Assembly: GCA_003223455.1 (NCBI GenBank)
Contig: QHVE01000062.1
Location: forward strand, 1 to 48,249
DNA: 48,249 nucleotides
From: Gemmatimonadota bacterium
GTDB lineage: Bacteria; Gemmatimonadota; Gemmatimonadetes; Gemmatimonadales; Gemmatimonadaceae
Direction of reading: 5' to 3'
Shown here piece by piece: positions 1 through 48,249 of this stretch (position 1 is the first letter of the stretch; the number at the start of each line of letters is the position of its first letter). The notes beneath the pieces are model-generated. The model had not been told where the DNA came from. It saw only the letters and a list, made by a program, of their open reading frames with translations, and did not search any database. Position numbers and translations under genes: made by a program.

Positions 1-1346
1 TCGTCGTTCCCGTGGACTCCGCGCTGAAAGTCTACATCGTTCGTCCGAAAAGGGTCCACGCCGTACACCTGGATCCCGAGCCGCCGGTACATGGGGCGGT
101 CGGTCGCCCCCGTCAGCATCGTACTCGTGACGAATGCGCGCGGGTCGTGCTCGCGTGACACGCGCTCCACCGCGCGGAAGAAGTCGGTGTTCGTCTCGCT
201 CTCGAACGGCGTCTTCGGTACGATCAGCGGCGTGAACCTCACCGCCGTGTCGGCGACGACGGCCTTGAGCGTGGCCAGCACGGAGTCCGGGTTCTGGTCC
301 GGTAGCAGACGGATGTCCACCTCCGCCGATGCTTCGGGCGGGATGACGTTCGTCTTGTTCGACCCTTGCAGGCCGGTGAGCGAGATCGTGTTGCGCAGGA
401 TGGCGTTCCAGTAGACGTCGGACAGAATCCACTCCCGCGCGCGAGGGTCCGCGAGCGACGAGGACACGTTCCGGAGCCACTGCCCGCGCTCGCCCGGATA
501 GTCGCGGCTGATGTCCCGGAAGTATCGATCGACGCCCGGCGTGACGTGCAGCGGCGTCTCGTACTTCGCCAGTCGGTCGAGCGCCGCGACGAGGCGCGGG
601 ACGGGATTGTCCTTCGTCGGACGCGAGGCATGCGAGGGCGTGCCGCGGACGGTCAGCCTCTGCCAGAAGGTCCGCTTCTCCGATACGCCGATACCGCGGA
701 AGAGCAGGGTGTCGTTCCGCACCGAATTGGTTCCTCCCTCGGTGAACAGAAACTCGACATCGCGCAGCAGGTCGGCGTGCTTGTCGGCGAAGGTGAGCGC
801 ACCCGTGCTCCCCCATTCCTCGTCCGGATTGGCGATGATGACGAGGTCGCGTGTGAGAGGTACGCCGCCGCGCTTCAGCGCGACCACGGCCATCAGCTGG
901 GCGATCCCCTCCGATTTCATGTCGAGCGCTCCACGCCCGTATATGAACCCGTCGCGGAGCATGCCGGAGAAGGGGGGTACCGACCAGCTGCTCGCCGCGG
1001 CGGGGACAACGTCCATGTGGTGAACGAGCGCGATCGCCCGCTTGCTCCCATTCCCCTTGACGCGCGCATACAGGTTGGCCCGCCCCGCTCCCAGCTCGAC
1101 GGTGTCGAGGATCTGCGCCTCGATTCCCTCCTTGGCGAGGAAGTCACGGAGGAAGCGCGCCGCCTCCAGCTCGCTGCCGGGCGGGTTCGTCGAGTTCACC
1201 CGCAGGTAGTCGCGCAGCACCGCGACGCCTTCGCGCTCGAGCGCAGGCCAGTCGATCGGCCGCTTCGGAGCAGGCGCGTGCTCCTGTGCCGGGAGCCCGG
1301 CAGCGAGTGCGAGTGAGAGAGGGGCCAGAAAGCGGAGCAGGCGCAT
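1..1346 (-). CDS. Secreted M20-family metallopeptidase, 3' end outside window
   Basis: The frame is open from an ATG at 1346 to the window edge, giving about 448 residues without the C-terminus. Residues 1-21 form a signal peptide ending in GLPAQ, so the enzyme is probably exported. Family metal-ligand motifs are visible: HHMDVVP near residue 110, YGRGALDMKSEG with its DMK, and NPDEEWGSTG, which carries the acidic pair that acts as catalytic base and ligand. These fit the zinc-dependent M20/M28-like exopeptidases and deacylases, which hydrolyse peptide or amide bonds. The gene is divergent from the outer-membrane protein gene at 1480. The substrate cannot be told: carboxypeptidase, aminoacylase and dipeptidase members look alike at this level. 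Confidence 0.9.
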   Translation of the reverse strand, partial: MRLLRFLAPLSLALAAGLPAQEHAPAPKRPIDWPALEREGVAVLRDYLRVNSTNPPGSELEAARFLRDFLAKEGIEAQILDTVELGAGRANLYARVKGNGSKRAIALVHHMDVVPAAASSWSVPPFSGMLRDGFIYGRGALDMKSEGIAQLMAVVALKRGGVPLTRDLVIIANPDEEWGSTGALTFADKHADLLRDVEFLFTEGGTNSVRNDTLLFRGIGVSEKRTFWQRLTVRGTPSHASRPTKDNPVPRLVAALDRLAKYETPLHVTPGVDRYFRDISRDYPGERGQWLRNVSSSLADPRAREWILSDVYWNAILRNTISLTGLQGSNKTNVIPPEASAEVDIRLLPDQNPDSVLATLKAVVADTAVRFTPLIVPKTPFESETNTDFFRAVERVSREHDPRAFVTSTMLTGATDRPMYRRLGIQVYGVDPFRTNDVDFQRGVHGND

Positions 1347-1479
1347 CGAGGAGGGTAGGCACGTGGAGGGGAAGGCCGTGCCAAGCTACGCGCCGTAACC
1401 GGCCCCGGCGATGGGAAACCTTCTCGCGAGCACCGCGTACGAAAACACACCTTTTCCCTGTCACCAAGGGCCGTCTCGC

Positions 1480-3813
1480 ATGCTCGTGTATCTGGCCGCC
1501 GCACTTCTGCAGGTCGCGACTCCCGCGCCGCCGCCCCAGACCCCTGCCCCGGAGCGGGACTCGACCACCGAGGAGCACCGGGACAGGAAGCCCCCGAAGC
1601 GCATCGTCGTCACAGGTGAGCACCTGTCGAGCGCGTACCGGGACGCGGCGGCGCGCTCCATCCTGCTGCTGGCGCGCGAGGCGCGGATGCGCCAGGACTC
1701 GGCGCTCCTGGCCTACGACGCCACGACGTACCAGCGCGTGTCCGCGGGCCTCGGCTTCCGGCGACTCGGCCGCGACCGACTCGCGTTCCGCAGCGAGGGC
1801 TCGACACGTGTGCGCTGGCGCCGAGGCGTCGGCGCGTACGTCGACGTGACCGGCTCCCGCACCGTCGTGCCGATCGCGGGAAAATCGGCCGACGTCAATA
1901 TCGAAGGGAGCCTTTCCCCCATCCCGTACTATCCGGGGAGCGAGACGCTGTGGATCGGCGCCAGCGCAGCGCGTCGGGCCGTGGACGAGAACGAAGGGAT
2001 CGTCCATCCGCTCGCCGAGGGCTCCGAGGCGTACTACGTGTACGAGAGCGGCGATTCAGCGGTGTTCCGCCTTCCCGACGGACGGTCGATCCGGCTGCGC
2101 GAGCTTCGCATCCGGCCGCGGACGCCGAAGTGGAATCTCGCGGTCGGCTCGCTCTGGTTCGACATGAGCGGGGGACAGCTCGTGCGCGCGGCGTATCGCA
2201 TGAGCGTTCCGATGGACATCAAGGCCGTAGCGGAGGAGGACGACTCCACCTCGTTCGACGACGTGCCCCGCGTACTCAAGCCGATGCTGTTTCCGATGAA
2301 GGCGGAGATCAGCGCGGTCGGCGTCGAGTACGGGTTGTATCAGGGACGCTTCTGGCTGCCGCGGCTGCAGATCGCCGAGGGCGGCGCGCAGATGGGATTC
2401 ATGCGCGTCCCGTTCAAGCTGGAGCAGAAGTTCGCCTATGAGCACGTCAACGCGGGCGAGCCACTGAAGCCGATCCCGGTGGAAGACGGCTCGACGCGCG
2501 ATCGGCACAGCGTCGAGATCAGCGTGGGTGAGGGAAGTAGTCGTGCCGCGCGGGATTCGGCGCGCGAGGCTCGACGCGAAGCACGACGCGAAGCACGCGA
2601 GCGGTGCGACAGCACGGGCGTGCGCACCCGCATCCGCCATCGCGATGGCGGGAAGAACCCGGTGCTCATCTCGATTCCCTGCGACACGGCGAAGCTCGCG
2701 CGCTCGCCGGATCTGCCGCCGTCGATCTACGACAAGGGGGACGAGGTGGTTCCGTCGGAAGAGATCGACGCACTGGTGAAGCAGGCGCTCGCGATGGGCT
2801 CGCAGGCGAGCTACGCTCCAGCGCCGCCGACGCTCGCGTACGCGCCGCTACGCTACAACCGGGTGGAGGGGTTGTCCGTGGGGGGGATGCTGGACCAGCA
2901 GCTCGGTGCAGGTTACTCGCTGCACACGGTGGGACGCATCGGCGTCGCGGATCGGGAGCCCAACCTCGAGTTGACCGGAGCGCGCAGCGATCTTCGCCGC
3001 ACGCTCTCGCTCACGGCCTACAATCGGCTCGTTTCGGCGAGCGACTGGGGCAATCCGCTCGGCCTTGGACCGTCCATCGTGGCGTTCGCGTTCGGCCGTG
3101 ACGACGGGTTCTACTATCGCGCGAGTGGCCTCGAGCTGTCGCGCGCGCCGGATCAGCGGGGAGCGCTGAACGTGACGTGGTCACTGTTCGCGGAACAGGA
3201 GCGGAACGCGCCGCAGCGTACGACGTTCTCGCTCGCGAGGGTGATGAGCGGATCGGAGTTCGAACCGAACATCACCACGACGTCATCGCTCTACGCGGGG
3301 GCGCGCACGCGCATCGTCCAGTCGATCGGCGAGGACCCGCAGGGATTCCGCCTGTTCAACGACCTGCGGCTCGAGGCGGCGTACGGCGACACCGGCACGT
3401 ATGGTCGCGTGGCGCTCGACGTCACGGCATCACACGGCATCGGGAACGGCGCGGTGTCGCTGACCCTGGCCGGCGGCACGTCGGCTGGCATCCTCCCGAT
3501 CCAGCGCAACTGGTTCCTCGGTGGGACGCAGACCGTGCGCGGTCTCCGGCCCGGCACGGCGGTGGGCAACGCGTTCTGGATGACGCGCGCCGAAGCCGGC
3601 TACGGCTTCGAGGCCGTCCGGCCGGTGATCTTCGGCGACATCGGCTGGGCGGGCGACCGCACGAAGTGGCGCGACATCGGCACGCCACTCGCCGGCGCGG
3701 GCGCCGGCGTCTCGATCCTCGACGGCCTCGTGCGCTTCGACGTGGCGAGAGGGCTGCAGCCTTCGGATCAGCGAGGGTGGAGAGTTGAGACGTATCTGGA
3801 GGGGAGGTTCTGA
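1480..3813 (+). CDS. Outer-membrane beta-barrel protein with BamA/Omp85-like C-terminus
   Basis: I chose the ATG at 1480 (777 residues) because it starts a signal-peptide-like stretch (MLVYLAAALLQVATPAP) and follows AAGGG; an in-frame ATG at 1411 adds an uncharacteristic leader. The last third is rich in alternating beta-strand patterns. It contains NWFLGGTQTVRGLRPG near residue 680, which resembles the conserved RGY/F-type motif of the bacterial surface antigen (Omp85) barrel, followed by the FGDIGWAGD strand. No clear POTRA repeats are seen. The N-terminal 350 residues resemble regions found before barrels in large Bacteroidota/Gemmatimonadota outer-membrane proteins. Around residues 345-375 lies a highly charged Ala-Arg-Glu stretch with REARREARRE, probably a loop or linker. 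Cargo or function is unknown. Confidence 0.75.
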   Translation: MLVYLAAALLQVATPAPPPQTPAPERDSTTEEHRDRKPPKRIVVTGEHLSSAYRDAAARSILLLAREARMRQDSALLAYDATTYQRVSAGLGFRRLGRDRLAFRSEGSTRVRWRRGVGAYVDVTGSRTVVPIAGKSADVNIEGSLSPIPYYPGSETLWIGASAARRAVDENEGIVHPLAEGSEAYYVYESGDSAVFRLPDGRSIRLRELRIRPRTPKWNLAVGSLWFDMSGGQLVRAAYRMSVPMDIKAVAEEDDSTSFDDVPRVLKPMLFPMKAEISAVGVEYGLYQGRFWLPRLQIAEGGAQMGFMRVPFKLEQKFAYEHVNAGEPLKPIPVEDGSTRDRHSVEISVGEGSSRAARDSAREARREARREARERCDSTGVRTRIRHRDGGKNPVLISIPCDTAKLARSPDLPPSIYDKGDEVVPSEEIDALVKQALAMGSQASYAPAPPTLAYAPLRYNRVEGLSVGGMLDQQLGAGYSLHTVGRIGVADREPNLELTGARSDLRRTLSLTAYNRLVSASDWGNPLGLGPSIVAFAFGRDDGFYYRASGLELSRAPDQRGALNVTWSLFAEQERNAPQRTTFSLARVMSGSEFEPNITTTSSLYAGARTRIVQSIGEDPQGFRLFNDLRLEAAYGDTGTYGRVALDVTASHGIGNGAVSLTLAGGTSAGILPIQRNWFLGGTQTVRGLRPGTAVGNAFWMTRAEAGYGFEAVRPVIFGDIGWAGDRTKWRDIGTPLAGAGAGVSILDGLVRFDVARGLQPSDQRGWRVETYLEGRF

Positions 3814-3819
3814 GCTGCG

Positions 3820-3871
3820 ACTGCAACAGCAAGTACCGAGTACTCTGCTACGGAGTACCCTGAGCCGGTCC
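3820..3871. repeat. GTAC-rich intergenic repeat, copy A
   Basis: This begins 6 nt after the stop codon of the outer-membrane protein gene. It reads ACTGCAACAGCAAGTACC, then GAGTACTCTGCTACGGAGTACCC, then GGTCCG. It aligns with copies at 21990 and 29081, sharing the TGCAAC-GC-AGTACC-GTAC core and the second AGTACCC block. It lies between two convergent genes, so it could also serve as a bidirectional 3' end, but there is no T-tract. Confidence 0.6.
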
Positions 3872-3876
3872 GCAGT

Positions 3877-5661
3877 TCATCCCACGCCAGCCATCGCCGG
3901 CCGCGCCATGACGTTCTCCGCCCTGCGCTCGCCCACCTGCTGCCGCCACATCGCGTAGTACAGACCCTTCCGCTCGAGCAGCTCGTCGTGATGCCCCTGC
4001 TCGACGACGCGGCCGCGCTCGAGGACGTAGATCGTGTCGGCGTGGAGAACCGTGGAGAGGCGGTGCGCGATCAGCACGGTGATCACGTCGGCGCTCTCGG
4101 CCACGTCGCGCATCGTGCGGCTGATCTCCTCCTCGGTGAGCGAGTCGAGTGAGGACGTCGCCTCGTCGAACACGAGTAGGTGTGGCTCGCGGAGCAGTGC
4201 GCGGGCGATCGAGAGGCGCTGCTTCTCGCCGCCGGAGATCTTCATCCCGCCCTCGCCGATCACGGTGTCGAGCCCCTTGTCGGCGCGGTTGAGCAGCGAC
4301 GTCGCCGCGGCGCGGCGCATCACGTCCAGGCATTGCTCGTCCGTCGCATCGGGGCGCACGAACAGCAGGTTCTCGCGGATCGTGCCGCTGAACAGCTGCG
4401 CGTCCTGCGTCACGAAGCCGATCCGCTCACGGAACTTGTCGAGGTCGATCCGGTCGCTCGGGATGTCGTTGTAGAGGATCCGCCCCGCGCCGGGCCGATA
4501 GAGGCCGACGAGCAGCTTCACCAACGTGGTCTTGCCGGCGCCCGATGGGCCGACGAACGCCACCGTCTGCCCTCGCCGCACGGCGAAGCTCACGCCAGCC
4601 AGTGCGGGCGCGGACGCGGTCTGGTGAGTGAAGCTCACGTCCTCGAACGCGAGCGTGCGCAGATCGCTCAGCGCCACCGGACTCGCCGGCTTGGGGTCGA
4701 CGGGGATCCTGAAGATCGCGTCGAAGTTCGCGAGCGACGCCTCCGTCTCGCGATAGATGTTGATGACGTTTCCCAGCTCCTGCAGCGGGCCGAAGATGAA
4801 GAACGAGTAGATGAGCAGGGAGAAGAACTGCCCGACCGTGATCTGCTTCTCGAAGATCAGGTAGAGCATGAGGAAGAGGATGCAGGTGCGCAGAAAGTTG
4901 ACCGCAGTTCCCTGGATGAACGAGAGGGACCTGAGGTATCTGACCTTCTTGAGCTCGAGCTTGAGGATCTTCTCCGTCGTGGCGTTGAGGCGGAGCTCCT
5001 CCTGCTTGGCGAGGCCGAGGCTCTTCACGAGCTCGATGTTGCGCAGCGACTCCGTCGTCGCGCCGGCGAGTGCGGTCGTCTCGGCGACGATGACCTTCTG
5101 GATCGTCTTGATGCGCCGGCTGAGCACGGAGCTGAGCACGCCGAGCAGGGGCACGGTGAGCAGGAACGCCGGGGCGATCGCCCAATGCGCCTTGAAGGCG
5201 TAGACCATCACGAAGAGCACGCCGACGAGCGTGGTGAACACCATGTTCACGAACGCAGCGATGAACCGCTCGGTGTCCGAGCGCACCTTCTGCAGCTTGC
5301 CGAGCGTCTCGCCGCTCCGCTGATCCTCGAACGTCTGGAAGGGGAGGGCGAGGGAGTGGCGGATGCCATCGGAGTACAAGTCGGCCCCGACGCGCTGCAC
5401 GACGACGTTGACGAAGTAGTCCTGGAAGTTCTTCGCCACGCGCGACACGAACGCCACCCCGACGGCCATGCTCAGGAGCAGCGCGACGCCACGGAAGAAC
5501 TGCGGCCGCGTGTACTTGTCGTACTGCGTGGCATACTGATCGATCACGTGCCGGAAGATCAGCGGATCGAGCAGCGAGAAGACCTGGTTGATTGCCGCGA
5601 GAAAGAGCGCGAGGGTGACGAACCGCCAGTAGGGGCGGAGGTAGCGGAGGAGGGTATGCAT
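3877..5661 (-). CDS. ABC exporter, fused membrane and ATPase domains (MsbA/ABCB-like half-transporter)
   Basis: This is a 594-residue half-transporter from the ATG at 5661 (MHTLLRYLRPYW). Upstream in-frame codons to 5733 run through a GTAC-rich repeat and were not used. Residues 1-310 form the six-helix export domain. The nucleotide-binding domain follows, with Walker A GPSGAGKTT near residue 370, signature ISGGEKQRLS near 475, Walker B LLVFDEATSSLDS, and the H-loop in LIAHRLST near 530. Such proteins dimerise in the inner membrane and use ATP to move lipids, peptides or drugs outward. The substrate cannot be predicted. It stands alone, tail to tail with the outer-membrane gene and downstream of the aminotransferase gene across a repeat-bearing gap. 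Confidence 0.93.
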   Translation of the reverse strand: MHTLLRYLRPYWRFVTLALFLAAINQVFSLLDPLIFRHVIDQYATQYDKYTRPQFFRGVALLLSMAVGVAFVSRVAKNFQDYFVNVVVQRVGADLYSDGIRHSLALPFQTFEDQRSGETLGKLQKVRSDTERFIAAFVNMVFTTLVGVLFVMVYAFKAHWAIAPAFLLTVPLLGVLSSVLSRRIKTIQKVIVAETTALAGATTESLRNIELVKSLGLAKQEELRLNATTEKILKLELKKVRYLRSLSFIQGTAVNFLRTCILFLMLYLIFEKQITVGQFFSLLIYSFFIFGPLQELGNVINIYRETEASLANFDAIFRIPVDPKPASPVALSDLRTLAFEDVSFTHQTASAPALAGVSFAVRRGQTVAFVGPSGAGKTTLVKLLVGLYRPGAGRILYNDIPSDRIDLDKFRERIGFVTQDAQLFSGTIRENLLFVRPDATDEQCLDVMRRAAATSLLNRADKGLDTVIGEGGMKISGGEKQRLSIARALLREPHLLVFDEATSSLDSLTEEEISRTMRDVAESADVITVLIAHRLSTVLHADTIYVLERGRVVEQGHHDELLERKGLYYAMWRQQVGERRAENVMARPAMAGVG

Positions 5662-5703
5662 TCTGAATTCTAATCCCGGCTTGGCGGGAGAGTTTCCGGG
5701 GTG

Positions 5704-5895
5704 AGCGCTGCCGTACTGGGTACGGAGTACCACTGACGTACCTGGACGACGCGAACAGCCCCACGAATGCCCTGCTGCACGCCTTACCTGACGCCCTGAT
5801 CAGAGCGTTTCGGGTAGAGAGCTCTCTGTGCGTTCGTGGATCCGGTATGCCAGTCCCAGTACTGCGGTCGTACTCAGTACAGAGTACGGCAGTGC
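5704..5895. repeat. Inverted pair of GTAC-rich arms (~190 bp element)
   Basis: The left arm (5707-5733) reads CTGCCGTACTGGGTACGGAG and the reverse complement of the right arm (5868-5894) reads CTGCCGTACTCTGTACTGAG. They share CTGCCGTACT, TAC and GAGTAC in the same order, so the two ends form an imperfect inverted repeat around about 135 bp of unrelated sequence. The element fills the gap between the aminotransferase stop (5909) and the ABC exporter start (5661). It resembles the GTAC-rich family at 3820, 21990 and 29081 and has the geometry of a REPIN- or MITE-like element. Confidence 0.5.
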
Positions 5896-5908
5896 TTTCG
5901 ATACACGC

Positions 5909-7015
5909 TCACACCAGCCCTCCGATCACTTCCCCGCACACCTCCAGGCACTTCGCCAGCCTCTCCGGCGTGTGATCCCCCATGTGCCCGATGCGGAACG
6001 TCGTCTCGCGGTTCTTGCCGTAGCCGTTGCCGATCGTGAAGCCGCGGTCGGCTACCGCTTTCACCAGCGTCGATGCCGCGAAGGCCGGTGGAATCGTGAT
6101 GCTCGTCACGGTGGGCGTCCGGCTCCCCTCGCGCGCGAGGACACCGAACGCGTCGCCGTACGTCGCGCGCAGGCCGTCCACCCACGCCCAGGTCATCTCG
6201 GCCATCCGCCGATGGCGCGCCCAGCGCGCCGCCATTCCCTCGGCGGCGATGGCGGCGAGCTGCAGCTCGGCCGCATAGAAGAGATTGATCGCCGGTGTAT
6301 TGGGCGTCTGGTTCTTCGCGCCGTATGCGTCGAATTCCACCAGGTCGAAGTACAGCCCGCGTCGCGCCGTGCCGCGCGCCGATTCGATGAACGCCGGCGT
6401 CGCCGCGGCGAACGCGAGACCGGGTGGGAGCGCGAGCGCCTTCTGCGATCCGGTGAGCGCGAAGTCGAGCTCCCACTCGTCGAACTCGAGCTGAACGCCG
6501 CCGATCCCCGTCACCGAATCCACGAGGCACACCGCGCCGGCGTCGCGCGCCAGCCGCGTGATGCCACGCACGTCCTGCAGCGCACCGGTCGACGTCTCCG
6601 AGTGCACGACCGTCACGGCCGCGTAGCGCTGCTTCCCCAGCGCATCGCTCACCTGGTCGAGCGTAGCGATCTCGCCGTACGGCACCTCGAGCACATCGCT
6701 CTCGCGGCCGCACGCCTTGACGATCGCCGAAAAACGCGCCGAGAAGGCGCCATTCACGATCGACAGCACGCGCCCCTCGGGCGCGCAGCGCACGGCGGCC
6801 TCCATGAGTCCGGTCGCGGACGAGCTGCTCACGTACACCGGGCGCGTCGTGCGGAAGATCGGCTTGAGCGAGGCCTGGATGCTGGCGAACAGCGCCTCGA
6901 ACGCCTTGCCGCGGTGCGCGATGAGCGGGCGCGTCATCGCGGCGAGCACTTCCGCGCGCACCTCGGTGGGTCCGGGGAAGAAGAAGGTGCCCTGCGTGAG
7001 CAGCGTAGCGGTCAT
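5909..7015 (-). CDS. Class V PLP-dependent aminotransferase, probable phosphoserine/serine-pathway transaminase
   Basis: The product is 368 residues. The fold-type I PLP enzyme of aminotransferase class V (alanine-glyoxylate/serine-pyruvate group) is recognisable from FFPGPTEV at the N-terminus, the SSSSATGLMEAA phosphate-binding turn, VHSETSTG, LVDSVTGIGG with the PLP-contacting Asp, and GSQKALALPPG with the Schiff-base Lys near residue 198. Its ATG overlaps the stop of serB (ATGA), and serA is about 5 kb upstream. Some bacteria and archaea use this subgroup instead of canonical SerC to transaminate 3-phosphohydroxypyruvate. The context makes that the best guess, but glyoxylate or pyruvate transamination is possible. 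Confidence 0.85.
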   Translation of the reverse strand: MTATLLTQGTFFFPGPTEVRAEVLAAMTRPLIAHRGKAFEALFASIQASLKPIFRTTRPVYVSSSSATGLMEAAVRCAPEGRVLSIVNGAFSARFSAIVKACGRESDVLEVPYGEIATLDQVSDALGKQRYAAVTVVHSETSTGALQDVRGITRLARDAGAVCLVDSVTGIGGVQLEFDEWELDFALTGSQKALALPPGLAFAAATPAFIESARGTARRGLYFDLVEFDAYGAKNQTPNTPAINLFYAAELQLAAIAAEGMAARWARHRRMAEMTWAWVDGLRATYGDAFGVLAREGSRTPTVTSITIPPAFAASTLVKAVADRGFTIGNGYGKNRETTFRIGHMGDHTPERLAKCLEVCGEVIGGLV

Positions 7016-7662
7016 GCGAGAACGAGCTCCACGAGCTGGTCGAAGGAGTCCACCACCGCGTCGGCGCCGGCCACGACCGGCTCGCGGCGCACGTAGCCGG
7101 TGAAGGCGATGAAGGCGTCGGCGACGGGACGGATCGCGAGGTCGGTCGCACCGTCGCCCACGGCGACGAGCCGTCGCGGCAGGCCGAGTGCAGCCACGAC
7201 GGAACGCTTTCCTTCGGCCGTCGTCATCGGCGAGTGCGCGTCGTACGTCTCGTACGCGCCCGAGCCGTCCACGAGCACGTTCACCGCATGCACGTCGGTG
7301 TCGTCGATGCCGAGCCGGCGGGCCACGGGGAGGATTGCATTGCGGATCCCGCCGCTCACGAGCACGATGCGGCGGCCGGAGGCGCGCATCCGCGCGATCG
7401 CCGCCGCGGCTCCCGGCGCCAGCGCGCCCTCGTACGCGGTTGCGAGCGCATCGAGATCGTCGCGTGTCGGCCGCACGACCCCGAGTCGCTCACCATACAC
7501 TGCGTCGAGTGCGAGCTCGCCATTCATCGCGCGGTCCGTGAGCTCGGCGATCCGCACCCCCGCCTCCGCGCCGCGGCGCGCGGCGAGCCAGTCGATCCCC
7601 TCGATGCCGCACAGCGTGGAATCGACGTCGAGCACCACGCTGGCGAAGCCCGTCCCGCTCAC
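7012..7662 (-). CDS. serB: Phosphoserine phosphatase-like HAD hydrolase
   Basis: The product is 216 residues from a GTG at 7660-7662; the longer open frame upstream has no HAD features. HAD motif I is DVDSTLCGIEG, with the nucleophile and acid/base aspartates. Motif II is VLVSGG, the conserved Lys lies in AEGKRSVV, and motif III is VAVGDGATDLA. This arrangement, with a small helical cap after motif I, is that of SerB, which removes phosphate from O-phosphoserine in the last step of serine synthesis. The gene overlaps the following aminotransferase gene by 4 nt (ATGA), implying translational coupling, and lies in the same neighbourhood as serA. A perfect hairpin (7686-7708) stands 24 nt upstream. 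Confidence 0.88.
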   Translation of the reverse strand: MSGTGFASVVLDVDSTLCGIEGIDWLAARRGAEAGVRIAELTDRAMNGELALDAVYGERLGVVRPTRDDLDALATAYEGALAPGAAAAIARMRASGRRIVLVSGGIRNAILPVARRLGIDDTDVHAVNVLVDGSGAYETYDAHSPMTTAEGKRSVVAALGLPRRLVAVGDGATDLAIRPVADAFIAFTGYVRREPVVAGADAVVDSFDQLVELVLA

Positions 7663-7685
7663 GCGACGATCCGGTGCACGACTAC

Positions 7686-7708
7686 GTGCCGCGCACGAGG
7701 CGCGGCAC
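7686..7708 (-). promoter_or_regulatory. Perfect 9-bp hairpin in the serB leader
   Basis: GTGCCGCGC and GCGCGGCAC flank a 5-nt loop, 24 nt before the serB GTG. It could be a repressor palindrome or an RNA structure controlling serB translation. There is no T-tract, so termination is unlikely. Confidence 0.4.
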
Positions 7709-7734
7709 CGACATGGCGGAACGACGGTGCGGGC

Positions 7735-7775
7735 ATGGTCATCGGTCGCATGGTCATCGGTCGCAAGGTCATCAG
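7735..7775. repeat. 15-bp tandem repeat, 2.7 copies
   Basis: The unit ATGGTCATCGGTCGC occurs at 7735-7749 and 7750-7764 without change, followed by a partial copy AAGGTCATC. It lies in the divergent gap between serB and paralogue 1 and could be an operator array or a slippage repeat. Confidence 0.6.
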
Positions 7776-7786
7776 ACACCACGATC

Positions 7787-7798
7787 GAATCAACCCGT
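7787..7798 (-). promoter_or_regulatory. 12-bp motif shared by the serB and serA upstream regions
   Basis: GAATCAACCCGT occurs here and again at 12410-12421, each time in the divergent gap upstream of a serine-pathway operon. Reading toward the ser genes the motif is ACGGGTTGATTC, which contains a -35-like TTGATT. It is a candidate shared promoter element or operator. Confidence 0.3.
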
Positions 7799-7848
7799 TG
7801 CGGTGACGCCGGCCGTCTCGCGGCTTGCCCGCGTCGCCGTGACGGGGC

Positions 7849-9348
7849 ATGTTCGGCGTCATGCGTCTCCGCGTCGCGATGCCTCTCCTCGGCAGCCTGC
7901 TTTTCCGAACCGCGCTGCTCGACGCGCAGAGGCCGGCCGTCGGCGCGCTCCAGGGCACGCTGCGCGAGCGGATCGATTCGCGCTCGGTGCGTGCCGCCTC
8001 GGTCTCTCTGGTGCGCGCCGAATCGGAGTCGAGCCACACGGTCAACGTGCGTCCCGACGCGCATGGTCGGTATCGGGTGGATTCGCTTCCCACCGGTCGG
8101 TATCTCATCCAGATCAGCAGCCCGATCCTCGACTCGCTGGATCTGTCGCTGCCTCCCGAGCGCATCGAGATCGCCGACGGCACCGTGTCGCGCTTCGACG
8201 CTAACCTTCCGGCCGGCGCGACGCTGCGCGCCGCGGTGTGCCCTGGGTTGCGCCTTGGGGAAGGAAAGGTCGCCGTGGCCGGACACGCGCTGGACGCCGA
8301 CACTGACCGGCCGTTGCCCGGCGCGGACGTCGTCGCGACGTGGATGCACATCTACATCGACAGGACCACGCTCAAGCCGGTATCGCAGCGACGTGGCGCG
8401 TCGGTAAGGACGGGACCGAACGGCGAGTATCGGATGTGCGGACTGCCAGCCGACGCCATGCTGTCGCTGCAGCTGCAGCACGGTGGACGGGCGAGCACGA
8501 TCGTGCGCGCCGCCGTGTCCGACGACGAGGGCGCCGCCGTACGCGACCTCTCGCTCAGCCCACGCACGTCAGCGACCACCGCAGCGCTCGACTCCGTGGC
8601 GCGCCTGCTGGTGGCCGACAGTCGCGACGCGACGCGCGCGGAGCTCCAGCTCGCGGGCACGGCAAGCCTCGCGGGTGAAGTGCGGTCGCTCACCGGCGAG
8701 CCCGTGGCCGATGCGGAGGTGCGGGTCCGCGATGCACGGTCGTCGACGACCACCGACAGCGCGGGACGGTACACGCTCAGCGCGCTGCCGTCGGGTACGC
8801 AGACGCTGATCGTCCGGCGTCTGGGATATCCCATCGCCGAAGTTCCCGTCGAGCTGCGCGCGGACCGAAGCGTGAGCCGCGACGTGCTGCTGCCCCGGAG
8901 CGTGGTGCTGGACTCGGTGCATGTGGTCGGAGAGCGCACATCGTACCCCGAGTTCGAGCGGAACCGGCGCACGCACGCCTTCGGCCAGTTCCTGACCGCC
9001 GAACAGATCGACGAGCTTCGCGCGCCGGAGGCGGCCGACCTCTTCATCAACGTGTTCGGCTTCAGCGCGCTCGGGCGCGGGTCGCAGGCACGCGTCGTCT
9101 CCAACACGGCGCTGGTGCGTCACCGGGAGTGCGCGAACGCCAACATCGTGATCAACGGCGCGGAAGGACAGTCGATCAACCAGGTGCTGCCCAATCAGAT
9201 CGGCGGCATCGAGGCCTATTCGGACGAAGCGTTCGTCCCCGCCCGGTTCGAGGGACGCGCCCAGTGCGGCGTGATCGTGATCTGGCTGCGGAAGGAGCGG
9301 TCGCGGCCGATGCCGCCGACGGGGCTCAGCGGGAACGGCTACCCCTGA
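7849..9348 (+). CDS. Secreted regulatory-like/plug protein, paralogue 1
   Basis: The product is 499 residues (an alternative ATG at 7861 gives 495). A signal peptide ends at LLDAQ. Three carboxypeptidase-regulatory-like beta-sandwich repeats follow: residues ~32-125 (GALQGTL to DGTVSRFDANL), ~125-240 (AVCPGL, VAGHALDADTDRPLPGADV, YRMCGLP) and ~268-355 (GEVRSLTGEPVADAEVRV, LPSGTQTLIVRRLGYP). The C-terminal ~140 residues (YPEFERNRR, FGQFLTAEQI, ANIVING, GGIEAY, CGVIVIWLRK) resemble the plug domain of TonB-dependent receptors, but no barrel follows. Four cysteines align with those in the three paralogues at 14-18 kb. It is probably periplasmic or outer-membrane associated; the function is unknown. 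Confidence 0.8.
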   Translation: MFGVMRLRVAMPLLGSLLFRTALLDAQRPAVGALQGTLRERIDSRSVRAASVSLVRAESESSHTVNVRPDAHGRYRVDSLPTGRYLIQISSPILDSLDLSLPPERIEIADGTVSRFDANLPAGATLRAAVCPGLRLGEGKVAVAGHALDADTDRPLPGADVVATWMHIYIDRTTLKPVSQRRGASVRTGPNGEYRMCGLPADAMLSLQLQHGGRASTIVRAAVSDDEGAAVRDLSLSPRTSATTAALDSVARLLVADSRDATRAELQLAGTASLAGEVRSLTGEPVADAEVRVRDARSSTTTDSAGRYTLSALPSGTQTLIVRRLGYPIAEVPVELRADRSVSRDVLLPRSVVLDSVHVVGERTSYPEFERNRRTHAFGQFLTAEQIDELRAPEAADLFINVFGFSALGRGSQARVVSNTALVRHRECANANIVINGAEGQSINQVLPNQIGGIEAYSDEAFVPARFEGRAQCGVIVIWLRKERSRPMPPTGLSGNGYP

Positions 9349-9354
9349 CGCGCG

Positions 9355-10743
9355 TCAGAGCACGTTGCCCGGTGCGAGGATTCCCGCCGGGTCGAGCTCG
9401 CGCTTCACCGCCTGCATCGTGCGCACCTGCAGCGGCGACATCTGCAGCGGCAGCCACTTTCGCTTGATCTTCCCGATCCCGTGCTCGGCGGCCACGGTGC
9501 CCCCCATCGCGATCACCTCGCGCAGCGTCTGCTCCACGACGGCCTCGATGCGCCGCAGCTCGTCCGCGTCGTGGGCGATGAAGTTCTGGTGTGGATGGCC
9601 GTTGCCGGCGTGGCCGTACGTCACCGCCTGCTCGATGCCGGCGATGTCGGCGAAGGTGCGAGCCTTGGCGAGCATCTCGCCCAGCCTCGCGTACGGCACC
9701 GCCCAGTCGGTGGACACCTTGCGGCCACCGTGCACTCGGCGCGCCGAGCCGCGCTCGTTCATCGTCGCAGGCACGGCGTGCCGCACCCGCCTCGCTTCGC
9801 GCAGCGAGGCTTCACCTTCGTAGACGTTCACGTCATCGGCGAGGGCGCCCTGCTGCACGGCCAGCTCGAGCCACTCGTCGAGCGCCGCCGGTGTGCCCGT
9901 CGGGGGCACCTCCTCGACGTAGACGAACGCGTCGGCGTCCGTCGCCCAGCCGGGCGTGGACTCGGCCTCGCGCGCGATCCCCAGCGCGCGGCGGTCGAAG
10001 AACTCGAGGCAGCGCGGGTGGACGCGTCGACTCTCGCGCGCCGAGACGATGAAGGCGAGCGCGTCCTGCTCCGTGGCGAAGGGAATGGCGAGCCCGATCA
10101 CCTGCTCCGGCAGCGGGAGCAGCCCGAGCTCGACCTCCACGACGACGCCCAGCGTGCCTTCGCTGCCGATGAACCAGTCCACGGGATCGTGCGCCAGCGC
10201 GTAGCCGACGGTGTTCTTCTCCAGCGCGGGCCGGCGCAGCTCGACGATCGATCCGTCCGCGAGCGCGACCTTGAGCGCGCGTACATGCGGCCGCGTCGCG
10301 CCGTACCGGAAGGTGCGCGCGCCCGAGGCATTGCACGCGACCGCGCCGCCGAGCGTGCACTCCTCCTCGCTCGTCGGATCGGGAGCGAGCAGGAGCCCGT
10401 GCGCCGCGCACGCGCGCTTGAGCTCTCCGACGAACACGCCCGGCTCGGCGCGCACCGTGCGCGACCTGGGGTCGAGGTCGAGGACGCGATCCATTCCGCG
10501 CAGCGACAGCACGATCCCGGTGTCGCTGATCGAGGCGCCAGTGGTGCTCGTCTGCCCACCCGCGCAGGTGACGGCGGTTCCGTTCGCGCTCGATTCGGCG
10601 AGCAGCGCCGCGACCTCGGCCGCCGACGTCGGTCGCGCGACGCCGTCCGGAACCATCAGCAGCCCCGAGGCGTCTGCCGCATATGCGCGGCGGACCCCCT
10701 CGTCACGCTCGATCCGCGACGCGGCGAGCTGAGGGGGGATCAT
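9355..10743 (-). CDS. FAD-linked 2-hydroxyacid dehydrogenase (GlcD / D-2-hydroxyglutarate dehydrogenase type)
   Basis: The product is 462 residues from an ATG at 10743. The N-terminal PCMH-type FAD domain shows CAGGQTSTTGAS, TVRAEPGV, APDPTSEEECTLGGAVACNA and GSEGTLGVV. The C-terminal FAD-oxidase domain ends with the family motif AAEHGIGKIKRKWL and DPAGILAPGNVL, with the metal-binding-type YGHAGNGHPH before it. The start overlaps the serA stop by one base (TGATG). Members oxidise glycolate, D-lactate or D-2-hydroxyglutarate and pass electrons to ETF or quinone. Coupling to serA suggests D-2-hydroxyglutarate, the by-product of many SerA enzymes; that substrate is an inference from position. 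Confidence 0.85.
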   Translation of the reverse strand: MIPPQLAASRIERDEGVRRAYAADASGLLMVPDGVARPTSAAEVAALLAESSANGTAVTCAGGQTSTTGASISDTGIVLSLRGMDRVLDLDPRSRTVRAEPGVFVGELKRACAAHGLLLAPDPTSEEECTLGGAVACNASGARTFRYGATRPHVRALKVALADGSIVELRRPALEKNTVGYALAHDPVDWFIGSEGTLGVVVEVELGLLPLPEQVIGLAIPFATEQDALAFIVSARESRRVHPRCLEFFDRRALGIAREAESTPGWATDADAFVYVEEVPPTGTPAALDEWLELAVQQGALADDVNVYEGEASLREARRVRHAVPATMNERGSARRVHGGRKVSTDWAVPYARLGEMLAKARTFADIAGIEQAVTYGHAGNGHPHQNFIAHDADELRRIEAVVEQTLREVIAMGGTVAAEHGIGKIKRKWLPLQMSPLQVRTMQAVKRELDPAGILAPGNVL

Positions 10744-12353
10744 CAGGCGCCGCGAAAGTGCACGACCGTCGCCGTGCAGACGTCCTGCAATCCGAGCAGC
10801 TCGTCGCGCACGGTGCTCGGCACCGTGCCATCCACACTGATCGCCGCGAGCGCCTCGCCCCCCTGCGCGAGCCGTGCCTGGTGATACTCGGCGATGTTGA
10901 CGCCGCGGTCGCCGAGCAACGTGCCGACGCGCCCGATCACGCCGGGCACGTCGTTGTTCGTGAGGATGATGAGCGCCTCGCGCGGTGCGACGTCGATGTG
11001 GAAGCCGCCGATGCGGATGAGCCGCGCGGGCGCGCCGTAGGGCGCCACGGCGGCGACCGCCATCAGCTGCACGCCGCCGCTCACGCTGACGAGCATCGCC
11101 GCCGGATGGCCCAGCGCGTCGGACTCCGTCGTGGACAGCTCGATGCCGCGCGCTTCGGCGATCGAGCGCGCGTTGATCAGGTTGATCCGCTCCACGTCGA
11201 TCGTCCCCTCGAGCACACCCGCCGCCGCCGAGGCGAGCAGGGCGGGCGCCGCACCGGCGAGCTCCGGGCCGACGCGCAGCGACAGCCGCTGGGCCATCTT
11301 CACGCCACGGTCCGCCAGGATGGTGCGCGCGACGACTGCCGCCTTGCGCACGACCTGCAGCGCGTGCTGGAGCTCCTTCCAGTCGCCGGTGCCGGCGCCG
11401 GCGACGTTGATGGAGCGCGACAGCTCGCCGTGCAGCAGCGCGTCGCGCACCCCTTCGCAGGCGTCGACGGCGACGTTGCGCTGCGCCTCGGCCGTGGAGG
11501 CGCCGAGGTGCGGCGTGAGCAGCGTGTGCGGGGCCGTGCGCAGCGGATGGTCGGGGGTGAGCGGCTCCTTGGTGAAGGCGTCGACGATCGCGCCGGCCAG
11601 CTTGCCGCTCTCCAGCGCCTGCAGCAGCGCCGTTTCCTCGACGATGCCGCCACGCGCGAGGTTCATCACGATCGCGCCGCTCTTCATGCGCGCCAGCTCG
11701 CGCTTGCCGATCATGCCGAGCGTCTCGTCGGTGAGTGGGGTGTGCACCGTCAGCACGTCCGCTGCGTCGACGGCCTCGTCGAGCGAGGCGAGACGGCGCA
11801 CGCGCAGCGCGCGGAACCGCTCGTCGCTCACGTACGGATCGTAGCCGGCGACGTCCATGCCGAAGGCATGCGCCCGCGTCGCCACTTCGCTGCCGATTCG
11901 CCCCACGCCGACGATGACGAGCGTGCGACCCTTGATCTCGCTGCCGAGCAGCTTCGACCGGTCCCACCGCCCGTCGCGCATCGAGCTCGCGGCGTGTGGC
12001 ACGTGGCGCAGCAGCCCGATGAGCGTGGCGAAGAACAGCTCGGCCACCGCGATCGTGTTCCCCGCCGGTGCGTTGATGACGGCGATCCCCATCGCCGTCG
12101 CCGTATCGATCGCGATGTTGTCGACGCCCACACCGGCGCGACCAACGACTCGCAGCCGATTGGCCCGGCGCAGCAGCGCCTCGTTCACACGCGTTGCACT
12201 GCGTCCGATGAACGCGTCGTACTCTCCGATCCTCTCCTGGAGCTCGGCGGGCGGCAGCGTCGGAACGACGTCCACCTGGAAGGTGGGCTCGGCCTGCAGC
12301 AGGGCCACACCATCGGCGTCGATTTCGTCGGTGACGAGGATACGGTAGGTCAT
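10743..12353 (-). CDS. serA: D-3-phosphoglycerate dehydrogenase, long form
   Basis: The product is 536 residues from the ATG at 12353 (MTYRILVTDEIDADG); the extra 21 codons upstream lack family features. It has the substrate domain, then the NAD-binding fold with GVGRIG at ~149-154, the catalytic Arg in NLARGG, the Glu in FTKEPLTPDHPL and the His in TPHLGAS. A middle regulatory (allosteric substrate-binding) domain follows, and a C-terminal ACT domain (ILTNNDVPGVIGRVG, near 465-510) that usually senses serine. It oxidises 3-phosphoglycerate to 3-phosphohydroxypyruvate, the first step of serine synthesis. Its stop is fused to the start of the FAD-linked dehydrogenase gene (TGATG), so the two are co-expressed. 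Confidence 0.95.
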   Translation of the reverse strand: MTYRILVTDEIDADGVALLQAEPTFQVDVVPTLPPAELQERIGEYDAFIGRSATRVNEALLRRANRLRVVGRAGVGVDNIAIDTATAMGIAVINAPAGNTIAVAELFFATLIGLLRHVPHAASSMRDGRWDRSKLLGSEIKGRTLVIVGVGRIGSEVATRAHAFGMDVAGYDPYVSDERFRALRVRRLASLDEAVDAADVLTVHTPLTDETLGMIGKRELARMKSGAIVMNLARGGIVEETALLQALESGKLAGAIVDAFTKEPLTPDHPLRTAPHTLLTPHLGASTAEAQRNVAVDACEGVRDALLHGELSRSINVAGAGTGDWKELQHALQVVRKAAVVARTILADRGVKMAQRLSLRVGPELAGAAPALLASAAAGVLEGTIDVERINLINARSIAEARGIELSTTESDALGHPAAMLVSVSGGVQLMAVAAVAPYGAPARLIRIGGFHIDVAPREALIILTNNDVPGVIGRVGTLLGDRGVNIAEYHQARLAQGGEALAAISVDGTVPSTVRDELLGLQDVCTATVVHFRGA

Positions 12354-12409
12354 CGTGGGGTGGAGGGGATGAGAGGGTCGGACCCGCAAGGTCGCCACGC
12401 GTGGCGGCT

Positions 12410-12421
12410 GAATCAACCCGT
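12410..12421 (-). promoter_or_regulatory. Second copy of the 12-bp ser upstream motif
   Basis: This is identical to 7787-7798 and lies 57 nt upstream of the serA ATG in the divergent gap. On the opposite strand, a weak promoter for the gene at 12460 can be read just downstream: TGACGG, 16 nt, TACACT. Confidence 0.3.
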
Positions 12422-12459
12422 GACGGCGCGTCGCACGGCGCTTACACTCGACGCTTCAC

Positions 12460-12726
12460 ATGACCTCCGTCTCTCGTCGTGACCGCATGGTCGATCTGGC
12501 GGCGTTGCTGCTCATCCTCGCCGGCGCGGCGCTCTACCTCGTCGCCGCGGTGAAGCTGCGCTCCATCTCGCTCTACAGCCGCACCAACCCGGGTCCGCCG
12601 GGCGCGCTCATCGCGGCCGACCGGGCGCGATACGTGTCGTACGCTGGTCTCGCGCTCGTCGCAGTGGGCGCGTGTGTCGGCGTGATCGCGGCGGGACTTC
12701 ACGTCCGGCGGCGAGCTATCGGGTGA
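12460..12726 (+). CDS. Small two-helix membrane protein, unknown function
   Basis: The product is 88 residues. Helix 1 covers about residues 12-32 (VDLAALLLILAGAALYLVAA) and helix 2 about 61-81 (YAGLALVAVGACVGVIAAGL), separated by a polar loop and ending in an Arg-rich tail (HVRRRAIG), so the C-terminus is probably cytoplasmic. A TACACT -10-like box precedes it. It is divergent from serA. I recognise no family. The two clean hydrophobic segments and the absence of a better gene in any other frame support it. Confidence 0.6.
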   Translation: MTSVSRRDRMVDLAALLLILAGAALYLVAAVKLRSISLYSRTNPGPPGALIAADRARYVSYAGLALVAVGACVGVIAAGLHVRRRAIG

Positions 12727-12920
12727 GGTTCGGGGGTCGGGCGGTCCGGCGTTCCGATAGCCCTGATGCGTGGCGCGCGAAGCTCGAGCGCGAGTACCCG
12801 GGGAAAGCTGGCCACACTTCGTACCTTGTACGTCGTATCTCGTACTGCTGGGAATCCGTGCGTACGGACGCGACCCACTCGCGCGCCACGAGCCGGACCC
12901 CCCGAGCCCGGACCCTCGAT
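12727..12920. other. Non-coding gap between convergent genes
   Basis: No gene is visible. The middle (12818-12850) is GTAC/TACG-rich (TTCGTACCTTGTACGTCGTA) and may be a degenerate member of the GTAC-rich repeat family. No terminator hairpin with a T-tract was found. Confidence 0.4.
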
Positions 12921-13835
12921 CTACTCGATCAGCATCGTCCCCTCGCACACGAGCACCGTCGCGCCCCCGACGCGCACGCCCGTCACCTCGCCGCGCGAGA
13001 CGTCGGCCTCGATGTCGAGGATGCTTGGCCGCTTCATCTCGAAGCCCTGCTCGAGTCGCCAGCGCAGCGTGCCGTCCTCGCGCGAGTCGCGCCGGGCGAG
13101 ATAGCCGGCCATCGCCGCGGCGGCGCTCCCCGTCGCCGGGTCCTCGGCGATGCCGAATCCGGGTGCGTACATGCGGCCGTGGAGGTCGGAGCCGGCGCGC
13201 TCCCCCTCGCGGGCGAAGACGAAGATCTCGGGCGCCCACGTGCCGGCGAGGCCACGCTCCCACGCGTCGGCGTTGATGCGCGACCGGGCGACGGCGCCTC
13301 GGTCGCGCACGGGGACGAACAGGTAGGGCACGCCACACGTCCAGCCACGCGGTGCCCAGTCCCCGTCGAGCAGGTCGTCCGGCTCGAGGCTCAACGCGCG
13401 CGCCAGCGCCTCGCGCGGCGGAGCAACGGGCCCCTCCTCGGGAAGCTTGGCGACCGCGAGCGCGCAGTACGCAGGCTGCCCGTTCTCGGCGCGGATCGTC
13501 ACCGGGACCGGCCCGACCAGCTCCTCGAGGACGATCCGCGTGTGTTCGCCGGCCAGCGGGATGTCGCCGATCGCGGCGAGCACGTGCGCCGTGCCGACGG
13601 TCGGGTGGCCGGCGAAGGGCAACTCGGTGCCCGGAGTGAAGATCCGGACGCGCCGCGTGTGCGCCTGATCCGACGGCGGGTAGACGAACGTCGTCTCCGA
13701 GTAGTTGAACTCACGCGCGACGTCCTGGAGCCGATGCTCGGGGATTCCGCTGGCATTCGGGAACACCGCGAGCTGATTGCCGCCGAACGGCTGATCGGTG
13801 AACACGTCGGCGGTGAGGTACCGGAAGCGTGACAT
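12921..13835 (-). CDS. PhzF-family isomerase/epimerase
   Basis: The product is 304 residues from the ATG at 13835. The family signature is complete: an N-terminal FTDQPFGGNQLAVF, the catalytic glutamate in NYSETTFV, TPGTELPFAGHPTVGTAH in the first lobe, and GIAEDPATGSAAAAMAGYL in the second lobe of the diaminopimelate-epimerase-like fold. PhzF itself isomerises a phenazine precursor, but most chromosomal family members act on unknown small molecules and no phenazine genes are nearby. The gene stands alone, convergent with the small membrane protein gene. Confidence 0.9.
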   Translation of the reverse strand: MSRFRYLTADVFTDQPFGGNQLAVFPNASGIPEHRLQDVAREFNYSETTFVYPPSDQAHTRRVRIFTPGTELPFAGHPTVGTAHVLAAIGDIPLAGEHTRIVLEELVGPVPVTIRAENGQPAYCALAVAKLPEEGPVAPPREALARALSLEPDDLLDGDWAPRGWTCGVPYLFVPVRDRGAVARSRINADAWERGLAGTWAPEIFVFAREGERAGSDLHGRMYAPGFGIAEDPATGSAAAAMAGYLARRDSREDGTLRWRLEQGFEMKRPSILDIEADVSRGEVTGVRVGGATVLVCEGTMLIE

Positions 13836-13998
13836 GCGCGGAAATGTAGCGGGCCGGAGTGAGGATGGGTCCAAAGGTCTGCTTGCCCCGCCATGGACGG
13901 CTCCACATGTTCGCGGGGGACGAGTCACCTGCCGGCGGAGCGAGCTTTGCACGTCGGCAGACACCGTATTTCCCGACCTCCACCATCGCGTCGGTCAC
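13836..13998. other. Divergent intergenic region upstream of paralogue cluster
   Basis: This is 163 nt between the PhzF-family gene and the signal-peptide start of paralogue 2. It should contain the promoter for the three-gene tandem. I see a possible -35 TTTGCA at about 13950 but no convincing -10, and no clear repeat. Confidence 0.3.
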
Positions 13999-15341
13999 AT
14001 GCGCACGTACATCGCGCTCGCACTCATCGCCTGCGTGGGCTCGCCACTCGCGGCGCAGCGCACATCGGGTCGCATCGAGGGGCAGATCAGGCGAACGCCA
14101 TGGTCACCGCGACGCGGCTCGACGTGGCACGCGAGACGACGTTCGTGGCGACGACCGACGGGCGAGGCCGCTTCCGGTTCGACTCGCTCGAGACCGGCCG
14201 GTACGCGATGCGCTTCGTGAGCCAGCTGCTCGACTCGCTCCAGTTCGGCGGCAGCGCACCGATCGTCGACGTGGCTCCCGAGCGCGCGGCGCGTGTCGAT
14301 CTCGCCGTCCCCTCGGGGACGACCCTGCGCGCCATGGCGTGTCCAGGCGTGGCGTTCCCCGATGGCACGGGCGCGCTGCTCGGCCTCGTCACCGACGCCG
14401 ACACTGACCGCCCGCTCGCGGGCGCCCACGTCGTCGTGGCGTGGAGCGACCTCGCCATGGACTCGGCGAAGGCCATCATCGCGAACGACCGCACGGCGAA
14501 GGTCACGGTGGATGCGTCCGGGCAGTACCGGATGTGCGGGCTCCCCACGAACGACGCGCTCTTCCTGCAGGTGCAGCATCAAGGGCGCAACGGTGCGGTG
14601 TTGAAGATGAAGATCGCCGACGCGGCCGGTGTGCTCGTGCGCGACGTCTCCTTCAGCGCGTCGGGCGCCGTGCGGCCCGCCACCGACAGCGCGAGCACCG
14701 ACGTCGTGCCGTCTGGTACGGCGAAACTGTATGGAGTCGTGCGCGACGGTGACGGGAAGCCGGTGTCCGGCGCGCAGGTCCGTGTGCTGGGCACCGCCGC
14801 AAGCGCTCGCGCCGACGATCACGGCGCGTTCGACTTCTCCGGTCTACCCGCGGGCACCCAGGAGGTCGAGGTACGCCAGTTCGGCTTCGGCGTCGCGCGC
14901 GGCCCCGTCGAGCTGCGCAACGACAAGCGCGCACGGCTCGACGTCCACCTCGAGAAGGCGGCGACGCTCGCCGGCCTCAAGGTCGTCGCCACGCGGCCGC
15001 GATATCCGGAGTTCGAGCAGCGCCGGCGCGACGCGATCGGCGGCCGGTTTCTCGACGAGGCGCAGATCAAGAAGATGCATTTCCTCTCCGTCGTCGACTA
15101 CGTGAACCTCCTGCCGGGCTACCGCGCCATCCATCAGCGCTATGGTGACATGCGCGTCACGAACATGCGCGATCCCGACTGCCAACCGGCGATGCTCGTG
15201 AACGATCTGCCGGTCGCGAGCCTCATGGAGCTGCCCCCGCCGGAGATGCTCGGCGCAGTGGAGGTGTACGTGACCACCGCTGGCGCACCGCCCAACCACC
15301 GCTCGCATTGCGGCACGATCGTGTTCTGGTCGAGGCGGTGA
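13999..15341 (+). pseudogene. Secreted regulatory-like/plug protein, paralogue 2, frameshifted near its N-terminus
   Basis: From 13999 one frame encodes a good signal peptide (MRTYIALALIACVGSPLAAQ) and the first strand (GRIEGQI). The rest of the protein, from ANAMVTATRL to the stop at 15341, is in another frame. Aligned with paralogues 1, 3 and 4, about ten residues are missing at the junction (14083-14100), so a short gap not divisible by three has broken the gene. Downstream all expected parts remain: ARETTFVA, MACPGV, DADTDRPLAGAHV, YRMCGLPT, the third repeat, YPEFEQRRR, and the plug-like tail ending CGTIVFWSRR. An ATG at 14100 could give a 413-residue product without a signal peptide. It may be a recent pseudogene or a sequence error. 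Confidence 0.75.
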
Positions 15342-15345
15342 GCCC

Positions 15346-16785
15346 ATGTCCCGCACGTCGCGACGTCCGTGGCGCTCACCGCGCGCTTCGCACCTGTCGC
15401 GACGCGCGCGCGCCGTCGTAGCGCTCGCGTCGCTCGCCGGCTCTTCGACGGTTGCGAGCGCCCAGGCCGTCGGCCGACTGGAAGGCATCGTCACCGACAG
15501 CCTCCGGTCCGCGTCGCCGCTCGCCGGCGCGCAGGTCAGCGCCACCCGCCTCGGCTCCGCGCGCGAAACGACGTTCGTCGCCGTAACCGACGCGCGCGGA
15601 CGGTTCGCGTTCCAGCAGCTCGATGCGGGCGAGTATGCCGTCGGGTTCGCGAATCCGCTCCTCGATTCGCTCGAGTTCGGCGGACCGGCGCGCCGCGTCG
15701 TGGTGCCCGGCGCCGGCGTCGCGCGCGCCGAGCTCGCCGTGCCGTCGGGCAGGACGCTGCGGTCGCTCGCCTGTCCGGGGACGCAGCTCGCCAGGGGAAC
15801 GGGGGCGCTCCTCGGCAGCGTCACCGATGCGGACACCGACGCGCCGCTGGCCGGCGCTCAGGTCGCCGCGGTCTGGACCGAGCTCACCTTCGACAAGGGT
15901 ATCGTTCAGGCGATGACCCTCGAGCACTCCGGGGGCGCCATTACCGACTCGCTCGGCCAGTACCGCCTGTGCGGCGTGCCGACCGACAGTTGGCTCCTGG
16001 TGCAGGTGCAGCACGCGGACCGCATCGGCTCGGCATTCCAGCTGTCGATCGCCGACGCGTCGGGGGTGCACGTGCGTCACCTCTCGTTCAGTCGCGAGGG
16101 TGCGCGCGAGCGGACGGCGCTCGACTCGGCGGTGCGCGACACCACACGCGTGCTTCCTCCCCTCGCCGGCACGGCGACGGTCGCCGGCATCGTGCGTGGG
16201 AGTGGCGGCCGTCCCGTGGCCAACGCGCAGGTGCGCATCGTCGGCGCCGAGCCGATCACCCGCACGGACGCGAACGGCTGGTTCTCGCTCACGGGACTTC
16301 CATCCGGCACCCACGAGATCGAGGTGCGCGAGCTCGGCTTCCCGGTGCAACGCCAGCCCGTCGATCTGCGACGCGGCCGAACGGTGCGGCAGGAGATCCA
16401 GCTCGACGGTGCACAGACGCTCGAAGGCATGCGTACCGTCGCCGAGCGGACGCCGTACGAGCGCTTCGAGACCAATCGTCGATTGAGCCTCACGGGGTTG
16501 TTCCTGACGGAGGAGCAGATCGAGAAGCGCCACGCGCAGAATACGAGCGAGCTGTTCTCGTCCATGTCCGCGTTCCGCATCGTCGGCGACGGTCCCGACG
16601 CCCGCATCGTCAACAAGCGCGGCGAGTGCCGCCCGAACGTCGTCGTGGACTACGCGCAGTTCCAGGAGATCAACTCGATCCCACCGTCGCTCATCGCTGG
16701 AATCGAAGCCTATCCGACGACGAACGGTGCGCCCGCGGAGTTCACGAACCTCTGCGGCGTGATCCGGATCTGGGTGAAGCGGTGA
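15346..16785 (+). CDS. Secreted regulatory-like/plug protein, paralogue 3
   Basis: The product is 479 residues, starting 4 nt after paralogue 2 ends. An arginine-rich n-region (to ~residue 22) and a hydrophobic core ending ASAQ form the signal peptide. Domains in order: regulatory-like repeat 1 (GRLEGIV to QQLDAGEYAVGF, ~42-130), repeat 2 (SLACPGTQ, GALLGSVTDADTDAPLAGAQ, YRLCGVPTD, ~138-245), repeat 3 (GIVRGSGGRPVANAQVRI, LPSGTHEIEVRELGFP, ~275-355), then the plug-like tail with FLTEEQIEK, CRPNVVVDY, GIEAYPTTNGAPAEF and CGVIRIWVKR. No barrel follows. The four family cysteines are all present. It is probably co-transcribed and translationally linked with paralogue 4. Function unknown. Confidence 0.82.
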   Translation: MSRTSRRPWRSPRASHLSRRARAVVALASLAGSSTVASAQAVGRLEGIVTDSLRSASPLAGAQVSATRLGSARETTFVAVTDARGRFAFQQLDAGEYAVGFANPLLDSLEFGGPARRVVVPGAGVARAELAVPSGRTLRSLACPGTQLARGTGALLGSVTDADTDAPLAGAQVAAVWTELTFDKGIVQAMTLEHSGGAITDSLGQYRLCGVPTDSWLLVQVQHADRIGSAFQLSIADASGVHVRHLSFSREGARERTALDSAVRDTTRVLPPLAGTATVAGIVRGSGGRPVANAQVRIVGAEPITRTDANGWFSLTGLPSGTHEIEVRELGFPVQRQPVDLRRGRTVRQEIQLDGAQTLEGMRTVAERTPYERFETNRRLSLTGLFLTEEQIEKRHAQNTSELFSSMSAFRIVGDGPDARIVNKRGECRPNVVVDYAQFQEINSIPPSLIAGIEAYPTTNGAPAEFTNLCGVIRIWVKR

Positions 16786-18296
16786 GGCGGGTCCTCGAAT
16801 CGCTGATCCGTCCGTACGACGCGCGCCGACGCGCGCGCGTCGGTCGCGTGCTGCCGGTCGTCGCATCGCTGCTGTTCGTCGGCCCGCTCGCGGCGCAGAC
16901 CGAATCGGTCGGCCGCATCCAGGGCACGATCAAGGAGGCAGCACGCCCGCGCGGGGTGAAGGGCGCGTCGGTCGTGGTGGCGCGGCTCGATCCCGATCCG
17001 CCGTTGGCATTCGGCGCGAAGCCCGACGACCAGGGACGCTATCACTTCGACTCGCTCCCGGTCGGGCGGTACATGATCCAGTTGACGCACGAGGCACTCG
17101 ATTCGCTCGAGCTCTCGCTGCCGGCGCTGGAAGTGTTCATCAGCGCGGGAAAGACGGCGGAGGTGCCGTTCTCGCTGCCGTCGAGCCTCGCGATGCGGGA
17201 CGCCGTGTGTCGCGGGCTCACGCTGGCGAAGGAGACGGGCGCGGTTGTCGGCCACGTCATGGATGCCGACACCGAGAAGCCGCTGGCGAACGCGGACGTC
17301 GCCATCTCGTGGACGGATCTCTCGTTCGACCGCAAGACGCTGCACTCCAGCGCCGAGCAGCACGACAACTGGGTTCGCACCGGGCCGCGTGGAGAGTTTC
17401 GAATCTGCAACGTCCCCACCGGGAGCTGGTTGCTGATCCAGCTCCAGTACGCGGGTCGGGCCGGCAACGCGGTGCGCGTCTCCGTGTCGCCCGAGGAAGC
17501 CGTGGTGGTGCGCAATCTGTCGTTGAGCGTCACCGACGCACCAACGCTGTCGAAGCTCGACTCCGTGGGCGCGACGGTGCGCGGCCTCGATCGCGAGCCC
17601 TCACCGGGCGATACGCTCTCCGAGGGCCTGTACCTCACGGGCACGGCGGCGGTGAGCGGCGTCGTACTCGGCGAGGGAGGCCGCCCGCTCGCCGACGTCG
17701 AGCTCCACGTAGTCAACACGCGTCCCGTCACGCGCACCGACGCTGCAGGACGGTTCACGCTGAACAACCTGCCGTCGGGCACGCAGCTGCTCGCCGTGCG
17801 TCGCATCGGGTACCTCGTCGGGGACGTGGCGGTAGAGCTCCGGCCGAATCGCGTCGCGAGCCAGAACGTCCTGCTGCGACGCGTCGTCTCGCTCGACTCG
17901 ATGCGCGTCGTGGCGCGTCGCTCCCGCTACGCCGAGTTCGAGTACCGGCGGAGGAACAATCCGGTCGGCCGTTTCCTCACCGCGAACGACCTCGCGAAGC
18001 AGCACGCCACCGAGCTCGCGCCGGTGATCCTGCGCGGCGGCGGCTTCACGATCGTCGGTTTCGGCCCGAACACGCAGGTGTTCTCCAATGCCGCGAAGGC
18101 AGGCCGCCCGAACTGCAAGGAGGCGAACGTCGTGATCGACGGCGTCGATCAGGCGGCGATCAACATGGTCCCGCCGCACGACATCGCCGCGGTCGAGGTG
18201 TACCCGGAAGCGGCCGGCGCACCCGGGCAGTACCGTGCCGAGTGCGGGCTGATCCTCATCTGGACCAAGCAGTGGCGGGCTACGCCTCCGACATGA
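16782..18296 (+). CDS. Secreted regulatory-like/plug protein, paralogue 4
   Basis: I chose the GTG at 16782, which overlaps the paralogue 3 stop (GTGA) and opens a 504-residue protein with an Arg-rich n-region and a signal peptide ending GPLAAQ. The frame is open far upstream but that part is a shadow of paralogue 3. The same architecture follows: repeat 1 (GRIQGTI to GRYHFDSLPVGRYMIQL), repeat 2 (AVCRGL, DADTEKPLANADV, FRICNVPTG), repeat 3 (GVVLGEGGRPLADVELHV, LPSGTQLLAVRRIGY), and a plug-like tail (YAEFEYRRRN, GRFLTANDL, CKEANVVIDG, AAVEVYPEA, CGLILIWTK). The closest match in style is paralogue 1. Its 3' end overlaps the convergent P5C dehydrogenase gene by 17 nt. Confidence 0.82.
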   Translation: MRRVLESLIRPYDARRRARVGRVLPVVASLLFVGPLAAQTESVGRIQGTIKEAARPRGVKGASVVVARLDPDPPLAFGAKPDDQGRYHFDSLPVGRYMIQLTHEALDSLELSLPALEVFISAGKTAEVPFSLPSSLAMRDAVCRGLTLAKETGAVVGHVMDADTEKPLANADVAISWTDLSFDRKTLHSSAEQHDNWVRTGPRGEFRICNVPTGSWLLIQLQYAGRAGNAVRVSVSPEEAVVVRNLSLSVTDAPTLSKLDSVGATVRGLDREPSPGDTLSEGLYLTGTAAVSGVVLGEGGRPLADVELHVVNTRPVTRTDAAGRFTLNNLPSGTQLLAVRRIGYLVGDVAVELRPNRVASQNVLLRRVVSLDSMRVVARRSRYAEFEYRRRNNPVGRFLTANDLAKQHATELAPVILRGGGFTIVGFGPNTQVFSNAAKAGRPNCKEANVVIDGVDQAAINMVPPHDIAAVEVYPEAAGAPGQYRAECGLILIWTKQWRATPPT

Positions 18297-20010
18297 ACGG
18301 ATAGCGGTAGTCGGTCGGAGGCGAGAACGTCTCTTTGATGCTCCGCGCGCTGATCCAGCGCACGAGGTTGAGCTTCGATCCTGCCTTGTCGTTCGTCCCC
18401 GAGCCGCGTGCGCCGCCGAAGGGCTGCTGCCCGACCACCGCGCCGGTCGGCTTGTCGTTCACGTAGAAGTTCCCCGCCGCGTTGCGGAGCGCCATCATCG
18501 CCTCGCGCACCGCGCGTCGGTCGTTGGCGAACACGGCGCCGGTGAGCGCGTACGGCGACGTCGTATCGACGATGCGCAGCGTCTCCGCCCACTTTGCGTC
18601 GTCGTAGACGTGCGCGGTGACGACCGGACCGAAGATCTCCTCGCACAGCAGGCGGTACCCGGGATCCTCCGTCTCCACCAGCGTCGGGCGGATGAAGTAC
18701 CCGTCGTTGCCCTCGGCGACGCCGCCGGTGATCACCTTCGCATTCTTGCGCGCGTCGTCGAGGTAGCCGGAGATCTTGGTGAACGACCGCTGGTCGATGA
18801 CCGCGCCCATGAAGTTTCTGAAGTCGGCGACATCGCCCATCCTGATCTCCTCGATGATGCCGACGAGACGCTCCTGGAGCGCCGGCCAGAGCGACCGCGG
18901 GACGTAGACGCGACTCGCCGCCGAGCACTTCTGCCCCTGGTACTCGAATCCGCCGCGCGCGATCGCCACGGCAAGGGCCTGCACATCGGCCGACGGGTGC
19001 GCGACGATGAAATCCTTGCCTCCCGTCTCGCCGACGATGCGCGGGTAGCTGCCATACCTCGACATGTTGGCACCAATGGCCTGCCACATCGAGTTGAACA
19101 CCGCCGTGCTGCCCGTGAAGTGCACGCCGGCGAGATCGCGGTGCGAGAGCGCGACGTTCGAGATGGCGACCGGATCGCCCGGCAGGAAGTTGATCACGCC
19201 CGGCGGCAGGCCGGCCTCCTCGAGCAGCTTCATGATGTAGTACGCCGACAGCATCGCCGACGCGGCGGGCTTCCACAGCACCGTATTCCCCATCAATGCG
19301 GGCGCCGTCGGCAGGTTGCCGGCGATCGACGTGAAGTTGAACGGGGTCACCGCGTACACGAACCCCTCGAGCGGCCGATAGTCGAGCTGATTCCACATCA
19401 TGTTGGAGCTGATCGGCTGCTCGTCGTACAGCTCCTGCGCGTACGCGGGGTTGAACCGCCAGAAGTCGATCAATTCGCACGCCGAGTCGATCTCGGCCTG
19501 GAACACGGTCTTCGACTGGCCGAGCATCGTCGCCGCGTTCACGGTGTGCCGCCACGTCGTCGTCAGGAGCTCGGCGGCGCGCAGGAACACCGCGGCGCGG
19601 TCCTCCCACGCCCAGTTCGCCCACTCGGTCGCCGCGCGCTTCGACGCCGCGATCGCCTGCTCGACATGCTGCGTGGTCGCGCGATGATAGTCGGCGAGCA
19701 CGTGACGGTGGTCGTGCGGCATCACGCTCTGCGCCAGGTCGCCGGTGCGGATCTCCTTCCCGCCGATGATGATCGGGATCTCCACACGCTCCGCCGCCAT
19801 CGACGCCAGGCGCGCCTTGAGCCCCTGCTTCTCCGGCGAGCCCGGCGCGTAGCTCTTCACCGGCTCGTTCACCGGCGGCGGGACGCGTCGTGTTCCCGAG
19901 AACCCGGCGAGTGGTGCCGTTGGTGGCGCGATCGTCTCGCGCGCCTGCTGGGAGTCTTCGGCGGCGCGGGCGGGCGCTGATCGGTCGGGAGCGGCGGTGG
20001 CGCGGGACAT
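18280..20010 (-). CDS. L-glutamate gamma-semialdehyde (1-pyrroline-5-carboxylate) dehydrogenase
   Basis: The product is 576 residues from the ATG at 20010. It oxidises P5C/glutamate semialdehyde to glutamate with NAD, the second step of proline breakdown. The aldehyde dehydrogenase fold is clear: TPFNFTSIAGNLPTAPAL (cofactor loop), FTGSTAVF, GETGGKDF with Glu ~328, GQKCSAASR with the catalytic Cys ~362, CEEIFGPVV, and YVNDKPTGAVVGQQPFGG near the C-terminus. KPTGAVVGQQPFGG is typical of P5C dehydrogenases rather than general ALDHs. The first ~45 residues are a Pro/Ala-rich extension, so translation could start further in. No proline dehydrogenase gene is adjacent. The 3' end overlaps paralogue 4 tail to tail. 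Confidence 0.93.
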   Translation of the reverse strand: MSRATAAPDRSAPARAAEDSQQARETIAPPTAPLAGFSGTRRVPPPVNEPVKSYAPGSPEKQGLKARLASMAAERVEIPIIIGGKEIRTGDLAQSVMPHDHRHVLADYHRATTQHVEQAIAASKRAATEWANWAWEDRAAVFLRAAELLTTTWRHTVNAATMLGQSKTVFQAEIDSACELIDFWRFNPAYAQELYDEQPISSNMMWNQLDYRPLEGFVYAVTPFNFTSIAGNLPTAPALMGNTVLWKPAASAMLSAYYIMKLLEEAGLPPGVINFLPGDPVAISNVALSHRDLAGVHFTGSTAVFNSMWQAIGANMSRYGSYPRIVGETGGKDFIVAHPSADVQALAVAIARGGFEYQGQKCSAASRVYVPRSLWPALQERLVGIIEEIRMGDVADFRNFMGAVIDQRSFTKISGYLDDARKNAKVITGGVAEGNDGYFIRPTLVETEDPGYRLLCEEIFGPVVTAHVYDDAKWAETLRIVDTTSPYALTGAVFANDRRAVREAMMALRNAAGNFYVNDKPTGAVVGQQPFGGARGSGTNDKAGSKLNLVRWISARSIKETFSPPTDYRYPFMSEA

Positions 20011-20032
20011 GTGATGCTCGTGGAGAGGGACG

Positions 20033-20125
20033 ACGGACGGTTGGGAGTGGGGAGTGCGGAGTGGGGGTGACTGCAAACGCCGCTCTGGACGCTCTTGCAC
20101 TCCCCACCCCCCACTCCCCACCGAA
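20033..20125. repeat. GGGAGTG-type purine/pyrimidine inverted repeat
   Basis: GGGAGTGGGGAGTGCGGAGT at 20042 is answered by CACTCCCCACCCCCCACTCC at 20098, forming a long imperfect hairpin in the divergent gap before the BNR-repeat gene. Similar GGGAGTG/CACTCCC tracts flank a terminator at 30650-30740, suggesting a second dispersed intergenic repeat type. Confidence 0.45.
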
Positions 20126-20196
20126 AGATATACGGCACGTCGAATTGCTCTCAGCGCCTGCTTCTCGACGCCGAACTCGCCCGTTATCCTCCGCCG

Positions 20197-21030
20197 ATGC
20201 CTCACCGCGGTACCGCTCGCCTGGGCTCGGCACACATCGCGGGTGCGTTGCGCGCCGTCGTCGCGATGGCCGGGCTGTGTGTCGCGTGCACGGAGTCGCC
20301 GGTGGCCTGGAACGACACGCGCAGCGGGAAGATGCTCGTCGGCGACGCGCTTGCGCCGGACGGCACGCTCGGGAGCGATTCGATGGCGGTGCTCGCCACT
20401 CGCATCGCCCCTCCCGACCCACAGGTCTGTGCGGGCTCGCTGGTGCTCGCGCGCGCGCGCGGCCGGCTGTTCGCCGTGTGGTGGCGAGTGCGCCCCGACA
20501 GCGGCGCGCTTCTCCTCGCGGCACACACCGACGACGGAGGACGCACGTGGTCCGCGCCCGCCGCCGTCGATACGACCGATCGGTCGGTCTCCGGATGTGG
20601 TCGCGCGCCGCCCGCGATCGCCGCGGATTCCGCGAGCGGATACGTGCACGTCGCCTTCGCGCTGCTCGGGCGGGAGGGGCCGGGTCTCTTCTACGCGCAC
20701 TCGATGGACGCCGGCGCGACGTTTCACGCCGCCGTGCCGATCTTCTACGGGGATCGGCTCGGCCGGTCGAGCGTGGCGTCGGACGGCGACGTGGTGGCGG
20801 TCGCGTTCGAGGACCCGAACAGCCGCGCGCCGCGTATCGGGATCGCCCTTTCTCGCTCGATGGGACACATTTTCGAGGAGCGCCTGCTTCCGATCTCGGA
20901 CGACAACGAGATCGCGACGCGACCGATGGTCGCGGTGCACGGGCGACAGCTCGCCGTGGCGTGGCGGCGCGGCGATCCCTCCGACGACGTGCCCGACGTG
21001 CTCGCCGTACGCACGGGCATGCTGCGCTGA
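20197..21030 (+). CDS. Secreted sialidase-like (BNR repeat) beta-propeller protein
   Basis: The product is 277 residues from the ATG at 20197. Residues ~15-30 are hydrophobic and end in CVACTE, so this is an exported protein and perhaps a lipoprotein, although the lipobox is not canonical. Asp-box/BNR motifs occur at HTDDGGRTWSAP and HSMDAGATFHAAVP, and further degenerate blades are suggested by ALSRSMGHIFEE, so a sialidase-type propeller is likely. The conserved Arg triad and Tyr of true sialidases cannot be assigned, so a binding or unknown role is more likely than glycosidase activity. It is divergent from the P5C dehydrogenase gene and precedes the endonuclease IV gene by 71 nt. Confidence 0.7.
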   Translation: MPHRGTARLGSAHIAGALRAVVAMAGLCVACTESPVAWNDTRSGKMLVGDALAPDGTLGSDSMAVLATRIAPPDPQVCAGSLVLARARGRLFAVWWRVRPDSGALLLAAHTDDGGRTWSAPAAVDTTDRSVSGCGRAPPAIAADSASGYVHVAFALLGREGPGLFYAHSMDAGATFHAAVPIFYGDRLGRSSVASDGDVVAVAFEDPNSRAPRIGIALSRSMGHIFEERLLPISDDNEIATRPMVAVHGRQLAVAWRRGDPSDDVPDVLAVRTGMLR

Positions 21031-21101
21031 GCGAGCGGTCGCTCGAAGGGCACGACTCACAACGAATGGCCGCGTAGCGCGCGGCGACGAGGCGACGACG
21101 A

Positions 21102-21989
21102 GTGGAGCACTATTTCGGGGCACACACCATCGATACGGGCGGGATCCACATGGCGGTGCGCCGCGCCGGCAACGCCGACATGCGCGCGCTGCAGCTCTTC
21201 ACCGCCATCCCCAAGTACTACGGCGACAAGATCTCGATCCGTCCCGAGCGGGTGGCGCGCTTCAGGGAAGCGCTCGCGGCGACGAGGATCGCGCCGGAGC
21301 GCGTCGTCGTGCACGCGGCGTACGTGCTCAACGTCGCCACGCCGGACGAGACGAAGTGGTCGCGCGCGCGCGACGGGCTGGCCAAGGAGCTCGAGCGCTC
21401 CACTGCACTCGGCGTGGGCGCCGTGTGCTTCCACCCCGGTGCCGCGACGGACGACGACCGCGAAGCGGCGGCGGAGCGAATCGCCGCGGCGATCGTGCAC
21501 GCGCTCCAGGGGACGCCGGGCGACACGCGCCTCCTCGTGGAGAACACCGCCGGTGCGGGAAGGACGATGGCGCGCACGGCGGAGGAAGTCGGGTCGATCC
21601 TCGCGCACGTGCCCAGGCGGCTCCGCGCGCGGACGGGCTACGGGCTCGACACCTGCCACCTCTTCGCCAGCGGCTACGATCTCCGCACGTCGAAGGCCGA
21701 GGTGGTGAGCGTGCTCGACGCGTTCGAGGCCTCGACGGGCGAAACGCCGGGCTTCTTCCACCTCAACGACAGCGAAGGCGCCCTCGGCTCGAACAAGGAC
21801 CGCCACATGCTGATCGGCGACGGTGCGATCGGCGCGGAAGCGTTCGGCTGGCTGCTCGCCGACCGTCGCACCCGAGACGTCCCGCTCATCCTCGAGACGC
21901 CGCAGCTGAACATGGAGATCGGCGAGGACGACGACACGCCGGATCCGTATGACGTGCAGATGATCGAGTTGCTGGGACGGCTTTCATGA
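21102..21989 (+). CDS. nfo: Deoxyribonuclease IV (AP endonuclease)
   Basis: The product is 295 residues from a GTG at 21102. It is an AP endonuclease family 2 TIM barrel that cuts DNA 5' to abasic sites in base-excision repair. The trinuclear zinc ligands lie in conserved motifs: FGAHTIDTGG (first His), VHAAYVLNVA (second His), LLVENTAGAG (Glu), GLDTCHLFASGYD (Asp and His), FHLNDSEGALGSNKDRH (His-Asp-His set) and LILETP (final Glu). The length is in the normal 280-300 range. A GTAC-rich repeat begins at the base after its stop codon. Confidence 0.95.
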   Translation: MEHYFGAHTIDTGGIHMAVRRAGNADMRALQLFTAIPKYYGDKISIRPERVARFREALAATRIAPERVVVHAAYVLNVATPDETKWSRARDGLAKELERSTALGVGAVCFHPGAATDDDREAAAERIAAAIVHALQGTPGDTRLLVENTAGAGRTMARTAEEVGSILAHVPRRLRARTGYGLDTCHLFASGYDLRTSKAEVVSVLDAFEASTGETPGFFHLNDSEGALGSNKDRHMLIGDGAIGAEAFGWLLADRRTRDVPLILETPQLNMEIGEDDDTPDPYDVQMIELLGRLS

Positions 21990-22183
21990 AGTGCAACGGC
22001 GAGTACCCAGTACTGACGTAGCGAGCACCCGGACCCTGTCAGCTGGCTCCCGGAAGGCACCCCGGGATCGCGAGTCGGAGAGTCCTTCACTACCAAGTGC
22101 CCGACGCGCATTCCGGGCGCATCCAGCCGATACCGGGCACCTGCTACGTCAGTCGTACTCGGTACTCGTACCGGCAGTTGTAA
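21990..22183. repeat. GTAC-rich intergenic element, copy B with inverted right arm
   Basis: This starts directly after the nfo stop codon. The left arm GTGCAACGGCGAGTACCCAG, followed by TACTGACGTAG, is mirrored by 22144-22183, whose reverse complement has CAACTGCCGGTACGAGTACC and then GAGTACGACTGACGTAG. The element is about 194 bp long. It contains TGGCTCCCGGAAGGCACC (22042-22059), found identically in copy C (29135-29152). The right arm ends at the -35 box of the sdpR promoter. Confidence 0.6.
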
Positions 22184-22216
22184 TTGCGAACTTGGCTAAT
22201 TAGACTATTAGCTAAT
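22178..22216 (+). promoter_or_regulatory. sdpR promoter with overlapping palindromic operator
   Basis: A -35 TTGTAA (22178-22183), a 17-nt spacer and a -10 TAGACT (22201-22206) would place the transcript start about 2 nt before the ATG at 22215, so the message is probably leaderless. The inverted repeat GCTAAT-6 nt-ATTAGC (22195-22212) encloses the -10 box, and a perfect ATTAGCTAAT (22207-22216) runs into the start codon. This AT-rich island suits self-repression by the ArsR-type protein encoded here. Confidence 0.6.
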
Positions 22217-22487
22217 GGACTCCGCCTTCCGCGCCCTCGCCGACCCGACGCGCCGTGACATCCTGCGGCTGCTGCGTGACGGGCCGCGGACGTCCGGGGA
22301 GATCGCCCAACACTTCGATGCCGCGTGGCCCACCGTGTCGCGGCACCTCGCCGTCCTGCGCGAGGCGAAGCTCGTGGAGTCCACCCGGATGGGCCAACAG
22401 ATCGTCTACGAGCTCAACATGAGTGTCTTTCAGGAAGTCGTCGAGCACCTCTACTCCTGGCTGCATCCGGCGGGGCGGCGTGAGTAG
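22215..22487 (+). CDS. sdpR: ArsR/SdpR-family winged-helix repressor
   Basis: The product is 90 residues. The winged helix-turn-helix of the ArsR superfamily is seen in FRALADPTRRDILRLL, SGEIAQHFDAAWPTVSRHLAVL (recognition helix) and VESTRMGQQIVYELN (wing). It lacks the metal-binding ELCVCDL-type box, so it is not a classical metal sensor. Overlap by 8 nt with an sdpI-like gene makes it the autorepressor of an sdpRI pair. In Bacillus subtilis the membrane immunity protein SdpI sequesters SdpR when the SdpC toxin is present. The operator overlapping its own start codon supports autoregulation. Confidence 0.9.
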   Translation: MDSAFRALADPTRRDILRLLRDGPRTSGEIAQHFDAAWPTVSRHLAVLREAKLVESTRMGQQIVYELNMSVFQEVVEHLYSWLHPAGRRE

Positions 22488-23142
22488 CCCCGCGTCGGGA
22501 CCGGTGAGGCGATGGTATCCAGTGCTGCTGGCGATCGTCGGCGCCGCGGCGTCGCTCGCCGTCTATCACCGCCTCCCCGAGACGATGGCGATCCACTGGG
22601 ACGTCGCCGGAAATCCGAACGGCTGGATGCCCCGGCCATTCGGCGCCTTCTTCGGTCCCGTTTTTCTCCTCGTCCTGTGGCAGCTCATGCGAGTGCTGCC
22701 CCGCATCGACCCACGGGAGTCGAACTACGCCCGCTTCGGCGAAGCGTACGACACGATCGTCGCCGCGGCACTCCTGCTCATCCTCGCGACGCACGGCATC
22801 ATCCTCGCCGTCGGGCTCGGATACCACGTCGCGGTGTCGCGCCTCGTGCCCGCGCTCGTCGGTGCGCTCTTCCTCGTGATCGGCAACGTCATGCCACGCA
22901 TGCGGCCGAACTGGTGGTTCGGCGTGCGCACGCCCTGGACGCTCTCCAACGACCGCGTGTGGGCGCGCACGCATCGCCTGGCCGGCTTCAGCATGACGGC
23001 CGCGGGGCTCGTGATGATCGTCGCCGCGCTCGCGCTCCCCGCTCGACTCGGAATCCCGGTCCTGATCGCCGCCGCCGTCGCGTCGACGATCGGTCCGGCG
23101 GTCTACTCGTATCTCACCTGGCAGCGGGAGCAGCGGGGATGA
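22480..23142 (+). CDS. sdpI: SdpI-family membrane immunity/signalling protein
   Basis: The product is 220 residues from a GTG at 22480 that overlaps sdpR; an in-frame ATG at 22423 lies deep inside sdpR. The N-terminal DUF1648 segment is LPETMAIHWDVAGNPNGWMP, and the SdpI signature is GNVMPRMRPNWWFGVRTPWTL followed by WARTHRLAG. About six transmembrane helices alternate with short loops. Family members protect cells from Sdp-type membrane toxins and release the paired repressor. No sdpC-like toxin gene is in the window, so the inducing signal is unknown. Its stop overlaps the ATG of the next gene (ATGA). Confidence 0.9.
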   Translation: MSSPASGPVRRWYPVLLAIVGAAASLAVYHRLPETMAIHWDVAGNPNGWMPRPFGAFFGPVFLLVLWQLMRVLPRIDPRESNYARFGEAYDTIVAAALLLILATHGIILAVGLGYHVAVSRLVPALVGALFLVIGNVMPRMRPNWWFGVRTPWTLSNDRVWARTHRLAGFSMTAAGLVMIVAALALPARLGIPVLIAAAVASTIGPAVYSYLTWQREQRG

Positions 23143-24595
23143 ACCTGCGTCGGTGGACGGCCGTCATCGCCATTCATCTCCTCGCCGTCCAGGCACGCGC
23201 GCAGGCCGACTCCGGTGCCGTCTTCGTGGTGCGCCTCGGCGGCGACACGATCGCCGTCGAGCGCGCGACGATCGTGGGGCGCCGCGCCGAGGGCGCGATG
23301 TGGCTGCGGACGCCGCCGTCGCTCGTTCGCCAGCTCGTCGAGCTCGATCCCACCGGCGGCGCCGAGCGGGCGACGACGACGGTCGGTCGCGGCGCGCGTG
23401 GCGACAGCGCGCTGAAGCGACTCGACGTGACCGTCGCCGGGAACAGCGGTACCGCGCAGCCGTTCGACGCGTCCGCGCCGGCGCCGCTGCCGTCGCAGCG
23501 CATCGCCGTGCCGCGGGGCGCGGTGCCGTTCGTGAACCTCTCCGGCCTCTCGGTCGAGCTCATGCTGCGGCGCGCACGCGCCATCGGTGGCGACAGTGCC
23601 GACGTACCGCTGCTCCTCGGGAATGGCGGCACGATCGCCGCCCGCGTGCGGCGCATCGGCTCGGACTCCGCCACGATCACGCTCGGCGGCGTGGAGCTGC
23701 GCACGCGCACGGACGCGCAGGGGCATCTGCTCGGCGGGGCCGTGGAATCGCAGCACGTCGTCTTCGAGCGTCTCGCCGCGAGTGCGCCCACCGGCGCGTG
23801 GACACCCACGCCGGCGAGCTACGCTCCGCCACCGGGTGCACCGTACGTGGCAGAGGACGTCGTCGTCACGACGGCGGCGGGACTCCGTCTGGCCGGCACG
23901 CTGACGCGTCCCGCGACGAGAGCGGGCGCGCGGCTCCCCGCCGTCGTGCTCATCACGGGCTCGGGAGCCCAGGACCGCGACGAAGCGACGCCGGCGGTCC
24001 GCGGCTATCAGCCGTTCCGCGAGATCGCCGACACACTCTCGCGCCGCGGCATCGCCGTGCTTCGCCTCGACGACCGCGGTGTCGGCGGCTCGGACGCCGG
24101 ACCGGCGACGGCGACCAGCGCCGACTTCGCCGACGACGTGCGTGCCGCGGTCGCGTGGCTGCGCGCACGCTCCGACATGGACCCGCGGCGCATCGGGCTC
24201 GTTGGGCACAGCGAAGGCGCGATCGAGGCGCCGATGATCGCCGCGACCGACACGTCGCTCCGCGCACCACGGACTCGCTCGCGTCCGTGCCGGGCTGGCT
24301 GCGCTTCTTCGCCCAGTACGATCCGCTCGTTGCCGCACGCCGCGTGCGCGCGCCTACGCTGATCCTGCAGGGGGCCACCGACCGTCAGGTGTCGCCCGAC
24401 CAGGCGAATGCGCTCGCCAGCGCGATGCGCGCCGCGGGCAACCGTCGCGTCGTCGTTCACACCTTCGCGCGAATGAATCACCTCATGCTCGAGGACCCGT
24501 CCGGCGATCCGCGCGGCTACGCGTCGCTCCCGTCGCGTCGGCTGCGGCGCGACATGCTCGGTGTACTCGTCGACTGGCTCGTGCGCACGCTCTGA
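23139..24595 (+). pseudogene. Secreted alpha/beta hydrolase (esterase-like), internally deleted and frameshifted
   Basis: This begins with the ATG that overlaps the sdpI stop; residues 1-22 are a signal peptide ending VQARAQ. The N-terminal ~230 residues are a family accessory region. The hydrolase domain starts at VVVTTAAGLRLAGTLTRP, with the oxyanion loop VLITGSGAQDRD and the nucleophile elbow GHSEG. Around 24255-24268 the frame changes, and the other frame resumes with DSLASVPGWLRFFAQYDP, then LILQGATDRQV (acid Asp) and ARMNHLML (catalytic His) to 24595. Only ~60 residues separate the nucleophile from the acid motif, where relatives have roughly 150 or more. The central cap/core is therefore missing, by roughly 300 nt. 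It is either a pseudogene or a collapsed assembly. Confidence 0.75.
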
Positions 24596-24695
24596 TCACG
24601 CCACGCGCGCATGCGTCGCGCGTCGCACGACGCGTGCATGGCGCGAGAGCGCACGCAAACGCAGAGGCGAATCGGCAGCGACAACCGCGACCGCC

Positions 24696-24748
24696 GAGGG
24701 AAAACGACGCGTCGCCAGAGGGAAAATCGCGCGATTTCAGAGGGAAAA
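24696..24748 (+). promoter_or_regulatory. Three phased direct repeats upstream of the SWIB gene
   Basis: GAGGGAAAA occurs at 24696-24704, 24718-24726 and 24740-24748, an exact 22-bp period, or about two helical turns. The second and third copies also share the preceding CA. They end 15 nt before the candidate -35 box, so they sit where an activator array, an UP-like element or phased A-tracts would act. Confidence 0.6.
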
Positions 24749-24763
24749 CACGGCAATTCCCTA

Positions 24764-24791
24764 TTGCGCGCCCTGAAGTGGATTGTATCTT
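24764..24791 (+). promoter_or_regulatory. Candidate promoter of the SWIB gene
   Basis: TTGCGC (24764-24769), 16 nt, TATCTT (24786-24791), inside one of the least GC-rich stretches of the window and about 55 nt before the start codon. The ribosome-binding site AGGAG follows at 24843. Confidence 0.5.
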
Positions 24792-24853
24792 GCGCCCCGT
24801 CGTACAGCGTTTCTCTCAGAGCGAGAACCTGTTCACCATCCCAGGAGAAAAGC

Positions 24854-25249
24854 ATGGCCGCGAAAAAGGGAGCGAAGAAGGGCGGCGCAAAGAAGAGCGC
24901 CAAGAAGTCCTCGGCGAAGAAGGGCGCGGCGAAGAAGGGTGGCGCCAAGAAGGCGGCGAAGTCGGGCGCGAAGAAGAGCGCCAAGAAGGCGGCGAAGCGT
25001 ACACCGAACGCCGCGTTCATGAAGGCGATGACGCCGAGCGCCCAGCTCGGTACGGTCGTGGGAACCGCTCCGCTTCCGCGTACGGAAGTGACCAAGAAGC
25101 TCTGGGCGTACATCAAGCGGAAGGGTCTGCAGGATGCCAAGAACCGCCGGCAGATCAACGCCGACGAGAACCTGAAGCCGATCTTCGGTGGCAAGGCGAG
25201 CGTCTCGATGTTCGAGATGACGAAGCTCGTCAACAAGCACCTGAAGTAG
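24854..25249 (+). CDS. Histone H1-like / SWIB-domain fusion protein
   Basis: The product is 131 residues; the ATG follows AGGAGAAAAGC at 24843. Residues 1-49 are almost entirely Lys, Ala, Gly and Ser in AKK/KKGGAKK repeats, like the C-tail of histone H1 or the bacterial Hc1 proteins. Residues ~58-131 form a SWIB/MDM2 domain (LWAYIKRKGLQDAKNRRQI, ADENLKPIFGGKASVSMFEM, KLVNKHLK). SWIB domains belong to eukaryotic chromatin remodellers and also occur in chlamydiae and some other bacteria. The protein is probably nucleoid-associated, with the basic tail binding DNA. The sharply different codon content reflects the Lys-rich repeats. An own promoter and a perfect terminator hairpin mark it as a single-gene transcript, likely highly expressed. 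Confidence 0.9.
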   Translation: MAAKKGAKKGGAKKSAKKSSAKKGAAKKGGAKKAAKSGAKKSAKKAAKRTPNAAFMKAMTPSAQLGTVVGTAPLPRTEVTKKLWAYIKRKGLQDAKNRRQINADENLKPIFGGKASVSMFEMTKLVNKHLK

Positions 25250-25271
25250 ATCAGTCGCTCCGGTCAGCAAC

Positions 25272-25304
25272 GAGGGGGCGTGCCGAACATCGGCACGCCC
25301 CCTC
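25272..25304 (+). terminator. Perfect 14-bp terminator hairpin after the SWIB gene
   Basis: GAGGGGGCGTGCCG, loop AACAT, CGGCACGCCCCCTC, 22 nt after the stop codon. The stem is perfect and very GC-rich, but only a weak T-run follows (CCATTC). Confidence 0.75.
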
Positions 25305-25415
25305 GGCCATTCGCATCCTCGCGCATCCGCGCACCCGCACAGTGGAGCAACCCTTGCCCGTGCGTGCGCCGCAGGGAGATTTCATCGAGCGCGCTCACCA
25401 CTCCTCATCGTCGCA

Positions 25416-26189
25416 ATGGCCGGAAACGTCGTATCGCAGGCACGTGGCAAGAAAGCTCGGACGGCGAGCAAGGGCGCCGTGTGGGAGAACGTGAAGTCGC
25501 TCGTCGGGGCGGTCCTGATCTATCTCGTCATCAAGACCTTCCTGTTCGAAGCGTATCGCATCCCCTCGGGCAGCATGATCCCCACCCTGCTCGTCGGAGA
25601 CTGGCTCTTCGTCAACAAGGCGGTCTACGGCGCGGCGATCCCGTTCACCGACGTGCATCTCCCCGCCTTCTCGGAGCCCAGGCGCGGCGAAGTCGTCGTC
25701 TTCAAGTCGCCGACGCAGATCGACCAGCCGGAGGATCCGAACCCCACGCTGGTAAAGCGGCTGGTCGGCATGCCGGGCGACACGCTGTACATGCGTGGCG
25801 GGATGCTCTTCGCGAACGGTGTCCCGCAGCGTCAGGGCTTCGGCATCGTCAGCCGCCCCGGCGCCGGGACGTCGCAGCCGACCGAGACGCATCCGCTCTT
25901 CGACTGGCAGCACGCCATCGAGCTGAAGCAGTCTCGGTTCGGCGGCGCGCCCGCCGTGCCGACGCACGACGACTGGGGCCCGCTCGTCATCCCGCCGCGC
26001 ACCTACTTCATGATGGGCGACGCGCGCTACGACTCGAAGGACAGCCGCTATTGGGGCGTCGTGCCCCGCAACAACATCCGCGGACGCCCTTCGTTCGTCT
26101 ACTATTCCTACCGGGCCGACGACAGCGACCGCCCGCTCCCCTTCCTCACGGACATCCGCTGGGGTCGCATCGGGACGCGCATCCACTAG
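25416..26189 (+). CDS. lepB: Signal peptidase I
   Basis: The product is 257 residues. One N-terminal transmembrane helix (~28-44) anchors the enzyme in the inner membrane with its catalytic domain outside. Catalytic Ser53 lies in RIPSGSMIPTL and the general-base Lys114 in TLVKRLVGMPGD; box E-like MMGDARYDSKDSR and NNIRGRPSFVYYSY are also present. It removes signal peptides from secreted proteins, of which this window encodes many. The first 25 residues are basic and Lys-rich. It is followed by the histidine kinase gene after 25 nt, so the two may share a transcript. Confidence 0.95.
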   Translation: MAGNVVSQARGKKARTASKGAVWENVKSLVGAVLIYLVIKTFLFEAYRIPSGSMIPTLLVGDWLFVNKAVYGAAIPFTDVHLPAFSEPRRGEVVVFKSPTQIDQPEDPNPTLVKRLVGMPGDTLYMRGGMLFANGVPQRQGFGIVSRPGAGTSQPTETHPLFDWQHAIELKQSRFGGAPAVPTHDDWGPLVIPPRTYFMMGDARYDSKDSRYWGVVPRNNIRGRPSFVYYSYRADDSDRPLPFLTDIRWGRIGTRIH

Positions 26190-26214
26190 CAGCACCAATT
26201 CCTCGGCGTCGACG

Positions 26215-28512
26215 ATGCCTACATCCGTGGCGCCACGCAGTCTCTACTCCCGCCTGATCGCCCTCTCGCAGATCGCCTGCGTGGTGCTGTTCGGCGTGCT
26301 CGTGCTCCAGCCGTGGCGTGCGTCGAGCCTCGTGCTCGGCGGCGTCTTCCTCCTCGTCTGCGCGACGTTCGCCGCCTCGGCGCTCACCATCGAGCGGCGC
26401 GCCGGCGCGGTGCTGCAACACCGCGTGACGGCCGAGCAGGAGCTCACGGCCGCCCTCGAGCAGCGCGTCGTCGAGCGCACGCTCGAGCTGGACGACGCGC
26501 AGCGCGTGCTCCACCGCATGTGGTGGCTCGGCCAGCAGATCACCCTCGAGCTCGACCCACGCCGCGTGATCGATCGCTTCCTCGAGGCGGTTGCCGACAT
26601 CGCGCAGGCGGACGGTGCGTCGCTCGGACTGCTCGAGAACGACGGGATGATCACCGTGACGGCGGCGAACGGGATCCTCGCGCCCATCGCCGGCGAGCGC
26701 ATGTCCGTCAACGGCTCGATGCAGGGACGGGTGATCACGACGGGACGCACGTGGTGCGTCGCCGACGTGCACACGCACCGGGATGAGGTGCAGGCGTCGC
26801 GCTTTCCTCCTCTCACCCGCCCGCTGCACGGCATGGCGATGATGCCCATTCAGCGACGGGGCGAGCGGATCGGCGTCGTGACGATCGGCTCGGAGCGCGT
26901 GCACACCTTCTCGGCGCTCGAGCTCGAGCGCGTCGAGGCGATCGCCGATCTGCTCGCGTTCGCGCTCGCCAACGCCGAGCTGTTCGAGTCCATGCGGCTC
27001 GCCGAGTGGCGCTTCCGCACCCTGTTCCGCGCCGCGCCGGACGCCGTGCTCACGGTGCTGCAGACCACGGGGCGCATCCGCGAGGCGAACGATGCGGTGC
27101 GCGCCGTCTTCGGACTCGAGCCGCATCAGGTGATCGGCCGCACGCTGCTCGAGCTGATCGTGCCGGAGGATCGCCCCGCACTCGAGGATGCGCTCGCGCG
27201 CGCGTTCGCCGGCTCGCAGGCACGCATCGAGGTGCACGTGCAGACGTCGGCTGGCGGGACGCGCGTCGTCGCGCTCGCGGCGAACGGGCTGCCCGGCAGC
27301 GATCCACCGAGCGCGCTCCTCGTCGGACGCGACATGACGCAGGAGCGCGAGATGCGGCTCCGGCTCATGGAATCGGATCGACTCGCCGCGGTGGGTGAGC
27401 TGGTCGCCGGCGTGGCGCACGAGGTCAACAACCCGCTCAGCAGCATCAGCGCGTTCGCCCAGCTCCTCCTGCGCGACGAGGAGCTCGCGCCGATGCACCG
27501 GGAATGGATCGAGGTGATCCGCGCCGAGACGACGCGCGCGAGCCAGGTCGTGAAGGATCTGCTCACCTTCGCGCGGCGCAGCGAAGCGCAGCGCGAGCCA
27601 CTCGACCTCCACGGCGTGATCTCCCGCACGCTGCGCCTGCGCCAGTACCAGTTTGCCGAGGCGGCGGTGCGGGTGAAGCTGGAGCTCGCCCCGGATCTGC
27701 CCGCGGTGCTCGGCGACGCGCGCCAGCTTCAGCAGGTCTGCCTCAACCTCGTCACGAACGCCGTGCACGCGATGACGGCGCAGGGGGGCGGCACCCTCAC
27801 GGTGCGCACGTCGCACACCGACGACAGTGTCGTGCTGGAGGTGAGCGACACCGGGCCGGGGATCAGCCCGGGCGTCCGCGCGCACGTCTTCGAGCCGTTC
27901 TTCACGACGAAGGGTGAAGGAGAGGGCACGGGACTTGGCCTCAGTGTGAGCTACGGCATCGTGAAGGCGCACGGCGGCGCGATCGAAGTGGCGAACACGG
28001 GTCCGGATGGCACCACGTTTCGTGTGAAGCTCCCCTCCGCGAGCGTGCGCGCAGGCGCGCGCATCACGCCGATCAACGTGCCGATGCCCGTCATCCGGTC
28101 CCCGCTCGCCGGCATCCGTCTGCTGTTCGTCGACGACGAGCCCACGCTGCGGAGCGGCATGGAGGCGTTCGGACGTCTGCGGGGCTTCACCGTCGTCAGC
28201 GCGTCCGATGGGCTGGACGCACTGACTCAGACGCGCGCGATCGGCGTCGACGCCGTTGTCTGCGACCTGCGCATGCCGAGGATGGACGGGTATGCCTTCC
28301 ACGACCATCTGCGGGAGGAGCGGCCCGGCCTCGCCGCGCGGACGGTCTTCGTGACGGGCGACGTCGTGTCCAGCGAGCCCCCCGAGTCCCTGTTGCGCCA
28401 GCCCCTGCTGGCCAAGCCGTTCACCTTCGATCAGATCGAGGAGGCGGTGATCGCCGTGCTGCGCGGCGCCCCGTATCATCCCTCCGAGCGGAGCCCCTCC
28501 GTGCCGCGTTGA
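26215..28512 (+). CDS. Hybrid sensor histidine kinase (2 TM, GAF, PAS, HisKA, HATPase, receiver)
   Basis: The product is 765 residues. Two adjacent N-terminal membrane helices (~14-55) are followed by a coiled coil (EQELTAALEQRVVERTLEL), a GAF domain (~100-255), a PAS domain (~262-380, RTLFRAAPDAVLTVLQ), HisKA with phospho-acceptor His402 in AGVAHEVNNPLSSI, a HATPase domain with N-box NLVTNAVHA and G-boxes DTGPGIS and GTGLGLSVSYG, and a C-terminal receiver with Asp684 in DLRMPRMDG and the DDE triplet in FVDDEPT. With almost no periplasmic part, it probably senses an intracellular or membrane cue. The receiver may act in phosphorelay or feedback; no separate response regulator is adjacent. Confidence 0.93.
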   Translation: MPTSVAPRSLYSRLIALSQIACVVLFGVLVLQPWRASSLVLGGVFLLVCATFAASALTIERRAGAVLQHRVTAEQELTAALEQRVVERTLELDDAQRVLHRMWWLGQQITLELDPRRVIDRFLEAVADIAQADGASLGLLENDGMITVTAANGILAPIAGERMSVNGSMQGRVITTGRTWCVADVHTHRDEVQASRFPPLTRPLHGMAMMPIQRRGERIGVVTIGSERVHTFSALELERVEAIADLLAFALANAELFESMRLAEWRFRTLFRAAPDAVLTVLQTTGRIREANDAVRAVFGLEPHQVIGRTLLELIVPEDRPALEDALARAFAGSQARIEVHVQTSAGGTRVVALAANGLPGSDPPSALLVGRDMTQEREMRLRLMESDRLAAVGELVAGVAHEVNNPLSSISAFAQLLLRDEELAPMHREWIEVIRAETTRASQVVKDLLTFARRSEAQREPLDLHGVISRTLRLRQYQFAEAAVRVKLELAPDLPAVLGDARQLQQVCLNLVTNAVHAMTAQGGGTLTVRTSHTDDSVVLEVSDTGPGISPGVRAHVFEPFFTTKGEGEGTGLGLSVSYGIVKAHGGAIEVANTGPDGTTFRVKLPSASVRAGARITPINVPMPVIRSPLAGIRLLFVDDEPTLRSGMEAFGRLRGFTVVSASDGLDALTQTRAIGVDAVVCDLRMPRMDGYAFHDHLREERPGLAARTVFVTGDVVSSEPPESLLRQPLLAKPFTFDQIEEAVIAVLRGAPYHPSERSPSVPR

Positions 28513-28564
28513 GCGCAACGATCGTCACTCTACCGGTGTCGAACTCCCAGTGAGGCCGAGCGCC

Positions 28565-29080
28565 ATGTCATCGTTCTTTCCGCGGCACAACGTCGAATGG
28601 AAGCTCGAGGAGCCCGCAGCATTCCGGCGCCTGTCGCTCTCGTTGCTCGAGATGGCGCTGCTGACCGGAATCGTGCTGCGCGTGCTGCGGGCGCTCACGT
28701 TCACGCACGGGCGCGCGAGCTGGCTGTTCTACGGGATCGCCTTCGTCGTCGGGCTGTTCATCCTGCTCGGGATGACGACGGCGTATCTCGCCAACTGGAC
28801 GCTTCGCTCCTGGCTCTGGCGAGCACCACTGTTCGCCCTCGTCGAGACGGTCGGCGAGATGAGCACGAGCCTCGTCCTCATCGCGCTCCGGCGCGAACCG
28901 GAGGGCGCAGCGCGCGCCGAGCTCCACGACTGGCCGAGCATGGCCCTGCGCGCACTCCTGCAGAGCGAGCTCTCGATCTGCCTCTGGGCCGCGCTACTGG
29001 CCGGCGTGATCGTCTTCGTCCGCCGCAGCGGGATCGCCGAGGGAGTGGAGGCGGAGCCGGTGGTGGATGTGGAGACGTGA
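28565..29080 (+). CDS. Four-helix integral membrane protein, unknown function
   Basis: The product is 171 residues from the ATG at 28565; a GTG at 28550 would add five residues. Four hydrophobic segments are seen: LSLSLLEMALLTGIVLRVL, WLFYGIAFVVGLFILLGMTT, APLFALVETVGEMSTSLVLI and LSICLWAALLAGVIVFV. The loop after helix 3 carries RREPEGAARAE. No family was recognised. A GTAC-rich repeat begins at the base after the stop codon. Confidence 0.7.
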   Translation: MSSFFPRHNVEWKLEEPAAFRRLSLSLLEMALLTGIVLRVLRALTFTHGRASWLFYGIAFVVGLFILLGMTTAYLANWTLRSWLWRAPLFALVETVGEMSTSLVLIALRREPEGAARAELHDWPSMALRALLQSELSICLWAALLAGVIVFVRRSGIAEGVEAEPVVDVET

Positions 29081-29152
29081 ACTGCAACAGCGAGTACCCG
29101 GTACCGAAGTAGCGAGTACCCAGACCCGGTCCGTTGGCTCCCGGAAGGCACC
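29081..29152. repeat. GTAC-rich intergenic repeat, copy C
   Basis: This begins directly after the stop codon at 29080 with ACTGCAACAGCGAGTACC, then CGGTACCGAAGTAGCGAGTACCC, and ends with TGGCTCCCGGAAGGCACC, an 18-mer identical to 22042-22059 in copy B. A short inverted repeat GGCACC-tcgaca-GGTGC follows. Confidence 0.65.
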
Positions 29153-29203
29153 TCGACAGGTGCTCGCTGTGGCAATTGATCGGGCACCTTCTGCCGCCCG
29201 CCG

Positions 29204-29211
29204 GATATATT
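29204..29211 (+). promoter_or_regulatory. Candidate -10 region for the GroES-like gene
   Basis: GATATATT in an otherwise GC-rich gap, about 27 nt before the start codon, with SD-like GAGAGG at 29222. No good -35 box at the usual spacing; TTGATC at 29176 is too far away. Confidence 0.35.
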
Positions 29212-29237
29212 CCCCATATGCGAGAGGCCCCAACGCC

Positions 29238-29509
29238 ATGATCCGCAACGACAAAGAGCTCATCGTCGTCGGCGACCGCGTCCTCGTCAAAGCCGAGGAC
29301 GGCGAGGAGCGGACAAAGGTCGGCCTCTATCTCCCGTCGACGGCGATCGACAGCCAGGCGGTGCGGGGTGGAACGATCGTCGCCACCGGGCCCGGGCAGC
29401 CGATGCCGGCGTGCTCTTTTTTCGCAAGGCAGCAGTCGAGATCACGTTCGAGGGGGACCGCTATCTGGTGGTCCCGCAGACGGCCATCCTCGCGCTGGTG
29501 CGCGAGTAG
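29238..29509 (+). pseudogene. GroES-like co-chaperonin paralogue, internally deleted and frameshifted
   Basis: The start at 29238 gives IVVGDRVLVKAEDGEERTKVGLYLP and GGTIVATGPGQPMP, the first half of a GroES-type beta-barrel. Near 29405-29415 the frame changes, and another frame continues with LFFRKAAVEITFEGDRYLVVPQTAIL and ends at the stop at 29509. From memory, intact relatives of this divergent GroES subgroup carry about 25-30 residues between the two parts, including a GD-A segment. About 80 nt therefore appear to be missing, not a single base, although a run of six T at the junction also invites sequencing error. As read, the gene cannot make a normal protein. It may be a decayed second groES or an assembly fault. 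Confidence 0.7.
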
Positions 29510-29539
29510 CCCGAACCGACTTCATCAGAGAGGAAGGCA

Positions 29540-29980
29540 ATGATGTACGATGAACGCTTCGTGACCCCGATGCGCCAGGAGCTCACCCGTCTCGGCGTCG
29601 AGGAGATGCGGACGGCGGCGGAGGTGGACGCACGGCTGAAGGATGCGCCCGGGACGACGCTGGTGGTCGTCAACTCGGTGTGCGGCTGCGCCGCGCGGAA
29701 TGCACGACCGGCCGTCGCGTCGGCGCTGCGCCACAGCGTCAAGCCCGATCATCTCACCACCGTGTTCGCGGGTCAGGACGTCGAGGCGACGACCAAGGCA
29801 CGTTCGTACTTCACGGGCTATCCGCCCAGCTCGCCGCAGATCGGGCTGCTCAAGGATGGCCAGGTCGTGTTCATGCTGGAGCGGTGGCAGATCGAGGGAC
29901 GCTCCGCGGACGACATCGCGAAGGACCTCGTCGGCGCCTTCGACCAGTTCTGCGCCCAGCAGCCGGCCGGTCGAGTGTGA
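29540..29980 (+). CDS. Bacilliredoxin, BrxA/BrxB family
   Basis: The product is 146 residues, with AGAGAGGAAGG before the start. The thioredoxin-like fold carries the CGC active site (Cys48-Gly-Cys50 in VVVNSVCGCAA) and family motifs FAGQDVEATTKAR, YPPSSPQIGLLKDG and ERWQIEGRSADDIA. In firmicutes such proteins remove bacillithiol from S-bacillithiolated proteins after oxidative stress. In this phylum the matching low-molecular-weight thiol is uncertain. It lies 30 nt after the broken GroES-like gene, perhaps in one stress-related transcript, and is followed by a hairpin terminator. Confidence 0.93.
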   Translation: MMYDERFVTPMRQELTRLGVEEMRTAAEVDARLKDAPGTTLVVVNSVCGCAARNARPAVASALRHSVKPDHLTTVFAGQDVEATTKARSYFTGYPPSSPQIGLLKDGQVVFMLERWQIEGRSADDIAKDLVGAFDQFCAQQPAGRV

Positions 29981-30009
29981 TCCTGGTGTGGTCGAACGGC
30001 CAGATGTGT

Positions 30010-30043
30010 GACGGCCCCGCGACATCGTTCGTCCGGGGCCGTC
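30010..30043 (+). terminator. Hairpin terminator after the bacilliredoxin gene
   Basis: GACGGCCCCG and CGGGGCCGTC form a perfect 10-bp stem around a 14-nt loop, followed by TTCGTG, which is a weak T-run. Confidence 0.65.
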
Positions 30044-30134
30044 TTCGTGCTCGAACCACTCCCTCGCGAACGACGACCGATGCACGGCTGGTCGGCGCTC
30101 CAGCGACCTCGAGCGAGCTCGACACTCTGGCGTT

Positions 30135-30150
30135 TGTGATCCAAATCACA
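30135..30150. promoter_or_regulatory. CRP-type palindrome
   Basis: TGTGA-TCCAAA-TCACA matches the CRP/Vfr half-site consensus exactly with the correct 6-nt spacing. It lies 69-96 nt upstream of the GTG starts proposed for the unknown gene. No Crp-family gene is in the window. Confidence 0.5.
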
Positions 30151-30218
30151 CAACTTGAGGTCGTGGCTTCCAGCGCTTGCTGGTGACCCGGCACCACCCC
30201 CGCCTGAGGCTACTCCCA

Positions 30219-30647
30219 GTGGCCGACGCTGTGACCGACTTCCGCCCGTCCGCGCCCGTCATTCCGCGCCAGAAGCTTCCCGAGCGCTACGCCCTCGCGG
30301 CCGTTCGTGAGGAGGCGTTCGCCAACGGGACCGCCCCACCACCGGGTGTCACGCTCGCGGACGCCGACACGCATCGCGGACAGGCCGCGGGTTTCGAAGC
30401 GGCGAGTGTTGCGCTGCAATCGCACCGGCGGCTCACCGATGCCGTCGACATGCTTCGCCGACTCATGAACCGCCTCGAGCTCCGCGGCGACGAGACGATC
30501 TATCCGGCCGCGTGGCGCGACGGCTACATCCGCGCCGTCGATGATGCGGTGCAGACGATCGAGCGCACGCTCGAAGCGGAGCGATTCGACGCGGCGCGCG
30601 ACCGCCGGCTCGAGCGACGCGTGATGCGGATCGACATGCGACGGTAG
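30219..30647 (+). CDS. Hypothetical helical protein
   Basis: About 142 residues from the GTG at 30219. Other possible starts are a GTG at 30231 and a TTG at 30177; no Shine-Dalgarno sequence decides between them. The product is soluble, Ala/Arg/Glu-rich and predicted mostly helical (GQAAGFEAASVALQ, AVDMLRRLMNRLEL, AVDDAVQTIERTLEAERFDA), with a coiled-coil-like C-terminal half. No family was recognised. It is bounded by a CRP-type site upstream and a perfect terminator downstream, so it is probably a single-gene unit. Confidence 0.6.
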   Translation: MADAVTDFRPSAPVIPRQKLPERYALAAVREEAFANGTAPPPGVTLADADTHRGQAAGFEAASVALQSHRRLTDAVDMLRRLMNRLELRGDETIYPAAWRDGYIRAVDDAVQTIERTLEAERFDAARDRRLERRVMRIDMRR

Positions 30648-30670
30648 TGAGTAGTGAGTGGTGGTGAGTG

Positions 30671-30705
30671 ACGACCTCGGGATGCTGCATGCTTCCCGAG
30701 GTCGT
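30671..30705 (+). terminator. Perfect 12-bp terminator hairpin flanked by GTGAGTG/CACTCCC tracts
   Basis: ACGACCTCGGGA and TCCCGAGGTCGT flank an 11-nt loop, then TCGATTTC. On either side lie GTGAGTAGTGAGTGGTGGTG (30647) and CACTCCCCACTCCCAACTTC (30714), which extend the inverted symmetry and resemble the tracts at 20040-20120. Confidence 0.7.
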
Positions 30706-30838
30706 TCGATTTCACTCCCCACTCCCAACTTCCCACCTCATCCCATCCACCGACCACTCTCGCCGCGCCACCATTCCGGGCACGCGCTCTGCACTCCGCC
30801 AGGGTCCATGCAATGGACTCACACCGCGGAGAAGGCAC

Positions 30839-31444
30839 ATGGAGCGCAACGCGAACGACACTTTCGGTAACCAGAACGCCGGCGACGCGACGACGGGCGC
30901 TGGGTTCGGCGGCACTAGCGGGGCCGGCTCGCAGGCGGGCTCGCAGGGCACGGGCGCATCCGGGACCGGCGGCTACGGTGGAAGCACGGGTGGTACCGGC
31001 ACAGGTGGATACGGGGGAACGGCGGACGCGAGCTTCTCGCGCGAGACGGGCACCGATGGCGGCGTCGCCGACCGCGCGCGAGAGAAGCTGGCCGATGCGG
31101 GCTCCACGGTCCGCGACAAGGCGGGCAACCTGAAGAATTCGCTCGCCGACGCGCTCGAATCGGGCGCGGAACGGCTGCGTCGGCAGGCGGCGGGTGGTGG
31201 CCAGACCGCCGGTGCTGCAGCGACCGGTGGCAGCGTCGGCATGGTGTCCGAGCAGCCGAACCGAATGACGGACATGTCCAATCAGGTCGCCGGCGGATTG
31301 CAGGGCGCCGCCGATTGGCTGCGTGATGCCGATCTCGACGGACTCAAGTCCGGACTGGAGCGGCAGGTCAAGGAGCATCCAGGACGGACGCTCGCCGTCG
31401 CGGTGGGCGTCGGCTATCTGCTCGGCAAGGCGATCCGGAAGTAG
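30839..31444 (+). CDS. Glycine-rich DUF883/ElaB-like envelope protein
   Basis: The product is 201 residues, with GGAGAAGG before the ATG. Residues ~10-65 are a Gly/Ser/Thr-rich, disordered region with GGYGG repeats. Residues ~75-125 form an amphipathic helix (VADRAREKLADAGSTVRDKAG) like those of stress-related LEA/ElaB-type proteins. The C-terminus has QVKEHPGRTLAVAVGVGYLL followed by GKAIRK, the ElaB/DUF883 membrane-anchor pattern. It is the first of three closely spaced genes (8 nt, then a 43-nt overlap) that often travel together and are thought to support the envelope under stress. Confidence 0.7.
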   Translation: MERNANDTFGNQNAGDATTGAGFGGTSGAGSQAGSQGTGASGTGGYGGSTGGTGTGGYGGTADASFSRETGTDGGVADRAREKLADAGSTVRDKAGNLKNSLADALESGAERLRRQAAGGGQTAGAAATGGSVGMVSEQPNRMTDMSNQVAGGLQGAADWLRDADLDGLKSGLERQVKEHPGRTLAVAVGVGYLLGKAIRK

Positions 31445-31452
31445 GGGGCCGC

Positions 31453-31884
31453 ATGGCGGTCGATCATTCGAACGACGGCCGTCGCGGCGTCGGCGCACTC
31501 CTCCGCGATCTTGCGGAGGGGAGCGCCGAGCTGGTGCGGGGTGAGGTCCGGCTCGCCCGCATCGAGCTCGGGAGCGCCACCGGGGCGGCCGCGAAGGGAA
31601 CGACGTACGTCGCCCTCGGCGGCGTCCTCCTGCTGCTCGGCACTCTGTCCGCCTTCACCGGCCTGATCCTGCTCATTGGCGATCAGTGGCTCCCGCACGA
31701 TCTGTACTGGCTCGGTGCACTGCTCGTGGCACTCATCGCCGGCGGCGTCGCCGCCTGGCTCGCTCAGCGAGGGCGCCGCGCGCTCTCGCCGTCCGCGCTC
31801 GCACCCCACGAAACGGTGGCGACGCTCAAGGAGGACAAGGAATGGCTGAAACAACGGCTGACGTCCGGCGCGACATCGAGCTGA
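31453..31884 (+). CDS. Phage-holin-like membrane protein (DUF1469 / holin-X family)
   Basis: The product is 143 residues. An N-terminal amphipathic helix (GALLRDLAEGSAELVRGEVRLARIEL) is followed by two transmembrane helices (~50-76 and ~83-105) and a charged tail with TLKEDKEWLKQRL. Despite the family name, this is a chromosomal envelope protein and no phage genes are near. The invariant LAEGS-LV-E-LA pattern is characteristic of DUF1469. The tail-coding region overlaps the next gene by 43 nt, and its codons contain that gene's ribosome-binding site (GGAGGACAAGGA). Confidence 0.85.
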   Translation: MAVDHSNDGRRGVGALLRDLAEGSAELVRGEVRLARIELGSATGAAAKGTTYVALGGVLLLLGTLSAFTGLILLIGDQWLPHDLYWLGALLVALIAGGVAAWLAQRGRRALSPSALAPHETVATLKEDKEWLKQRLTSGATSS

Positions 31885-32297
31885 CGCGCAATCGGATCTC
31901 GGACACGCTCGAGCAACTCGAGCAGAAGCTGAACGTCACGCAACTCGTGCGCGACAACCCGTGGCCGGCCCTCGCGCTCGCCGTCGGGGCAGGGGTGCTG
32001 CTCAGCGGTTCACGCGCCGACGTGAAGGCCGCTGCCGCCACCGTCACGGCCACGAAGGGTGCGAGCGGCCGCATCGGCACCGTGCTCGACGATCTGGTCG
32101 CGCAGGTGGTGCAGAGCTTCCACGGCGTGGTCGAGCAGCGCATCGAGGGACTCGCCACCCAGGTCAAGCAGGCGATCGGCGCCCCAGTGACGTCTCGCGG
32201 CTCGAACCTGCCCGTGACGCAGAATGCCGACTCCTCACTCGGCTTCCAGGGCGCAAACGCCGGCGACGGCGCGACGACAGCTCCACGCGCCGATTGA
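31842..32297 (+). CDS. DUF3618-family membrane-associated protein
   Basis: The product is 151 residues from the ATG at 31842, preceded by GGAGGACAAGG. The family signature is at the N-terminus: DVRRDIELTRNRISDTLEQL, then LNVTQLVRDNPWPALALAVG with a single membrane segment. The rest is an amphipathic helical region and a low-complexity tail. DUF3618 proteins are regularly encoded next to holin-X and DUF883-like genes, as here. Their exact role is unknown. A strong terminator follows. Confidence 0.85.
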   Translation: MAETTADVRRDIELTRNRISDTLEQLEQKLNVTQLVRDNPWPALALAVGAGVLLSGSRADVKAAAATVTATKGASGRIGTVLDDLVAQVVQSFHGVVEQRIEGLATQVKQAIGAPVTSRGSNLPVTQNADSSLGFQGANAGDGATTAPRAD

Positions 32298-32325
32298 GCT
32301 CGCGCTCTTTCGGTGCGTGACTGAG

Positions 32326-32361
32326 CGGGGCCGGCGCAGAGCCGGCCCCGTTTCGTTTTCT
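32326..32361 (+). terminator. Intrinsic terminator of the envelope trio
   Basis: CGGGGCCGGC, loop GCAGA, GCCGGCCCCG, then TTTCGTTTTCT. A perfect 10-bp stem plus a T-rich tail makes this the most canonical terminator in the window. Confidence 0.9.
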
Positions 32362-32415
32362 TGCGTGGGTGCGCGAATGCCGCGGGCCTTGTGACTTCAT
32401 CCGCGCACCCGCGCC

Positions 32416-33762
32416 CTAGCGCGCGTACTTGATCCACCGCGCCAGCTCGCCGAGCGACGGCTTCTTGCCGTACATCAACAGACCGACGCGATAGATCCGC
32501 CCCGACAGCCAGATCGATGCGGCGCACGCCGCCGCGACACCGGCCAGCGCGCCCACGACCTCGATCCAGGGGACCGGAACGAGGGTGATGCGCAGCGGCA
32601 TGATGATCGGCGCCGACGTCGGCAGCATCGACATCGTGCGCGCCATCGCGCTCCCGGGGTTCGCCATGATCGGCCCCATGAAGATCACCGACGACACCAG
32701 TAGCAGCATCACCGGCGTCGCCGCCTGCTGCACGTCCTCCTGACTGTTCACCATCGCGCCCACCGCCGCGAACAGCGAGGCGTAGAAGATGAATCCCAGC
32801 ACGAAGCAGAGGAACAGCGCAACGGTCGCCCACAAAGGCACCGGTGGAAGGCCCACGGCGAGCAGCCCGAGCCCCGGCGAGCCTCCGGCGCCCGGGCTGC
32901 CAGCCGCCGTGGCCACGGCCGCCGCCTGAACCTGTTCACCGAAGATGTACTGAGCGCCGTACTTCATCGCCGCGATCGACAGCACCACCCACGAGAGCAC
33001 CTGCGTGATCGCCACGAGCCCCACGCCGAGGATCTTGCCCGCGAGCAGGATGTCGGTGTTCACGCTCGACACCACCACCTCCGCCACCCGTGTGGTCTTC
33101 TCTTCGAGCACGCTGCGCATGATCGCCTGTCCATAGATCACGATCATCATGTACAGCAGCAGCGCCACCGCGTACCCGAGGAAGATGAGCCCGAGCTGCA
33201 CCCCCCTGTCGCGCCCCTTGTCGTCGATTCGCTGGGTATGCATCTCGAGTGGAAACCGCGCGAACGCCGCCACTCTCTTCGGGTCGATTCCGTCGCGCTC
33301 CATGCGCTGGGCGAGCACCTGACTGCGCACGATCCCGCGAATGGCGTCGACGTCGTTGTGCGAGTTCGCGTTGCGTCCCTCGTAGCGCACCGAGTCACCT
33401 TTCACCGTGGCCGAATCGAGGAGGAGATAGCCGAGGACCTCCTCGCGCTCCACGCGGAGCAGGGCGCGGTCCTGCGCCACCGCTGCCCCCGCGCGATCGA
33501 CAACCGTGAGGTACGGTGCGCGCGAGAGCGGGAAGCGCTCTCGGAGCCCCGCCACGACGCGCTCGCCGAGTCCCATACCTGTCGCGTCGATCACGTCGAT
33601 GTGTGCGACGTCGGGCGTGCCCTCGGCCCGTCCGCCGATCAGCCGCGGCGCGCCGGCGACGAGCAGAAAGAACACGGGTCCGAGCAGCGTGCCGAGCACG
33701 AACCACTTCGACCGCACGCGCTCGAGATACTCGCGCCGGAACACCACCAGGAGCTTAGCCAT
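32416..33762 (-). CDS. ABC-2 type permease (NatB-like)
   Basis: The product is 448 residues. One N-terminal helix (WFVLGTLLGPVFFLLVAG) is followed by a ~150-residue extracytoplasmic domain (~45-195) and then about five membrane helices: GLIFLGYAVALLLYMMIVIY, ILGVGLVAITQVLSWVVLS, WATVALFLCFVLGFIFYASL, VMLLLVSSVIFMGPIM and VVGALAGVAAACAASIWL. The EEKTTRVAEVVVSSV motif is typical of NatB-type permeases. It forms an exporter with the ATPase encoded by the overlapping upstream gene (8 nt). Family members export sodium, antibiotics or peptides; the substrate here is unknown. Confidence 0.9.
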   Translation of the reverse strand: MAKLLVVFRREYLERVRSKWFVLGTLLGPVFFLLVAGAPRLIGGRAEGTPDVAHIDVIDATGMGLGERVVAGLRERFPLSRAPYLTVVDRAGAAVAQDRALLRVEREEVLGYLLLDSATVKGDSVRYEGRNANSHNDVDAIRGIVRSQVLAQRMERDGIDPKRVAAFARFPLEMHTQRIDDKGRDRGVQLGLIFLGYAVALLLYMMIVIYGQAIMRSVLEEKTTRVAEVVVSSVNTDILLAGKILGVGLVAITQVLSWVVLSIAAMKYGAQYIFGEQVQAAAVATAAGSPGAGGSPGLGLLAVGLPPVPLWATVALFLCFVLGFIFYASLFAAVGAMVNSQEDVQQAATPVMLLLVSSVIFMGPIMANPGSAMARTMSMLPTSAPIIMPLRITLVPVPWIEVVGALAGVAAACAASIWLSGRIYRVGLLMYGKKPSLGELARWIKYAR

Positions 33763-34720
33763 GACCGGTCATCCCCTCCTCGACGCCTCGCGCGCCGACG
33801 CGCTCGAGGAAGATCTGATGCAGTGACGGGAGTACCAGCTCGAAACGCTGGATCGCCGCCCCTGTCGCCACGACGCGCCGGAGCAATTCCTGCGCGTCGG
33901 CGCCGACCGCGAGCTCCAGCTCGTAGTAGCGGTTGTTGTCGTCCACGCGTGAGACGAGCCGCCGGTCGCTCAGCACCGGCGCGACCAGATGGCGCGCCTC
34001 GCCCTCGACCGCGAGCGCCACGAACCGGCCGCTGTGGGCACTGCGCACCTCGGCCACGCCGCCGTCCAGCACCTTCTGTCCCCGCGCGATGATGCACACC
34101 GAGTCGCACAGGCGCTCGGCGTTGTCCATCATGTGCGTGCTGAAGATCACCGTCTTGCCGCGCGACTTGAGCTCGACGATCGCATCCTTCAGTGCCTGCG
34201 CGTTGATCGGATCGAGCCCCGAGAAGGGCTCGTCGAGGATCACGAGATCGGGATCGTGCACGAGCGTGCCGATGAACTGCACCTTCTGCTGCATGCCGCG
34301 CGACAGTTCGTCGATCTTGGCGAGACCCCAGTCCTTTTCCCCGTTCTTCAGGTCGAACCGGCGCAGCCACTCGTCGATTCGACGATCGGCGTCGCGCCGC
34401 TTCACCCCTTTCAGCTCGGCGAGGAAGCGCAGCACGCGGCGCACCTGCATCTTCTTGTACAGCCCGCGCTCTTCCGGGAGATAGCCGATCCGATCGGTGA
34501 TCCCGTTCGCCCGGTGCGGCTGCCCGAGCAGCGTGATGGTTCCGCTGTCGGGCACGATGATGTTGAGGATCATCCGGATCGTCGTCGTCTTGCCGGCGCC
34601 ATTCGGGCCGAGGAGCCCGTAGACGCTGCCGCGCGGAACGGCCAGTGAGAGATCGTTGACGGCGACGTGCTGGTCGTAGCGCTTGACGACGCTGCGAATG
34701 TCGATGGCGAGGTCGGACAT
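33755..34720 (-). CDS. ABC transporter ATPase (NatA-like)
   Basis: The product is 321 residues from the ATG at 34720. Walker A is LLGPNGAGKTTTIRM (~38-52), the signature DELSRGMQQKVQF, Walker B LVILDEPFSGLDP and the switch His in FSTHMMDNAE. YLPEERGLYKKMQV is typical of the NatA/DUF4162 group. A C-terminal extension of ~95 residues (from ~225) matches the DUF4162-like accessory domain. It energises the ABC-2 permease encoded by the next, overlapping gene. It is divergent from the wtpA gene across 96 nt. Confidence 0.93.
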   Translation of the reverse strand: MSDLAIDIRSVVKRYDQHVAVNDLSLAVPRGSVYGLLGPNGAGKTTTIRMILNIIVPDSGTITLLGQPHRANGITDRIGYLPEERGLYKKMQVRRVLRFLAELKGVKRRDADRRIDEWLRRFDLKNGEKDWGLAKIDELSRGMQQKVQFIGTLVHDPDLVILDEPFSGLDPINAQALKDAIVELKSRGKTVIFSTHMMDNAERLCDSVCIIARGQKVLDGGVAEVRSAHSGRFVALAVEGEARHLVAPVLSDRRLVSRVDDNNRYYELELAVGADAQELLRRVVATGAAIQRFELVLPSLHQIFLERVGARGVEEGMTGHG

Positions 34721-34816
34721 GATGGAGCGAAGGAGCCGGTCGAGGCGCACGTGCGGGCATCTGCAGGCGCAGTCCGGCACTTGCCCAGTCTGTCGTCGTG
34801 CAACGAGATTCGCCAC

Positions 34817-35758
34817 ATGCGGCTGCCTGGAATCGCACTTCTCGTCGCGTCGCTCGCGCTCACGCGTCCCCGCGAGGCCGCCGCGGCATCGGTCGCCGAC
34901 ACGGTCGTCGTCTTCACGGCCGCCAGTCTCGCCGTGCCGATCCGGGCGGCGCTCGACAGCTTCGCGCGCCAGACGGGCGTCGTGGTGCAGCAGGAGAACG
35001 GGGCGTCGCTCGAGCTGGCGCGCCGCGTCACCGAGCTGCGTCGCGTGCCCGATGTGATCGCACTCGCCGATCAGGAGGTGTTCCCGCAGCTGCTCGTGCC
35101 GCGCGCGACGTCGTGGTACGTGCGGTTCGCCCGTAACCGCATGGTCGTCGCCTTCACCGACCGATCGAACGGAGCGGCGCAGCTCACGCCATCCAGCTGG
35201 TATCGCGTGCTTTCGCGGCGGGACGTGCGGGTCGGGCGCAGTGATCCGCGGCTCGCACCAGTGGGATACCGTACCCTGCTGCTGTACCAGCTCGCCGAGA
35301 CGTACTACCGCCTTCCGGGTCTCGCCGCTCGGCTCGAGGCACGCACGCCGCCGGCGCTGATCCGCGCCAACGCGTCCGAGCTCGTCGCGCTTCTTCAGGC
35401 GGCGGAGCTGGACTACATCGTCGACTACGAATCACTCGCGCGCGCCAACCGGCTGCGCTTCGTCGCACTCCCGCCGCAGATCGACCTCGGCGATCCGGCA
35501 CGAGCGAGCGAGTACGCGCGCGCGCGGGTGCGCGTGGCGCGCCGGACCGACACCACGACCTATGCAGGCGGACCGATCGTGTACGCCGCGAGCGTGCCGC
35601 GCGACGCGCCCCATCCTGCGGCGGGGCAACGGTTCCTGCGGTACCTCATCTCGTCGGCGGGGCAGACCGTGCTGCGCGCCCACGCCGTGGACGCGTTGCC
35701 CGTCCCAGAGCTGGTAGGAGACTCCGTGCCGCCGGCGCTTCGCGCGACGCGCCGGTGA
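34817..35758 (+). CDS. wtpA: Tungstate/molybdate-binding periplasmic protein
   Basis: The product is 313 residues with a signal peptide (residues 1-23, ending REAAAA). It resembles the archaeal-type WtpA family rather than bacterial ModA. The family pattern is VVFTAASLAVPIRAAL with the ligand-binding Ser, ENGASLELARRVTEL, PDVIALADQEVFPQLLVP, WYVRFARNRMVVAFTD and the later GRSDPRLAPVGYR loop. It captures the oxyanion and hands it to WtpB. The next gene starts at a GTG that overlaps its stop (GTGA), so wtpABC is a tight operon. No canonical ModE site was seen in the 96-nt divergent gap. Confidence 0.85.
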   Translation: MRLPGIALLVASLALTRPREAAAASVADTVVVFTAASLAVPIRAALDSFARQTGVVVQQENGASLELARRVTELRRVPDVIALADQEVFPQLLVPRATSWYVRFARNRMVVAFTDRSNGAAQLTPSSWYRVLSRRDVRVGRSDPRLAPVGYRTLLLYQLAETYYRLPGLAARLEARTPPALIRANASELVALLQAAELDYIVDYESLARANRLRFVALPPQIDLGDPARASEYARARVRVARRTDTTTYAGGPIVYAASVPRDAPHPAAGQRFLRYLISSAGQTVLRAHAVDALPVPELVGDSVPPALRATRR

Positions 35759-36573
35759 GCTCGGTCGCGGAGCGCGGCCGCGGTGCGCATCGCGTCGCCG
35801 CGGCCGGTGTCGTGCTCGGTGCGCTGCTGCTGCTGGCCCTCCTCGGGCTGCCGATCGTCGTGCTGCTGCTGCGCGGGGGCCTGTCGGGTCTCGCGCAGCT
35901 CGGCGCCGACCGCGAGCTGCGCTCGGCGCTCTGGCTCACGGCGCAGACGGCGACCGCCGCCACGCTCGTCGCCGGCGTGCTCGGAACGCCACTCGCCTAC
36001 CTGCTGGCGCGCGACCGCATGCCGGCGGGCGCGCTGGTGGGAGCGCTGCTCGATCTGCCGCTGCTCATCCCGCATCCCGTTGCCGGGATGGCGCTGCTGC
36101 TCGCCTTCGGGCGCGCCAGCCCGGCCGGCACCGCGCTCGCGCAGCTCGGCCTCGCGGTCGTGGGATCGCGTACGGGGATCGTGCTCGCGATGCTCTTCGT
36201 CGCCGCGCCGCTCTACGTGAGCGCGGCGCGCGAGGCGATCGCCCGCGTCGACGAGCGCTACGAATCGGTTGCCCGCACGCTCGGGGATACGCCCATCCGC
36301 GCCGCGTGGCGTATCACGCGCCCGCTTGCCGGCCGCGGGCTGGTCGCCGCCGCGGTCGTCATGTGGGCGCGCGCGGTGAGCGAATTCGGCGCGATCGTGA
36401 TCCTCACCTACAATCCGAAGGTCGCGAGCGTGTTGAGCTACGACCGGTTCACCGGCGAGGGACTCGACGCGGCGCTTCCGGTGGCTGCCGTGCTCGTGAT
36501 TCTCGCGCTCGTCCCGCTGCTCGTGCTGCGCTCGCTCCGCGCGGGCACGGCCCTGGGCGAGCCGGCACGATGA
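35755..36573 (+). CDS. wtpB: Tungstate/molybdate ABC permease
   Basis: The product is 272 residues from the overlapping GTG. About six membrane helices, with the binding-protein-dependent permease EAA loop in ARVDERYESVARTLGDTPIR (a VARTLG-type EAA motif), and the ModB/WtpB features PLLIPHPVAGMALLLAFG and RAVSEFGAIVILTYNP. It forms the membrane channel with the WtpC dimer. Its stop overlaps the wtpC start (ATGA). Confidence 0.9.
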   Translation: MSSVAERGRGAHRVAAAGVVLGALLLLALLGLPIVVLLLRGGLSGLAQLGADRELRSALWLTAQTATAATLVAGVLGTPLAYLLARDRMPAGALVGALLDLPLLIPHPVAGMALLLAFGRASPAGTALAQLGLAVVGSRTGIVLAMLFVAAPLYVSAAREAIARVDERYESVARTLGDTPIRAAWRITRPLAGRGLVAAAVVMWARAVSEFGAIVILTYNPKVASVLSYDRFTGEGLDAALPVAAVLVILALVPLLVLRSLRAGTALGEPAR

Positions 36574-37616
36574 TCGAGGTCGCCGCGCTGGAGACGCGCG
36601 CCGGCGCGTTCGCCTTGCGCGACGTCTCGTTCTCGCTGCCGCGCGGCGCGTGGGGGATCGTGCTCGGCTCGGCCGGCGCGGGAAAGACGACGCTCCTCGA
36701 GACCATCGCCGGAGTGAGACCTGCGGCGGCGGGCCGCGTGCGGCTCCGCGGTGCGGACGTGACCGACGTGCCCCCCGAGCGCCGCGGCGTCGGCATCGTG
36801 TATCAGCACGCACTGCTCTTTCCGCATCTCACGGTCGAGGAGAACGTGCGCTACGGCGCACACGACCCCGAGCACGCGATCGCGCTCGCACGGCGGCTCG
36901 GAGCTGGGCAACTGCTCGGGCGTGGCGTGCGCGAGCTGAGCGGGGGCGAGCGCCAGATCGTGGCATTGGCCCGCGCGCTCGCGCCTCGGCCCGACATCCT
37001 GCTGCTCGACGAGCCGTTCGCCGCCGTCGATCCGCGGGGGCGGACGCGCCTGCGTCGCGAGCTGCGCGCACTGCAGCGCGAGCTCTCCCTCACCGTGCTG
37101 CACGTCACGCATGACTTCGGAGAGGCGGGGACCCTCGGCGACCTCGCGATCCTGCTCGACGGCGGGCGCATGGTGCAGGCAGCGCCACCGGAGACGCTGT
37201 TCCGCCGGCCGGCGTCGGCAGCCGCGGCCGAATTCCTTGGCGCGGAGAACGTGTACGCCGGCAGCGCCACGCCGCTCGAGGCCGGCGCGGACGACGAGGC
37301 GGGCACGATGCGCTTCCGAGCCGGCTCGCTCGAGCTCGTCGGCGTGGGTGAGACGGGCGCCGTCGCGCACGCGGTGATCCGGGGCGAGGACGTCGTGCTG
37401 GCGCGCGAGCACGGCGGCACGAGCTCTGCGAGAAACGTCCTCGAGGGCGTCGTCGCCGAGGTGGTGCGGCACGGCGCCCTTGCGCGAGTCACGCTCGAAG
37501 TGGGAGAGCTCCCACTCGTGGCGACGGTTACAGCCGGGTCCGTCTCAGAGCTCGGCCTGTTGCCCGGCTCGCGCGCAGTGGCGACAATAAAGGCGACGGC
37601 GGTGCATCTCTGTTGA
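36570..37616 (+). CDS. wtpC: Tungstate/molybdate ABC ATPase
   Basis: The product is 348 residues from the ATG overlapping the wtpB stop. Walker A is GSAGAGKTTLLE (~34-45), Q-loop GIVYQHALLFPHLT, signature VRELSGGERQIVAL, Walker B ILLLDEPFAAVDP and H-loop LHVTHDFGEA. The C-terminal ~65 residues (SARNVLEGVVAEVV, then LVATVTAGSVSELGL) form a TOBE/Mop-like oxyanion-binding domain that in ModC/WtpC allows trans-inhibition by molybdate or tungstate. It completes the importer; no molybdenum- or tungsten-cofactor enzyme is encoded in the window. Confidence 0.9.
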   Translation: MIEVAALETRAGAFALRDVSFSLPRGAWGIVLGSAGAGKTTLLETIAGVRPAAAGRVRLRGADVTDVPPERRGVGIVYQHALLFPHLTVEENVRYGAHDPEHAIALARRLGAGQLLGRGVRELSGGERQIVALARALAPRPDILLLDEPFAAVDPRGRTRLRRELRALQRELSLTVLHVTHDFGEAGTLGDLAILLDGGRMVQAAPPETLFRRPASAAAAEFLGAENVYAGSATPLEAGADDEAGTMRFRAGSLELVGVGETGAVAHAVIRGEDVVLAREHGGTSSARNVLEGVVAEVVRHGALARVTLEVGELPLVATVTAGSVSELGLLPGSRAVATIKATAVHLC

Positions 37617-37632
37617 TCGAGGCTCCGCGTTG

Positions 37633-37661
37633 TTGCTCGTCGGACGCGCGAGGCGTCTAAT
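37633..37661 (+). promoter_or_regulatory. Candidate promoter for the polysaccharide region
   Basis: TTGCTC (37633-37638), 17-nt spacer, TCTAAT (37656-37661), 50 nt before the first gene of the glycan cluster. The spacing and the -10 box are good. Confidence 0.45.
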
Positions 37662-37711
37662 GAGCCGAGGCAGGCGTATACCGCCTCCCGCACCGATTCA
37701 GCCGCAACTCA

Positions 37712-39403
37712 ATGCCCCCACGAAAGATCGCGGTGATCGCCGGTGCGGGTCCCGCCGGTCTCACGGCCGCCTTCGAGCTACTCGCGCGCACGGACGTCCA
37801 CCCCGTGGTCTTCGAGCGCACGCACGCGATCGGCGGCATCGCGCAGACCTACAACTACAAGGGCAACCGGATCGACATCGGCGGCCACCGCTTCTTCTCG
37901 AAAGATCAGCGGGTCATGTCCTGGTGGTTCTCGATGATGCCTCGCCAGGGCAAGCCAGCCGCCGATACGGCAGAGCTGGGTCACGACATCGATTACGTCG
38001 CGGAGTCCGTGGTACGCCGATTCGCTCCCGAGCTGACGGACGAGTCGGACGGAGATGGCGACGGCGGCACGGCCGTAGCGGGCGGCGTGAGGATGCGCGA
38101 GGAGCGCCGGCTCGCCCCCGATCCGGAGACCACGGACGAGGTGCTGCTGCACCGTCCGCGCCTCTCGCGCATCTACTACAAGCGGCACTTCTTCCCGTAC
38201 CCGATCGGGATCACGCTCACGGTCGCACGCCGCCTCGGGCTCCTGAACACGGCGCTGATCGGGATGAGCTACCTGAAGGCGCAGGCCTTTCCGAAGCAGG
38301 ACGAGACTTTCCTCGACGCCTTCTTCATCAACCGCTTCGGCCGACGCCTCTACGAGACCTTCTTCCGCGACTACACGGAGAAGGTGTGGGGTGTGCGGTG
38401 CGACGAGATCCGCGCCGACTGGGGCGCGCAGCGCGTGAAGGGCCTGTCGCTCAAGAAGGCCGTCGTGCACGCCGTGAAGGATCTCCTCTCGAGCGACTTC
38501 CAGAAGGCGCAGGAAGAGCGCGAGACGAGCCTCATCACGCGCTTCTTCTACCCGAAGCTCGGACCCGGGCAGATGTGGGAGATCGTCGCGGGCGAGATCT
38601 CGAAGGCCGGTGGCGAGATCCGGCACGGGTATTCCGTCGTCGGCGTCACGACCGAGGGCGACCGCGTCACCGAGGTGGAGGTCGAGGAAGTGGCGACGGG
38701 TACGCGCTCGCGCGTGGCCTGCGACTACTTCTTCTCGACCATGCCCGTGAAGGAGCTCGTGAAGCAGACGACGCCGCCGCCGCCGGCGGAGGTGCGCAAG
38801 GTCGCGAACGGGCTCGTGTACCGCGACTTCCTCACCGTCGGGCTGCTGCTGAAGAAGCTCCATGTGCAGGTGAAGGGCTCGAAGCCCGCGACCACGGTGG
38901 AGGACAACTGGATCTACGTGCAGGACGGCGGTGTGCAGGTGGGACGCATCCAGGTGTTCAACAACTGGAGCCCCTACATGGTGGCCGATCGCAAGAACAC
39001 CGTCTGGATCGGCCTCGAGTACTTCGTGAACGAGGGCGAGAAGCTCTGGAACATGGCGGACGCCGATCTGATCGAGCTGGGGACGAAGGAGCTCGAGCGC
39101 ATCGGGTTCATCAAGCGCGAGGACGTGGTGGACGGTTGTGTGCTGCGCATGCCCAAGGCGTACCCGGCGTACTTCGGGACGTACGACCAGCTCGACGTCG
39201 TGCGCGACTGGTCGCTCGGGATCCAGAACCTGTTTCTCGTCGGGCGGAACGGCATGCACCGGTACAACAACCAGGACCATAGCATGCTCACCGCGATGAT
39301 GGCGGTGGACAACATCGCCGAGGGCCGCACGGACCACGCGAACCTGTGGGACGTGAACCTCGACATGGTCTACCACGAGGAGAAGACGGAGCCGACGACG
39401 TAG
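37712..39403 (+). CDS. FAD-dependent oxidoreductase, UDP-galactopyranose-mutase/amine-oxidase-like
   Basis: The product is 563 residues. The N-terminal Rossmann motif [15 protein letters not shown] (~10-24) with the acidic end of strand 2 ([11 protein letters not shown]) binds [20 protein letters not shown] and the C-terminal [20 protein letters not shown] complete the NAD(P)-binding-8/amine oxidase pattern. An acidic, Gly-rich insertion ([10 protein letters not shown]) lies near residue 115. Similar proteins are found beside glycosyltransferases in exopolysaccharide clusters. The reaction is unknown: a ring-contracting mutase is possible, but typical mutase residues could not be assigned. 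The next gene begins 5 nt downstream. Confidence 0.8.
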
Positions 39404-39407
39404 CGCG

Positions 39408-41045
39408 ATGCGCTTCCTCGTCGTGGTTCTCCTGACCGCGCTCGTCGCCATCCTCGAGCGCGGCCGTCTTTCATCCCGGCTCGGCGGCGTGCAGCGCACG
39501 CTCGAGTCGCCGGGGGCGCCGCTCGCGTTCGGGCTCGTGTTCGGCGCGATCGTCTGGTGGTCGTGGGGGCAGGTGCACCCGTACGGATTGCTGCACGACG
39601 AGCTCGCGTACGTCCTGCAGGCGAAGCTGTTCGTGAGCGGGCGGTGGACCGCGCCGGCGCCGCCGATGCCGGAGTTCTTCGGCCAGGCGCACGTGCTGAA
39701 CGATCCAGTCGTCGCCTCGAAGTATCCGCCAGGGCATTCCCTGCTGCTGGCGATCGGGCAGCTGTTCGGCGCGCCAGCGCTCGTCGTCGCCGCGCTTGCG
39801 GTGCTGCGCGGAGCGCTCACGTTCGCCATCGCGCGCCGGCTCACCAACGGCGCCATCGCCCTCGGCACGGGGATGTTCCTGCTGCACGGGCAGTCGCTGT
39901 ACTTCGGCGCGAGCTTCTTCTCCGAGACGACGACAGGCGCGATGCTGCTCGTCGCATGGTACGCGCTCCTGCGCTGGCGCGACGAGGGCGGCCGCGGATG
40001 GATGGCGCTCGTCGCCCTCGCCGTGGGCTGGTGCGCGATCACGCGACCGTACAGCGCTGTGCTGTTCGCGCTGCCCATCGCGTTCGTGGTGCTTCGCCAG
40101 ATCGCGCGCACCCGTCGGTGGCGGGAGCTCGGTGTCGGGCTCGCCGTCGGCACCGCAGTGCTCGCGATCCTCCCGCTCTGGAGCGCGCGCACCACCGGCG
40201 ACTGGCGCGTCTCGCCGTTGGCCGTCTACATGCGCGACTACATGCCGTTCGACCGGCCGCACTTCGGCTACGACCCTACTCCGCCGCGGCGCACGCCGCC
40301 CCCCGACCTCGCGTTCGTGAACGCGTCGCTCGACTCGGTGCAGCGGGAGCACACGCTGGAGGCGGTGCCGAAGATCGCCCGCGAGCGATGGAGATTCCTC
40401 GCGCTGCAGAGCTGGTTCGAGCCGGTCTCCGAGACTGGCTTCGCCCTGCTTGGCCTCGTCGCCGCGCCGGCGGCGGCGCTCGTCGGGGCGGCCACGGTGC
40501 TCTTCGTCTTCGTCGGCTATCTGGCTCACCCCACGTGGCCGGACTGGACGATCTACTACATGGAGACCGCGCCCGTCTTCGCCTTCTATGCGGTGTGCGG
40601 CTTCACCCTGGTCCTGCGCGCGCTCACGCGAGAGCACGGGCGCACGCGTGAGTGGACGTGGGCACGCGGGCCACGTGCCACCTTCGCGCTGCTCGCCAGC
40701 CTCGTCTTCGTCCTGCCGGTCATCGGGCTCGAGATCCGCTTCTCTCGCCGCCAGCATCTCGGCAACGCGAACTTCCCCCGCTTGTTCGCCCAGGCCGTCG
40801 CGCAGCTGCCGCCGCGATCCATCCTGTTCGTGCACCACGCGAAGACGCACGAGGGGCACTGGAGCCTCGTGACCAACGACGCGGACTTCGCCACCGCGCG
40901 CACGTGGATTGCCTACGATCGCGGTGACTCCCTGAACGCGGAACTGCTGCGAAGAGTCCCCGATCGCAGTGCCTTCCTGTTCGACGAGAACCGCAAGTCG
41001 ATCGATCCGTACCAACCCCTCGGCACGGCGTTGAGCAAGCGATGA
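39408..41045 (+). CDS. Polytopic GT-C-type glycosyltransferase-like protein A
   Basis: The product is 545 residues with about ten transmembrane helices. The first periplasmic loop carries LLHDELAYVLQAKLF, fitting the acidic D/E metal-binding site of GT-C enzymes (GT39/PMT-like), followed by DPVVASKYPPGHSLLL, also typical of that superfamily. The C-terminal ~110 residues form a soluble domain (PRSILFVHHAKTHEGHW). Such enzymes transfer sugars from polyprenyl-phosphate donors on the outer face of the inner membrane. The ATGA overlap with the next gene implies a joint role. Confidence 0.75.
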   Translation: MRFLVVVLLTALVAILERGRLSSRLGGVQRTLESPGAPLAFGLVFGAIVWWSWGQVHPYGLLHDELAYVLQAKLFVSGRWTAPAPPMPEFFGQAHVLNDPVVASKYPPGHSLLLAIGQLFGAPALVVAALAVLRGALTFAIARRLTNGAIALGTGMFLLHGQSLYFGASFFSETTTGAMLLVAWYALLRWRDEGGRGWMALVALAVGWCAITRPYSAVLFALPIAFVVLRQIARTRRWRELGVGLAVGTAVLAILPLWSARTTGDWRVSPLAVYMRDYMPFDRPHFGYDPTPPRRTPPPDLAFVNASLDSVQREHTLEAVPKIARERWRFLALQSWFEPVSETGFALLGLVAAPAAALVGAATVLFVFVGYLAHPTWPDWTIYYMETAPVFAFYAVCGFTLVLRALTREHGRTREWTWARGPRATFALLASLVFVLPVIGLEIRFSRRQHLGNANFPRLFAQAVAQLPPRSILFVHHAKTHEGHWSLVTNDADFATARTWIAYDRGDSLNAELLRRVPDRSAFLFDENRKSIDPYQPLGTALSKR

Positions 41046-42922
41046 CGGCGCCGGCGATCGCGACGACGAGGGGCACGCGCTGGCCGTCCGTACTCGTGCT
41101 GCTGGCGGCCGGATTCGTCTCCGCGCTGCTGCTCTGGTCGCGCCGCGACTACGTGCCGATCTTCGACGGCCGCATCTACGCCGACTGCATCGCGAAAGTG
41201 GCGGCGGACCCGGGCTACATCGGTGGATATCGTTGCGCCGGCCACATTGCGGAGAGCTACGTCGCGATCCTCGCCGTCGCGGCGCGCCTGGCGCCGGGCA
41301 CGCCGGTGGCGCTGCTCGTGGCGAACGCACTGCTGCTCGCGCTCGGCGCGGCGGCGCTGTGGCGTCTCACGCGCAGCGTCTTTCCGGACGCGGAGCATCG
41401 GGTCGGCCGAGCCCTCGTCGTGGGCGCGTTTCTCGTGCATCCCGTCGTGCTCGCGTCGGTCGTGCAGCCCGGGCTGGATCTGGGCCTGCTCGTCTTCTCG
41501 CTCTGCGCGCTGGCGGCGGCCGTCGAGGGGCGGCGCTGGACGCTGGTGGTGTTCGGCATCCTCCTGATCTTCTCCAAGGAGCCAGGAGTGATGCTGTACG
41601 GCGTGATCGTCGCCGTGTGGCTCTGGCGCCGGTGCGAGAGCATGCTGTCGCCCGACGATGCAACGCGCGTCGGCGTCGCCACGCTCGTCCTGCTCGGCTT
41701 CATGGCGCTGATCGGCCACGACATGCCGTCAGCGCTGTTCTTTCTCGTCGCGGCGGTGGTCGTCGCGCTGCGTCCGCTGCGGCCTTCGCTGCCGCCGGGG
41801 CAGGGGCTCGTCGGAACCGTCGTCCGCGAGTGGCCACTGGCGATCCCCGTGGCGTTCCTCTTCGGGTATCTCGTCTACTACAAGCTACGCGCAACGGCGG
41901 CGCACGACGGGAGCGCGCAGCCCGTGGTATGGGGCGGCGGTGGTGGCGCGCGTGTCCTCCTGAAAGCGCTGGTACGCGGCGGCATCTTCGACGGTTCGAC
42001 GCGCTCGTCGCTGGCGCTCATGTTCGTCGTCGGGTTCCTCTGGGTACCGACGCTCTGGGTGCTGGCGGATCTGGCCATCGGCGCCGTGCGTCACGTACGC
42101 AACCTGCCCGCGCGCCCACTTCGCGGCGTCGATCGTTCGGCGCTCGGCTTCGTCGTCGTCGTGCTGCTGGCGAACGTCTGGCTGCTCAGCCGCTTCGTGA
42201 CGTTCAGCAATCCGCGCTACTACCTGCCCGTATTCCCGCTGGGACTCCTCGTCGCCTACGCGGCGCTGGTGCGACTGCGCGTGCGGCCGCTTGGGCGTGC
42301 CGCCATCCTCGCGTCGGTGACGGCGCTGCTCGCCATCTCCGCCGTGCGGACGGTCGATCCCGTCTCGCGGGTGGTCTGGGGGACATTCAAGGTCGGCGAC
42401 CGCTCGCTGTTGAGCATCACGTCGCTCCGGAACGAGTGCTGCGGCCACGGCCGCGATCAGCTGGGCTACAACCTCGAGTTCACCGAGTTCGCCTCGCTGC
42501 AGGACGCGCTCTACGAGCGGCTGAAGCCGACAGACAGCACAGTGCTCGTGCTGCCGCCGAACGGCGACTGGTTCACCGTGGACGCGCTGGACAGCGTCAC
42601 CCACCACCGGACGCTGCGCGCCAGCGGCACCCTTCGCCCGCGCGTCATCATGGCGCCCGATGCTTACGACCTGGCGGCTCGACGTGCCTGGTACGTCGAG
42701 ATGCCGTTCATCCCGGATACGATCTTCCGCGTCCTGCTCGCCCGACGGTTCGACATCAGCGAGCCCTGCCGTATCACGCACCAGGGATACGCCATGGACG
42801 TGCGCGAGATGCGGTTACGCTCGAGTGCGGCTGCCCGTCCATCGAGCGCGACACAGCCGGCGAGCGACATCGCCGGTGCTTCGCCCTGCGCGCCATCCGA
42901 GTCCGTCCTCTCCGCCCACTAG
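41042..42922 (+). CDS. Polytopic GT-C-type membrane protein B
   Basis: The product is 626 residues, starting within the stop of the previous gene. About ten to twelve helices. The first loop has PIFDGRIYADCIAK, a possible GT-C acidic site, followed by AGHIAESYVAIL. A large soluble C-terminal domain (~450-626) has SLLSITSLRNECCGHGRDQ and VLVLPPNGDWFT. A Ser/Ala-rich tail follows. The layout matches protein A and suggests paralogous or complementary mannosyl-type transferases acting on the glycan built by the downstream genes; no activity can be assigned from sequence. Confidence 0.65.
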   Translation: MTAPAIATTRGTRWPSVLVLLAAGFVSALLLWSRRDYVPIFDGRIYADCIAKVAADPGYIGGYRCAGHIAESYVAILAVAARLAPGTPVALLVANALLLALGAAALWRLTRSVFPDAEHRVGRALVVGAFLVHPVVLASVVQPGLDLGLLVFSLCALAAAVEGRRWTLVVFGILLIFSKEPGVMLYGVIVAVWLWRRCESMLSPDDATRVGVATLVLLGFMALIGHDMPSALFFLVAAVVVALRPLRPSLPPGQGLVGTVVREWPLAIPVAFLFGYLVYYKLRATAAHDGSAQPVVWGGGGGARVLLKALVRGGIFDGSTRSSLALMFVVGFLWVPTLWVLADLAIGAVRHVRNLPARPLRGVDRSALGFVVVVLLANVWLLSRFVTFSNPRYYLPVFPLGLLVAYAALVRLRVRPLGRAAILASVTALLAISAVRTVDPVSRVVWGTFKVGDRSLLSITSLRNECCGHGRDQLGYNLEFTEFASLQDALYERLKPTDSTVLVLPPNGDWFTVDALDSVTHHRTLRASGTLRPRVIMAPDAYDLAARRAWYVEMPFIPDTIFRVLLARRFDISEPCRITHQGYAMDVREMRLRSSAAARPSSATQPASDIAGASPCAPSESVLSAH

Positions 42923-42928
42923 ATCGGC

Positions 42929-43699
42929 ATGAAAGTCGTCATCCTCGCCGGCGGTCTCGGCACTCGTCTCCAGGAAGAGACCGTCGCGCGGCCCAAGCCC
43001 ATGGTCGAGATCGGGGGGCGTCCGATCCTCTGGCACATCATGCACATTTACGCGGCGCACGGATTCCGCGAGTTCGTCGTCGCGCTCGGCTACAAGGCCG
43101 AGGTCGTGCGCAGCTATTTTCTGCACTATCACCATCTCGGGCGTGATTTCTCGATCAATCTCGCGGACGGCGCCACGACCATGCACGGCCGGCCGACCGA
43201 GGACTGGCTGGTGCATCTCGTGTATACGGGCATGGAGACCCAGACCGGGGGGCGGATTCGCCGCCTGCGTGAGTGGCTGGGGAACGAGCCCTTCCTGATG
43301 ACGTACGGCGACGGCGTGGCCGACGTGGACGTCGGCGCGCTGGTCCGGTTCCACCACCAGCACGGAAAGCTGGCCACCGTGACGGCGGTGCGGCCTCCAG
43401 CACGATTCGGCGGGCTCGCCCTGAACGACGGCCGCGTGGAGCGGTTCGAAGAGAAGCCGCAGATCGGGGAAGGGTGGATCAACGGCGGCTTCTTCGTGCT
43501 CCAGCCGCAGGTGCTCGACTACATCTCCGGCGACGACGTGCTGTGGGAGCGTGGTCCGCTCGAGACACTCGCGGCAATGGATCAGCTTCAGGCATATCGA
43601 CACGAGGGCTTCTGGCAACCAATGGACACCGTGCGCGATCGCAGCCTTCTGGAGTCGATGTGGCAGAGCGGCAACGCACCGTGGAAGGTGTGGGCGTGA
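42929..43699 (+). CDS. rfbF: Glucose-1-phosphate cytidylyltransferase
   Basis: The product is 256 residues. It makes CDP-glucose from CTP and glucose-1-phosphate, the entry to CDP-dideoxyhexoses. The nucleotidyltransferase signature [13 protein letters not shown] and [17 protein letters not shown] open the protein. The metal-binding Asp is in [11 protein letters not shown], and [19 protein letters not shown] and [11 protein letters not shown] are diagnostic for RfbF/DdhA. It is the first gene of a tightly overlapped run, since its stop overlaps the GTG of rfbG. Confidence 0.95.
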
Positions 43700-44682
43700 G
43701 CGCACCCGGATTCTGGCGCGCTCGTCCGACCCTGGTCACGGGCGGAACCGGACTGCTCGGCGGCTGGCTCACGCAGCGGCTCGTGGACGAGGGCGCCGAC
43801 GTCGTGTGCCTCGTGCGCGACTGGGTGCCGCAGAGCGAGCTGGTGCGAAGCGGCGCAATGGCGCGCGTGCGCACGGTGCGCGGCGACATCCGCGACCAGA
43901 CGCTGCTCGAGCGCGTGCTCGGCGAGTACGAGATCGACACCGTCTTTCATCTCGCCGCGCAGACGATCGTGGGCGTGGCGCAGCGGAATCCCGTCTCCAC
44001 CTTCGAGACGAACATCCAGGGCACGTGGGCCCTGCTCGAGGCCTGCCGCCGCTCCCCGCTCGTGAAGTCCATCGTCGTCGCGAGCAGCGACAAGGCGTAT
44101 GGCGATCAGGAACAGCTCCCCTACGACGAGGCGACGCCGCTCCAGGGCAAGCATCCGTACGACGTGAGCAAGTCGTGCGCGGATCTCATCGCCCACGCCT
44201 ATGCCGTGTCGTACCGTCTGCCCGTGGCGATCACCCGCTGCGGCAACTTCTACGGCGGCGGCGATCTGAACTGGAATCGGCTCGTGCCCGGCACCATCCG
44301 CGCGGTGCTGCACGGCGAGCGTCCGGTGATCCGCTCCGATGGTACGCTGGTTCGCGACTATTTTTTCGTGGAGGATGGCGTCGGCGCGAACCTGCGCCTC
44401 GCGGAAGCGCTGCGCACGCGCCCCGAGCTGGCGGGCGAGGCGTTCAACTTCTCCAACGAGCTGCAGGTCACCGTGCTGGAGCTGGTCGGCCGCATCCTGA
44501 CACACATGGAGTCGACCCTCGAGCCCGACGTGCGCAACGAGGCATCGCACGAGATCAAGCACCAGTATCTCAGCGCAGAGAAGGCGCGCCGCATGCTCGA
44601 CTGGGCGCCGAGCTTCACGCTCGACTCCGGGCTGGAGCGCACGGTCGCCTGGTACCGGGAGTTCCTGAACCATGAGTCGTAG
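43696..44682 (+). CDS. rfbG: CDP-glucose 4,6-dehydratase
   Basis: The product is 328 residues from the GTG that overlaps the rfbF stop (GTGA). It is a short-chain extended [14 protein letters not shown] binds [18 protein letters not shown] is the substrate-binding segment, SSDKAYGDQ holds the catalytic Ser-Asp-Lys region, and YDVSK is the YxxxK motif. [20 protein letters not shown] and [10 protein letters not shown] are typical of RfbG/DdhB. It removes water from CDP-glucose to give CDP-4-keto-6-deoxyglucose. It is slightly shorter than the ~355 residues usual for the family. Confidence 0.88.
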
Positions 44683-45997
44683 CGCCGAGGAGCTGCGGCG
44701 GGAGATTCTCGCTCTCGTCGCCGAGTACCACGACGTCGCCTTCGCCCCGCGCGAGTTCGTGCCGGGCGAGTCGGCCGTGCCGGTGTCCGGCAAGGTGTTC
44801 GGAGCGAGCGAAGTCCAGCACGTCGTCGAAGCGGGGCTCGACTTCTGGCTCACCGCCGGCCGCTTCGCGATCGACTTCGAGCGCCGCTTCGCCCGCGTGA
44901 TGCAGGCACGGCACGCGATGCTCGTGAACTCGGGCTCCTCGGCGAACCTCGTGGCGCTCTCGAGTCTCACCTCGCCCTCACTCGGCGAGGAGCGGCTGAA
45001 GCGTGGCGACGAGGTCATCACCGTCGCCGCGGGATTTCCCACGACGGTCAACCCGATCGTCCAGAACGGGCTCGTGCCCGTATTCGTGGACGTGGAGCCG
45101 GGAACGTACGGCCCGATCGTGTCGCAGCTCGAAGAAGCGGTGAGCGAGCGCACGCGCGCCGTGATGATCGCGCACACCCTCGGCAATCCGTACGACCTCG
45201 ACGCGGTGACCGCGCTCGTCGAGAAGCACGATCTCTATCTGATCGAGGATTGCTGCGACGCGGTCGGCGCGACGTGGCGCGGACGATCCGTCGGGAGCTT
45301 CGGCGACCTCGCGACCGTCAGCTTCTACCCCGCGCACCACATCACGATGGGGGAGGGCGGATGCGTCCTCGCTCACAAGCCCGCGATGAAGCGGCTCGTC
45401 GAGTCGTTCCGCGACTGGGGACGCGACTGCTGGTGCGAGACGGGGAAGGACAACACCTGCGGCAAGCGGTTCGAGTGGCAGCTCGGCGACCTGCCGTGCG
45501 GCTACGACCACAAGTACACCTACACGCACGTCGGCTACAACCTGAAGCTCACCGACATGCAGGCCGCGGTCGGCCTGGCGCAGCTGGAACGGCTGCCCGG
45601 GTTCATCGAGGCCAGGCGCCGGAACTTCGCGACGCTGCACTCCGGCCTCCGCGAGCTGGAGGACGTACTGGTGCTTCCCGAAGCGACGCCAGGATCGGAG
45701 CCGAGCTGGTTCGGGTTCCCGATCCTCGTGCGCGACGACGCGCCGTTCACGCGCGACGCACTGACGCGGTTCCTCGAGTCGCGCCGCATCGCGACGCGCC
45801 TGCTCTTCGGGGGCAATCTCGTGCGGCAGCCGGCGTATCAGGACGTCACCTATCGCGTGGTCGGCGACCTGGCGAACAGCGATCGCGTGATGAACGGCGC
45901 GTTCTGGATCGGCGTGCATCCGGGGCTGACCGAGGAGATGCTCGCGTACATGATCGAGAGCGTCGGAGAGTTCTGTCGTGGCGCGTACGTCGGCTAG
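44672..45997 (+). CDS. rfbH: CDP-4-keto-6-deoxyglucose 3-dehydratase (E1)
   Basis: The product is 441 residues, overlapping rfbG by 11 nt. It is a PLP/PMP-fold DegT-family protein in which the usual Schiff-base Lys is replaced by His in [14 protein letters not shown] (His222/223), the hallmark of E1. Cysteines at 195, 253, 255 and 263 fit the C-X57-C-X-C-X7-C pattern of the E1 [2Fe-2S] cluster. The enzyme removes the C3 hydroxyl of CDP-4-keto-6-deoxyglucose with PMP and needs an E3 flavin/iron-sulphur reductase (AscD/DdhD type) for electrons; no E3 gene is present between 37.7 kb and the window end. The product feeds 3,6-dideoxyhexose synthesis. Confidence 0.95.
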
Positions 45998-47045
45998 TCC
46001 ACTGCAGGACGAGCTCGATGAGCTGCTCGGAGCGTCCGCCGTTTGGCCGCTGCTGCGCGGGGCCAGGCTGTTCATAACCGGAGGCACTGGGTTCGTCGGA
46101 TGCTGGCTGCTCGAGTCCATCCTCTGGGCTGACGCGCGCTTCGGCCTCGGCGCGCAGGTCACGGTCTTGACCCGCTCGCCGGACGCGTTCGTCCGCCGAG
46201 CACCTCATCTAGCGAACTCGCCTCGCGTGCAGCTGCACGAGGGCGACATGAAGAGTTTCGCTTGGCCTGGCGGCACATACTCGCATCTCATTCACGCGGC
46301 GACGGAGACGAACACGGACCTCAGCCATCCCGATGCGCTCACGCTCTATTCGGCGAGCGTGGAAGGCACACGGCACGTGCTGGAGTTCGCACGGACGAGT
46401 GGCGTGGGAGACATGCTGCTGGTGAGCTCGGGTGCAGTGTACGGGCGACAACCGACGGATGTGCCGAGGATCGACGAACGCTACCTTGGTGCGCCGTCCT
46501 CCCTCGATCTCAAAGCCGGCTACGGTAATGGCAAGCGCGCCGCCGAGTTTCTCTCAGTCGCGTACCAGCAGCGGTACGGGATCCGCGCGAAGATCGCGCG
46601 ATGCTTCGCCTTCGTGGGACCATATCTGCCGCTCGACTCGGGGTTTGCCATCGGTAACTTCATCGCTGATGCGCTTGCGGGTCGCGACGTCCGCGTGAAC
46701 GGGGATGGGACGCCGAGACGCTCATACTTGTACGCGGCGGACCTCGCTCACTGGCTGTGGACGATCCTCGCCCGGGGAGCGCCTGGAGCGGCGTACAACG
46801 TCGGCGCCGAGGACGACCACTCGATCATCGACGTCGCGCGCCATGTGGCCGACGTCGTCGCGCCCCAGGTGGCCGTGATGCGCGCCCATGAGCCGGCAGT
46901 CGGCGTCGCGCCGGATCGCTATGTTCCGTGCACGCGGCGGGCGCGTGAGGAACTGGGGCTCGCCGCCACCGTAGCACTCGACGACGCCGTGCGACGGACC
47001 GCCTCCTGGAATCGCCGGCGCGCGGCACTCGCGACCGTCGGATGA
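45978..47045 (+). CDS. NAD-dependent epimerase/dehydratase-type sugar reductase
   Basis: The product is 355 residues from a GTG at 45978 that overlaps rfbH by 20 nt. It is an extended [16 protein letters not shown] (cofactor), [19 protein letters not shown] (catalytic Ser), YGNGK (YxxxK) and [11 protein letters not shown]. In CDP-dideoxyhexose clusters this position is taken by a 4-ketoreductase or 2-epimerase (abequose, paratose and tyvelose types). Next to a ThDP enzyme it may instead reduce the branched sugar, as YerF does in yersiniose synthesis. Activity cannot be fixed from motifs alone. An N-terminal ~25-residue extension precedes the Rossmann fold. Confidence 0.85.
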
Positions 47046-47081
47046 GTTCCCCGCCAGCCTGAACCGGAGCGCCTCTACCTC

Positions 47082-48249
47082 ATGACGAAGCTGTCGCACT
47101 ACGTCGCTTCTTACATCGCCGATCAGGGTGTCGACGCGGTATTCACCGTGTCGGGGGGCGGCATCATGCACCTGCTCGACTCCGTGGGCCGCGACGAGCG
47201 ACTTCGCGTCGTCTGCAACTTCCACGAGCAGGCGTGCGCGATCGCTGCGGAGTCGTACGCTCGCGTGCGCCGTACCGTCGGCGTGTGCCTGGTCACCACC
47301 GGGCCGGGAGGGACCAACGCGCTGTCAGCACTCGGTGGCGCCTGGGTCGACTCCATCCCGGTCGTCGTGCTTTCCGGACAGGTCCGTCGTGATCTCATCG
47401 CGGACTATGGAAAGCTTCGGCAACTCGGTCCGCAGGAGATCGACATCGACGCGATGGTGCGTCCCGTCACGAAATACTCTTCGCTGGTGCGTGATCCGCA
47501 GAGTATCCGCCAGGAGCTGGACCGTGCGTTCGCGATCGCGCGCGACGGTCGTCCGGGCCCCGTCTGGCTGACAGTACCGCTGGACGTGCAAGGCGCCGAG
47601 ATCGACGAATCGACGCTGGCTGGATGGACGCACACCCCGGAGCCGCGCGCGGAGGATGGTGCGCTGCGCGCTAGCGTCTCGGCGCTCATCGAGCGGTTGC
47701 GCGAGGCCCGTCGGCCGGTGCTCATCGGCGGCAACGGGATACGCTTGGACTGCGCCGACGAGGCGTTTGAGCAGTTCGTCGAACAGCTGCGGATTCCGGT
47801 GTTGCTGACGATTGGTGCGATGGATCTTCTTCCGGAGGATCATCCGTCCTATCAGGGCAAGTTCGGCCCGCTCGGACAACGTCGCGGCAACTTCGCGCTC
47901 CAAAACGCGGATCTCGTACTGAGTGTCGGGGCGAGCATGAACGTGTCCACGACGGGCTTCAACCTGAAGGGCTTCGCGCCGAACGCGTCGAAGATAATGG
48001 TGAACGTCGATCCAGCCGAGATCGAGAAGGGAACGGTGCCGATCGACCTTGGCATCGTGTCTACGCCGTCGCGCTTCTTCGCGGAATTCGAGCGCCAGGC
48101 GAGCGGGGTGCCGTTGGGCGCACCGGCGGTGTGGCTCGAGGCATGCGCCGACTGGCGCCGGCGCTATCCTCCGCTCGTCAGCGATTACTTCTCAGACACG
48201 GAGCACGTAAACAGCTACGTGTTCGCGGACCGGTTGTCTGACGCGCTCG
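47082..48249 (+). CDS. ThDP-dependent acetolactate-synthase-like enzyme (YerE-like), 3' end outside window
   Basis: The start is the ATG at 47082; the first 389 residues are visible and the frame is still open at the edge. The N-terminal ThDP pyrimidine-binding domain has the catalytic Glu49 in NFHEQACAIAAESYAR, then LVTTGPGGTNALS and PVVVLSGQV. The middle domain (RPVLIGGNGIR, LTIGAMDLLPEDHPSYQGKFG, VNVDPAEIEKG) is the acetolactate-synthase/POX-type fold. No ilvC or ilvN gene is near. Its place after rfbFGH and a reductase gene matches YerE of Yersinia, which adds a two-carbon unit from pyruvate to CDP-4-keto-3,6-dideoxyglucose. The C-terminal PP domain with the GDG motif is not visible. Confidence 0.8.
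   Translation, partial: MTKLSHYVASYIADQGVDAVFTVSGGGIMHLLDSVGRDERLRVVCNFHEQACAIAAESYARVRRTVGVCLVTTGPGGTNALSALGGAWVDSIPVVVLSGQVRRDLIADYGKLRQLGPQEIDIDAMVRPVTKYSSLVRDPQSIRQELDRAFAIARDGRPGPVWLTVPLDVQGAEIDESTLAGWTHTPEPRAEDGALRASVSALIERLREARRPVLIGGNGIRLDCADEAFEQFVEQLRIPVLLTIGAMDLLPEDHPSYQGKFGPLGQRRGNFALQNADLVLSVGASMNVSTTGFNLKGFAPNASKIMVNVDPAEIEKGTVPIDLGIVSTPSRFFAEFERQASGVPLGAPAVWLEACADWRRRYPPLVSDYFSDTEHVNSYVFADRLSDAL

Follow-up and report, generated by a model that had tools for sequence, protein, structure and literature searches.

A flavin-linked D-2-hydroxyacid dehydrogenase subfamily accompanies SerA in serine operons of Gemmatimonadota

The first step of serine synthesis is unfavourable, and bacterial solutions to this problem have been worked out mainly in proteobacteria. 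The locus described here raises the question of what a flavin-linked 2-hydroxyacid dehydrogenase does directly behind serA in another phylum. We analyzed a 48,249-nucleotide stretch of a Gemmatimonadota genome (contig QHVE01000062.1, assembly GCA_003223455.1), referred to as the window. On its minus strand, serA (12353..10743) encodes a long D-3-phosphoglycerate dehydrogenase (PGDH) of 536 aa with an ACT domain. In a profile search, this protein scored 511.8 bits against the PGDH model TIGR01327 (cut-off 454) over residues 4-532, i.e., as a full-length match. Its ACT domain (29.2 bits) is over the cut-off, PGDH_inter (21.7 bits) is under its cut-off of 27, and its closest full-length solved relatives are the PGDH chains 3ddn and 1ygy. 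It is directly followed on the same strand by a gene (10743..9355) for a 462-aa FAD-linked D-2-hydroxyacid dehydrogenase of an uncharacterised subfamily, with the Pfam domains FAD_binding_4 and FAD-oxidase_C. The two genes meet in TGATG (10741..10745, minus strand), where the SerA stop TGA (10745-10743) has one base in common with the ATG of the FAD gene (10743-10741), which ends at 9355. The preliminary description had reported this coupling, and its coordinates hold exactly, down to the single shared base. It had also proposed that a cycle in which the FAD enzyme reoxidises D-2-hydroxyglutarate made by SerA is hard-wired into one operon.

We found an ortholog of the FAD gene in 51 of 200 phylum genomes, and 47 of these have SerA on the same strand, no more than 400 bp upstream of it. 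A scan of named genomes returned 121 relatives, and the best 80 served as named loci; two lack upstream DNA, and SerA is directly upstream in 73 of the other 78. The two sets overlap (e.g., one named locus, L209, is the contig of phylum genome G057). Using the nearest in-frame start, a choice that favours short gaps, the FAD gene overlaps the SerA stop at 39 of 73 junctions (33 by 4 bp, 5 by 1 bp, and 1 by 17 bp) and starts within 30 bp of it at 68 of 73. The TGATG form itself, one of the five 1-bp overlaps, is not conserved (1 of 73 junctions). Altogether, this check of conservation across the phylum confirms that the SerA/FAD pairing is real and beyond chance. The subfamily was seen here only in Gemmatimonadota, as judged from the best 80 of the 121 relatives, whose titles contain “Gemmatimon-” in 77 cases, Roseisolibacter in 1, and only “bacterium” in 2. 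In a plasmid collection, all 886 records match the FAD protein at less than 60%; among the 40 of 886 matches listed, the top one aligns along 99% of the query at 35.1%, and partial matches of short length go up to 43.5%.

The window carries the genes for the whole phosphorylated serine pathway together. Specifically, the product of a translated stretch at 7012..7659 (minus strand) is an HAD phosphatase that we call SerB-like from its context and its best solved relatives, which are phosphoserine phosphatases; it scores 88.7 bits against TIGR00338, under the cut-off of 144.15, and is the sole match to itself in its genome. This stretch is overlapped by 4 bp by a class V aminotransferase gene (5909..7015, minus strand), whose context makes it a candidate phosphoserine aminotransferase; a search of this genome (96% complete) with the SerC model TIGR01364 found nothing at E up to 10. 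The FAD gene and serB are separated by an inserted CarboxypepD_reg gene on the plus strand (7849..9348). The nearest relative has a 49%-identical CarboxypepD_reg gene in the same place and orientation, the FAD gene adjoins serB with no such gene between in two other genomes (G195 and G025), and we take the inserted gene to be outside the operon's function. In 37 of 51 genomes, the genes downstream of SerA-FAD encode a SerB-type phosphatase and a class V aminotransferase, so the FAD gene is inside a phosphorylated serine operon, which the inserted gene interrupts in the window. No part of the unit is more constant than SerA-FAD: in five genomes (G037, G041, G069, G166, and G167), each with 3.9 kb or more of sequence downstream, the pair stands without an adjacent SerB or aminotransferase. 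The hard-wiring proposed earlier thus stands for a SerA/FAD unit in part of the phylum, mostly within a serine operon; for D-2-hydroxyglutarate as the substrate, the support is partial.

Seven genomes have SerA (53-62% identity), SerB, and the aminotransferase together and no FAD ortholog, in the order SerA-SerB-aminotransferase (5) or SerB-aminotransferase-SerA (2). Since they keep these three genes without it, the FAD enzyme is dispensable to the pathway. These seven genomes, and the 4 of 51 carriers in which no SerA adjoins the FAD gene, count against a recycling role. The seven would also fit a mere sharing of one transcription unit by two biochemically unlinked enzymes, but the pairing spans family groups f1, f2, f4, and f5 in 47 of 51 genomes, mostly with overlaps or short gaps, and we regard such an unlinked unit as highly improbable.

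The reading that we prefer, with a confidence just short of even, is that the FAD enzyme is an accessory of phosphorylated serine synthesis: SerA would produce a D-2-hydroxyacid, for which D-2-hydroxyglutarate and D-malate are candidates, and the FAD enzyme would reoxidise it. In this view, SerA carries out the uphill, NAD+-dependent oxidation of 3-phosphoglycerate and probably has a side activity that turns a 2-oxoacid, either 2-oxoglutarate or oxaloacetate, into the corresponding D-2-hydroxyacid, so that NAD+ would be regenerated at SerA and the pathway pulled forward. The aminotransferase, if it uses glutamate, could be the source of 2-oxoglutarate. The FAD enzyme would oxidise the D-2-hydroxyacid back via the Zn/His/Glu/Arg site of its superfamily, and its electrons would pass through ETF to the quinone pool. 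Oxaloacetate reduction by the window SerA is assumed. Reduction of 2-oxoglutarate by the window SerA is assumed by analogy with human PHGDH and others, as covered in the available part of PMC9504171. Within the available parts of PMC9504171 and PMC8651671, coupling of SerA with a D-2-hydroxyglutarate dehydrogenase (D2HGDH) is reported for Pseudomonas; the latter also reports that the Achromobacter SerA can make D-2-hydroxyglutarate in vitro but does not generate it in vivo, which counts against the reading. All 51 carriers encode ETF alpha, which forms part of the acceptor known for bacterial D2HGDH; we discarded this co-occurrence as a test because ETF alpha is present in 193 of 200 phylum genomes overall and has no discriminating power.

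The phylum almost entirely lacks canonical D2HGDH: at E up to 1e-50, matches to the 3pm9 protein came from 12 of 200 genomes, of which one has 48% identity and the other 11 have 31-38%. If SerA does make D-2-hydroxyglutarate, a different enzyme would therefore be required. The window's genome also encodes a 574-aa YdiJ-like protein, a second candidate D2HGDH, and 6 of the 51 carriers have a weak 3pm9 match (32-38%), both of which count against recycling by the FAD enzyme.

In a tree of 33 rows, the FAD enzyme forms its own clade (100/100) outside the D2HGDH, GlcD, and LDHD rows, and human D2HGDH with the 3pm9-like proteins forms a group separate from it, each at 100/100. A common clade or sister relationship with D2HGDH was not rejected (p-AU 0.15, 23 rows), and one clade with LDHD was rejected (p-AU 0.011) in a test that was selected with knowledge of a first tree. 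The best profile is GlcD TIGR00387 (232 bits, under the cut-off of 567.9); the YdiJ-type D2HGDH model NF049975 gives 117 bits, under a cut-off of 1350. The predicted fold resembles LDHD, LctD, and D2HGDH, with VIA Z values of 37.9 for mLDHD 8jdb, 36.4 for 9qit, 35.2 for human D2HGDH, and 34.8 for LctD, where rows within 1 are tied. Another protein of this genome groups with E. coli GlcD (100/100), and its gene adjoins GlcE/GlcF-like genes. We rejected canonical GlcD for the FAD enzyme on its partners (SerA and SerB neighbours) and on the tree; the missed bit-score cut-off is to be read with caution, since the genome's own GlcD-like protein misses it as well (461 bits). A simple D2HGDH ortholog was rejected on the separate clade and on a missing lysine (Lys401 of the human enzyme). 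The protein, whose gene was earlier labelled GlcD/D2HGDH-type, is neither a D2HGDH by sequence nor the GlcD of this genome.

These relationships bear on a second reading, in which glycolate or D-glycerate is the substrate of the FAD enzyme. The glyoxylate or hydroxypyruvate formed would go to the operon aminotransferase to yield glycine or serine, and the route would serve as a side entry or would salvage dephosphorylated intermediates. GlcD as the best profile and D-lactate dehydrogenases and LctD as the closest solved relatives agree with it, as do the closest solved structures of the aminotransferase, which are serine, alanine-glyoxylate, and serine-glyoxylate aminotransferases. In addition, the FAD gene adjoins the aminotransferase, with SerA absent, in G057 and G188. 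However, the genome already has the separate GlcD described above, and SerA-FAD outlasts the aminotransferase: of the genomes with 3.9 kb or more of downstream DNA, 9 have SerA adjoining the FAD gene and no aminotransferase match, against those 2 FAD-aminotransferase pairs without SerA. We consider this reading rather unlikely.

The active site was compared with that of human D2HGDH, for which the available part of PMC7801405 describes the Zn ligands His434, His441, and Glu475 together with Arg386 and His476, a Zn/Arg/His set common to D-LDHs and GlcD. The same source places Tyr432 and Asn443 at the C5 (distal) carboxylate of D-2-hydroxyglutarate and describes Lys401, strictly conserved in orthologues, as binding it; mutation of Lys401 abolished activity. 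In the FAD enzyme, His378, His385, Glu420, His421, Arg321, and Glu247 align with the metal-binding and catalytic residues of human D2HGDH, including the Zn ligands (His378, His385, and Glu420) and the Arg/His pair (Arg321 and His421), and all six are invariant in the 80 named loci (best 80 of 121 relatives). The counterparts of Tyr432 and Asn443 are likewise found, as position 376 is Tyr in 71 and Phe in 9 of 80 (Phe also in 3pm9) and position 387 is Asn in 75, Asp in 4, and His in 1. Lys401 occurs in 0 of 80 named loci, its place being taken by Ser (75), Ala (3), or Gly (2) in an alignment-dependent assignment, and Thr390 is replaced by Pro in 80 of 80. The losses of Lys401 and Thr390 and the separate clade count against recycling. 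Reoxidation of D-2-hydroxyglutarate, as first suggested, gains from the retained catalytic and metal residues and loses from these replacements and the placement in its own clade.

Near the Lys401 site, family-specific basic residues surround the pocket-lining strand: Lys/Arg342, two residues before the site (80/80), Arg341 (80/80, with Ile once in a 28-row alignment), Arg318 (79/80, where 13 of 14 reference rows have an aromatic residue), and His383 (80/80, replacing the Asn of GDGN). Lys342 and Ser344 lie on the same predicted strand (339-344), so a larger charged group could fit. These residues would suit an enzyme that oxidises D-3-phosphoglycerate, also a D-2-hydroxyacid, to 3-phosphohydroxypyruvate, an NAD-independent and practically irreversible entry to serine beside SerA. 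G057 and G188 point the same way: their FAD gene directly precedes the aminotransferase gene, and a search of either genome for a PGDH-type SerA found none. In these two and G044, three of the four carriers without an adjoining SerA, a glyoxylate reductase model gives the closest SerA homolog a higher score than the PGDH model does, both scores being under cut-off. However, none of the three has a match to the window SerB, so the pathway looks lost rather than rerouted; G063 and G082, of the same genus as G057, keep SerB alone of the operon genes in the stretches read, so leftovers of decaying operons occur. The FAD-aminotransferase pairs of G057 and G188 are thus weakened as proof of a SerA-free pathway, and piecemeal loss is suggested. 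SerA, moreover, is kept alongside in 47 of 51 carriers, where a replacement would make it unneeded, and we judge 3-phosphoglycerate oxidation quite improbable. If true, a branch of the GlcD/D2HGDH superfamily would have had its pocket remodelled by basic residues to take a phosphorylated D-2-hydroxyacid, and serine synthesis would have, beside SerA, a second way to make its first step, linked to the respiratory chain.

On any of these substrates, a lineage in a phylum other than the proteobacteria has a flavin 2-hydroxyacid dehydrogenase within its serine operon, and this enzyme belongs to a different subfamily and has an altered substrate pocket. If D-2-hydroxyglutarate is recycled, the coupling there uses a different enzyme; if the substrate is another, serine synthesis has a flavin-linked step that our literature searches did not find. 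Among the papers that those searches listed, judged by titles and abstract openings, none concerned the FAD subfamily and its operon or serine synthesis in Gemmatimonas. The placement of serA beside d2hgdh is already published, with serA among the frequent d2hgdh neighbours in bacteria according to the available part of PMC8651671.

Compared with known systems, the FAD enzyme shares with the D2HGDH of Pseudomonas (PA0317) and human the fold, the FAD domain, the metal triad, and the catalytic Arg and His, and an ETF gene is present as in the D2HGDH-SerA coupling. It differs from both in the replaced Lys401 and Thr390 and in its own clade, from human D2HGDH in about 8 additional residues before the strand, and from D2HGDH generally in HxGNGHPH instead of HxGDGNxH and in a gene that is usually in an operon with SerB and the aminotransferase. 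With GlcD (TIGR00387) it shares the best profile match and the domain order, whereas its score (232 bits, cut-off 568), its neighbours, which are not GlcE/GlcF, and its place in the tree set it apart. LDHD and LctD are its closest solved structures, with Ser-Thr-Asp at the Lys401 site as in 8jdc, but it has Tyr/Phe376 and Asn387 as in D2HGDH, and a common LDHD clade was rejected. Finally, its FAD domain is distantly homologous to that of the YdiJ-type D2HGDH (NF049975), a model of 1018 positions against the 462 aa of the FAD enzyme.

On re-reading the window, we found the coordinates and the TGATG junction of the preliminary description to be exact: this motif holds both the end of serA (12353-10743, minus strand) and the start of the gene for the 462-aa FAD protein (9355-10743, minus strand; Pfam FAD_binding_4 and FAD-oxidase_C). 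In profile searches, SerA exceeds the cut-off of the PGDH equivalog model TIGR01327 (511.8 versus 454 bits) and is the long form, with an ACT domain over cut-off and the intervening-domain model under it (21.7 versus 27 bits). Also on the minus strand, a class V aminotransferase gene (5909-7015) overlaps by 4 bp with the gene of a SerB-like phosphatase (7012 to about 7659). The phosphatase falls under the SerB cut-off (TIGR00338; 88.7 versus 144 bits), and among solved structures it is best matched by phosphoserine phosphatases; the aminotransferase is matched by serine, alanine-glyoxylate, and serine-glyoxylate aminotransferases. The profile search gave no TIGR01364 (SerC) match across the window's own genome, SerB has a single match, and only one SerA is close (two further matches are weak). 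The genome thus shows no phosphorylated serine pathway other than this cluster, whose candidate transaminase is, by context, the aminotransferase.

A CarboxypepD_reg gene (Pfam; 7849-9348, plus strand) separates the FAD gene from serB. In two relatives (G195 and G025), the FAD gene, serB, and the aminotransferase gene follow one another without it, and the nearest relative, L146, whose FAD protein and SerA are 89-90% identical to those of the window, carries a 49%-identical copy at the same site. Similar proteins, recognized by eye, are encoded at 13893-15341 and 15346-16785, also on the plus strand, and these genes around the operon are a local family expansion. Upstream of serA lies a PhzF-family gene (12921-13964, minus strand), as in the close relatives L097, L098, and L146.

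Orthologs of the FAD protein (E at most 1e-60) are present in 51 of 200 phylum genomes. With one locus counted per genome, 47 of the 51 carriers have SerA immediately upstream of the FAD gene, in the same orientation. The order SerA-FAD-SerB-aminotransferase occurs in 36 carriers and, interrupted, in the window; four have SerA-FAD-SerB without an aminotransferase match, six have SerA-FAD alone (including G142, with just 436 bp of downstream DNA), and four have no SerA beside the FAD gene. In an overlapping set of named loci (the best 80 of 121 relatives, two without upstream DNA), SerA is directly upstream in 73 of 78, and all four genes are seen in 62 of 80. The SerA/FAD genes overlap at 39 of 73 junctions and lie within 30 bp at 68, with distances taken from the nearest start codon, a choice biased toward short gaps. 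SerA, SerB, and the aminotransferase occur together without an FAD ortholog in seven genomes (G032, G047, G052, G093, G094, G112, and G141; SerA identity, 53-62%). What gene order preserves most strongly is the SerA-FAD pair, rather than the pairing of the FAD gene with the aminotransferase. Separately, G026 has a second SerA copy (contig C27, L111; 59-60% identity to that of the window), with no other operon gene within the 11 kb read around it.

According to PMC9504171, Pseudomonas SerA overcomes the barrier of 3-phosphoglycerate oxidation by reducing 2-ketoglutarate to D-2-hydroxyglutarate, which D2HGDH, ETF, and ETFQO return; human PHGDH also reduces 2-ketoglutarate. PMC8651671 counts serA among the genes often found next to d2hgdh. 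Canonical D2HGDH is nearly missing from Gemmatimonadota: at E up to 1e-50, matches occur in 12 of 200 genomes (48% identity in one, 31-38% in the other 11), and the window's own genome has none. ETF alpha is encoded in 193 of 200 genomes, including all 51 carriers. Given the Pseudomonas precedent, this near-absence, and the SerA-FAD constancy, we tentatively favor, at a little short of an even chance, the reading that the FAD enzyme would recycle a D-2-hydroxyacid made by SerA. The rivals are both improbable: action on glycolate or D-glycerate and, less likely still, direct oxidation of 3-phosphoglycerate by the FAD enzyme.

Several observations weigh against this recycling. Three of the four carriers with no adjacent SerA (G044, G057, and G188) have no PGDH-type SerA in the genome, their closest homologs scoring 291-319 bits for glyoxylate reductase versus 223-234 for PGDH, all under cut-off; in the fourth, G146, a PGDH-type fragment lies where a contig ends. 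The window's SerB has no match in these three genomes, and in two of them, the FAD gene directly precedes an aminotransferase gene. G063 and G082, of G057's genus, keep a SerB with no other operon gene around it in the stretches read, and these loci share neighbors with that of G057 (SRPBCC-like, MerR-like, and acetyltransferase-like, named by eye). Because of this pattern, the FAD genes of SerA-less carriers and the lone SerB loci appear to be what is left of an operon in decay. Yet the FAD genes kept in these carriers have uninterrupted reading frames and the family residues, so that a function without SerA is also conceivable. In addition, a YdiJ-like protein of 574 aa from the window's genome could be an alternative D2HGDH. 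Finally, no SerA-made D-2-hydroxyglutarate was found in vivo in Achromobacter (PMC8651671), so SerA adjoining such an enzyme is, alone, no proof of the cycle that the preliminary description had proposed.

Within the window's family, the phosphorylated serine pathway seems to have been lost piecemeal in seven genomes (L073, G057; L091, G188; L238, G063; L239, G082; and L242-L244, G004, G128, and G072), leaving FAD and aminotransferase genes, or a SerB, or just an aminotransferase ortholog. In G004, G128, and G188 (L240, L241, and L246), which are without type I SerA, a class V aminotransferase (32-34% identity) adjoins a 2-hydroxyacid dehydrogenase, possibly as another route to serine or glycine; the dehydrogenase of G188 scores best on the glyoxylate reductase model.

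The FAD protein is far under the curated cut-offs of the GlcD and YdiJ models. On the former, it scores 232 bits versus 461 for the genome's other GlcD-like protein, itself below cut-off. In a 33-row tree, the FAD family forms its own branch (100/100), apart from the rows of D2HGDH, of GlcD, and of LDHD, which each make up a single group (100/100), and is weakly joined (72/52) to two long YdiJ-like rows (grouped at 92/93). In a reduced 23-row tree, joining the family with LDHD in one clade was rejected (p-AU 0.011), but joining it with D2HGDH was not (p-AU 0.15); both groupings had been picked once the first tree was known. The predicted AlphaFold structure (mean pLDDT 82.3) is similarly close to LctD, LDHD, 3pm9, and human D2HGDH.

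In an alignment to human D2HGDH (site as given in PMC7801405), the metal and catalytic residues His378, His385, Glu420, His421, Arg321, and Glu247 are invariant in the 80 named loci; according to the same source, such residues are common to D-LDHs and GlcD too. Among the human distal-carboxylate residues, Tyr432 corresponds to Tyr or Phe and Asn443 to Asn in 75 of 80 loci, whereas all 80 loci have Pro for Thr390 and one of Ser, Ala, and Gly for Lys401. The family also has about eight more residues than human D2HGDH ahead of the strand, HxGNGHPH in place of HxGDGNxH (Asn381 in 77 of 80), and the family-specific Arg341 (80 of 80; Ile once among 28 rows of another alignment), Lys/Arg342 (80 of 80), Arg318 (79 of 80; aromatic in 13 of 14 reference rows), and Trp347. 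With the metal and catalytic residues kept and Thr390 and Lys401 replaced, D-2-hydroxyacid dehydrogenase chemistry is expected from the sequence, and specificity need not be the same as that of standard D2HGDH. Our literature search, with many subscription papers outside its coverage, found among the matches listed no publication on this subfamily in a serine operon. While serA beside a D-2-hydroxyglutarate dehydrogenase gene is already known, what is new here is a different FAD subfamily sitting in the serine operon.
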